DNA of 39,386 nucleotides from Candidatus Agathobaculum pullistercoris (GTDB lineage Bacteria; Bacillota; Clostridia; Oscillospirales; Butyricicoccaceae): contig DXFS01000001.1 in NCBI GenBank assembly GCA_019114345.1, positions 1 to 39,386 of the forward strand, written 5' to 3'. The position numbers and the translations under genes were made by a program. Positions 1-39,386 of this stretch are shown here, in pieces; position 1 is the first letter of the stretch; every line of letters begins with the position of its first letter. The notes under the pieces are model-generated. The model saw only the letters and a list, made by a program, of their open reading frames with translations, searched no databases and was not told the origin of the DNA.

Positions 1-749
1 GAGGTATCGCCCATGTTGCCGAATACCATGGACTGTACGTTAACCGCGGTGCCCCAGGAGTGCGGGATATCGTTCATGCGGCGGTAGGTGTTCGCACGCG
101 GGTTGTCCCAGGAGCGGAATACCGCGCGGACAGCCTCCATCAGCTGCTTCTTGGGATCCTGCGGGAAGTCCTCGCCGAGGGACTTCTTGTAGTGATCCTT
201 GAACAGGACGATCAGCTCGGACATATCGTCCGCGTCCAATTCGTTGTCCATCTTGACGCCCTTCTTCTCCTTGACCTGGTCAATGAAGGTCTCAAAGGTG
301 GACTTGGGCAGCTCCATAACAACGTCCGAGAACATCTGGATGAAGCGGCGGTAGGAGTCACGCGCAAAGCGCGGGTTATTTGTCAGCTTCGCAACAGCTT
401 CGCAGATTTCATCGTTCATGCCGAGGTTGAGGATGGTATCCATCATGCCAGGCATGGAAGCGCGCGCGCCCGAGCGCACGGATACGAGCAGGGGCTTTTC
501 CGGGTCGCCCAGCGTTTTGCCGGTGACCTTTTCCAGTTTATCGAGGTACTCAAGGATCTGCTCCTGAATATCCGGATAGATCGTCTTGCCATCCTCATAA
601 TACCGGGTGCAGGCCTCGGTGGTGATGGTGAAGCCCTGCGGCACAGGCATGCCGAGCCCGGTCATTTCCGCCAGGTTCGCGCCCTTGCCGCCGAGCAGCT
701 CACGCATCTTGCCGTTGCCCTCCGGGAACATGTAAACATACTTCTTCAT
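1..749 (-). CDS. ppdK: pyruvate, phosphate dikinase, N-terminal part (gene runs off the window)
   Basis: The enzyme interconverts pyruvate, ATP and phosphate with phosphoenolpyruvate, AMP and diphosphate. In anaerobic clostridia it commonly works in the glycolytic direction as a cytosolic, diphosphate-linked alternative to pyruvate kinase. The reading frame starts with MKKYVYMFPEGNGKM and continues with GGKGANLAEMTGLGMPVPQG and a GARASMPGMMDTILNLGMN segment, which are hallmark parts of the nucleotide-binding N-terminal domain. About 249 of roughly 875 residues are present; the phosphohistidine and PEP domains lie outside the window. The ATG at 749 is preceded by GGAGG about ten bases upstream. 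An extended -10 promoter lies at 816-824. The family assignment is firm. Confidence 0.96.
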   Translation of the reverse strand, partial: MKKYVYMFPEGNGKMRELLGGKGANLAEMTGLGMPVPQGFTITTEACTRYYEDGKTIYPDIQEQILEYLDKLEKVTGKTLGDPEKPLLVSVRSGARASMPGMMDTILNLGMNDEICEAVAKLTNNPRFARDSYRRFIQMFSDVVMELPKSTFETFIDQVKEKKGVKMDNELDADDMSELIVLFKDHYKKSLGEDFPQDPKKQLMEAVRAVFRSWDNPRANTYRRMNDIPHSWGTAVNVQSMVFGNMGDT

Positions 750-815
750 TTGGGTCTTTTCCTCCATTTCGTTTGGTGCTTGCTCTCTTATTACACACTT
801 CAATCACACAAAGGT

Positions 816-824
816 ATTATATCA
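816..824 (-). promoter_or_regulatory. extended -10 promoter of ppdK
   Basis: Read on the minus strand this is TGATATAAT, a TGn extension joined to a perfect TATAAT. The -35 region is poor (best match GGAACA with a 17-base spacer), which is usual for extended -10 promoters. It leaves a leader of about 60 bases before the ppdK start. The rest of 825-1006 is AT-rich, and I see no gene or clear terminator in it. Confidence 0.55.
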
Positions 825-1006
825 TGCGCACTGCTTTTTGTTCCATTGTGGTATTTCACCTATTTGCTGTCAGTATATTGTGCAACTTGACGAAAAATTA
901 TGCGCAGCGCGGATAAATGCACCATTTTTTTTGCATCTTTTTCTCATAATTTAATGTTTTTCAAACAAAAAATTGAGTAATCCAGTCATTCTTCTGTAAA
1001 CTGCAG

Positions 1007-2704
1007 CTATTTTGTGAAATGATACTGATATGCCGGATTTTTTGCGTGTTGCGGCACTCCATGCACAATTCCTTGCACCCTTGGTAAGCCGGTATAAAAA
1101 ACGACGGCGGCCCTGGGTAGGCCGCCGACGGTCACTGTCTGCATGCCGGACACAAATACGCCCAGCACTTGTTCTCCCTGATAAGTTGTTTCATAAAGCT
1201 GCACCGACAGGAGATAGCCTGCCGACGAAGTAAAGGCCCCCTCTGAGAACTGGTAAAATGTGTTCTCCCCCAAAGCCGCATAATACTCCAGCAGCAGCCT
1301 GTCGCTGTTCGTCATATCTGCCATGCGGTAGTAGAACTGTGTCGTGCCGCGATCGCGGGTAGTCGCAAACAGCGGTACACCGGTCACCGTGCCGAAGTCC
1401 GGTACCGGATACAGGTCGGTATAGCACCGGGAAGCATCCGGCATGTGGGTACTCGTATACTCCGATGGGCTGACCGCAGCGCTGCCGTCCATGCTGTCCA
1501 CTTCCGAGATCGGAACCGAGAAGGAGGGCGACCCATTCGCCTGGCTGCTGACCGTGATGCCGACCAGCTCGCCGCGGCTGTTGACCAGCGCGCCGCCCGA
1601 GTTGCCGCTGATGACGGCGGCCGTGCTCTCAATCATCGGGAGCAGATAATCGCCGTTCGCAGGATCTGTTACTGTCCCTTCAGTGACCTTCGCATCACCG
1701 CCGCCCGGATAGCCGAGGGCGTAGACCTTATCGCCCGCCTGCACCTGCCCCGACGTTTCCAGATAAGGCATATTGCTGCCGATCACACGGATATAGGCGA
1801 TATCCGCATCCGCGTTCAGGTCATATACCTTGACTTCGCGCTTGATCCCGTCCGACATCTCCGCCACCAGGCGGGATACGCCGTTGACAATATGGCCGCA
1901 GGTGACTGCATCGCCGTTTGCAGCGATCACTACGCCGCTGCCCATACCGAGCAGCTCGCCGCGCGCGTTATAGGAACTCAGCTTGAATACCGCAGGGAGG
2001 CAACGGTCGTATATCTCATCCGCGGTCAGCGCGGTCTGTGTTTCGGTTAAGGTAATGGATTGGCGAAGACTGGGATCTGCCATACGGGTGACGATGGCCG
2101 CTGCCTCACTGCGGCGGATGGTGCTGTCCGGCTGGAAGCTGCCGCTGCTGTCCGATCCGGTCAGCACGCCCGCGCGGTACAGCAAGTAGACCGCATCCGC
2201 ATAGGACGCGCTCTCTGAAACGTCCGGGATTGCGCCGTCCGCAACCGTATTGATCGCGGTCAGGGCTTCAGACGGCAGCGCCGCCGCCAGCACGGAAGCG
2301 AACACCGCGCGCGTTGCCGGGCTGGTGTAGTCCGACCGGGCGGCAGACAGGATACCGTTTTGCAGAGCGTAGTCCACATAGGTCTGGTACCACGGACTGG
2401 ATGAAGCAAAATCCGCACTTCCGGTGTGGTAAATGCTGTGCAGGCTTGCCGCCAGCTTGACCGCCTCGGCAACGGTCAGCGAACTGTCCGGCGCAAAGGT
2501 GGTGGCCGACTGGCCGTTGATCAGCCCATATTCATAGGCAGTACGGACATTCTGCGCATACCAGGCAGTTTCCGGCACATCCGTAAACTGGCCGGCGGTA
2601 TATGTTGCCTGCGCGTTAAAGTTTTCATAGCCCGCAAACGCAGACGGCAGCATGCCGATCGCCAGCACGGCCGCCAGCAGCAGGCTGAGCACTCTTTTTT
2701 TCAA
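1007..2704 (-). CDS. secreted S-layer-homology protein with trypsin-like serine protease domain
   Basis: A 565-residue protein likely exported and held on the cell wall. Residues 1-24 form a classic signal peptide (KKR followed by a hydrophobic stretch ending SAFA). Three SLH repeats follow at about 38-95, 96-150 and 155-215; SLH domains normally bind secondary cell-wall polymer. A chymotrypsin/HtrA-like protease domain spans about 235-405. It shows a GHIV histidine near 271, an aspartate in DADIAYIRV near 300 and the nucleophile in GNSGGAL near 368. There is no visible PDZ domain, and the C-terminal 160 residues have no recognised fold. The start is taken as TTG at 2704: it has GGAGG at good spacing and places the signal peptide at the N-terminus. 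An upstream ATG at 2791 would put 29 polar residues before it. The substrate is unknown. Confidence 0.85.
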   Translation of the reverse strand: MKKRVLSLLLAAVLAIGMLPSAFAGYENFNAQATYTAGQFTDVPETAWYAQNVRTAYEYGLINGQSATTFAPDSSLTVAEAVKLAASLHSIYHTGSADFASSSPWYQTYVDYALQNGILSAARSDYTSPATRAVFASVLAAALPSEALTAINTVADGAIPDVSESASYADAVYLLYRAGVLTGSDSSGSFQPDSTIRRSEAAAIVTRMADPSLRQSITLTETQTALTADEIYDRCLPAVFKLSSYNARGELLGMGSGVVIAANGDAVTCGHIVNGVSRLVAEMSDGIKREVKVYDLNADADIAYIRVIGSNMPYLETSGQVQAGDKVYALGYPGGGDAKVTEGTVTDPANGDYLLPMIESTAAVISGNSGGALVNSRGELVGITVSSQANGSPSFSVPISEVDSMDGSAAVSPSEYTSTHMPDASRCYTDLYPVPDFGTVTGVPLFATTRDRGTTQFYYRMADMTNSDRLLLEYYAALGENTFYQFSEGAFTSSAGYLLSVQLYETTYQGEQVLGVFVSGMQTVTVGGLPRAAVVFYTGLPRVQGIVHGVPQHAKNPAYQYHFTK

Positions 2705-2822
2705 TGGTTTTATCCTCCGGTTTCGGGTCAGGGTATTGGCAGGACAGCGCCGCTGTTTGGCGCTGTTTTCAGTATACACCCACCCGGTCATGAATTGGTG
2801 AATAAACAGTTACGTTTGGGTT

Positions 2823-3326
2823 TCAGCCCTGGTAGGCTGCGACAATCTCGCCAATGTACATAGCGTGGAAATCCCGGTTGGCGTAGTTTTTGTCGATCGT
2901 TTCCTGGTGCAGGATATCCTCCGGAGCGATCTCGCTCTTACAGCGCTTGCGGCAGACCAGGACAAGCTCTGCCTCCGCAAAGGTGGGCTGGCCGTCCACA
3001 AAGATAGGCGTCAGGCCGCTGTCGTGCATCTTATCCATATCGCGGCCGGACTTGGTGCCCAGCAGGTTGAGCGCATCGCGGTGTCCGTCCTTGAGGAAGG
3101 TCAGGGTGAAATACTCATTGCTGTCGACAAATTCCATGGTATAGCGGCTGTGGCGGATATAGCAGGTCGCCGAGGGCTTGCCCCAGATCACGCCCACGCC
3201 GCCCCAGCTGGCGGTCATGGTGTTCCAGCTGTTTGCGTTGCCGGCGGAGATCAGCATCCACTGTTTGCCGATCTTTTCAAACGGATTAAAGGATTGCTCT
3301 GCAATGTTGATCTTGGTAAAAGCCAT
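2823..3326 (-). CDS. flavin reductase family protein (FMN-binding split barrel)
   Basis: A 167-residue protein of the flavin reductase-like/HpaC-type family, whose members bind FMN and pass reducing power from NAD(P)H or ferredoxin partners. The sequence reads MAFTKINIAEQSFNPFEKIGK, then MLISAGNANSWNTMTASWGG (the usual region contacting FMN), then YIRHSRYTMEFVDSNEYFTL and a C-terminal FAEAELVLVCRK strand. The ATG at 3326 has CAGGAGGG upstream; the open frame runs further up but lacks a ribosome site there. It is apparently monocistronic, facing the same way as its neighbours. The physiological partner cannot be read from context. Confidence 0.82.
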   Translation of the reverse strand: MAFTKINIAEQSFNPFEKIGKQWMLISAGNANSWNTMTASWGGVGVIWGKPSATCYIRHSRYTMEFVDSNEYFTLTFLKDGHRDALNLLGTKSGRDMDKMHDSGLTPIFVDGQPTFAEAELVLVCRKRCKSEIAPEDILHQETIDKNYANRDFHAMYIGEIVAAYQG

Positions 3327-3451
3327 GGTTTTTCCCTCCTGTGGAAATGATGGAGAATGAATAATGTAACATAGACATTGTGCACCGCTACATGTGAGCA
3401 GCGCACATTTCATAGAATCCGGGGCGCGGCACCTCGAATTTGATACAGGGG

Positions 3452-3489
3452 AGTGGTTTTGTGTGCCGAAAGCTGCACACAAAATCACT
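3452..3489. repeat. 15-bp hairpin between ftsK and the flavin reductase gene
   Basis: AGTGGTTTTGTGTGC (3452-3466) pairs with GCACACAAAATCACT (3475-3489) with one G-T wobble and an eight-base loop. No T-run follows on either strand, so it is not a clear terminator. The arm resembles the GCGATTTTGTGTGCCGC arm of the hairpin array near 36382. Nothing coding is seen in 3327-3545. Confidence 0.6.
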
Positions 3490-3545
3490 TCCGTAACGTA
3501 TCCGCGCCATGCGGGATATGTCCCTTTTCGGTTGCAGGTACGTTT

Positions 3546-6065
3546 TCAATCGAGCGGATCATGCCTGCGCATCTTCATTTCCTGCCACTCCTCCTTGGAG
3601 ATCAGGATCTGACGGGGCTTGGAGCCCTCGAACGGGCCGATGATGCCGCGCTCCTCGATCTGGTCGATGATGCGTGCGGCGCGCGAATAGCCGAGCTTGA
3701 GCCTGCGCTGCAGCATGGATGTAGATGCCTGCCGGCAGTCCATAATGACGTCAATCGCCTCTTCGATCATCTCGTCCTCGTCCTCGCCCGGGTCGCCGGA
3801 TGCGCCGCCCTTGCTGTCCACCTGCTCCGCCTGGCGCTCGATGTGCTCAAGGATCTCCTCATTATATTCAGCCGTGCTTGTCTGCTTGATATGCGCGATG
3901 ACCGCCTCGATCTCGTCCGAGGAGATAAAGCAGCCCTGCACGCGGGTGGGCTTGCCCTCACCGAGCGGCGCATACAGCATATCGCCCTTGCCGATCAGCT
4001 TTTCCGCGCCGGTCGTATCCAGGATGATGCGCGACTCGATCTGGCTCGCCACCGCGAACGCGATGCGCGACGGGATGTTCGCCTTCATGATGCCGGTGAT
4101 GACGTCCGCCGAGGGGCGCTGGGTCGCTACGACCAGATGCATACCCGCAGCGCGCGCTTTCTGCGCAATACGGCAGATCGAGGTCTCGACCTCCTTGGCT
4201 GCGACCATCATCAGGTCAGCCAGCTCGTCGATGACAATGACAATCTGCGGCAGCACCTGATACTGCTCGGGATCGCCGCCCTCCTCCTGCTCTGCCTTGG
4301 CCTTTTCCGCGCGCATCAGGTCGTTGTAGCCGACCAGATTGCGCACCTGATGGTCTGCGAACAGCTTGTAGCGGCGCTCCATCTCGCCGACCGCCCAGTT
4401 GAGCGCGCCGGCTGCCTTTTTCGGGTCGGTGACGACCGGAATGAGCAGGTGCGGGATGCCGTTGTAGTTGCCCAGCTCAACCATCTTGGGGTCGACCATG
4501 ATCAGCCGCACTTCCTCGGGCGTGGACTTATACAAAATCGAGATCAGCATGGAGTTGATGCACACGGACTTGCCTGAACCGGTCGTACCGGCGATCAGCA
4601 TATGCGGCATCTTGGCGATGTCGCCGATGACCGGCTTGCCCGTGATGTCCTTGCCCACGGCAAAGGACAGGCGGCTGCGCGCGTTCGTAAACGCCGGGGA
4701 CGAGATGCACTCGCGGATGTAGACCGTGTTGACCGTCTTGTTCGGCACCTCGATGCCGACCGCTACCTTGTCCGGAATGGGCGCGATGCGCACGTTTGCC
4801 GCTCCGAGCGACAGCGCGATATCATCCGACAGGGCGGTGATGCGCGAGAGCTTGATGCCGCGCGGGATGGACAGCTCGAACCGCGTCACCGACGGGCCGC
4901 GCACGATGCCGATGATCTGCGCGTCGATATTGAACGACTCGAGCGTATCGAGCAGGCATTCGGAATTTTCCTTAAGCTCAGCCTCCGCGCCCGCATTGGA
5001 GGCGCGTTTGCCCTGCGCCAGCAGTTCAATCGGCGGATAGTCATAGACCGGCACAGGCGATTTCTGGCTCTCATCCATTTCGTCATTCAGTGCAGCCTGC
5101 TCATTTTCGCTCATCTTCTCCGCCTTTTTCGGCTTGCTTTCTGCGGCGGGAGGTTCCACCGTTTCCTCCTCCGGCGTGTTTTCCACCAGATCGAGAATGC
5201 TCACCTGCTCGCCTGTGGTCTCCTCCTTCAGGGAACGCAGGTATTCGTCCGGCGCCATGGGCTTGCCGCCATGCCTGCGGCGGGGTGCTGCCTCCGGATC
5301 CTCGCCTGGCTTGTCCTCGCCCGGCGGCTCAGTATCCAGCGGGATGTCGATATCCGTCTTACGGCGGGCAGCGCGGCGCTCCTCGCGCTTGTGCGCGTGG
5401 GAGGCCGCTACCTCATGGACGTTTGGCAGCTTGGCGGGCGCTTCGTAGCGCTCGCGCTCCGCCTCGTCCTCATATTCATATTCGGGCGGCCGGAACATCT
5501 CGACCAGCGCCTGCGGTGTGATATGCAGAGCCGTCAGAAGCGCCGCAATCGCCAGCAGGAGAAGCACCAGCAGTGCGCCGACCGAGGACAGCGCCCACTC
5601 GAGGACAATATACAACCCGCCGGACAGCAGGCCGCCGGAATCCAGCTCCATGCCGGTCTGCAGCAGGCCGGACAGCGTTTTCATGGAGAAATCGTATTCA
5701 TTTGCGCAGGTGAACGCATGGATGATGCTGCCGATCAGCACCGGCAGCATCGCGATGCACACACCGCGCAGACGCACCGGTCCCTTATCCCGCGCAAACA
5801 GCAGCCCTGCCAGCGCCAGCAGCGCAAATGGCAGTACATAGCTGCCCATGCCGATCACCGCGCCGACGCCGCGGTGAATCCAGGCAAGCAGGACGCCGTC
5901 TATCGGCAGAATCGACAGCAGGCACAGCAGGCCGAGCACGGCCCAGATCGCGCCCCACGCGGCGCGGGACATCACCGGCTCGGGCTCGGGAGCCCGGCGG
6001 GCGGCCTGCTTGCCGCGCGGTGTGGATTTCGCCGTCTTTTTCGTTGTGGATTTTCTTGCAGCCAA
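3546..6065 (-). CDS. ftsK: FtsK/SpoIIIE family DNA translocase
   Basis: A membrane-anchored ATP-driven double-stranded DNA pump that clears chromosomes from the division or sporulation septum. The 839-residue product has a basic start ([20 protein letters not shown]) and four hydrophobic segments between about 30 and 180. An acidic and charged linker reaches about 350, followed by the motor. Walker A is [10 protein letters not shown] near 495 and Walker B is [12 protein letters not shown] near 613. A C-terminal winged-helix gamma domain ([26 protein letters not shown]) covers the last 70 residues and reads orienting DNA motifs in this family. The TTG at 6065 is preferred, with GCGAGG ten bases upstream. 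An ATG at 6167 lies inside a hairpin and has no ribosome site. Whether it acts as SpoIIIE or a vegetative SftA/FtsK cannot be decided here. Confidence 0.95.
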
Positions 6066-6165
6066 CGTAAATGAACCTCGCTTTAGATCTCTTTTCGTAT
6101 ATCCCCGCCGCAGCACACCTGCACAGGGGATATGATTCAGGCTATTGCCGTACCGGCGAAAAGCC

Positions 6166-6195
6166 ATAAAAGCCAGGACTGAGCCTGACTTTTAT
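6166..6195 (-). terminator. hairpin after uppP, possible terminator
   Basis: ATAAAAGCCAGG (6166-6177) pairs with CCTGACTTTTAT (6184-6195) with a single mismatch and a six-base loop. On the minus strand the hairpin follows the uppP stop by about 16 bases and ends in CTTTTAT. This fits a modest intrinsic terminator separating uppP from ftsK. Confidence 0.45.
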
Positions 6196-6211
6196 CAAAC
6201 GGACGTGTATG

Positions 6212-7042
6212 TTATACCATCGCAATCAGGCTGGCCACTACTGCAACCGTACCGACCAGCGTGCAGTAAACCACAAACGGGCGGAAATTACCACGTTTTG
6301 TGATAAATTTGACCAGGCGGATCGCCGCAAGCCCGGACAGCATCGACACCAGAATGCCAACTGCATAGCAGGCGATCGAGGCATCACCCATCAGGGCCGG
6401 CTCCCGGATCACATCGGCCAGCTCCAGAATATTTGCGCCCAGGACGACCGGCAGCGACATGATAAACGCAAAACGCACGGCATATTCGCGCGAAAAGCCA
6501 CAGAACAGTCCGGTGCAGATCGTGGTGCCCGAGCGCGACAGGCCGGGCAGCACCGCAAACATCTGGCCAATGCCGACAATCAGCGCATCCAGCCACGAAG
6601 CGTTCTGCTCTGTCTTGTGTTTTTTCGGCGCCTTTTCCGACAGGAACAGCAGCGCCGCCGTCACGAGCAGCAGCAGCCCGACCAGCAGCGGCGAGGAAAA
6701 TGCCGCCTCCATCCTGCTTTCAATGGGCAGGATGAGAAACATCGGAACCAGCGTGATCAGCAGCATCACGATAAAACGGCGGTACGGATGGCCGTTGATC
6801 CGAAACCCGTCCCGGATCCAGCCGAAGAACTCGACAAACAGTTCCTTGATATCTTTCCAGAATGCGACGACGACGCTGAGCAGCGTGCCGAAGTGCAGCA
6901 GTACGTTGAACAGCATATAATTGGTCTCCACACCGCTGCCGAACAGCGCCTGAACCAGAACAAGATGGCCGGATGAAGATACCGGCAGAAACTCGGTCAG
7001 GCCCTGCACCAGACCCTGTAAAGCGGCAAACCATATACTCAC
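6212..7042 (-). CDS. uppP: undecaprenyl-diphosphatase UppP (BacA)
   Basis: An integral membrane enzyme that removes phosphate from undecaprenyl diphosphate, recycling the lipid carrier for peptidoglycan and other wall polymers. Overexpression is linked to bacitracin tolerance in other species. The 276-residue product carries both family signatures: GLTEFLPVSSSGHLVL near the N-terminus and PGLSRSGTTI in the second half, with seven to eight hydrophobic segments. The GTG at 7042 (MSIWFAALQG) is chosen because AGGAGGAGG sits just upstream; the longer frame from 7114 adds an unrelated polar stretch. An extended -10 promoter lies at 7085-7093. Length and motifs are typical. Confidence 0.95.
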   Translation of the reverse strand: MSIWFAALQGLVQGLTEFLPVSSSGHLVLVQALFGSGVETNYMLFNVLLHFGTLLSVVVAFWKDIKELFVEFFGWIRDGFRINGHPYRRFIVMLLITLVPMFLILPIESRMEAAFSSPLLVGLLLLVTAALLFLSEKAPKKHKTEQNASWLDALIVGIGQMFAVLPGLSRSGTTICTGLFCGFSREYAVRFAFIMSLPVVLGANILELADVIREPALMGDASIACYAVGILVSMLSGLAAIRLVKFITKRGNFRPFVVYCTLVGTVAVVASLIAMV

Positions 7043-7084
7043 GGGAGTGCCTCCTCCTGATGGACTCGGTTTACATACAAATTT

Positions 7085-7093
7085 ATTATAGCA
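7085..7093 (-). promoter_or_regulatory. extended -10 promoter of uppP
   Basis: The minus strand reads TGCTATAAT: a TGn extension plus perfect TATAAT, about 43 bases before the GTG start. No convincing -35 hexamer is visible. Confidence 0.5.
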
Positions 7094-7149
7094 TATCGTG
7101 CCGGCAGATACCACCGTTTTTTGGCAAACGCGCTGTCATGCAGCGGTTT

Positions 7150-7971
7150 TTATCCTCTCTCAGCCAGAATCCGGTCGATTGCCGCCGCCACACCGTCCTC
7201 GGCGTTCGTTACTGTTTCCCGCCTGCAGACTGCTTTGACGGCATCCGTGGCGTTGCCCATTGCGATAGGGAGCGCCACTGCGCGCAGCATCTCGAGGTCG
7301 TTTTCGCTGTCCCCGATCGCGGCAGCGCAGGACAGGCCGGTGCCGAGTTCGCGGCACAGCATGCCAAGCGCCGTTCCCTTGTCCGCGCCCGGTGTGACCA
7401 CCTCGATATTATCCGGGGCTGAACTCATCACCCGCACCCCCGGGATGTCCGCTATCTGGCTGCGGATCATGCTGATCATAACCGGATCGTTGCTTCGCGC
7501 GAAGATCTTGTCCACCGACAAGCGGTGATCCGCAATATATTCCGCTACCGAGGGGACCACCTGCTTGACAGCGAGATAGCCCTCGTTGGACTTATATTTG
7601 CCGAACTCCATATCATCGTAGGGTGTGATGAGCAGCGTTTCTCCTACATAGATCATAGCTGTCACACCGATGCGCTCCACCACCGCAGCAGCGCGCACAG
7701 CCGGTTCCCACGGCATGGATATGCGCATGGTGCACTGCCCCCGCGATACGCTGGAAATCGATGCGCCGCCCGAAGTGACCATCAGGTCATCTGCACCGAG
7801 CGCTATGGCAAAATCACGCGCCTCCCCGCAGATACGGCCGGTCGATACTACAACATACAGCCCTGCCCCACGTGCACGGCGTACTGCTTCCCGCGTGGCC
7901 TCGGACACGGTATTGTCCGGTGTAAGTGCTGTACCGTCAAGATCCAGCGCGATCAGATCGATTTTCTGCAT
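7150..7971 (-). CDS. Cof-type HAD-IIB phosphatase
   Basis: A 273-residue haloacid-dehalogenase-superfamily phosphatase, likely acting on small phosphorylated metabolites such as sugar phosphates or flavin precursors; the substrate cannot be told from sequence. Motif I is DLDGTAL at residues 10-16 and includes the nucleophile and acid/base aspartates. Motif II is in VVSTGR, motif III is the lysine in GADKGTAL, and motif IV is the metal-binding GDSENDLEML. A type IIB cap lies between motifs II and III. The ATG at 7971 follows AGGGGG; an in-frame ATG seven codons upstream has none. A minus-strand promoter at 8007-8035 drives it, back to back with the phage-cassette promoter. Confidence 0.9.
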   Translation of the reverse strand: MQKIDLIALDLDGTALTPDNTVSEATREAVRRARGAGLYVVVSTGRICGEARDFAIALGADDLMVTSGGASISSVSRGQCTMRISMPWEPAVRAAAVVERIGVTAMIYVGETLLITPYDDMEFGKYKSNEGYLAVKQVVPSVAEYIADHRLSVDKIFARSNDPVMISMIRSQIADIPGVRVMSSAPDNIEVVTPGADKGTALGMLCRELGTGLSCAAAIGDSENDLEMLRAVALPIAMGNATDAVKAVCRRETVTNAEDGVAAAIDRILAERG

Positions 7972-8006
7972 TCTGTTTCCCCCTGTAAGCAATCACATTC
8001 CTATTC

Positions 8007-8035
8007 AGGATACCGCAACAGATAATAAATTGCAA
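8007..8035 (-). promoter_or_regulatory. promoter of the HAD phosphatase gene
   Basis: On the minus strand TTGCAA (8030-8035), a 17-base spacer and TATCCT (8007-8012) form a plausible housekeeping promoter, with four of six matches in each hexamer. It diverges from the phage-cassette promoter, with the SOS-like box at 8049-8062 lying between them. Confidence 0.4.
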
Positions 8036-8048
8036 GCGCATAAAATAT

Positions 8049-8062
8049 CGAACATTTGTTCT
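8049..8062. promoter_or_regulatory. LexA-type SOS box at the phage cassette promoter
   Basis: CGAACATTTGTTCT contains the palindrome GAAC-N4-GTTC, the core of the Gram-positive LexA (DinR) operator. It matches CGAACATATGTTCG at 12 of 14 positions. Its last base is the first base of the -35 hexamer at 8062-8067, so a bound repressor would block polymerase. I found no other GAAC-N4-GTTC palindrome while reading promoter regions in this window. Function is inferred from sequence and position. Confidence 0.7.
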
Positions 8063-8090
8063 TGACTTTTTCGCATCCTGCTCCTATTCT
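8062..8090 (+). promoter_or_regulatory. promoter of the phage head cassette
   Basis: TTGACT (8062-8067), a spacer of exactly 17 bases and TATTCT (8085-8090) form a strong sigma-A type promoter (five of six matches each). It lies about 54 bases upstream of the first cassette gene. It is the only clear plus-strand promoter seen ahead of the block. Confidence 0.7.
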
Positions 8091-8143
8091 ATGCCTCACG
8101 GGAGAAGTAAGCAAATCCACCTTCCAAAGGAGGCGAGGCCATT

Positions 8144-8353
8144 GTGCAAAAAAAGCACCATCCGGAAGAACTGATCCGGATGCTGTACGAAATCGCAGAC
8201 GATGCCGAAGCTCCCGCCAACAGCCGGCTGACTGCGATCAAAGAAATCCTCGACCGGACAGTCGGCAAGGGGATGCTGTTGGACGGCGAGGAAAAAGCAC
8301 CCGAGCCGGTCGAAATCGTGTTCCGGATCGTAGACGATACGAATTCCCCGTGA
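8144..8353 (+). CDS. small terminase-like DNA packaging protein
   Basis: A 69-residue protein (QKKHHPEELIRMLYEIADDA, then SRLTAIKEILDRTVGK) that looks fully helical. Its position directly before the large terminase is that of the DNA-recognition subunit. Small terminases are usually over 120 residues, so this may be a minimal form holding mainly the DNA-binding helices. The start is GTG at 8144 after AAAGGAGG. Its TGA overlaps the GTG of the large terminase (GTGA), which implies translational coupling. The assignment rests mainly on context. Confidence 0.6.
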   Translation: MQKKHHPEELIRMLYEIADDAEAPANSRLTAIKEILDRTVGKGMLLDGEEKAPEPVEIVFRIVDDTNSP

Positions 8354-9648
8354 CGCGGCGGCAGGCGGCGTTTATCCAGTCGGATGCGTTTGAAACGCTG
8401 TTCGGCGGCGCGGCGGGCGGCGGTAAAAGCCACGGACAGCTGCTGGATGCCCTGCGGTTTGCAGTGGTCTATCCCGGCTCGCGGCAGCTCATGCTGCGGC
8501 GCACCATGCCCGAACTTGAGCGCTCACTTGTTCCGGCATCACTGCGGCTATATCCGCAGAGCATTGCCAGCTACAAGGTCAGCGATCACCTGTGGCAGTT
8601 TGTGAATGGCTCTGCGCTAGAGTTCGGCTACTGCGACGCGGAAAGCGACGTGACAAAATACCAATCCGCTGAGTATGATGTGATACGGTTTGACGAGCTG
8701 ACACACTTTACGGAAAGCCAGTTCACCTACCTGCTCTCGCGCGTACGCGGCACAAATGGTTTCCCTAAGCAGGTCAAATCGACGACCAACCCAGGCGGGG
8801 TCGGCCACCAGTGGGTCAAGACACGGTATATCGATCCTGCGCCGCCCGACATGGTAGCCGAATACGACGGCGGAACGCGTATTTTCCTGCCCGCCAGGCT
8901 ATCTGACAACCCGTTTTTGCAACGAGCAGATAAAGGCTACGAGAAACGGTTGCGACTGCTCTCGCCGCACGACCGCAAGGCATTGCTCGACGGTGTATGG
9001 GAGCTGAACGAGGGGCAGTATTTCAGCGAGTTCTCCGTACCGCTGCACGTTACCCCGCCCTATGTGGTCCCCAAGCACTGGCGGCGGTACCTGACGATCG
9101 ACTATGGATTGGATATGCTCGCCGCGCTCTGGATCGCGCAAAGCCCGGATGGGTACAGCGTAGCATACAGAGAGTTATATCGTCCCGGATTGATTATCTC
9201 CGAGGCTGCAGCGGCAATCCTGTCCTGCGAGCCGTCAGGCGAGCACATCGACTGCCGTCTCGCCCCGCCCGACCTGTGGAACCGGCGGCAGGAAACCGGC
9301 AAAAGCGCGGTAGAGCTGTTCGCGGACTGCGGACTGGATTTCGACAAAAGCAGCAACGAGCGTGTCGCCGGGTGGCTCGCGCTGCACGAGCTGCTCGCCC
9401 CGCGGAGAGATGAGCATGGCGAAGTGCGGCCCAAGCTGACGATCTTCAATACCTGCCGCAACCTGATCCGCACCCTGCCCGCCCTGCAGCACGATGCCCG
9501 CAACCCATCCGATGTGGCGAACACGCCGCACGAGTTGACGCACGCGCCAGACGCGCTGCGCGGGTATGCGGCAACCATATACGAGCCGCCCGCACCGGTG
9601 CAGCCAACCGCATACGACTGCGAAATAGGGGAGTTTTTGGCGTACTGA
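8350..9648 (+). CDS. terL: phage terminase large subunit
   Basis: The 432-residue motor and nuclease that cuts concatemeric DNA and pumps it into a procapsid. The N-terminal ATPase has Walker A GGAAGGGKS at residues 19-27 and a Walker B region VIRFDELTHF near 113. A VKSTTNPGGVGHQWVK coupling segment follows. The C-terminal RNase H-like nuclease begins near 245 with RYLTIDYGLDMLAALW, and a later PDLWNRRQETGKSAVELFADCGL segment is typical of the nuclease half. The GTG at 8350 overlaps the previous stop; a longer open frame back to 8056 crosses the promoter and the small gene and is rejected. Both functional domains look intact. Confidence 0.93.
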   Translation: MTRRQAAFIQSDAFETLFGGAAGGGKSHGQLLDALRFAVVYPGSRQLMLRRTMPELERSLVPASLRLYPQSIASYKVSDHLWQFVNGSALEFGYCDAESDVTKYQSAEYDVIRFDELTHFTESQFTYLLSRVRGTNGFPKQVKSTTNPGGVGHQWVKTRYIDPAPPDMVAEYDGGTRIFLPARLSDNPFLQRADKGYEKRLRLLSPHDRKALLDGVWELNEGQYFSEFSVPLHVTPPYVVPKHWRRYLTIDYGLDMLAALWIAQSPDGYSVAYRELYRPGLIISEAAAAILSCEPSGEHIDCRLAPPDLWNRRQETGKSAVELFADCGLDFDKSSNERVAGWLALHELLAPRRDEHGEVRPKLTIFNTCRNLIRTLPALQHDARNPSDVANTPHELTHAPDALRGYAATIYEPPAPVQPTAYDCEIGEFLAY

Positions 9649-9682
9649 AGGGCAGGCGCTGCGCAACAAGAAGGAGGAACCA

Positions 9683-9874
9683 ATGACTATTTTACTTTAC
9701 TGCATCGGCGCAGTACTGTTGGTGCTGACCGGAGCGGTCGTGTCTGGCGGACTGCAGCTACCGCTGCGGCAGCCTAAGGGCAGCGCGCCGGCCGAGACGC
9801 CGGAGGACGTGCTCAGCCGCGACCTCGCTGCGCTGATGGCGTATGGACGGGAGGAGGATGACCATGCGGTTTGA
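9683..9874 (+). CDS. small single-pass membrane peptide in the phage cassette
   Basis: A 63-residue protein with one N-terminal hydrophobic helix (ILLYCIGAVLLVLTGAVVSG). An acidic tail (TPEDVLSRDLAALMAYGREEDD) follows. An AAGGAGG site is well placed before the ATG. It overlaps the portal gene start by 11 bases. Similar short membrane peptides occur between terminase and portal genes in phages. A holin role is possible but unsupported, because one helix next to head genes is weak evidence and no endolysin is present. Confidence 0.65.
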   Translation: MTILLYCIGAVLLVLTGAVVSGGLQLPLRQPKGSAPAETPEDVLSRDLAALMAYGREEDDHAV

Positions 9875-11429
9875 TCCCTCACCCGCCGCGATCTGGCGCA
9901 AGTACGAGCGCGACCGCGATTACAAGCGCTCGATCGGTCTGTACGACCGGGTGCGGCGCAACGAGGCATTTTACCTCGGCCGCCAGTGGGAAGGACTCAA
10001 GGTCCAGTCGCTCGACCCACTGATCTTCAATGTGCTGCGGCGCTGCGTCAACCTGTTCGTGTCCATGCTGGTGTCGGACGATGTAGCAGTGCACGCCCAG
10101 CCGTTCGATATGGATGACAAAGGGCGCAAAACCGCCCGCATCCTTGAGCGCGCCTTCGCATCCGCAATCGAGCGGTCAGGCGTCAAGGCGCTCGGACGGC
10201 CGCTGCTCAAAAACGCATGTGTGGACGGCGACGCGTGCTTCTACATCCACTTCGACCCTGCGCTCGAAACCGGACAGGCAGTCAAAGGCGATATTGCGGT
10301 CGAGCTGATCGATTCGACTAACATCTGCTTCGGCAACCCAGCCTGCGACGAGGTACAGCGCCAGCCGTATCTGATCATCGCCATGCGGCGCGATGTGGAC
10401 GAGGTCCGGCAGGAAGCCAAAGAAAACGGCATGGGCGCGGACGAGGTCGAAGCCATTGTGCCGGATGACAACAGCGACTATCTGCGCTACCGGTTAAACG
10501 GCGAAAACGACCGCGTGACCGTGCTGTTACACATGCGCAAAACCGAAAACGGCGTTTCGTTCTGCAAGACCACGCGCACTGCGACTGTCATGCGTGAAAA
10601 GGAGCTGCCATACCGGTATTATCCGGTTACACACCTGTGCTGGAACCGCGTGCGCGGCTCGTGCCACGGCGAAAGCCCGCTGACCGAGGCGATCCCCAAC
10701 CAGATCGCAATCAACAAGCTGTATTCCATGTATGTGCAGTGCATCAAGCAGGTGGCCTTCCCCAAGATCATCTACGACATGACCCGCTTTCCGAACGGGT
10801 GGTCGAACGACGTGGGCAAGGCAGTCGGCATGCGCGGCAATCCGAACGAGGCGATTGCGACCGCGTTCAAGGCGCCGGACATCTCCTCGCAGGTGCTCGG
10901 CTTACTCAAACAGATGATGACCGACACCGCCGAGCTGATGGGCGCGAGCGAGGCCGCGCTCGGCACGGTCAACCCTGACAACACCTCGGCGATCGTGGCG
11001 GTGCAGAATGCGACCGCCGCCCCGCTCGAACTGACCAAGATGGAGTTCTACCGTTTCACCGAGGACTGGGCGCGCATCTTCCTCGACCTAATGGGCGCGC
11101 ACTACGGCGTGCGCACGGTTGTGGCCGCGGACGAGACCGGCGAGGAGCCGGTCCGGCAGTCCTTTGACTTCTCTGCGCTCGCCGGGCAGGACATGCGCCT
11201 GCAGGTGGATGTTGGAGCGGCAAGCTACTGGTCCGAGACCATGCAGACCATGACCAACGACCATCTGCTTGAGAGCGGCGTCATCACCGACCCGCTGATT
11301 TATCTGGAAAACGTGCCTGATTATCAGGTGCGCGGTAAAAACGACCTGCTGCACGCACTCCGCATGCAGCGCCAGCAGCAAAAGGAGGAAAATGCAAATG
11401 CAAACCAAGCCCAAGCAGAACAGCAGTAA
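9864..11429 (+). CDS. phage portal protein
   Basis: A 521-residue portal: the dodecameric ring at one capsid vertex through which DNA passes. The N-terminus (DPSPAAIWRKYERDRDYKRS, then NEAFYLGRQW) and the SLDPLIFNVLRRCVNLFVSML segment are typical of podovirus-like portals. So is the GESPLTEAIPNQIAINKLYS stretch before the clip and stem. The ATG at 9864 has GGGAGGAGG six bases upstream; ATGs at 9843 and 9858 are less well placed. The C-terminus is rich in glutamine and asparagine (QQQKEENANANQAQAEQQ). It overlaps the scaffold-like gene by 32 bases. No truncation is visible. Confidence 0.9.
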   Translation: MRFDPSPAAIWRKYERDRDYKRSIGLYDRVRRNEAFYLGRQWEGLKVQSLDPLIFNVLRRCVNLFVSMLVSDDVAVHAQPFDMDDKGRKTARILERAFASAIERSGVKALGRPLLKNACVDGDACFYIHFDPALETGQAVKGDIAVELIDSTNICFGNPACDEVQRQPYLIIAMRRDVDEVRQEAKENGMGADEVEAIVPDDNSDYLRYRLNGENDRVTVLLHMRKTENGVSFCKTTRTATVMREKELPYRYYPVTHLCWNRVRGSCHGESPLTEAIPNQIAINKLYSMYVQCIKQVAFPKIIYDMTRFPNGWSNDVGKAVGMRGNPNEAIATAFKAPDISSQVLGLLKQMMTDTAELMGASEAALGTVNPDNTSAIVAVQNATAAPLELTKMEFYRFTEDWARIFLDLMGAHYGVRTVVAADETGEEPVRQSFDFSALAGQDMRLQVDVGAASYWSETMQTMTNDHLLESGVITDPLIYLENVPDYQVRGKNDLLHALRMQRQQQKEENANANQAQAEQQ

Positions 11430-11928
11430 GCAGCCTGCCGCCGTACAGCCGCAGGCCCGGCAGATGCCCCCGGCGGAGGTGAATCCGTTCGCACCCGGCG
11501 GCGCGGCCCCGCAGGAAGCACAGGCGGGCACACAGCAGACCTTTCCCGTACCGGTGGACGGGCAGATGGTCGAGCTGACGCTGGACGAGCTGATCCAGGC
11601 GGCGAGCCTCGGCCTGTCCAAGCAGAACGCCTATGTGCGCCGCAACCGTGCGGCAAACGGTATGCCGAACGGTCAGATCTACGCAGCGTTCGTCGAGGAA
11701 TACCCGGATATCAAACCTGAGGATATCCCGCAGCAGGTATGGGAATGGGCGCAGCAGGAGGGATCGCTCGTCTCCGCCTACCGCAAATGGGAGATCCTCG
11801 AACTCAAGGATGAACTGGCAGCGATGGAGATGAACCAGAAAAACCAGCGCGCAGCGGTCGGCCCGGCGCAAACGGACGGCGAGCCGGCGGGCGTTGACCC
11901 GGTGACTCTGGCGCTGCTCGGCAGATAA
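11398..11928 (+). CDS. probable phage scaffolding protein
   Basis: A 176-residue protein lying between portal and capsid genes, where scaffold or scaffold-protease genes sit. The first 45 residues are rich in Q, P and A and probably disordered. The middle (VDGQMVELTLDELIQAASLGLS) is compact, and the C-terminal half is charged and helical (YRKWEILELKDELAAMEMNQ), as expected for an assembly scaffold. No protease motif is visible. The ATG at 11398 fits the GGAGG spacing (nine bases) better than the ATG at 11392 (three bases). Function is inferred from position and composition. Confidence 0.55.
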   Translation: MQTKPKQNSSKQPAAVQPQARQMPPAEVNPFAPGGAAPQEAQAGTQQTFPVPVDGQMVELTLDELIQAASLGLSKQNAYVRRNRAANGMPNGQIYAAFVEEYPDIKPEDIPQQVWEWAQQEGSLVSAYRKWEILELKDELAAMEMNQKNQRAAVGPAQTDGEPAGVDPVTLALLGR

Positions 11929-11935
11929 AAGCCCT

Positions 11936-12101
11936 CCAGGGGGTATCCAATACCCCCTGGATACGAAAAAAGTTCCTTTGAAACTTTTTTCGATACCCCC
12001 GGCATCCGCGCCGCAGCGGCGCGGGGTCGCGGTGAAATTCCGACGCGCATGTCGCCGGAATTTCCAGATGAAATGTCGCTGCGCTCCCTTAACAAGCGAC
12101 A
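11936..12101. repeat. array of five hairpins between scaffold and capsid genes
   Basis: Five successive inverted repeats fill the gap. They are CCAGGGGGTA/TACCCCCTGG (11936-11960), CGAAAAAAGTT/AACTTTTTTCG (11964-11992), CCGCGCCGC/GCGGCGCGG (12006-12024), GAAATTCCG/CGGAATTTC (12034-12064) and TGTCGCT/AGCGACA (12074-12101). The fourth has a 13-base loop that is the reverse complement of GCGACATGCGCGT, the loop found in host arrays near 18195 and 36352. The order of the first three mirrors the array at 29637-29746 read on its minus strand. So this is a host-family element inside the phage block. It may also tune capsid gene expression. Confidence 0.8.
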
Positions 12102-12130
12102 AATACACTTTATAACAGGAGGTACCCATT

Positions 12131-13171
12131 ATGGCTATCAATCTTGCAACCAAATATTCCGACCAGATCGCCGAGGTGTTCACGCGCGCATCCTTCATCA
12201 AGGGAAAGACCGCGGAGACCTTTGACCTGACCGGCGTCAAGACCCTCAAGGTCTACACCCCGATCACGGTTGAGGAGGTCGACTACGACCGTGACGGCGG
12301 TCTCGCCCGTTACGGCGACGTGACCGAGATGCAGGATGTCGTGCAGGAGCTGACCATGACGCAGGACAAGGCGTTCACGCTCACGATCGACAAGGGCAAC
12401 AACCTTGACCAGAACCTGGTCAAGAACGCGGCCGACATGCTGCGCCTGCAGCTGAACGAAAAGTCCACCCCCGCAGCGGACAAGTACGCGTTCAAGCGAT
12501 TTGTGACCATGGCAGGCAATATCGTCGAAAGCACCGCCAAGCCGACCAAGTCCGACATCATCAGCAAGATCGCGGATGCGTCCCAGGCGCTGGATGACGC
12601 GCTCGTGCCGGACGACAACCGCTACATCTACCTGACCAGCGAAATGTACAAGCTGGTGTGCACCTCGGACGAGTTCGCGGGCGTAGACGTGCTTGCGCGC
12701 CAGTCGATTGCCAAGGGCGTTTGCGGCGAGGTATTCGGCATGAACGTAGTGCGCGTACCGAAATCCTACCTGCCGGAAAATGTATACTTTCTTGTCACGC
12801 ACAAGGATTCGGTACTCATGCCGTACAAGATCGCGGACGCCAAGGTGCATGAGGACCCTGTCGGCGTTTCCGGTGCGCTGATCGAAGGCCGCCACTACTA
12901 CGATGCCTATGTGCTCGGCGCCAAGTGCGGCGGTGTGTATGCGCTGGTTGCAGCGGATTCCGTAACCGACTCCCCGTCCATTGCAGAAGGGGTGATCACT
13001 ATCCCGACCGACGCCACCGTGCGTTATACGCTGGACGGCTCGGATCCGCGCTACTCGGATTCCGCCAAGGACTACACCGCCTCGGCCAAGCTGACCGCAG
13101 AAGAGGGCTGCAAGATCCGCGCGTACGCGGTCAAGACCGGGCTGTATCCCTCCCCTGTTATTGAAGGCTGA
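12131..13171 (+). CDS. phage major capsid protein with C-terminal Ig-like decoration domain
   Basis: A 346-residue coat protein placed after the scaffold gene. The first 285 residues (AINLATKYSDQIAEVFTRAS, VYTPITVEEVDYDRDGGLARYG, YIYLTSEMYKLV) resemble capsid proteins of small Bacillota phages with an HK97-type fold. Residues about 295-346 contain VRYTLDGSDPRYS and KIRAYAVKTGLYPSPV, the pattern of the chitobiase/hexosaminidase C-terminal (CHB_HEX_C) beta-sandwich. Such Ig-like domains often decorate capsid surfaces and may bind glycans. An AGGAGG site precedes the ATG, and a hairpin at 13187-13210 follows the stop. Confidence 0.85.
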   Translation: MAINLATKYSDQIAEVFTRASFIKGKTAETFDLTGVKTLKVYTPITVEEVDYDRDGGLARYGDVTEMQDVVQELTMTQDKAFTLTIDKGNNLDQNLVKNAADMLRLQLNEKSTPAADKYAFKRFVTMAGNIVESTAKPTKSDIISKIADASQALDDALVPDDNRYIYLTSEMYKLVCTSDEFAGVDVLARQSIAKGVCGEVFGMNVVRVPKSYLPENVYFLVTHKDSVLMPYKIADAKVHEDPVGVSGALIEGRHYYDAYVLGAKCGGVYALVAADSVTDSPSIAEGVITIPTDATVRYTLDGSDPRYSDSAKDYTASAKLTAEEGCKIRAYAVKTGLYPSPVIEG

Positions 13172-13186
13172 TCCCAAACCGTGCAG

Positions 13187-13210
13187 AGGGAAGGGTACAT
13201 TCCCTTCCCT
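13187..13210 (+). terminator. hairpin after the capsid gene, possible attenuator
   Basis: AGGGAAGGG (13187-13195) pairs perfectly with CCCTTCCCT (13202-13210) around TACATT. No T-run follows, so it is more likely an mRNA end-stabiliser or partial attenuator that raises capsid over adaptor expression. Confidence 0.45.
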
Positions 13211-13258
13211 GCTGCCGGCTCTCTGCTTATCTACCTTATACCATAAAGGAGGAATCCC

Positions 13259-13627
13259 ATGACCGGAACCGAATGCTTCCGCGCTGCGCTGAACCTGCTC
13301 TCGGAAACGCCGGACAGCGGCACCTATTACGAGCAGTTTGCACTGGGCGCACTCAACCAGCTGCTGGTCAACAGCCTGCGCGAGATCAATGCCGAGCGCG
13401 TTTTCCGCGCAGAGCAGCCTTTTGACGCACCGCCGCGCATGACGGCGCTGACCGAGGAGATCCCGGCAGGCGACTGGCTGACACGCGAATGTTTTCCATA
13501 CGGGCTGGCAGCGCTGCTTGTTGCAGATGACGACAAGGCCAAATTCAACTGGGCTGCCACCGAATACACCGACCGGCTGCTGCGCCACTGTCCGGCGCAG
13601 TTTACCGGCATACAGGAGATGGTCTGA
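13259..13627 (+). CDS. putative head-tail adaptor protein
   Basis: A 122-residue protein with TECFRAALNLLSETPDSGTY, then EQFALGALNQLLVNSLREIN and LTEEIPAGDWLTRECFPYGLAALLVADDD. The helical layout with a central YGLAALLVADDD helix is like head-completion adaptors that extend the portal ring. Its place after the capsid gene and before the large hub-like gene fits the adaptor slot of short-tailed phages. AAAGGAGG precedes the ATG. Its TGA shares one base with the next ATG (TGATG), so translation is probably coupled. I do not recognise a named family with certainty. Confidence 0.6.
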   Translation: MTGTECFRAALNLLSETPDSGTYYEQFALGALNQLLVNSLREINAERVFRAEQPFDAPPRMTALTEEIPAGDWLTRECFPYGLAALLVADDDKAKFNWAATEYTDRLLRHCPAQFTGIQEMV

Positions 13628-15447
13628 TGCGCGCCTACCAGTTTCCGCAGACCGAAATCGAGCGCATGACGGTTGTCAGCCGCTTCGGCGGCGTGGACTT
13701 CCGCACGCACCCGACCAAGGTCTCGCTTTCCCGTTCGCCCGACATGCAGAACATGATCTGCGACCAGAATGACTTTCTGGTCAAACGCACGGGGTGGAAG
13801 ACACAGTATACCTATACCGCGCCCATTTACGGGCTGTTCCTCATGCCGGACGGTTCGGGGTTTGCCGTCCATGCGGGGACCAAACTGTACTTCCGCCCCG
13901 TCGAGGGCACGCAGGCCGAGCTGTGCTCGGACATGAATGAGGACTTTTCCCAGTCCTTTGTAATGAGCGGCGTGCTTTATCTTCTGGATGGACAGACCTA
14001 CCGCGCCATCCGCCGCAACGAGGATGACGACGGCTGGGAGGCCGTTAAGGTGCAGGACATCGCCTATGTGCCGACCACAACCATTTCCGCCGCTCCCACC
14101 GGCGGCGGCACAAGTTATGAGGACGTCAATCTGCTGACGCCCAAACGCATCAATACCTTCATCGGCAATGGCTCAGCCACTCAGTTCCAGGTGGATGCCA
14201 AGGATCTGGATGATACGGCTGTCACCGCCGAGGTAGGCGGCACGGCGGTTACAGTTTCTTCAGTCAACCGCACGACCGGACTGGTGACGCTTGCCTCCGC
14301 TCCGGCCAATGGGAACGGTTTGGCCAATGTCTCTATTGCTTTTTCCAAAACCGTATCCGGCTACGCGGATAAGATCAACAAATGCCGGATCGCCGGACTG
14401 TACGGCGGCAAAAACGACACGCGCGTGTTTCTCGCCGGCAATCCGGACGAGCCGGACTGCGACTGGCAGAGCGGGCTGTACGATCCCACCTATTTCCCCG
14501 ATCTGGGTTATACCCGTATGGGGACGGACGCGTCCGCAATCGTCGGCTACCTCAAGCAGTACGAAAGCCAGCTCGTCATCAAATCAGGCGGCGCGCAGGA
14601 ATCGACCAGTTATCTGCGCTCCTACCTGATGGCGGACGATGGGACCGCGCTCTATCCGCTTAAGCAGGGTACGCAGGGTGAAGGCGCGGTCGCGCCGCGC
14701 AGCTTTGCCACGCTGAACGACCTGCCGCTGTTCCTGTCCGCGCGCGGGGTGCAGGGCGTGTTCGGCACAGCGGTTGCCGAGCAGCGCACCATCCGGTCGG
14801 TATCGGATGCGATTGTCCCCAAACTTGCGGCAGAACAAGGGCTGAAGGATGCCTGTGCCATCGTGTACCAAAGCAAGTATTACCTCGCGGTGAACGGGCA
14901 TGTCTACGTAGCGGACAGCGCGCTGACCGAGGAAAACGGCGATCCTGCGTGGTTCTACTGGACGGATGTGCCGGCACAGTGTCTGGCTGTGCTGGATGGG
15001 CGGCTGTGGTTCGGCACGGCGGACGGCAAGGTATGCCGCTTCGCCGATGCAGCCGAGGATCATGCATACAGCGATGACGAGGCCGCCATTGACGCCTACT
15101 GGCGCACCCCTACCCTGCCGCTGGACGACTGGGGGCGTGTCAAAACCGTTCGCGACGTGGTACCCACGCTCATGCCATATTCACGTTCGGGCGCGACCGT
15201 GCAGTACGAGAACGAGAACGGACAGACGCTTGCGCTCTCGCGCAACATGGATCTGTTTTCCTTCAAGACGCTGGACTTCTCCCGTTTTTCGTTCCGCTGC
15301 ATCCCGGGCGCGGTCAGCTACCGCACGCGCTGGCGGCAGCACCGGATGCCCCTGTTCGCTGTGCGCATCGGCAACAACCGGCCGGACGAGCCATTCGGCC
15401 TGCTGGCGCTCACCATCCGCTGGACACAGGGCCAGCCTGTCATCTGA
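13627..15447 (+). CDS. large phage structural protein, probable tail hub/nozzle
   Basis: A 606-residue protein that I do not match to a named family with certainty. The start (GGVDFRTHPTKVSLSRSPDM, then QNMICDQNDFLVKRTGWKTQY) resembles proteins that list early residues, then a 'no-frills' beta-propeller, as in P22 gp10 and T7 gp12-type tail hubs. Repeated short beta motifs follow: GLFLMPDGSGFAVHAGTKLYF, LYLLDGQTYRAIRR, YYLAVNGHVYVADS, LAVLDGRLWFGTADGKVCRF. These look like propeller blades. A central insert near 165-235 (VTAEVGGTAVTVSSVNRTTG) looks like a separate beta domain. The fold and role are inference from pattern and gene order. Confidence 0.6.
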   Translation: MRAYQFPQTEIERMTVVSRFGGVDFRTHPTKVSLSRSPDMQNMICDQNDFLVKRTGWKTQYTYTAPIYGLFLMPDGSGFAVHAGTKLYFRPVEGTQAELCSDMNEDFSQSFVMSGVLYLLDGQTYRAIRRNEDDDGWEAVKVQDIAYVPTTTISAAPTGGGTSYEDVNLLTPKRINTFIGNGSATQFQVDAKDLDDTAVTAEVGGTAVTVSSVNRTTGLVTLASAPANGNGLANVSIAFSKTVSGYADKINKCRIAGLYGGKNDTRVFLAGNPDEPDCDWQSGLYDPTYFPDLGYTRMGTDASAIVGYLKQYESQLVIKSGGAQESTSYLRSYLMADDGTALYPLKQGTQGEGAVAPRSFATLNDLPLFLSARGVQGVFGTAVAEQRTIRSVSDAIVPKLAAEQGLKDACAIVYQSKYYLAVNGHVYVADSALTEENGDPAWFYWTDVPAQCLAVLDGRLWFGTADGKVCRFADAAEDHAYSDDEAAIDAYWRTPTLPLDDWGRVKTVRDVVPTLMPYSRSGATVQYENENGQTLALSRNMDLFSFKTLDFSRFSFRCIPGAVSYRTRWRQHRMPLFAVRIGNNRPDEPFGLLALTIRWTQGQPVI

Positions 15448-15465
15448 GAAAGGAGGGACAACCCT

Positions 15466-16464
15466 TTGGCTAAAAACTATAAGGATAATTTCGACTATTC
15501 TGAGGCGATCGCCAACACGCAGAACGCTGCCGAACGGCAGCAGCTGCTCACGGAACGGCAAAACAAGATCAACGCCGAGGGTCTTGCCGGGAAGGTCGCC
15601 TCGAATGAGGCTGTGTCTACCTGGAACGGCGACTACCGCCCCTATTCGGTATCCTCCGGCGGCGGGGGCGGTGGTGGCAGCAGCGGCGGGAGCGGCAGCA
15701 GTTCATCCGTCTCCTCCGCAATCGCCGAACTGTATGCCGCCGCGGAATCCGCGCGTCTGCAGCGTTTCGAGGCCGCCCGCGAACGCATCCAGCAGCAGCT
15801 TCAGAGCAATCTGTCCTCGATCGAAAGCGACTATACTGCCGGTATGACGCAGACTGACATCAACGCACGGCAGTCCGCGATTTCCAATGAGGAAAAGCTG
15901 GCGGCGCTCGGCCTGAATATGGGCGCACGCAGCGCGGCTGCAACCTCGGGCGCCGCAGAGTCCAGCCGCATCGCGCTGGACAACCAGTACCGCAGCGATT
16001 TGAATGCGCTTGGCCAGGCCCGCCTGACTGCGCGTGCGGCAGCACGCGACGCAGCCGCCAATCAGGAAGCTGCCATTGAAGGGCAGTATTACAGTGCAGC
16101 GGAAAACGCGGCTCTGCAGCAGGCGCAGATGCAGCTTGCGCAGCTGAATTCAGACCGCGATTACAGTATCTCACTCGCCGGCCTGACCGGATTCCTGAAC
16201 GGCACACCTACCATGGCATGGTACAATTACCAGCTCAGCGCGGATACGGCTGCAAACAATGCGGCGATGCAGGCAATCCAGCTGTCCAACAGCAGCCAGG
16301 CGCAGGCTTATGAGCAGGCGCTGAACCGCTGGAAGACCAGCGGCTACGTGCAGGCGGGCGACGCGGCCATCCTTGGCGTACCTGCCGGCACGCCGACCGC
16401 GGATGTCAGCTACCAGAACGCCAATCTGGCGCTGCAGCAGTGGAAGGCCGGATACTGGTATTGA
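15466..16464 (+). CDS. putative ejection-type internal virion protein with Gly/Ser hinge
   Basis: A 332-residue helical protein. After about 60 charged residues there is a flexible glycine/serine hinge at about 64-85 (GGGGGGG, then SSGGSGSSSS). Long alanine- and glutamine-rich helices run to the end (AELYAAAESARLQRFEAARE, ENAALQQAQMQLAQLNSDRD). That composition and the terminal position fit DNA-ejection proteins of short-tailed phages, which leave the capsid ahead of the genome. The start is TTG at 15466 after AAAGGAGGG. A strong terminator follows at 16504-16536. No tail fibre or spike gene follows it, so host recognition is unexplained. Confidence 0.5.
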   Translation: MAKNYKDNFDYSEAIANTQNAAERQQLLTERQNKINAEGLAGKVASNEAVSTWNGDYRPYSVSSGGGGGGGSSGGSGSSSSVSSAIAELYAAAESARLQRFEAARERIQQQLQSNLSSIESDYTAGMTQTDINARQSAISNEEKLAALGLNMGARSAAATSGAAESSRIALDNQYRSDLNALGQARLTARAAARDAAANQEAAIEGQYYSAAENAALQQAQMQLAQLNSDRDYSISLAGLTGFLNGTPTMAWYNYQLSADTAANNAAMQAIQLSNSSQAQAYEQALNRWKTSGYVQAGDAAILGVPAGTPTADVSYQNANLALQQWKAGYWY

Positions 16465-16503
16465 CGCATTCTCTAAAACATGCGCCTTTTCCATGGTAAT
16501 CAA

Positions 16504-16536
16504 AAAAGCTGCTCACCAATGCGGTGAGCAGCTTTT
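16504..16536. terminator. bidirectional terminator between phage cassette and eno
   Basis: AAAAGCTGCTCACC (16504-16517) pairs perfectly with GGTGAGCAGCTTTT (16523-16536) around AATGC. The plus strand ends in TTTTACTATGTGTTTTT and the minus strand in TTTTTTGATT. It can therefore stop both the cassette transcript and the eno transcript. It closes the cassette as a self-contained unit. Confidence 0.9.
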
Positions 16537-16552
16537 ACTATGTGTTTTTCTC

Positions 16553-18315
<1,763 letters not shown>

Positions 18316-18322
18316 AAGGCCG

Positions 18323-20164
18323 TCAGACCAAGAGGCTGTGCCCCGTCATCTCTTCCGGCTGCTTAAGGCCCATCATCTCGAGCATGGTCGGCGCCAGGTC
18401 CGCCAGCACGCCGCCGTCCTTAAGCTTGCCCGGATGGCCGACCATCACGAGCGGGACCGGGTTGGTGGAGTGCGCGGTAAACGGGGTCACGCCGTCCGCG
18501 TCGAGCATCTGGTCGACGTTGCCGTGGTCGGCCGTGATCAGGCACTGGCCGCCCATCTGCTGGATGGCGGCAACGACCTTACCCACGCCGTCGTCGGTGG
18601 CTTCGACCGCCTTGACCGCTGCTTCGAACACGCCGGTGTGGCCGACCATGTCGCAGTTGGCAAAGTTCAGGATAATGACGTCATACTTGCCGGACAGGAT
18701 GCGCTTGACGCACTCCTCGGTCACAGCAGGTTCGCTCATCTCCGGCTGGAGGTCATAGGTCGCCACCTTGGGCGACGGGATGAGCGCGCGGTCCTCGCCC
18801 GGGTACTCCTTCTCCACACCGCCGTTAAAGAAGAACGTGACATGCGCGTACTTCTCGGTCTCCGCGATGCGCAGCTGGGTCATGCCGAGGTCAGAGATAT
18901 ATTCACCAAACGTGTTCGTCAGGCTCTGGGGCTTGAACGCCACCTCAACGCCCGCGATCGTGACATCGTACTGCGTCATGCAGACGTAGTGGATGTTCTT
19001 CTTCACGCGCTTGAAGCCGTCGAACTCGTGATCCACGAACGCACGGGTGATCTCACGCGCGCGGTCGGGGCGGAAGTTTGCAAAGATGATCGCGTCGTCG
19101 TCCTTGACGGTCGCGCCCTCGGTCACGATGACCGGGACAACGAACTCGTCGGTCACGCCTGCGTCGTAGGACGCCTGCATGGCCTCGTGCGCGGAAGCCG
19201 CATGCTCGCCAATGCCCTCAGCGATCGCATTATATGCCTTCTCAACGCGCTCCCAGCGCTTGTCGCGGTCCATCGCGTAGTAGCGGCCGGAAATCGTCGC
19301 AATGCAGCCCAGCTCAAGGGTGTCGATCTTGTTCTGCAGGCGGTCGATATATTCAATGCCGGACTGCGGCGGGGTGTCGCGGCCGTCCATGAAGCAGTGG
19401 AAGCAGACCTTACGCAGGCCGTTGCGGCGCGCCAGCTCAAGCAGCGCAAACATGTGGTCGATGTGCGAATGCACGCCGCCGTCGGACAGCAGGCCGAAAA
19501 TGTGCAGGGTGGAATCAAACCACTTGCACTGGTTGATCGCGCTCATGAGCGCCTCGTTCGTGAAGAAATCGCCGTCCTGGATGGCCTTGGTGATACGGGT
19601 CAACTCCTGATACACGATGCGGCCCGCGCCGATATTGGTGTGGCCGACCTCAGAGTTGCCCATCTGGCCGTCCGGCAGGCCAACGTCCAAGCCGGAAGCG
19701 CCGATATAGGTCATCGGGTTTTCCGCAAAGATCTTGTCCAGGTTCGGGGTGTTCGCCGCCTCGATCGCGTTGCCCTTCTTCTCATCGCGATGGCCAAAGC
19801 CGTCCATGATGATCAGTGCGGTCGGCTTCTTGGGGCCTTCCGCCTTCTTAGCAGTTGTCTTGCGGGTGGTGGTCTTCTTGGCTGCCGTTGTCTTCTTAGC
19901 CGCCGTGGTCTTCTTGGCTGCTGTTGTCTTTTTGGCAGCCGCCTTTTTCGCCGGGGCCTTCGCAGCCTTGGTTTCCGCAACGGGCTCCGCCGGGGCCTTC
20001 GCAGCCTCCGCCTTTACCGCAGCGGCAGCCGGAGCCGCCTCTGCCTTGGCAGCCGCGGCAGGCTTTGCCGGTTCAGACGCCGCAGCCTTGGCCGGCTCAG
20101 CAACAGCAGCTGCTGTCACCGTGGGCTTGTCCTCCGCCTTGTTCGGCGTGATTGCTTTTTTCAT
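18323..20164 (-). CDS. gpmI: 2,3-bisphosphoglycerate-independent phosphoglycerate mutase with H1-like N-terminal tail
   Basis: Interconverts 3- and 2-phosphoglycerate using two manganese ions and a phosphoserine intermediate. The 613-residue product has a full catalytic region from about 114: metal-site MDGFG at 120-124, nucleophile serine 171 in QMGNSEVGH, FHCFMDGRDTPP, and TADHGNVDQM near the C-terminus. Family members are about 510 residues. The extra 110 N-terminal residues are alanine, proline and lysine rich and include AAKKTT repeats at about 75-103, as in histone H1-like bacterial proteins. The ATG at 20164 has AAAGGAG upstream. An upstream in-frame ATG at 20236 lacks one. The tail is translated in the same frame with no stop, and its role is unknown. 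Confidence 0.95.
   Translation of the reverse strand: MKKAITPNKAEDKPTVTAAAVAEPAKAAASEPAKPAAAAKAEAAPAAAAVKAEAAKAPAEPVAETKAAKAPAKKAAAKKTTAAKKTTAAKKTTAAKKTTTRKTTAKKAEGPKKPTALIIMDGFGHRDEKKGNAIEAANTPNLDKIFAENPMTYIGASGLDVGLPDGQMGNSEVGHTNIGAGRIVYQELTRITKAIQDGDFFTNEALMSAINQCKWFDSTLHIFGLLSDGGVHSHIDHMFALLELARRNGLRKVCFHCFMDGRDTPPQSGIEYIDRLQNKIDTLELGCIATISGRYYAMDRDKRWERVEKAYNAIAEGIGEHAASAHEAMQASYDAGVTDEFVVPVIVTEGATVKDDDAIIFANFRPDRAREITRAFVDHEFDGFKRVKKNIHYVCMTQYDVTIAGVEVAFKPQSLTNTFGEYISDLGMTQLRIAETEKYAHVTFFFNGGVEKEYPGEDRALIPSPKVATYDLQPEMSEPAVTEECVKRILSGKYDVIILNFANCDMVGHTGVFEAAVKAVEATDDGVGKVVAAIQQMGGQCLITADHGNVDQMLDADGVTPFTAHSTNPVPLVMVGHPGKLKDGGVLADLAPTMLEMMGLKQPEEMTGHSLLV
19872..19943 (-). repeat. four 18-bp tandem repeats coding AAKKTT in gpmI
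   Basis: Four consecutive 18-base units (19872-19889, 19890-19907, 19908-19925, 19926-19943) differ at only a few third-codon positions. Each encodes a shift of AAKKTT. Such repeats can expand or contract by slippage, so tail length may vary between strains. Confidence 0.85.
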
Positions 20165-20272
20165 ATATTTAATGACTCCTTTACGAAGCATGCGAAAGGG
20201 GACAACGCTCGATCCGATGTCCCCTCCCGCTCGCACGGCGCGGGGAAACCTTCCCTCACCGTATTCCTTATC

Positions 20273-21043
20273 TTATTGATTGGCTGCTTCGACGATGGTC
20301 GCGAAGTCAGCGCTCTTCAGGGAGGCGCCGCCGATCAGGCCGCCGTCAACATCCGGCTGGGCCAGCAGCTCGGCCGCGTTCTTGGCGTTCATCGAGCCGC
20401 CGTACTGGATGGTGATGCCGCGGGCAGCGCGCGCGCCGTACTTCTCGCGCAGGCAGTCACGGATTGCGGAGCAAACCTCGTTGGCCTGCTCGGCGGTAGC
20501 GGTCTTGCCGGTGCCGATCGCCCAGATCGGCTCGTAAGCGATGACGACCTTCTTGATGTCCTCAACCGCAACGCCCTGCAGGGCGATCTTGATCTGCTTG
20601 CGGATGACTTCCATTGTCACGTCCTGCTCGCGCTCGGTCAGGCTCTCACCGACGCACAGGATCGGGCGCAGGCCGTTCTCCAGCGCAACGAGCACCTTCT
20701 TGTTGCAGGCCTCGTCGGTCTCGTTGAAGTACTGGCGGCGCTCGGAGTGGCCGATGATGACGTACTTGACGCCCAGCTCCTTGAGCATATCGGCAGAGAT
20801 CTCGCCGGTGAACGCGCCGGACTTCTCATAGTGCATATTCTCCGCACCGATAGCGATCTTAGAGCCCTTGGCTGCCTTGACAGCGGTCTGGATATCGGTG
20901 AACGGTACGCAAAGAACCATCTCGCACCACTTGGTCTTGGAAAGCAGCGGCTTCATCTCTTCGATGAGGGCCTTCGCCTCGGCCGGCGTCTTGTTCATCT
21001 TCCAGTTGCCGGCGATAATGGTCTTACGGTATCTGCGATTCAT
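20273..21043 (-). CDS. tpiA: triosephosphate isomerase
   Basis: Interconverts dihydroxyacetone phosphate and glyceraldehyde 3-phosphate. The 256-residue TIM barrel shows GNWKMNKT with the catalytic lysine and [11 protein letters not shown] with the catalytic histidine. It also shows [17 protein letters not shown] with the catalytic glutamate, and [31 protein letters not shown], the phosphate-binding end. Length is standard. GGGG-type ribosome site before the ATG at 21043. It lies 108 bases upstream of gpmI and downstream of pgk, with a hairpin array in the pgk-tpiA gap. Confidence 0.98.
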
Positions 21044-21180
21044 GTTGGTTTTACCCCTTTCAATCTTTCAGACGGTTTTGCCGTCCTGATCGTTTATGTA
21101 TTATACGGAGCGCCCCGCGCCCCGGTATAACGCATGCCCGCGCCCGGCACGCTTTTGCGCGCCAGCGCGATTTTTTGATC

Positions 21181-21321
21181 GGGAAACGCCGTTTTACGGC
21201 GATTCCCGTAAAAACCCGCGACACAAGGTGAATTGGCCGAAGGCCAAGAGAAGGTGGCCTGGGCCATGCGCGTGGGTTTTTACACAGCCCATTTTCGTTT
21301 GAAGCTGTACGCTTCAAACGA
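21181..21321. repeat. composite hairpin array between pgk and tpiA
   Basis: Three main stems: GGGAAACGCCGT/ACGGCGATTCCC (21181-21207), GTAAAAACCC/GGGTTTTTAC (21208-21217 with 21274-21283), and TCGTTTGAAGC/GCTTCAAACGA (21295-21321). The middle stem carries the GCGACAC...GCGCGT loop of the family, but split by about 42 extra bases that hold two mini-hairpins (TTGGCC/GGCCAA at 21233-21247 and TGGC/GCCA at 21255-21266). The last stem shares the core GAAGCTGTNCGCTTC with 36457-36483. 21044-21180 shows no gene. Confidence 0.8.
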
Positions 21322-21326
21322 GGATC

Positions 21327-22517
21327 TTATTTATCCTGCAGGCAGGCGATGCCCGGCAGCTCCAGGCCCTCGAGGAACTCGAGCGAAGCGCCGCCGCCGG
21401 TGGAGATGTGGGTCATCTTGTCTGCAAAGCCCAGCTTCTCGACCGCTGCCGCGGAGTCGCCGCCGCCGATGATCGAAACCGCGCCGGATGCTGCGATCGC
21501 CTTGGCAACCTCCTTGGTGCCGACAGCGAAGGTATCGAACTCAAATACGCCCATCGGGCCGTTCCATACGACCGTACCTGCGTTCTTGACAGCGTCAGAG
21601 AACAGCTCGACGGTCTTGGGGCCGATGTCCATGCCCATCATGTTGTCCGGCAGCTTGCCAGCCTCGTAAACAACCGGCTCCGCATCCGCGCCGAAGTGGT
21701 CGCCGCAAACCGTGTCAACCGGCAGGAGCAGCTTGACGCCCTTGTCCTCCGCCTTCTTGATCAGGCCGAGCGCGAGATCCATCTTGTCCTCTTCGCACAG
21801 CGAGGTGCCGATCGAGCCGCCCTGCGCCTTGGAGAAGGTGTAGGCCATGCCGCCGCCGATGATAACGGTGTCGCACTTGTCGATCAGGTTGTTGATAACG
21901 TTGATCTTGTCGGAAACCTTCGCGCCGCCCAGAATGGCAACGAACGGACGGGCCGGGTCGGAAAGCGCCTTGCCCATGATGGAGATCTCCTTCTTGATCA
22001 GGAAGCCGCAGACAGCCGGCAGGTAGTCGGCAATACCAGCGGTCGAAGCATGCGCGCGGTGTGCGGTGCCGAACGCGTCGTTGACAAAGATATCCGCCAT
22101 GTCGGCAAACGCCTTGGCCAGCGCGGGATCGTTCTTGGTCTCGCCCTTCTCAAAACGCACGTTCTCGAGCAGGATCGCCTCGCCCGGCTTAACCTCAGCG
22201 GCGAGCTTCTTCGCATCCTCGCCGACAACGTCCTTCGCCAGCTTGACTTCCTGGCCGAGCAGCTCGCTCAGGCGCTTTGCAACCGGCGCGAGCGAATACT
22301 TCATGTTAACCTCGCCCTTCGGACGGCCGAGGTGCGAGCAAAGGATAACTGCTGCATTGTGATCCAGCAGGTATTTGATCGTTTCGAGCGAAGCGCGGAT
22401 GCGCTTGTCGTCGGTGATGTTGCCGTTCTCATCCTGCGGCACATTGAAGTCGCAGCGGGCAATAACCTTCTTCCCCGATACGTCGATATCTTCAACGCTC
22501 TTCTTGTTGTACTGCAT
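21327..22517 (-). CDS. pgk: phosphoglycerate kinase
   Basis: Transfers phosphate from 1,3-bisphosphoglycerate to ADP, the first ATP-forming step of glycolysis. The 396-residue product has [28 protein letters not shown] and the [15 protein letters not shown] basic-patch segment. It also has [29 protein letters not shown] and [15 protein letters not shown] at the nucleotide loop. Length is normal. The ATG at 22517 follows AAAGGAGAGGG. It opens the glycolytic series and has its own promoter at 22608-22636. Confidence 0.98.
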
Positions 22518-22607
22518 AAAATATCCCTCTCCTTTAAGATGTAAAAGTTAGCGATACGGAGCAAAAGTGCGGTCTTCCCTTTAGAAGAATTCCGCTTCCA
22601 TTACAGA

Positions 22608-22636
22608 ATTATACTCGTTCTCACCATCCATAGCAA
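22608..22636 (-). promoter_or_regulatory. promoter of the pgk-tpiA-gpmI-eno cluster
   Basis: Minus strand: TTGCTA (22631-22636), a 17-base spacer and perfect TATAAT (22608-22613). The leader to pgk is about 90 bases. The remaining gap up to 22736 is AT-rich with no visible gene. Confidence 0.65.
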
Positions 22637-22736
22637 GCAAATTCGTGAAAAACCTTGCATTTTTGTTCTCTTTTAGCAGATTTTTGCGTTTTGCCCGAAA
22701 TAATTGTGAAATCTTAAACAATTTGCCCAATTCTGC

Positions 22737-23612
22737 TCAGCTGCGGGACTGGCCGTAATACGCTACTGCGAGCGCCTGCGGCCCGGTATTGGTAAGGACC
22801 GACGGTCCGATCGGGCTGCGAACAACATCCCTGAAACCGATTTCTGTCCGCAGGCGCTTTTCCAGCTCATCAATCCGCGCGGCGGGTACATCGCCGTACA
22901 GCAGCAGCGCGGTCTGCTTTTCCGGCTGGAGCACGCGGCGCGAAACATTCCGGATCAGCCCGGGCACGAGCGCCTTTTCGCCCCGCACCTTGTCGCATAC
23001 GGTGACCGCTCCGTCGCACACATGGCTGACCGGCTTGAGGCCGAGCGCCTCGCCTACGAAGGCCGCGCCGCCCGAAATGCGGCCGGACTTTTTCAAATGC
23101 TTTAAGCTGTATACGCCGAGGTACGCCTCCACCCGGCTCAGGCGGCTGCGCACCACGCTGAGGATCGCGTCGAAGCTGTCGCCCTGGTCGCGCATTTCTG
23201 CAGCCTGCACAACGATGCGCCCGTAAATATAGGTATAGGTCGCGGAATCGATCACCTCGATGCGCATGCTGTCTCCCGCTTCCTCGCGGAACATATCGCG
23301 CGCAAGGCAGGCCGCCTGATAGGTACCCGAGCCGTTCGCGTTGATCAGCACGGCCATCAGATGCGTACAGCCGCGCCCGGCTGCGCGGCGGTAGGAGTCC
23401 AGGAACACCGTAGGCGTGACCATCGCGGTCGCAGGGATCTCCCGGCTGTCCTCGAGCAGCTTCCAGTATTCCTCGGGGGTGATATCGTAGTATTCACGGA
23501 TCGTGCGCCCCTCGTGTGTGAGGGTGATGGGCACGATCTCGATCCCGTGCGCCTCGACCTGCGCCTGCGGGATGTCGGCGGATGAATCGGTCAGGATATG
23601 TATTTTTTCCAT
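22737..23612 (-). CDS. DegV family fatty-acid-binding protein
   Basis: A 291-residue DegV-family protein; family members bind long-chain fatty acids, and some act as the FakB subunit that presents fatty acid to the FakA kinase. The frame starts with MEKIHILTDSSADIPQ, the characteristic TDSSAD motif. It continues with PTVFLDSYRRAAGRG, INANGSGTYQAA (the substrate-contact region) and YLGVYSLKHLKKSGRISGGAAFVG. No fakA is in view, so the role as FakB is not shown. The start lies nine bases after the trmL stop, so the two genes are probably cotranscribed. Confidence 0.9.
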   Translation of the reverse strand: MEKIHILTDSSADIPQAQVEAHGIEIVPITLTHEGRTIREYYDITPEEYWKLLEDSREIPATAMVTPTVFLDSYRRAAGRGCTHLMAVLINANGSGTYQAACLARDMFREEAGDSMRIEVIDSATYTYIYGRIVVQAAEMRDQGDSFDAILSVVRSRLSRVEAYLGVYSLKHLKKSGRISGGAAFVGEALGLKPVSHVCDGAVTVCDKVRGEKALVPGLIRNVSRRVLQPEKQTALLLYGDVPAARIDELEKRLRTEIGFRDVVRSPIGPSVLTNTGPQALAVAYYGQSRS

Positions 23613-23621
23613 ACGTTTTCC

Positions 23622-24107
23622 TCATTCCTGCGGGAAAGGCCCCGCGAGCTTCAGGTTGGCAAAGCCGGTCTGCCGCAGTGCTTCAAACACGATCACGGCC
23701 ACCGAGTTGGACAGGTTCAGGCTTCTCGCCCCCTCGCGCATCGGGATGCGCACGCACCGCTCGGGATGCGCGACAAGCAGGCTTTCGGGCAGCCCCTTTG
23801 TCTCCTTGCCGAACATCAGGTAGTCGCCGTCGCGGTATTCTGCCTCGTGGTAGGCATGCGGCGCCTTGGTAGTGGCATAAAAATACCTGCCGTCCGGATT
23901 TTTGGCGAAAAACTCGTCCAGGTTTTTATACATGCGGACATCGAGCAGGTGCCAGTAATCCAGCCCCGCGCGCTTCATCCGCTTATCGTCGATCGCAAAT
24001 CCGAGCGGCTCTACCAGGTGCAGCACGCACCCGGTCGCCGCACAGGTACGGGCGATGTTGCCCGTATTCTGCGGGATCTCCGGCTCGACCAGAACTATAT
24101 TGAGCAT
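23622..24107 (-). CDS. trmL: tRNA (cytidine/uridine-34 2'-O)-methyltransferase TrmL
   Basis: A SPOUT-class enzyme that methylates the ribose of the wobble base in two leucine tRNAs using S-adenosylmethionine. The 161-residue product has MLNIVLVEPEIPQNTGNIAR, then TCAATGCVLHLVEPLGF. It also has LMFGKETKGLP, and RIPMREGARSLNLSNSVAVI, the knot region that binds the cofactor. Length is typical. It is directly upstream of degV. Confidence 0.95.
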   Translation of the reverse strand: MLNIVLVEPEIPQNTGNIARTCAATGCVLHLVEPLGFAIDDKRMKRAGLDYWHLLDVRMYKNLDEFFAKNPDGRYFYATTKAPHAYHEAEYRDGDYLMFGKETKGLPESLLVAHPERCVRIPMREGARSLNLSNSVAVIVFEALRQTGFANLKLAGPFPQE

Positions 24108-24187
24108 ATTTTTTCCTCTTTTTTCAAAGCTTCTTCTATTTTATGCGAAAGCGGTTCACTTTTCAAGGTATTTCCGGTGATTTTAGC

Positions 24188-24223
24188 AAAAAAATAATCC
24201 CCCGATGGCCTGCATCAGGGGAT
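24188..24223 (-). terminator. terminator of the ECF sigma/anti-sigma operon
   Basis: On the minus strand an 11-bp stem (24213-24223 with 24197-24207, one G-T wobble, five-base loop) is followed by ATTATTTTTTT. It comes just after the anti-sigma gene stop and is a standard intrinsic terminator. Confidence 0.85.
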
Positions 24224-24233
24224 ATTTCCGTTT

Positions 24234-25172
24234 TTATTCCTCGATTTCTGCGTAAACGCCGTAGACATAGCCCTGTTCGGCTGCCTGCTCGTCGGTGAGC
24301 ACCTCGCCGGTGAGCTGCGGGCCGCTCGTGTCGTCCGTGTACACGACGCCCAGCTTGCCGGTGTGCAGGGTGAGCGTCTGGGTATCGGTCGTGCCGTCGG
24401 TAAAGGTGACGGTGACGGTCAGGGTCGCGCCGTCAAACTCGTCAATGCGGGCATGCCATGCATCCGGTGCATCCTCCTCCTGCTCCATATCGACCGGCTG
24501 CGGTTCGCCCCAGAAACCATAGCTGGTATTGGGGTCATACGGCTCTACAAAGCCGTTTTCTACGCGGTAGCTTGCATCCACCCACCACTTAGTCTTGTCC
24601 GGGTCTGCCGTGACCATGATGTCATCCGCATCCGCTACAGGAGCAAAGGTGCCGTACATGATCGCATCAACATCCGCCTCCGTAATGTCCAGCCGCTCGG
24701 TGCGGTACAACCCGCCTTTGTCGATCGACGCGCTGACCGTCTCGATATTGTCGCCCGTCACCTTGAAAAGGCAGCCGCTGAAAAAGCCTTTGGTTGGGCT
24801 GTCTGCACCGCCTCCTGCCATATCAAACACGACTCTGCTGTCTTTGGGCTGCATAGTCTCGCCCGTATCCGCGGCGTAGGCCACAATGCCGAACGAGTGC
24901 GCGACCGCCTCGGCCACGGCCTCGCCCGCGCTCTGTCCGGTACCCTGCGCACGCCACACCGCCGTGCCGCCGACGATCACGCCGAACGCGCATGCCGCCG
25001 CTAAAATCCGCTTTGCCATGCCGAAGCGGCGGCGCGGCGCGGGTGTGCGGTGCTGCGGTGCGCTCTCCTGCTGCGCGCGGCGCGCCTCACGCGCGGCGGC
25101 TAATGTACGCTGTTTGAGTTCCTCAGGGGCTTTCATGTCCTGCAATTTGCGGAGCTCGTTCATATTCTTCAT
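24234..25172 (-). CDS. putative membrane-bound anti-sigma factor (ECF partner)
   Basis: A 312-residue single-pass membrane protein encoded directly after, and overlapping, an ECF sigma gene, which is the usual place of its anti-sigma factor. A short charged cytoplasmic part (residues 1-52; MKAPEELKQRTLAAAREARR) would hold the sigma. A hydrophobic helix follows at about 54-74 (RILAAACAFGVIVGGTAVW). The large outer domain is acidic and beta-rich with repeated TLTVTVTFTDGTTDTQTL strands. I see no zinc-binding HxxxCxxC motif. The outer domain is unlike families I know by name, so the sensed signal is unknown. GGAGGG precedes the ATG at 25172. Confidence 0.75.
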   Translation of the reverse strand: MKNMNELRKLQDMKAPEELKQRTLAAAREARRAQQESAPQHRTPAPRRRFGMAKRILAAACAFGVIVGGTAVWRAQGTGQSAGEAVAEAVAHSFGIVAYAADTGETMQPKDSRVVFDMAGGGADSPTKGFFSGCLFKVTGDNIETVSASIDKGGLYRTERLDITEADVDAIMYGTFAPVADADDIMVTADPDKTKWWVDASYRVENGFVEPYDPNTSYGFWGEPQPVDMEQEEDAPDAWHARIDEFDGATLTVTVTFTDGTTDTQTLTLHTGKLGVVYTDDTSGPQLTGEVLTDEQAAEQGYVYGVYAEIEE

Positions 25173-25659
25173 CGTCAGATCCCTCCAAGTCCAGTTTCAG
25201 TTGTTTGCGTGCGCGGTGCAGGCGGGTGCGTACGGTCGCCGGGCGGCAGCCCACGAGACCTGCGATCTCGTCCGTGCGGTAGCCCTCTACATAGTGCAGC
25301 CAGACGGCCGTGCGCAGATCGTCCGGCAAGGCGTGCACTGCCTGCCACAATTCCTCGTTATCATCCTGCACGGGCGCGGCGGCGTCCGGCGCGGCCTCGA
25401 GCGGCGCGGTGCGCCGGAACCACGCCGAGCGGCGCAGGTCCGCGCATCGGCTGAGCGTCACCCGGAGCAGCCATGCCTTGAGGTGCTCCGCGTCGCGGAA
25501 TTCGGTCGTATCCTGCATCAGGCGGAGGAAAACCTCCTGGTATACGTCCTCCGCGTCCGCGTGGCTGCCCAGCCGGCAGTATGCCAGCCGGTAGACCGCG
25601 TCGCCGCAGCGTTCCATTGCCGCGCACAGGAATTCGTCTGATCTCAAATCATTTTGCAC
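25123..25659 (-). CDS. ECF-type RNA polymerase sigma factor
   Basis: A 178-residue sigma-70 family factor of the extracytoplasmic-function group. Region 2 is seen in GDAVYRLAYCRLGSHADAED, then VYQEVFLRLMQDTTEFRDAEHLKAWLLRVTLSRCADLRR. Region 4 is seen in LPDDLRTAVWLHYVEGYRTDEIAGLVGCRPATVRTRLHRARKQL with a clear helix-turn-helix. The GTG at 25659 follows AAAGGAGG; an upstream ATG overlaps that ribosome site. Its 3' end overlaps the anti-sigma gene by 50 bases, so the two are translated together and balanced. Confidence 0.93.
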   Translation of the reverse strand: MQNDLRSDEFLCAAMERCGDAVYRLAYCRLGSHADAEDVYQEVFLRLMQDTTEFRDAEHLKAWLLRVTLSRCADLRRSAWFRRTAPLEAAPDAAAPVQDDNEELWQAVHALPDDLRTAVWLHYVEGYRTDEIAGLVGCRPATVRTRLHRARKQLKLDLEGSDDEEYERAPQIAGHESP

Positions 25660-25687
25660 GTTGCTCTGTCCTCCTTTCTGCAAACAA

Positions 25688-25716
25688 CACGAAACAGGAA
25701 GCGGGATTGTTCCCGT
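25688..25716 (-). promoter_or_regulatory. possible ECF autoregulatory promoter
   Basis: Read on the minus strand, GGAAC, about 17 bases and CGTGT occur about 30-60 bases before the sigma gene. ECF promoters typically read GGAAC-N16-17-CGTC. The same GGAAC also lies in a small hairpin CGGGA/TCCCG, so the match may be accidental. Confidence 0.25.
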
Positions 25717-25852
25717 AAAAATGCCCTGCGGACACCCTATTTTTCAGTCCCCCTTTGTCTATTGTGTATGTTATCCAAAATCATTTTAATGTTTTTGGTC
25801 ATTAGATACAATAAAACCGCATTTTAAAGAGTAATATTCAACAAAATTCATC

Positions 25853-25880
25853 TTGCATTTTTATATGAAATCACTATAAT
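25853..25880 (+). promoter_or_regulatory. promoter of the 40-codon small gene
   Basis: TTGCAT (25853-25858), 16 bases and perfect TATAAT (25875-25880) on the plus strand, about 50 bases before the small gene start. The AT-rich stretch 25741-25852 upstream is otherwise empty. Confidence 0.7.
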
Positions 25881-25929
25881 AATAACTGTCGAAAGACAAA
25901 TGACAACTATCGAACGGAGGTAAGTAATC

Positions 25930-26052
25930 ATGAAAAAGAAAACTTCTTACATGGAGGCCCTTGGCCGGATGCTTTCCGATGCTTACCGCATCGACGCTTC
26001 TCTGTGCCACACCGATCCCGAGTACGCTTCCCGCCGCCGCATGTGGCGCTGA
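25930..26052 (+). CDS. 40-residue small protein of unknown function
   Basis: A short gene with all the signals of expression: a promoter at 25853-25880, CGGAGG nine to ten bases before ATG, and an intrinsic terminator at about 26122-26157. The product begins MKKKTSYMEALGRMLSDAYR and ends ASRRRMWR. It is strongly basic at both ends with a likely amphipathic helix at residues 6-20 and a single cysteine. It has no signal peptide or membrane segment. It is the only non-phage plus-strand gene in the window. I do not recognise a family. Confidence 0.7.
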   Translation: MKKKTSYMEALGRMLSDAYRIDASLCHTDPEYASRRRMWR

Positions 26053-26121
26053 GCGCAGGGTTTCCACCATATTGGTTGATTCATCCGATCACCTTTTTTC
26101 TCCAATATTATTCACTCTCTT

Positions 26122-26157
26122 TGTGAAGAAGGGGCCGTCCACAGGGCGGCCCCTTCT
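26122..26157 (+). terminator. terminator of the small gene
   Basis: GAAGAAGGGGCCG pairs with CGGCCCCTTCTTC around a nine-base loop, followed by TTTCTTTT. The stem is 13 bp and GC-rich at its core, so it should stop transcription efficiently. Confidence 0.85.
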
Positions 26158-26176
26158 TCTTTCTTTTCCGCAACAG

Positions 26177-26207
26177 AAAAAAACGGCTGATTATCAGCCG
26201 TTTTTTT
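26177..26207. terminator. bidirectional terminator overlapping the ribF end
   Basis: AAAAAAACGGCTGA (26177-26190) pairs perfectly with TCAGCCGTTTTTTT (26194-26207) around TTA. The ribF stop codon (26206-26208) lies in the arm. It ends the long rimP-to-ribF operon on the minus strand and backs up the small-gene terminator on the plus strand. Confidence 0.9.
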
Positions 26208-27111
26208 ATTCTGCAAAGTAGTCGCGGGTCTGGCGGATGTTCTCCTCAATCGCTGCGCGCAGCGCGTCAGCTGATTCAAACTGCATTTCCGGCCGGAGGA
26301 ATTTATGCAGCTCCACGTGGATCATCTGCCCGTACAGGTCGCCCGCAAAATCGAGCAGATGCGGCTCAATGGTCGGCGCACCGCTGTCCACAAAGGTCGG
26401 CTTGACACCGATGTTGGTCGCCGCAACGTAGCTCTGGCTTCCTACCAGCACACGCGTTGCATATACACCGTACGGCGGCAGCGCCATCTCCGGCGGCAGT
26501 GCCAGATTGACCGTCGGCACCTTGAGCACGCTTGTGCCCACCTTCCGGCCGTGCTCAACCACGCCGGTCACAGTATATGGATGCCCGAGAAAACGTGCTG
26601 CACCTTCCATATCGCCCTGCGAAATCAGCTGGCGGATATAGGTTGAAGATACGACAATGCCGTCTACCTTGACGTCGTCAATGCAGTCATAGCCGATACC
26701 GGCTTTTTTGCATTCCTCTGCCATGCCCTCGGCGTTGCCCTGGCCCTTATAGCCAAACCGGTTGTTGCGGCCGGAGATGATCCACCGGGCTCCGAACTGG
26801 CCGATCAGCATCTTATGGATGAAGTCGCGCCAGTCCATATGCTGCATATGTTCGTCAAAATGGAGAAAGATCACTTCATCCACGCCACCGAGCTTTTTGA
26901 TCTCTTCGCGGCGATAGGCATCCGCTGTGATCAGCGGCACCTGCCGCCCGAGCACAACCGAATCCGGGTGCACATCAAACGTGCATACTGCGCTTGTGCC
27001 GCCGATCTGTCGCGCGCGCTCGACCGCGCGCTCCATCAGCGCCTGATGGCCCAGATGCACGCCGTCAAAGTAACCGAGCGCGATCGCACGGGGTTTTTGA
27101 TATTCCTGCAT
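26206..27111 (-). CDS. ribF: bifunctional riboflavin kinase / FAD synthetase
   Basis: Makes FMN from riboflavin and then FAD from FMN. The 301-residue product has the N-terminal nucleotidyltransferase domain with ALGYFDGVHLGHQAL, GGTSAVCTFDVHPDSV and VVSSTYIRQLISQGDMEGA. The C-terminal riboflavin kinase domain has GKKVGTSV-like HGRKVGTSVLKVPTVNL and PPYGVYATRVLVG. Length is typical. It ends the rimP-nusA-ylxR-ylxQ-infB-rbfA-nrnA-truB-ribF operon, a common clostridial and bacillar order. The 113-base gap before it contains an imperfect inverted repeat and no FMN riboswitch. Confidence 0.96.
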   Translation of the reverse strand: MQEYQKPRAIALGYFDGVHLGHQALMERAVERARQIGGTSAVCTFDVHPDSVVLGRQVPLITADAYRREEIKKLGGVDEVIFLHFDEHMQHMDWRDFIHKMLIGQFGARWIISGRNNRFGYKGQGNAEGMAEECKKAGIGYDCIDDVKVDGIVVSSTYIRQLISQGDMEGAARFLGHPYTVTGVVEHGRKVGTSVLKVPTVNLALPPEMALPPYGVYATRVLVGSQSYVAATNIGVKPTFVDSGAPTIEPHLLDFAGDLYGQMIHVELHKFLRPEMQFESADALRAAIEENIRQTRDYFAE

Positions 27112-27145
27112 AGGGTTCGCCCCCTTATGAAAATTGAAAAGGAAG

Positions 27146-27210
27146 AATGGAAAAAGGAGAATGACAGATGTGCCACTGCGGCTTTCCGTTCTCCATCCCC
27201 ATTGTCCATT
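27146..27210. repeat. imperfect inverted repeat between truB and ribF
   Basis: AATGGAAAAAGGAGAATGAC at the left is answered by a purine-rich complement (TTCTCCATCCCCATTGTCCATT) at the right, around a core TGTGCCACTGCGGC. The pairing is broken but long. The left arm resembles AAATGGAGAATAGC near 17918 and GATGGAGAATGAATAATG near 3349. This suggests a second, older small repeat family. Confidence 0.45.
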
Positions 27211-27224
27211 GCAAGCAGTCCTTG

Positions 27225-28142
27225 TTATCGGAAATTCTTAAACACAAACAGCCCGAGACCGCCCTTGTCCAGCTCGCGCACCTGCCCGAGCATCAGGAAA
27301 CGTCCCTCATGATACACGCGGCACAGCGCGCCCGCCTGTTCAGGCATCCCGCTGGTCTGCCGCGGGAATACCACCGCGCCGCGCGCGATGCGCTCCGCCC
27401 CCTCGTCGGTCAGCCGGACAGCCGGGTGCTCCAAAAACAGGCTGTCGGTCGGCAGCAGGAGCTGCGGCATCGTACCATCCTGCATCGCCTGCCCAACCTC
27501 GTCAAAGCTGTGGCACTGGTCGAGCGCATACGCGCCCGAGCGGGTGCGCGTGAGGCTGTGCATGACCGCGAGTGTGCCGAGTTTCTCGCCCAGGTCGTTG
27601 ATGATCGTGCGTACATAGGTGCCCTTGCTCACGACAAGCCGGAGCGTGCCCTTCTGCGCGTTCTCATCAAAATCGGTCAGTTCGATCTCATGGACGATGA
27701 TTTCACGCGCCGGGCGCTCGACCTCCTGCCCCTTGCGCGCAAGGTCGTACAGCTTTTTTCCGTTCACCTTGACCGCCGAGTACATCGGCGGCACCTGCTG
27801 CTGCGGCCCGAGAAAGCGCTTCGCCGCCCGCTCGACCGCATACCGTGCGGCATAACGGCCGCTCAGCCCGATCGTCTCGCCGGTCACATCCTGCGTGTCC
27901 GTGTTATAGCCCAGCGTAAAGCCCGCGACGTATTCTTTATCCTGCGCGGCGGCAAAATCCGCCGCCTTTGTCGCGCCGCCGATGAACACCGGCAGCACGC
28001 CGGTCGCGAGCGGGTCGAGCGTGCCGCCGTGGCCGATCTTGCGCGTGTGTAAAATGCCGCGCAGCTTGGCGACCACGTCGTGCGAGGTGAAGCCCTGCGG
28101 CTTGTCCATCAGCAGGATGCCGGTCAGCTCACTGCTTTGCAT
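27225..28142 (-). CDS. truB: tRNA pseudouridine-55 synthase TruB
   Basis: Makes pseudouridine at position 55 of the tRNA T-loop. The 305-residue product has GILLMDKPQGFTSHDVV, KIGHGGTLDPLATGVLPV with the catalytic aspartate, PPMYSAVKVNGKKLYDLAR and SKGTYVRTIINDLG. A C-terminal PUA-like part ends at KNFR. The start overlaps the nrnA end by 14 bases, showing tight operon packing. Confidence 0.96.
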   Translation of the reverse strand: MQSSELTGILLMDKPQGFTSHDVVAKLRGILHTRKIGHGGTLDPLATGVLPVFIGGATKAADFAAAQDKEYVAGFTLGYNTDTQDVTGETIGLSGRYAARYAVERAAKRFLGPQQQVPPMYSAVKVNGKKLYDLARKGQEVERPAREIIVHEIELTDFDENAQKGTLRLVVSKGTYVRTIINDLGEKLGTLAVMHSLTRTRSGAYALDQCHSFDEVGQAMQDGTMPQLLLPTDSLFLEHPAVRLTDEGAERIARGAVVFPRQTSGMPEQAGALCRVYHEGRFLMLGQVRELDKGGLGLFVFKNFR

Positions 28143-29088
28143 GGTACTGCTCCTGTGCGGCCTTCAGGATCGCAGCCTTGGCCTCTGTCATGCTGCAGTC
28201 AAAGCTCGCGCCGGCGGCCCGGATATGCCCGCCGCCACCGCACTTTTTGCAGATGGCAGCTGCGTCCATCTCCTTGGTGGTGCGCACGGATACCTTGACT
28301 GTTTTATCTTTATTTTCCGTCAGCGTGATGCCGATCTGCACGCCCTCGATCTGCCGGGTCAGCGAAGCGATCGAGTCCAGATCGTCCATATCCGCGCCCG
28401 CATAGTCGATATCTGCGCGCCACAGCATGGCGATTGCGATTGCACCGTTTTCATAGAACTCCATGGTGTCGAACACCACGCGCTCCATCTGGAAGCGTGG
28501 CATGGTCTTGGTCTCGAACAGCGCGCGGTTGATCTCGCCGCCGTCGATGCCCGCAGTCAGGCACGCCGCTGCGACCGCATGGCTGTGCGCCGTCGTATTG
28601 GAATATTTAAAGCAGCCGGTATCGGTCGACACGCCGACATAGATGCACTCAGCGATATCGGTGGTAAACTTCGCCCCCAGCGCATTGATGACGTCATACA
28701 GCACTTCGGCACAGCCGCCTGCATCCGGCCGGATCAGATTTTTGTGTCCGAAGCCGATGTTGGAGCCATGGTGGTCGATCACCAGATCAACCTTGCCCTT
28801 GTACTGTTCCGCCGGATCCGGGAACAGCTTTTCCTCTGCAATATCGGTCGATACGACATAGCCCGGCACAAAGCCCTCAGGCGGGTAACACGGCACGATC
28901 AGCGGCGCATAGCGCCGCGTGATCTCCGGGTTTTCAAGGATATAGGCGGTCTTGCCGATCTGCCGCAATGCGCGACAAAGCGCGCCTGCGCAGCCCGTGG
29001 TGTCGCCGTCCGGGCGGCGGTGGGTCAGGATGAGGATGTCATCCGCCGCCTGCAGCTCCGCGGCGGCGCCCGCAACGTCAACGGTCAT
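28129..29088 (-). CDS. nrnA: DHH/DHHA1 phosphoesterase, NrnA-like nanoRNase
   Basis: A 319-residue DHH-family phosphoesterase; NrnA-type members degrade short oligoribonucleotides and can dephosphorylate pAp. Metal-binding motifs are visible: HRRPDGDTTG near residue 24, VVSTDIAEE, VIDHHGSNIGFG (the DHH motif), and YVGVSTDTGCFKYSN. The DHHA1 domain ends in GGGGHIRAAGASF, which binds substrate. The gene sits between rbfA and truB, the usual place of NrnA in Bacillota. Its ATG overlaps the rbfA stop (ATGA), suggesting translational coupling. Confidence 0.92.
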   Translation of the reverse strand: MTVDVAGAAAELQAADDILILTHRRPDGDTTGCAGALCRALRQIGKTAYILENPEITRRYAPLIVPCYPPEGFVPGYVVSTDIAEEKLFPDPAEQYKGKVDLVIDHHGSNIGFGHKNLIRPDAGGCAEVLYDVINALGAKFTTDIAECIYVGVSTDTGCFKYSNTTAHSHAVAAACLTAGIDGGEINRALFETKTMPRFQMERVVFDTMEFYENGAIAIAMLWRADIDYAGADMDDLDSIASLTRQIEGVQIGITLTENKDKTVKVSVRTTKEMDAAAICKKCGGGGHIRAAGASFDCSMTEAKAAILKAAQEQYHAKQ

Positions 29089-29459
29089 TCGCCGTCGTCC
29101 TCCCCTCCGAGCTTGCCTTCGTTTTTCAGTTCGTGCAGCATTTCCGAGATGTGCGCTCCATGGGTGATCGAGTTATCCAGTTCGAACACCAGCTCGGGCG
29201 CATAGCGCAGCTGCACCTTGTGGCCGACCTCGCGCCGCAGCCAGCCCGCGGCGGATTTGAGGCCCTTCATGACCTCTTTTGCCTGCTGCTCGCTACCGAG
29301 CACGGAAATATAGCACTTGGCGTATCGCAGGTCGTTCGTGACCTCGCAGTGCACGACCGAGACCAGCCCGTTCTGCACGCGCGGGTCCTTGACCGAGCGC
29401 ATGGCTTCCGCCAGCGCCTTCATCACTTCTTCCGAAATACGGTCGATTCGCGTAGACAT
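29085..29459 (-). CDS. rbfA: ribosome-binding factor A
   Basis: A 124-residue KH-like small protein that helps 16S rRNA maturation and 30S subunit assembly, notably in the cold. It has RIDRISEEVMKALAEAMRSV, the DPRVQNGLVSVVHCEVTNDL segment, YAKCYISVLGSEQQ and AAGWLRREVGHKVQLRYAPELVFELDNSI. AAAGGAGG precedes the ATG. Placed after infB as usual, separated by a hairpin array of about 290 bases. Confidence 0.96.
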   Translation of the reverse strand: MSTRIDRISEEVMKALAEAMRSVKDPRVQNGLVSVVHCEVTNDLRYAKCYISVLGSEQQAKEVMKGLKSAAGWLRREVGHKVQLRYAPELVFELDNSITHGAHISEMLHELKNEGKLGGEDDGE

Positions 29460-29496
29460 AGGTGTAACGTCCTCCTTTATTTGAGGATAGGTGAAC

Positions 29497-29746
29497 GGGC
29501 GCGCAATGCGCGCCCCCTACAGGGACAGCAGCCCCTTTGCCACAAACAGCGGGATACTGTTTGTGCGGCACGCCGCAGCCTGCCGCAATTTCAATCCCCA
29601 TAAAAGCCGAGCTTTGCCCGGCTTTTATACCACTGCCCGCGCCGCGGCGGCGCGGCCTCGTCCGCCGTGCGGACGAGAGGGGGTTATTCCAAAAAGTTTC
29701 CTCCGGGAACTTTTTGGATATCTAAGGGGGACAGCGTCCCCCTTAG
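29497..29746. repeat. composite hairpin array between infB and rbfA
   Basis: Seven hairpins in series: GGGCGCGC/GCGCGCCC (29497-29515), CACAAACAG/CTGTTTGTG (29541-29565), ATAAAAGCCG/CGGCTTTTAT (29600-29628) and CCGCGCCGC/GCGGCGCGG (29637-29655). Then come CTCGTCCGC/GCGGACGAG (29657-29677), a 14-bp stem with AAAAAGTT arms (29688-29718) and CTAAGGGGGAC/GTCCCCCTTAG (29722-29746). The first unit matches 17970-17988. The 16-mer ACCACTGCCCGCGCCG at 29629-29644 is identical to 18117-18132. The last two units follow the same layout as 18257-18315. No gene is present here. Confidence 0.85.
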
Positions 29747-29753
29747 AGCAGTT

Positions 29754-32105
29754 TTACTGCTTTACTTCTTCCATCACGAAGCACTCGATGATATCCTGCT
29801 CCTTGATGTCGTTATAGTTTTCGATGCTCATGCCGCATTCATACCCGGAAGCAACTTCCTTGACGTCGTCCTTGAAGCGCTTGAGGGTATTGAGGTGGCC
29901 CTCGTGGAACACGATGCCGTCACGCACAACGCGCACCTCGGCGTTGCGGCGGATGGTGCCGTCCTGCACATAGCAGCCCGCGACAGCGCCCGCACCCGTG
30001 ATCTTGAACACCTGACGCACCTCGGCGTGGCCGAGCACAACTTCCTTGAACTTGGGCTCGAGCATGCCCTTCATGGCCTGCTCCATCTCCTCGATGCAGT
30101 CGTAGATGACGCGGTACATGCGCATATCCACACCCTGCTGGTGCGCGGAATCGGTCGCCGTGCGGTCGGGACGCACATTGAAGCCGACGATGATCGCGCC
30201 CGAGGCCGCTGCCAGCATGACGTCAGACTCGTTGATCGCACCGACCGCGCCATGGATGACCTTGACGCGCACCTCGTCGTTCGAGAGTTTCTCGAGCGAC
30301 GCACGGATCGCCTCGACCGAACCCTGTACGTCCGCTTTGACAATGATGTTCAGCTCCTTCATCTCGCCCTCCTGGATGGAGGCGAACAGGTTGTCGAGCG
30401 TGACCTTGTGGAACTGCTTGTTGCGTTCTTCCTTCTCCTTGTCCTTGCGCTGCTCGACCAGCTCGCGCGCCATCTTCTCGTCGTCTACCGCGTCAAAGAT
30501 GTCGCCTGCACCCGGCACCTCGGCCAGGCCGATGATCTCAACCGGCACGGACGGACCGGCTTCCTGGATTTTCTTTCCGTCGTCATTGGTCATAGCGCGC
30601 ACACGGCCAACCGCCGTGCCCGCAATGACTGTATCGCCGGTATGCAGCGTGCCGTTCTGCACGAGCAGGGTCGCAACCGGGCCGCGGCCCTTATCCAGCT
30701 TGGCCTCGATGACCGTGCCGTGCGCCTTGCGGTTCGGATTGGCCTTGAGATCAGCCATTTCAGCAGTCAGCAGCACCATTTCGAGCAGGTTCTCGATGCC
30801 CTGACCAAACTTGGCCGAGATCTGGCACACGATCGTGTCGCCGCCCCACTCCTCGGGCACGATCTCGTACTCGGTCAACTGCTGAAGTACACGGTCCGGA
30901 TTTGCGCCCGGCTTGTCGATCTTATTGACCGCCACGATGATCGGCACATTCGCCGCCTTGGCGTGGTTGATCGCCTCGATGGTCTGCGGCATGACGCCGT
31001 CGTCTGCCGCAACGACCAGGATCGCGATATCCGTGACCTGTGCGCCGCGCGCACGCATGGAGGTAAACGCCGCATGGCCCGGGGTATCGAGGAAGGTGAT
31101 CTGCTTGTCGCTTACCTTGACGCGGTACGCACCGATGTGCTGGGTGATGCCGCCGGCCTCTCCCTCGGTGACCTTGGTCTTGCGGATCGCATCGAGCAGC
31201 GAGGTCTTGCCGTGATCAACGTGGCCCATGACGACAACGACCGGATCGCGCGGCTCGAGCTCCTCCTCGCGGTCCTCGCGCTCGTCAAACAGCTGCTCCT
31301 CGATGGTGACATGGACTTCCTTTTCGACCTTGCAGCCCATCTCCTCCGCAACGATCGCAGCGGTGTCGAAGTCAATGATCTCGGAAACCGACGCCATCAC
31401 GCCCAGCTTGATCAGGCCCTTGACGACATCTGCGGCCGTACGCTTCATACGGGAAGCCAGCTCACCGACCGAGATCTCGTCCGGGATCATGACCTTGACC
31501 GGGATCTTCTTGAGTGCGGCCATCTGCTGCTGGCGCTGCAGGCGCTTCATCTTTTCCTGCTCCTCCTGGCGGCGCTTGTTGCCGAAGGGCTTGGAACGCT
31601 GCTCGGACTTCTTGGTCAGCTTCTGCTTTTTGGGCCCGCGGGATTCCATACGCTCGGCCTTGGCGTCGACCAGCTTGTCGACATGGTCGTCGTACTTGGC
31701 GAGGTTGACATCGCCCGCGCCGCGGGTATCGATACGGTGCACCTGCTTGACCTTGCTCTGGACAGGCTGGGCGGGTTTCTCCGGCTTAGCTTCCGCCGGC
31801 TTGCCCTCCGCAGGCTCTGCAGACGGCTGCGCCGCCTCCGTCTTGGCAGGCTGCTGCTTTTCGGCCTTCGGCTGCTCCGCCTGTCGGCGGGATGCCATCT
31901 GTGCATTGAGGGTTTCCTCAATATTATCCACTTGGTGATGCTGCGTCATGTATTCAAAAATGACGGACAGCTCCTGGTCTCCCAGCACCTGCATGTGGTT
32001 TTTCGGTGCGGTGCAGTATTCGGTGAGTATCTCGGTGATCTCCTTGGTGGAAGTGCCGAAATCCTTGGCGACCTCATGCACCCGGTATTTATTCTCTATT
32101 GCCAT
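29754..32105 (-). CDS. infB: translation initiation factor IF-2
   Basis: The GTPase that brings initiator tRNA to the 30S subunit. The 783-residue product has an IF2N-type start ([20 protein letters not shown]). A long charged linker (about 70-210) rich in K, E, P and A follows, then a second IF2N-like segment. The G domain starts near 290 with [10 protein letters not shown] (G1), DTPGHAAF (G3) and VAVNKIDKP (G4), and the C-terminal beta-barrel and tRNA-binding domains follow. The ATG at 32105 has AGGAGGAG upstream. An earlier in-frame ATG at 32279 would read through a hairpin array and is rejected. Confidence 0.97.
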
Positions 32106-32129
32106 GGGCAACTCCTCCTTTAAAGAATT

Positions 32130-32308
32130 TCGATCAAAATGCATCATTTTGATCGAGGGGGCGCACCACGCGATGCGCGGATGTGTCCCAAAGCTGCGCA
32201 AAGTTCCTCCTGCGTCGAAACTTTGCTCCGCTCTTGTATCAAGTACACGGGAAAATCCCGTATATTTGATGAAAATCACCGCTTTACTGCGCTGCGCGGG
32301 GATTTTCT
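32130..32308. repeat. composite hairpin array between infB and ylxQ
   Basis: Contains TCGATCAAAATG/CATTTTGATCGA around CAT (32130-32156), GCAAAGTT/AACTTTGC with a 13-base loop (about 32198-32226), and a 15-bp stem with one wobble and one mismatch at 32238-32270. A 12-bp stem GAAAATCACCGC/GCGGGGATTTTC with one mismatch reaches over the ylxQ stop (32271-32308). The AAAGTT arm pair recalls 11964-11992 and 29688-29718. No gene lies in 32106-32275. Confidence 0.75.
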
Positions 32309-32947
32309 ATTGAATGCGCGCTTCACGCGCGGGGTATCGATTGGCTTGCGGGATGGGCGGCCGGTTTTGTCCGGACGGCGGGATGCATCGAATACCGGTT
32401 TGCCCTTGCCCTCTATGCGGCGGGTCGGCCGTCCTTTGTTTTCCGTCCTGCGGGATACACCGTGCGCGGCGGGCTTTTTGTCCCCTGCCCGCTGCGGCGT
32501 GCCGGTACGGGCAGATACCGCTTTGCGGGGCGCCTGCGTCTCCGCACGCTTATCCCTGTGCTTCTTTTTGCCGCGGCGGGACTGGATGCGCGCATTCTTC
32601 TCCGCGAGCTGCGCGGCCGCTTCGGCGTATTCGCTGTGCATCGATGCGAGCTTTTGCAGCGCTGCTGCAGCAAGGCCGATGTCGCTGACCGCGCACACGG
32701 CGCAGCCGTTCTTGCCGATTGCCGCGCCCAGCTCCTCCTTGCCGTGCGGCAGGGTGATGCAGGGTGCATTTGCGCTTTCCGCGTAAAACGCAGCTTTTTT
32801 CGCTGTGCTTGCGCCCGCGTCTGCCGCAACGAACACCGCACGCGCCTTTTTATCCATGCACATCTCGCGCACCAGCTCGTCGCCAAAGGCGAGCTTGCCT
32901 GCGCGCCGTGCCAAGCCGAGCATGCCGAGGAAGGGGTCATTCGCCAT
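32276..32947 (-). CDS. ylxQ: L7Ae-family RNA-binding protein YlxQ with long basic tail
   Basis: A ribosomal L7Ae/L30e-like protein; family members bind kink-turn RNA. Residues 1-105 carry the fold: [56 protein letters not shown]. The usual length is about 100 residues, but here 118 more follow. That tail is very basic and low in hydrophobics, with repeated RR(x)nK/RPTRR-type blocks ([34 protein letters not shown]). It looks like a disordered RNA-binding extension. The ATG at 32947 has AGGAGGG upstream and overlaps the ylxR end by 11 bases. Confidence 0.88.
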
Positions 32948-33218
32948 GCGCACCCTCCTGTTCCATCTGCCGCTCGAGCGCTTCGTATACTTCCTCCGGC
33001 ACCGCAACCGAGAGCGCGCGCTCGATCGCGCGGCTCTTGCGCGCCTTTTTCAGGCACTCCGGCTTGCCGCACAGGTACGCACCGCGGCCGGGCGCCTTGC
33101 CCTTAAAGTCCAGTGTGATCCCGCCCTCGGGCGACCGGACCACGCGGATCAGCTCCCGCTTGGGGAACATTTCGCGGCAGCCGAGGCATTGCCGCATGGG
33201 GATCTTCTTTTGTGCCAT
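32937..33218 (-). CDS. ylxR: YlxR family RNA-binding protein (DUF448)
   Basis: A 93-residue protein of the YlxR/RnpM family, which in some Bacillota is reported to bind RNase P RNA. It has the typical MRQCLGCREMFPKRELIRVV, then GKAPGRGAYLCGKPECL with cysteines in the expected places. Gene order nusA-ylxR-ylxQ-infB is standard. Short overlaps with both neighbours indicate coupling. Confidence 0.95.
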   Translation of the reverse strand: MAQKKIPMRQCLGCREMFPKRELIRVVRSPEGGITLDFKGKAPGRGAYLCGKPECLKKARKSRAIERALSVAVPEEVYEALERQMEQEGAHGE

Positions 33219-33234
33219 ACTGCCGCCCCCTGAC

Positions 33235-34308
33235 TTATTCGCCCTGGGATTCCGGCGCGATGTCGATCTTGCAGCCGGTCAGCTTGGCGGCGAGGCGGGC
33301 GTTCTGGCCCTCCTTGCCGATAGCGAGCGACAACTGGTCGTCCGGCACGATCACGCGGCAGGACTTGTTGTCCGCCTGCATGGCCGCAGAAATGACGTCC
33401 GCGGGAGCGAGCGCCGCGGAGACAAACTGCGCGGTGTCCTCGTTCCACTTGATGATGTCGATCTTCTCGCCGTTCAGCTCGCCCGTAATATTGGCCACGC
33501 GCGCGCCGCGCGTGCCCACGCACGCGCCGATCGGGTCGACGTTCTCGTCGTGCGAGGTGACCGCGATCTTGGTGCGGTTGCCCGCCTCGCGGGCGATCGA
33601 CTTGACCTCGACCACGCCCGAGTGGATCTCCGGCACCTCAAGCTCAAACAGGCGCTTGACAAGGCCCGGATGCGTGCGCGATACCACGACCTGCGGGCCG
33701 CGGGTGCCGCGGCGCACCTCGATCAGATAGACCTTGATGCGCTGGCCCTCGGTCAGCTGTTCGCCGCGCACCTGCTCAGCCGCGGCCAGCACAGCTTCAC
33801 TCTTCTCACCGTTCGAGACAACGTCCAAATACGCATTGCCCGTGCGCGGGTCGATGCGGGCAATCACGCCGGTCAGGATCTCGTGTTCCTTGCTCTCAAA
33901 CTCCGAGATCACCATGCCGCGCTCCGCCTCGCGGATGCCCTGGATGATAACCTGCTTGGCGGTCTGCGCCGCGATACGGCCAAACGATTTGGTCGGGATG
34001 TCGATATCGATGATGTCGCCGACCATCGGGTTGTTCTTGTACTCGGCCGCCTCCTCGAGCGTGATCTCCTCATACGGCTCATAGAGATCCTCGGCCTTCA
34101 CGACCGTCTTGCGCACATACATACGGATGGTCTTTTTATCCCGGTCGGGCTCGACGAACACATTATCCGTCATCCCGTCGTTATCGCGCTTGTATGCAGT
34201 GATCAGCGCCTGGCCTACGCGGTCGAGCATATAATCGACCGGTATGCCTTTTTCGCGTTCCAGCTGCTCCAGCGCGTCGAAAAATTCTGCGTTAACCATT
34301 TTTTCCAA
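33235..34308 (-). CDS. nusA: transcription termination/antitermination factor NusA
   Basis: Binds RNA polymerase and nascent RNA and sets pausing and termination. The 357-residue product has an N-terminal polymerase-binding domain (NAEFFDALEQLEREKGIPVD). An S1 domain (EHEILTGVIARIDPRTGNAY) and two KH domains (IACVGTRG-like VDPIGACVGTRGARVANIT and LSLAIGKEGQNARLAAKLTG) follow. It lacks the acidic C-terminal repeats of proteobacteria, as is normal in Bacillota. TTG at 34308 has AAGGAG five bases upstream; ATG at 34299 is possible but 14 bases away. Confidence 0.96.
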   Translation of the reverse strand: MEKMVNAEFFDALEQLEREKGIPVDYMLDRVGQALITAYKRDNDGMTDNVFVEPDRDKKTIRMYVRKTVVKAEDLYEPYEEITLEEAAEYKNNPMVGDIIDIDIPTKSFGRIAAQTAKQVIIQGIREAERGMVISEFESKEHEILTGVIARIDPRTGNAYLDVVSNGEKSEAVLAAAEQVRGEQLTEGQRIKVYLIEVRRGTRGPQVVVSRTHPGLVKRLFELEVPEIHSGVVEVKSIAREAGNRTKIAVTSHDENVDPIGACVGTRGARVANITGELNGEKIDIIKWNEDTAQFVSAALAPADVISAAMQADNKSCRVIVPDDQLSLAIGKEGQNARLAAKLTGCKIDIAPESQGE

Positions 34309-34320
34309 TCCAGCTCCTTC

Positions 34321-34785
34321 TTATATCTCGACCGCGAGGCGTACCGCGGCAATGTCCTTAGGTTCATAGATGGTCTGCTGCCCGCCGCTCTCGATCGTGA
34401 CGCAGCCGTCATCATAAGAGATGAGCGTGCCTTCGACCTGCTTTGCGCCGTTCACCGGCTTGTAGAAGCCGACCTCGACCGTGTGGCCGAGAAATGCCGC
34501 AAAGTGCTCGGGCTTTTTCAGCCTGCGCGACAGGCCTGCCGAGGAAACACACAGTGTATAGGAGGGCATACTGTCGAACTCCTTTGCATCCAGCATGGGG
34601 TCGAGCGCGCGCGAAACCTGCTCACACTGGTCGATGAACACGCCCTCCGGGTTGTCGACGGTCACGACCAGCATATACTGGCCGCCCTCTTTTTCAAATT
34701 CCACGTCCCACAGGGAAACGCCGGCCTGCTCGCACAGGGGCTTTACCAGCTCTTCCACGCGGGCGACGATCTGCTTTGCCTGCAA
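34321..34785 (-). CDS. rimP: ribosome maturation factor RimP
   Basis: Needed for 30S subunit maturation. The 154-residue product has VEELVKPLCEQAGVSLWDVE, YMLVVTVDNPEGVFIDQCEQ, VSRALDPMLD, YTLCVSSAGLSRRLKKPEHF and a C-terminal SH3-like domain (VEGTLISYDDGCVTIESGG). TTG start at 34785 with AAGGAGGG six bases upstream. First gene of its operon, with a promoter at 34875-34903 and a leader hairpin. Confidence 0.95.
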   Translation of the reverse strand: MQAKQIVARVEELVKPLCEQAGVSLWDVEFEKEGGQYMLVVTVDNPEGVFIDQCEQVSRALDPMLDAKEFDSMPSYTLCVSSAGLSRRLKKPEHFAAFLGHTVEVGFYKPVNGAKQVEGTLISYDDGCVTIESGGQQTIYEPKDIAAVRLAVEI

Positions 34786-34824
34786 AGCCGTCCCTCCTTA
34801 ACAAAAATCCTCCAAGCAAAGCGT

Positions 34825-34854
34825 AAGGAGTGGCTTTCGCCACTCCTTACGGTT
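34825..34854 (-). promoter_or_regulatory. leader hairpin of the rimP operon
   Basis: CGTAAGGAGTGGC pairs perfectly with GCCACTCCTTACG around TTTC in the untranslated leader, within about 30-60 bases of the rimP start. There is no T-run after it on the minus strand, so it is not a simple terminator. One arm carries CTCCTTA, complementary to the ribosome site TAAGGAGG of rimP. It could therefore form an alternative pairing that hides that site. Confidence 0.5.
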
Positions 34855-34874
34855 ACTTCTTACTGAACGTGCTT

Positions 34875-34903
34875 AGTATATCACGTTTTTGCGTATAATG
34901 CAA
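34875..34903 (-). promoter_or_regulatory. promoter of the rimP-to-ribF operon
   Basis: Minus strand TTGCAT (34898-34903), 17 bases and TATACT (34875-34880). The spacing is ideal and the hexamers match well. It gives a leader of about 85 bases containing the hairpin. Confidence 0.7.
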
Positions 34904-34904
34904 G

Positions 34905-34924
34905 GCTTTTTCATTTGAAAAAGC
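34905..34924. terminator. weak A/T-rich hairpin downstream of the lipoprotein gene
   Basis: GCTTTTTC pairs with GAAAAAGC around ATTT. The stem is only 8 bp and lacks a minus-strand T-run, so it is at best a weak end for the lipoprotein transcript. Confidence 0.25.
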
Positions 34925-34958
34925 AATTTTTTCCGAATTTTCACAGGCAGCACACCGT

Positions 34959-35462
34959 TCAGGTATCCAGCTCGTAATAGTACAGTGTGTTCCGGTCGGC
35001 ATCGAAAACAGCGGCGCTGTAATTCATCGAATAGCGTCCGAGCAGTCCGTCTGCGCTGTGCGGGTCTGTGGCTTCGCTGTGCCGGTCAAAAAACCAGTAC
35101 CAGCCGTTTACCGGTGCGGATACGGAATAGCGCGCAAAAACGCCGTCCCCGTAGTTGACGCCGTCCAGCTCGCCGCCGTACACAGCGGCCCGCAGCTCGC
35201 CCTCCATGGGCAAGGGCTGCCAGCCTTCTTCGGATAGCTGTCCACTCAGTTCTTCCGCGCCTTCGGCGGTAAAGTTCAGTGCGATCCAGGTTTCCCCGTC
35301 ACCATGGAAGCCGCCGTGCGTATCTGCGTAGGTGACGCTGGTCGTCTCGGGCAGCGAAATACCAAGCTCGTGCTCTACATTTTCGCTCGTGGAGCGGGTG
35401 CCGCTGCACGCGGAAAGCAGCACGGCAGCCAGCATTGCCGTGGCAAGTATCCATTTCTTCAT
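34959..35462 (-). CDS. putative lipoprotein of unknown function
   Basis: A 167-residue protein with a lipoprotein signal: MKKWILATAMLAAVLLSAC, where LSAC is the lipobox and cysteine 19 would be acylated. The mature part is acidic, with a compact region including TETWIALNF-like and YSVSAPVNGWYWFFDRH. It shows no family that I recognise. Its ATG overlaps the TGA of the upstream gene (ATGA), so the two are coupled and probably work together at the outer face of the membrane. Confidence 0.8.
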   Translation of the reverse strand: MKKWILATAMLAAVLLSACSGTRSTSENVEHELGISLPETTSVTYADTHGGFHGDGETWIALNFTAEGAEELSGQLSEEGWQPLPMEGELRAAVYGGELDGVNYGDGVFARYSVSAPVNGWYWFFDRHSEATDPHSADGLLGRYSMNYSAAVFDADRNTLYYYELDT

Positions 35463-36187
35463 AGCTCTGCCACCTCCTGCGCTGCACGTCCCTGCCTGCG
35501 GAGACGGCGCAGGCGCACTGCGGCCACAGCCACGCCAACCAATATAATTACGGTACATGCGCTGTTCGTAAAGCCGTCCGATTCACGTTTCCCACCGCCG
35601 CCGGGCGTACCTGTCAATGTCTCCGGGAGCTCACGGCCCTGTGCGTCATAGAGCACAAAGCGGCCGCCCACCGCCCCGTCCGACAGTGTAAACGCCTGAA
35701 TAAACGGCGGTGACGGCAGGGGCTGAAGGTCTTCCGGGTCGGCAACCGATTGCATCACATGGGGATCGGTTTCGATACCCCAATAGACCGCTTCCTCCGG
35801 ATAACCCACCGAGAAAACCGCTATCCTTTTATAGTCCTCATCGGAAAGACTGACGGCATCCAGCGGGTAGCGGCCGCTCGTACTGCTGTTGACCGGCCGC
35901 CAAAGCCCATTCCAGCCGCGCTCAAACACCACCGCGCCAAACTCTGGTGATCCATCCGTCCGTCCAAAGGTAACGACCATTTTTCCGTCGATTTTCTCGA
36001 TCTGCTTGATCTCACCGTATTCCGCCAGTTTGCCGTCCTGGCTTCCAGAATAGTCAAGCGCCACAGCACCAAGTACCGCTTCTATCCCAGGCACATGGTA
36101 AACCGTAAGAAGCAGCAGCTCAGCCAAAAACACTGCCACCAGCAGCGGCCTCCACACCGGCCGGTATTGTTTGATCTTTTCCCGCAT
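35459..36187 (-). CDS. putative membrane protein, cotranscribed with lipoprotein
   Basis: A 242-residue protein with an N-terminal hydrophobic segment (PLLVAVFLAELLLLTVYHV). A soluble outer domain (DYSGSQDGKLAEYGEIKQIE, VVTFGRTDGSPEFGAVVFER) follows. A glycine-rich spacer, a second hydrophobic helix (SACTVIILVGVAVAAVRL) and a basic end complete it. The outer part looks like a beta-rich sensor domain. No named family is recognised. The ATG at 36187 follows GGGGAG. A promoter at 36212-36240 precedes it. Confidence 0.72.
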   Translation of the reverse strand: MREKIKQYRPVWRPLLVAVFLAELLLLTVYHVPGIEAVLGAVALDYSGSQDGKLAEYGEIKQIEKIDGKMVVTFGRTDGSPEFGAVVFERGWNGLWRPVNSSTSGRYPLDAVSLSDEDYKRIAVFSVGYPEEAVYWGIETDPHVMQSVADPEDLQPLPSPPFIQAFTLSDGAVGGRFVLYDAQGRELPETLTGTPGGGGKRESDGFTNSACTVIILVGVAVAAVRLRRLRRQGRAAQEVAEL

Positions 36188-36211
36188 AACGCTCCCCACC
36201 TTTCTGCCCTC

Positions 36212-36240
36212 AGCATAGCACAGCGCACCCGCAAAGTAAA
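36212..36240 (-). promoter_or_regulatory. promoter of the membrane protein/lipoprotein operon
   Basis: Minus strand TTTACT (36235-36240), 17 bases, then TGC-TATGCT (36212-36217 plus extension). Four of six matches in each hexamer. Confidence 0.5.
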
Positions 36241-36288
36241 GCCAATTCACCCTATTTGTACCTTTGTGCCGCATCCAAACATAAAAAA

Positions 36289-36483
36289 GGCCGCACTGCG
36301 GCCCATCCAAAAGAAAATGACCGCTTTCAGCGGTCATTTTCATAAAAACCCGCGACATGTGCGTGGGTTTTTATACAAGCAAGCGATTTTGTGTGCCGCC
36401 TGCGGCGCGCAAATATCGCGCCCGGGCTTTGTCCGCGCTCTGCGCGGCACAGCCCCTCGATGGAAGCTGTTCGCTTCCATCGA
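36289..36483. repeat. composite hairpin array downstream of rplQ
   Basis: Contains GGCCGC/GCGGCC (36289-36303) with a minus-strand T6, AAAATGACCGCT/AGCGGTCATTTT (36314-36340) and ATAAAAACCC/GGGTTTTTAT with loop GCGACATGTGCGT (36342-36374). A degenerate stem around 36382-36418, CCGCGC/GCGCGG (36433-36447) and TCGATGGAAGC/GCTTCCATCGA (36457-36483) follow. The 13-base loop matches the family loop at 18195-18207. The final stem shares GAAGCTGTNCGCTTC with 21295-21321. The first two hairpins can also act as terminators. No gene is seen. Confidence 0.85.
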
Positions 36484-36490
36484 AATAAAT

Positions 36491-36529
36491 AAAAGGCTAT
36501 CCAGTAAGCACGCTACTGGATAGCCTTTT
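36491..36529 (-). terminator. terminator of the alpha ribosomal protein operon
   Basis: AAAAGGCTATCCAGTA (36491-36506) pairs perfectly with TACTGGATAGCCTTTT (36514-36529) around a seven-base loop; the minus strand continues TTTTATTTATTT. A 16-bp stem, so a strong stop after rplQ. Confidence 0.93.
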
Positions 36530-36561
36530 TACGTCATCTTCCTGTATGCAGGTGAGCCGTC

Positions 36562-36906
36562 TTACTTGACCAGCTCGATGATCGCCATTTCTGCTGCGTC
36601 GCCGCGGCGCGGGCCGGTCTTGATGATGCGGGTGTAGCCGCCGTTACGGCTTGCATACTCCGGCGCGATCTCAGAGAACAGCTTTGCAACAACTGCTTCC
36701 TTGGTGATGAAAGCCATCGCCTGACGGCGGGAAGCCAGGGTATTCTTCTTGCCAAGGGTAATCATCTTTTCGGTCATCGGGCCGACTTCCTTGGCGCGGG
36801 CAACGGTGGTCTCAATTCTGCCGTTCTCGAGCAGGTAGGTCACCATCGCGCGCAGCATGGCCATGCGGTGGTCGGTAGGACGGCCGAGCTTGCGATTGTT
36901 AGCCAT
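36562..36906 (-). CDS. rplQ: 50S ribosomal protein L17
   Basis: A 114-residue L17 with [57 protein letters not shown]-like and [23 protein letters not shown]. Last gene of the alpha operon. The 94-base gap to rpoA has a 10-bp GC hairpin at 36935-36961. Confidence 0.97.
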
Positions 36907-36934
36907 TCGTGTTTACCTCCAAAATAAAGTGAAA

Positions 36935-36961
36935 GCGGCGGCGCGGCATCCGTGCCGCCGC
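36935..36961. repeat. GC hairpin between rpoA and rplQ
   Basis: GCGGCGGCGC (36935-36944) pairs with GTGCCGCCGC (36952-36961) with one wobble and a seven-base loop. There is no T-run. It probably adjusts L17 relative to alpha subunit output, or is a trace of the hairpin family. Confidence 0.5.
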
Positions 36962-37000
36962 GATAATCCTTTGCGGGAAGGATCAGGCGCTTGCGCCCGA

Positions 37001-37948
37001 TTACTCTTCCGACTTGGCAAGATGCAGGCCCATGGCCTCCAGCTTACCGATAACCTCCTCGAGGGACTTGCGGCCCAGGTTGCGGACCTTCATCATGTCC
37101 TCTTCGGACGTGTTGATCAGGTCCTCTACTGTGTTGATGCCCGCGCGCTTGAGGCAGTTGAACGAACGCACAGAGAAGTCGAGCTCCTCAATGGTCATTT
37201 CAAGCACCTTATCGTGCTGCGCTTCGGCCTTTTCAACAACAGTGGACTTGGAACCGATCTCCTCGGAAAGGTCAACGAACAGGTCGAGGTGGTCACGCAG
37301 CACCTTCGCGCCGAGCGAGACTGCGTCGCGCGCGGTAATGGTGCCGTCGGTCCAAACCTCAAGCGTGAGTTTATCATAGTCGGTCAGGTCGCGGACACGG
37401 GTGTTCTCCACCGTGTAATTGACCTTGTAGACCGGCGTGTAGATCGAATCCACCGGAATGACCCCGATGGAGGTCTGATGCTGCTTGTTCTTCTCAGCCG
37501 GGACATAGCCGCGGCCCGAAGTCAGCGTGATCTCCATGGACAGGCGCGCATCGCTCATCAGAGTAGCGATGTGCAGGTCGGGATTGAGGATCTCGACCTC
37601 GCCGTCCGCGTGGATGTCACCTGCCTTGACTTCACCCTCGCCAGCGGCCTCAATGTAGACCGTCTTAGGACCGTCGCAGTACAGCTTGGCAATAATGCCC
37701 TTGATGTTCAGTACGATCTCGGTTACATCTTCCTTGACGCCCGGGATCGTGGAGAACTCATGCTGTACGCCGGCGATCTTGATGCTCGACGCCGCCGTGC
37801 CCGGCAGCGAGGAAAGCAGGATGCGGCGCAGGGAGTTGCCCAAAGTGGTGCCATAGCCACGCTCAAGCGGCTCAACAACAAATTTGCCGTAAGAGCCGTC
37901 GTCGGCGAGCTGTTCACAGTCAATACGCGGCTTTTCGATTTCGATCAT
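37001..37948 (-). CDS. rpoA: RNA polymerase alpha subunit
   Basis: A 315-residue alpha subunit: it nucleates polymerase assembly through its N-terminal domain and contacts DNA and activators through its C-terminal domain. Visible are [21 protein letters not shown] (dimer/assembly region), [20 protein letters not shown]-like strands, and the C-terminal [20 protein letters not shown] with [26 protein letters not shown] before the ATG. Standard place between rpsD and rplQ. Confidence 0.98.
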
Positions 37949-38031
37949 GTGGTACCCTCCTTCACGTTGGTTGGAAACTGAAACGGAACAGGCGAAGCAG
38001 ACGCCGCGCCCGTTCCAAAAGCGAGGGTCTA

Positions 38032-38625
38032 TTATTTCGAGTACAACTCGACGATGAGGTGCTCGGACACATCGTAGTCGATGTCGTCACGGGCGGGCAT
38101 CGCAACGATCTTGCCCTCGAAGGAATCCTTAGCCTTGTCGATCCACTTCGGGCAGGCCTTCTTGCCGTTTTCCTCAAGCAGGGTCTTGAACTTGGTGGTC
38201 GAGCGGGACTTCTCGCGGACAGCCACAACATCGCCCGGCTTAACCTGGTAAGAGGGGATGTTGACGCGCTTGCCGTTTACGGTGAAGTGCGCGTGGTTTA
38301 CCAGCTGACGCGCCTCGCGGCGGGTGTTAGCAAACCCCATACGGAATACGACGTTGTCCAGACGACGCTCGAGCTCCTGCAGCAGGATCTCACCGGTGAT
38401 GCCCTGCTTGCGCTCGGCCTTCTCGTAGTAAGCATGGAACTGCTTCTCGAGCACGCCGTAGATGAATTTTACCTTCTGCTTCTCCGTCAGCTGCATACCG
38501 TACTCGGACTGCTTGCGGCGGGACTGCTTGGGCTGGCGCTTGGTAGACTTGGAGTAACCAAGTACCGCAGGGGAAAGACCAAGCGTCTTGCAGCGCTTGA
38601 GAACGGGCTGTGTATTCTTAGCCAT
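38032..38625 (-). CDS. rpsD: 30S ribosomal protein S4
   Basis: A 197-residue S4 that binds 16S rRNA early in 30S assembly. It has [39 protein letters not shown] and [20 protein letters not shown]. The S4 RNA-binding domain reads [28 protein letters not shown]. It lacks the four zinc-binding cysteines of some S4 types. Normal length and place. Confidence 0.97.
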
Positions 38626-38644
38626 TTATTGGTTTCCTCCTCTA

Positions 38645-39046
38645 TTAGACTCTTCTTCTCTTGGGCGGGCGGCAGCCGTTATGCGGGATCGGGGTAACGT
38701 CCTTGATCATGGTTACCTCGAGGCCGGCAGCCTGCAGCGCACGGATCGCAGCCTCACGGCCGGAACCAGGGCCCTTGACGTAAACTTCAACAGTCTTGAG
38801 GCCGTGCTCCATTGCAGCAGCAGCAGCGGTCTCCGCTGCGGTCTGCGCAGCGAACGGAGTGGACTTACGCGAACCGCGGAAGCCCATCTCGCCGGAGGAA
38901 GCCCAGCTGATTGCGTTGCCGTTCAGGTCGGTAATCGTAACGATGGTGTTGTTGAAAGAGGAACGGATATGAGCCGCGCCTTTTTCGATGTTTTTACGCT
39001 CACGGCGACGGGTGCGGACAGCGCCCTTCTTCTGTACCTTAGCCAT
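38645..39046 (-). CDS. rpsK: 30S ribosomal protein S11
   Basis: A 133-residue S11 with [60 protein letters not shown] and a C-terminal [21 protein letters not shown]. All expected parts of this platform protein are present. Confidence 0.98.
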
Positions 39047-39062
39047 TTATCTGTTCCCCTCC

Positions 39063-39386
39063 TTACTTCTTCTTGTTCGCAATGGTCTTCTTCGGGCCCT
39101 TGCGGGTACGCGCGTTGGTCTTGGTGCGCTGGCCGCGGACCGGCAGGCCGCGACGGTGGCGCAGGCCGCGGTAGCAGCCGATTTCAACCAGGCGCTTGAT
39201 ATTCAGGCCGATCTCACGGCGCAGGTCGCCCTCGACGTTGTAGTCGCGGTCGATAACCTCACGCAGCTTGGCGGCTTCTTCTTCGGTCAGGTCCTTGACG
39301 CGGGTGTCCGGATTGATACCGGTCTTGGCAAGGATTTCGTTGGACGTCTTGCGGCCAATGCCGAAGACGTAGGTCAGGCCGATCTC
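39063..39386 (-). CDS. rpsM: 30S ribosomal protein S13, C-terminal part (gene runs off the window)
   Basis: The last 107 codons of S13: [40 protein letters not shown], then [40 protein letters not shown] and a lysine-rich end. Only about 13 N-terminal residues lie beyond the window. First gene of this set in the canonical order rpsM-rpsK-rpsD-rpoA-rplQ. Confidence 0.97.

Follow-up and report, generated by a model that had tools for sequence, protein, structure and literature searches.

A cassette of nine phage-type genes lies between host genes in the genome of Candidatus Agathobaculum pullistercoris, which raises the question whether it is a prophage remnant, a satellite or a particle domesticated by its host. 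Here, the locus was analyzed within a stretch of 39,386 nucleotides, in the following called the window, and compared with related genomes. The explanation we regard as probable is a domesticated, SOS-inducible particle of the gene transfer agent (GTA) type with a dedicated SOS-induced activator, whose induction, packaging, lysis and transfer we infer.

Gene content of the cassette

The nine intact open reading frames (ORFs) span positions 8144-16464 on the plus strand and are flanked on the minus strand by HAD (7150-7992) and eno (16553-17872), both named by Pfam. The preliminary description of nine plus-strand phage genes among minus-strand host genes was confirmed by the ORF map and by family scans (TerL, portal, capsid, g8). 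The large terminase TerL is encoded by g2 (8296..9648; phrog_979, 2e-47; Terminase_6N, 3e-11), whose start, formerly placed at 8056, had to be corrected to near 8296 as estimated from relatives. It is followed by g3 (9683..9874; 63 aa), the N-terminus of which is hydrophobic by eye; related prophages also have a small ORF between terL and portal. Downstream lie the P22-type portal gene g4 (9843..11429; Pfam, 2e-15; phrog_156, 3e-27) and g5 (11392..11928), a probable scaffold by position with a match to phrog_14606, a family of unknown function (2e-4). The major capsid protein g6 (12131..13171; phrog_422, 6e-38) displays a C-terminal Fn3_assoc domain. The position of g7 (13259..13627; 122 aa) suggests a probable head-tail adaptor; Pfam and PHROG scans gave no family match, and its length is 122 aa in all 22 genus loci covering it. 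The last two genes are g8 (13627..15447; phrog_3287, 3e-26) and g9 (15466..16464; 332 aa). Family matches are weak or absent for the putative small terminase (TerS), the scaffold, the adaptor and g9.

Integrase, replication and lysis genes were seen neither in the ORF list of the locus nor in the family scans of the nine genes. An integrase with sharp att borders in relatives had been named beforehand as the sign of a recent prophage remnant; the relatives proved syntenic, and none of the 20 direct-repeat families listed, out of 49, brackets the cassette as att-like borders.

The gene g1 (8144..8353; 69 aa) is a putative TerS, judged from its position and a weak match to phrog_10899 terminase small subunit (E 0.006). 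Its length is 69-71 aa in 20/20 loci, and a C-terminal motif is common to g1 and prophage TerS by eye. Two prophage TerS contain an HTH_23 domain (7e-10 and 9e-9), and the Pfam scan found neither an HTH domain nor any Pfam family in g1. A TerS without an N-terminal HTH or DNA-binding domain has been proposed as a GTA trait in the accessible part of PMC6854486, and g1, itself an inferred TerS, shows this trait. However, the prophage-like TerS of locus L227 (119 aa) has no evident HTH either, therefore HTH loss alone is no proof of a GTA.

Tail nozzle, fibre and lysis functions

For g8, an AlphaFold2 model (pLDDT 89) was matched by Foldseek to the Pa223 tail, P22 gp10, Sf6 and T7 gp12 (E 4e-19 to 5e-10), and that Pa223 chain was also recovered with a sequence profile, at 0.0014. 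In the model, g8 folds as the P22 gp10/T7 gp12 tail nozzle. The model of g9 (pLDDT 64) predicts a long helical hairpin, for which a search found no viral fold at E<=0.001; g9 is a possible ejection or internal protein.

A lone tail-fibre-like gene, small and unlinked to the cassette, is present in eight relatives. Together with the podoviral nozzle fold of g8 this refutes the earlier designation of the cassette as head-only. A fibre match was not found in the window's own genome, which is 77% complete. Weak matches to the fibre profile were observed in G047, G099, G111, G112, G113 and G114. Lysis or release genes were recognised neither at the locus nor beside the SOS boxes read.

An SOS-type box at the promoter

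A putative LexA-type SOS operator, CGAACATTTGTTCT (8049..8062), is an exact match and the single exact occurrence in the window; two further sites that differ from it by 3 mismatches are no more than chance would give. The core GAAC-N4-GTTC arises within 350 bp upstream of terL in 7/2000 shuffles. The box overlaps a sigma-A-type promoter, TTGACT-N17-TATTCT (8062..8090, plus strand; score 9/12). Since sites of this score are common (nine in 12.5 kb including this one, 4.7 in shuffles), the strength of the promoter rests on conservation, and its -10 is conserved in the 20-locus alignment. SOS-type control, as proposed earlier, holds in that an SOS-type box abuts the conserved promoter in 20/20 aligned loci. 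The strict GAAC-N4-GTTC is present in 13, and in the remaining seven it is replaced by CAAACATTTGTTCT, which has a core mismatch (CAAAC) and is accompanied by a weaker -35.

The box of lexA itself is CGAACGCATGTTCT, 27 bp before the lexA ORF, and the box type of the cassette is found at lexA, rarA and a Y-family polymerase. As would be expected of a LexA regulon member, the cassette box thus appears to be an operator of the organism's own LexA type, overlapping a promoter. In other genera the box lies in the -35/-10 spacer (L063, L057) or after the -10 (L062), each arising in 7 to 10 of 2000 shuffles; upstream of the two genus-g10 cassettes examined, the LexA core is absent.

The cassette is closed by a terminator hairpin (16504..16536) with a 14-pair stem; on visual inspection, both strands show T-runs. 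Terminator-like sites number 20 including this one, against 11.1 in shuffles. An upstream motif, ATACCGCA...TTGCAAG, was considered as an activator site and rejected; it reads as the minus-strand HAD promoter instead and is missing or changed where HAD is gone (L038, L054).

Distribution, descent and selection

A portal match at 83-100% is present in 23/25 genus genomes, own included, and the cassette occurs in cultured type strains of the genus, such as Agathobaculum desmolans ATCC 43058 and A. butyriciproducens DSM 100391. The comparison of the HAD-eno interval proposed beforehand revealed largely syntenic relatives: the left flank is conserved in 19/19 loci reaching that side, and on the right eno is found in 15/21 loci and another flank in 6/21. 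For window plus 16 loci (three without HAD or uppP), cassette and flanks have 9/14 tree splits in common (1000 label shuffles: mean 0.27, maximum 3), with a patristic r of 0.91 and a slope of 0.90; 5/14 splits disagree with the flanks, some of them well supported.

Median dN/dS values, calculated for the window plus 23 of the 24 genus loci, with sequence pairs left out if dS was undefined or if they had <=100 sites, are 0.137 for terL, 0.111 for the portal, 0.183 for the scaffold, 0.090 for the capsid, 0.174 for g7, 0.142 for the nozzle and 0.160 for g9; g1 (0.32) and g3 (0.37) are higher. Among host genes, ftsK (0.162), uppP (0.163) and HAD (0.140) are comparable, whereas eno (0.03) and gpmI (0.10) are more strongly constrained. 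The low values of terL, portal and capsid, and reading frames that are open across the genus loci, bear out the earlier argument for selection rather than decay. In relative L057, the capsid gene is split and g9 is cut.

Outside the genus, inspection revealed stand-alone cassettes at four loci of three further genera, in genus g12 with ftsK nearby. The family also contains prophages that have this head module, and homologous portals are present in other members of the order Oscillospirales. A viral scan, which reaches close relatives only, returned 0 relatives; a profile scan gave 375. Among 50,697 named phage records 14 match the portal, the best at 28%, and the portal profile found nothing at E<=0.01 among solved structures.

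The unlinked ORF78/sigma operon

An unlinked operon encodes a 78-aa protein (ORF78) and a protein consisting of sigma region 4 only. With carriers defined by a portal of at least 59%, a limit that the related stand-alone cassettes in genera g4 (46-49%) and g9 (38-40%) do not reach, ORF78 is present in 31/37 carriers versus 0/50 non-carriers of the family, and the sigma gene likewise; these thresholds were chosen after the gap had been seen, and the Fisher test takes no account of phylogeny. A LexA-type box was found at this operon in 6/6 genus loci read, outside the genus at only 3/10. From the co-distribution, ORF78/sigma is proposed as dedicated activator of the cassette; this link appears to be a new finding.

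The pair might instead be an unrelated SOS gene pair that matches the cassette through shared ancestry only, a reading which is unlikely but keeps appreciable weight. It would fit the lack of phylogenetic correction, the weak ORF78 matches (1e-7) in non-carriers G011 and G112, and the well-completed carriers G002, G057 and G108, in which the pair was not found and which indicate that it is not strictly required. On the contrary, the operon sits at different chromosomal sites in different genera, and neither a strong ORF78 match nor a portal of at least 59% is present in G011, G024, G103 and six genus-g9 congeners of G044. Weak ORF78 matches were also seen in 16 genomes from other families, where a search with one portal protein found nothing. 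The pair was not found in the window's own genome at 77% completeness. In G007, the sigma match is partial and its context different. A spoIID gene beside an SOS box was considered as lysis gene and rejected, the box fitting the divergent ORF78/sigma operon better; L170 retains the box without this operon.

Comparison with known systems

By anatomy and description, the closest known system appears to be FpGTA of Faecalibacterium, for which particles have been observed and which is genus-wide (12/12 genomes; Borodovich et al., 2026, PMC12946183). According to the accessible part of that paper, its host is likewise a gut member of the Oscillospirales, of a different family, and its 10.5 kb podovirus-like structural operon encodes a TerS without obvious DNA-binding domain, TerL, portal, scaffold and capsid. 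The cassette matches this set, TerS and scaffold by position, plus a short-tail protein. Replication genes are absent from FpGTA and were not seen here; the fibre and lysis genes of FpGTA are unlinked, in an operon II with holin/endolysin, whereas here only the lone fibre-like genes of eight relatives were seen. In contrast, neither a LexA-type box nor an unlinked SOS sigma-type operon is noted for FpGTA in the accessible part of PMC12946183, where SOS induction of GTAs is mentioned in general terms only.

P22/T7-type podoviruses have the same portal family and nozzle fold, but propagate their genome, and genes for this were not seen at the cassette locus. RcGTA of Rhodobacter capsulatus is of the long-tailed type, as is PBSX of Bacillus subtilis, whose genes differ from those of the cassette. 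As far as the accessible texts go, RcGTA has a TerS without N-terminal HTH and accessory loci elsewhere, as seems the case here, and its activator GafA, two genes in Hyphomicrobiales, contains sigma-like DNA-binding regions comparable to ORF78/sigma; LexA is involved seemingly via CckA, in the cassette probably at the operon promoter (PMC6854486, PMC9638019). In CcGTA of Caulobacter, RogA, a separate LexA-like repressor without key cleavage residues, is described to control the GTA activator genes, whereas the cassette promoter carries a putative operator of the host LexA (accessible part of PMC9632790). PBSX is described as a phage particle domesticated in a Gram-positive bacterium; it contains host DNA and has tailocin activity (accessible part of PMC12946183). 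A literature search did not find 'gene transfer agent' together with Agathobaculum; the term and Butyricicoccus co-occur in a probiotic review, of which part was accessible.

Evaluation of the possible explanations

The cassette combines a phage-derived structural cluster, in which no integrase or replication genes were seen, with vertical inheritance (5/14 splits differing) and purifying selection, as GTAs do. The earlier proposal of a domesticated cassette is sustained by its intact, genus-wide state, low dN/dS and retained box, which do not suggest a recent remnant, and the GTA-like version by vertical descent, purifying selection and a putative TerS without HTH. A PBSX-like killing or protein-delivery particle, made on DNA damage and perhaps holding host DNA without transferring genes, is rather improbable. 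Identical domestication and SOS logic would hold for it, and the small, unlinked fibre-like gene would fit, but tailocins have a long tail whereas this nozzle is of the short-tailed type, and purifying selection on TerL and portal is better explained by packaging.

A capsid-encoding satellite (cf-PICI-like) borrowing fibres and lysis from a helper phage, the other possibility originally put forward, is very improbable: a locus with structural genes but neither lysis nor spike genes would suit it, as would the family prophages with the same head module, yet neither an integrase nor a satellite regulation/replication module was recognised among the locus ORFs, the site is mostly fixed with mostly vertical descent, the cassette has its own nozzle and the putative TerS is without recognition domain. 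Most improbable is a decaying prophage remnant, widespread only through an old insertion. The integrase, lysis and replication genes not seen at the locus and the broken copy in L057 point this way, against which stand open frames across the genus, dN/dS similar to host neighbours, the conserved promoter and box and the co-distributed ORF78/sigma operon.

The GTA-type particle would work as follows. A phage structural operon, domesticated by its host and inherited mainly vertically, would be repressed directly by LexA via its promoter box, as the conserved sites suggest. Within the genus, the ORF78/sigma operon seems to be under LexA repression as well, and its products, judging from co-distribution, may act as dedicated activator. 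DNA damage would then yield small podovirus-like particles of capsid, portal, adaptor and nozzle. Because the putative TerS is without DNA-recognition domain, TerL is expected to package host DNA non-specifically into the heads, which has also been proposed for the Rhodobacter GTA; the genes for fibre and lysis would lie elsewhere. The cassette would thus function like a gene transfer agent.

More tentatively, with chances somewhat short of even, the system might be a three-part SOS-wired GTA, with LexA acting directly on the particle operon and on a dedicated two-gene sigma-type activator at another locus, and with a fibre at a third. It would belong, as one branch, to a family of stand-alone podovirus-like cassettes that extends across the order Oscillospirales and includes FpGTA. 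Butyrate producers common in the gut would then respond to DNA damage by releasing particles with genome fragments.

GTAs are hard to find outside the Alphaproteobacteria, and the accessible part of PMC12946183 counts just one GTA-like system from Gram-positives before FpGTA, namely PBSX. The cluster described here is found genus-wide and in part of the family, combines an SOS-type switch with a candidate activator and is present in cultured type strains. This makes the triggers and activators of GTAs and their possible role in DNA repair or gut gene flow directly amenable to experiments, with the prediction that DNA-damaging drugs would raise gene flow in these bacteria.

Composition of the cassette

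The cassette consists of nine genes on the plus strand (8144-16464, taken from the ORF list) of a 39,386-base contig, which belongs to a draft assembly that is 77% complete. TerL, portal, capsid and nozzle were identified by family or fold searches, and the small terminase, scaffold and adaptor were assigned by position. For the nozzle protein encoded by g8, the structural model (pLDDT 89) gave fold matches to podoviral nozzles, and a profile match was obtained as well. For the last protein, g9, a structure model combined with a fold search gave no identity. In agreement with the preliminary description, neither an integrase or repressor gene nor one for replication or lysis was recognised in the ORF list of the locus; here, the family scans covered the nine genes of the cassette plus four neighbouring ones.

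The capsid protein (12131-13171) carries a C-terminal Fn3-associated/chitobiase-like domain, which the particle might expose and use for glycan binding. The capsids of f19, another family of the order, are shorter (273-277 aa).

In eight relatives, four of Agathobaculum and four of genus g10 (loci L248-L255), a single gene whose product has a tail-fibre N-terminus was seen by inspection to lie isolated amid host genes; all four of those scanned matched the tail fiber family phrog_14469 (5e-13 to 5e-15). None was seen in the window's genome, a 77%-complete draft. The g10 genes L253-L255 have, at most a few kb away, a gene that we take to be clpB-like, as do two cassettes of genus g4 (L072 and L074).

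Conservation and descent

The capsid protein was matched in each of the 24 further genomes counted as congeneric, with an identity of 87-97% in 22 of these (one split match reaching up to 99%), 50% in G011 and a weak match in G024. Within a survey of 87 genomes of the family, Butyricicoccaceae, the portal was found at 83% or more in 23 of the 25 genomes of the genus, at 59-62% in 11 of 12 genomes of g10, and further in both genomes of g12 and one of seven of g9.

The comparison of the HAD-eno interval, suggested previously, held on the left, where ftsK, uppP or HAD are present in 19/19 loci reaching that side; on the right, eno is found in only 15 of 21 loci, which indicates that this border changed in some. 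In L042, g9 and eno are separated by some 2.8 kb of additional genes (16452-19273) that seem not to be of phage origin.

The claim that open main frames reflect selection and not decay was borne out. The reading frames are open across 24 genus loci, contig ends apart, and what stops were noted fall right where matches begin or close to a C-terminus. The dN/dS of seven cassette genes is similar to that of ftsK, uppP and HAD; it is higher in g1 and g3, and for most cassette genes it exceeds that of eno and gpmI. Cassette and flank trees have 9 of 14 splits in common (17 taxa). The remaining splits include well-supported conflicts, therefore some exchange between species is possible. The cassette is old and retained.

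In three genomes of two other genera (L062, L063 and L057) the cassette stands alone by inspection and adjoins the same gene of 624-625 aa (DUF4914 in L063), with ftsK nearby in L063 and L057, both of genus g12. This arrangement suggests a single ancestral site for genera g1 and g12. The cassette of L065 (g10) is also stand-alone, at a different site. In L057 (genome G047) the capsid gene is split and g9 truncated, and two LexA-core boxes are kept.

Probable SOS control

The LexA-type box at the cassette promoter, for which conservation had been put up as a check, is aligned together with the -35 region and the -10 in 20/20 upstream regions, with the strict core in 13 and CAAAC in 7. The lexA of the organism (PF01726) has CGAACGCATGTTCT 27 bp ahead of its ORF, and GAACAWWTGTTY gave 55 forward matches in nine genomes versus 12 when reversed as a control. 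Boxes of this type precede rarA and a Y-family polymerase (named by Pfam), as well as a sigma-like operon and a pair that is presumably membrane/SLOG-like. In L063, L057 and L062 the box is found elsewhere within the same promoter and is in each case rare by chance (7 to 10 of 2000 shuffles); in the two g10 cassettes examined it is absent upstream.

In five loci (L153, L155, L162, L164 and L168) a conserved box lies between two genes, which we take to encode a YihY-like membrane protein and a SLOG/DUF1273-like protein, a candidate member of the SOS regulon.

An unlinked operon distributed with the cassette

In six loci (L123, L154, L156, L161, L165 and L170) the box adjoins spoIID. In five of these, a divergent operon has the box directly past its -10; it encodes a 78-aa protein with no family match (ORF78) and a protein that consists of sigma region 4 alone (Sigma70_r4_2, 1.6e-14). 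The remaining locus, L170 of genome G002, has the box and lacks the operon; since the box persists there, spoIID itself may be SOS-controlled. Boxed operons are present in six genus genomes, L191 counted in. Homologous pairs occur at other sites in g10, g12 and G044, and among the pairs read outside the genus a LexA-core box is present in L183, L186 and L188 and absent upstream of the other seven.

Strong matches to the ORF78 profile (E<=1e-28) were obtained in 31 of 87 family genomes, every one a carrier, i.e., a genome with a portal match of 59% or more. Six carriers have no strong match (G000, G002, G007, G057, G108 and G109), G000 and G109 being drafts of 77% and 65% completeness, and weak matches (1e-7) occur in the non-carriers G011 and G112. 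The sigma gene (E<=4e-9) is found in 31/37 carriers and 0/50 others, and both genes in 30 genomes. In G047 ORF78 is present and a strong sigma match was not found.

The co-distribution of ORF78 with carriers has a Fisher p of 6e-18 (with thresholds picked once the gap was known and a statistic that ignores ancestry) and could be read as the result of ancestry alone. However, G011, G024, G103 and six g9 genomes have no strong match to ORF78 or the sigma gene, and these contrasts inside genera speak against ancestry alone. By likeness to GafA, the ORF78/sigma operon would be an activator of the cassette. GafA contains sigma-like DNA-binding regions and is present as two separate genes in Hyphomicrobiales (PMC9638019).

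Relation to gene transfer agents (GTAs)

The small terminases (TerS) of three prophages with the same module comprise 162-197 aa, with an N-terminal HTH_23 in both of those scanned (two of the three). The putative TerS of the cassette, g1, has 69-71 aa in 20/20 loci, was likened by eye to the C-terminal part of prophage TerS and gave no Pfam family in the family scan; the promoter just ahead leaves little room for a longer gene. This resembles RcGTA, whose TerS also lacks the N-terminal HTH, an absence put forward as the defining trait by its authors (PMC6854486). However, prophage-like L227 has a TerS of 119 aa with no evident HTH, so that the trait is suggestive and not a proof of a GTA.

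Across 394 genomes of the order, 134 have a portal-profile match at E<=1e-20, mostly one each, including 30 matches in f19 and 20 in f16, another family (match counts, not shares of genomes sampled). Twenty further loci were fetched. Among those read, the six from f19 (L208-L213) have terL-portal-capsid-nozzle cassettes that by inspection look stand-alone, most with a small, by eye holin-like membrane ORF behind them; L212 and L213 have flanking genes in common, while L227 resembles a prophage. By description, the stand-alone f19 cassettes fit FpGTA of Faecalibacterium, for which particles and packaged DNA have been observed (PMC12946183). Named phages are distant (portal 28%), and among the best 80 of 375 viral contigs the portal reaches 44% at most, with three exceptions at 59-60%.

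The cassette is best read as a gene transfer agent in a novel form, wired to the SOS response. Its domestication is well supported, and its function is what we infer.
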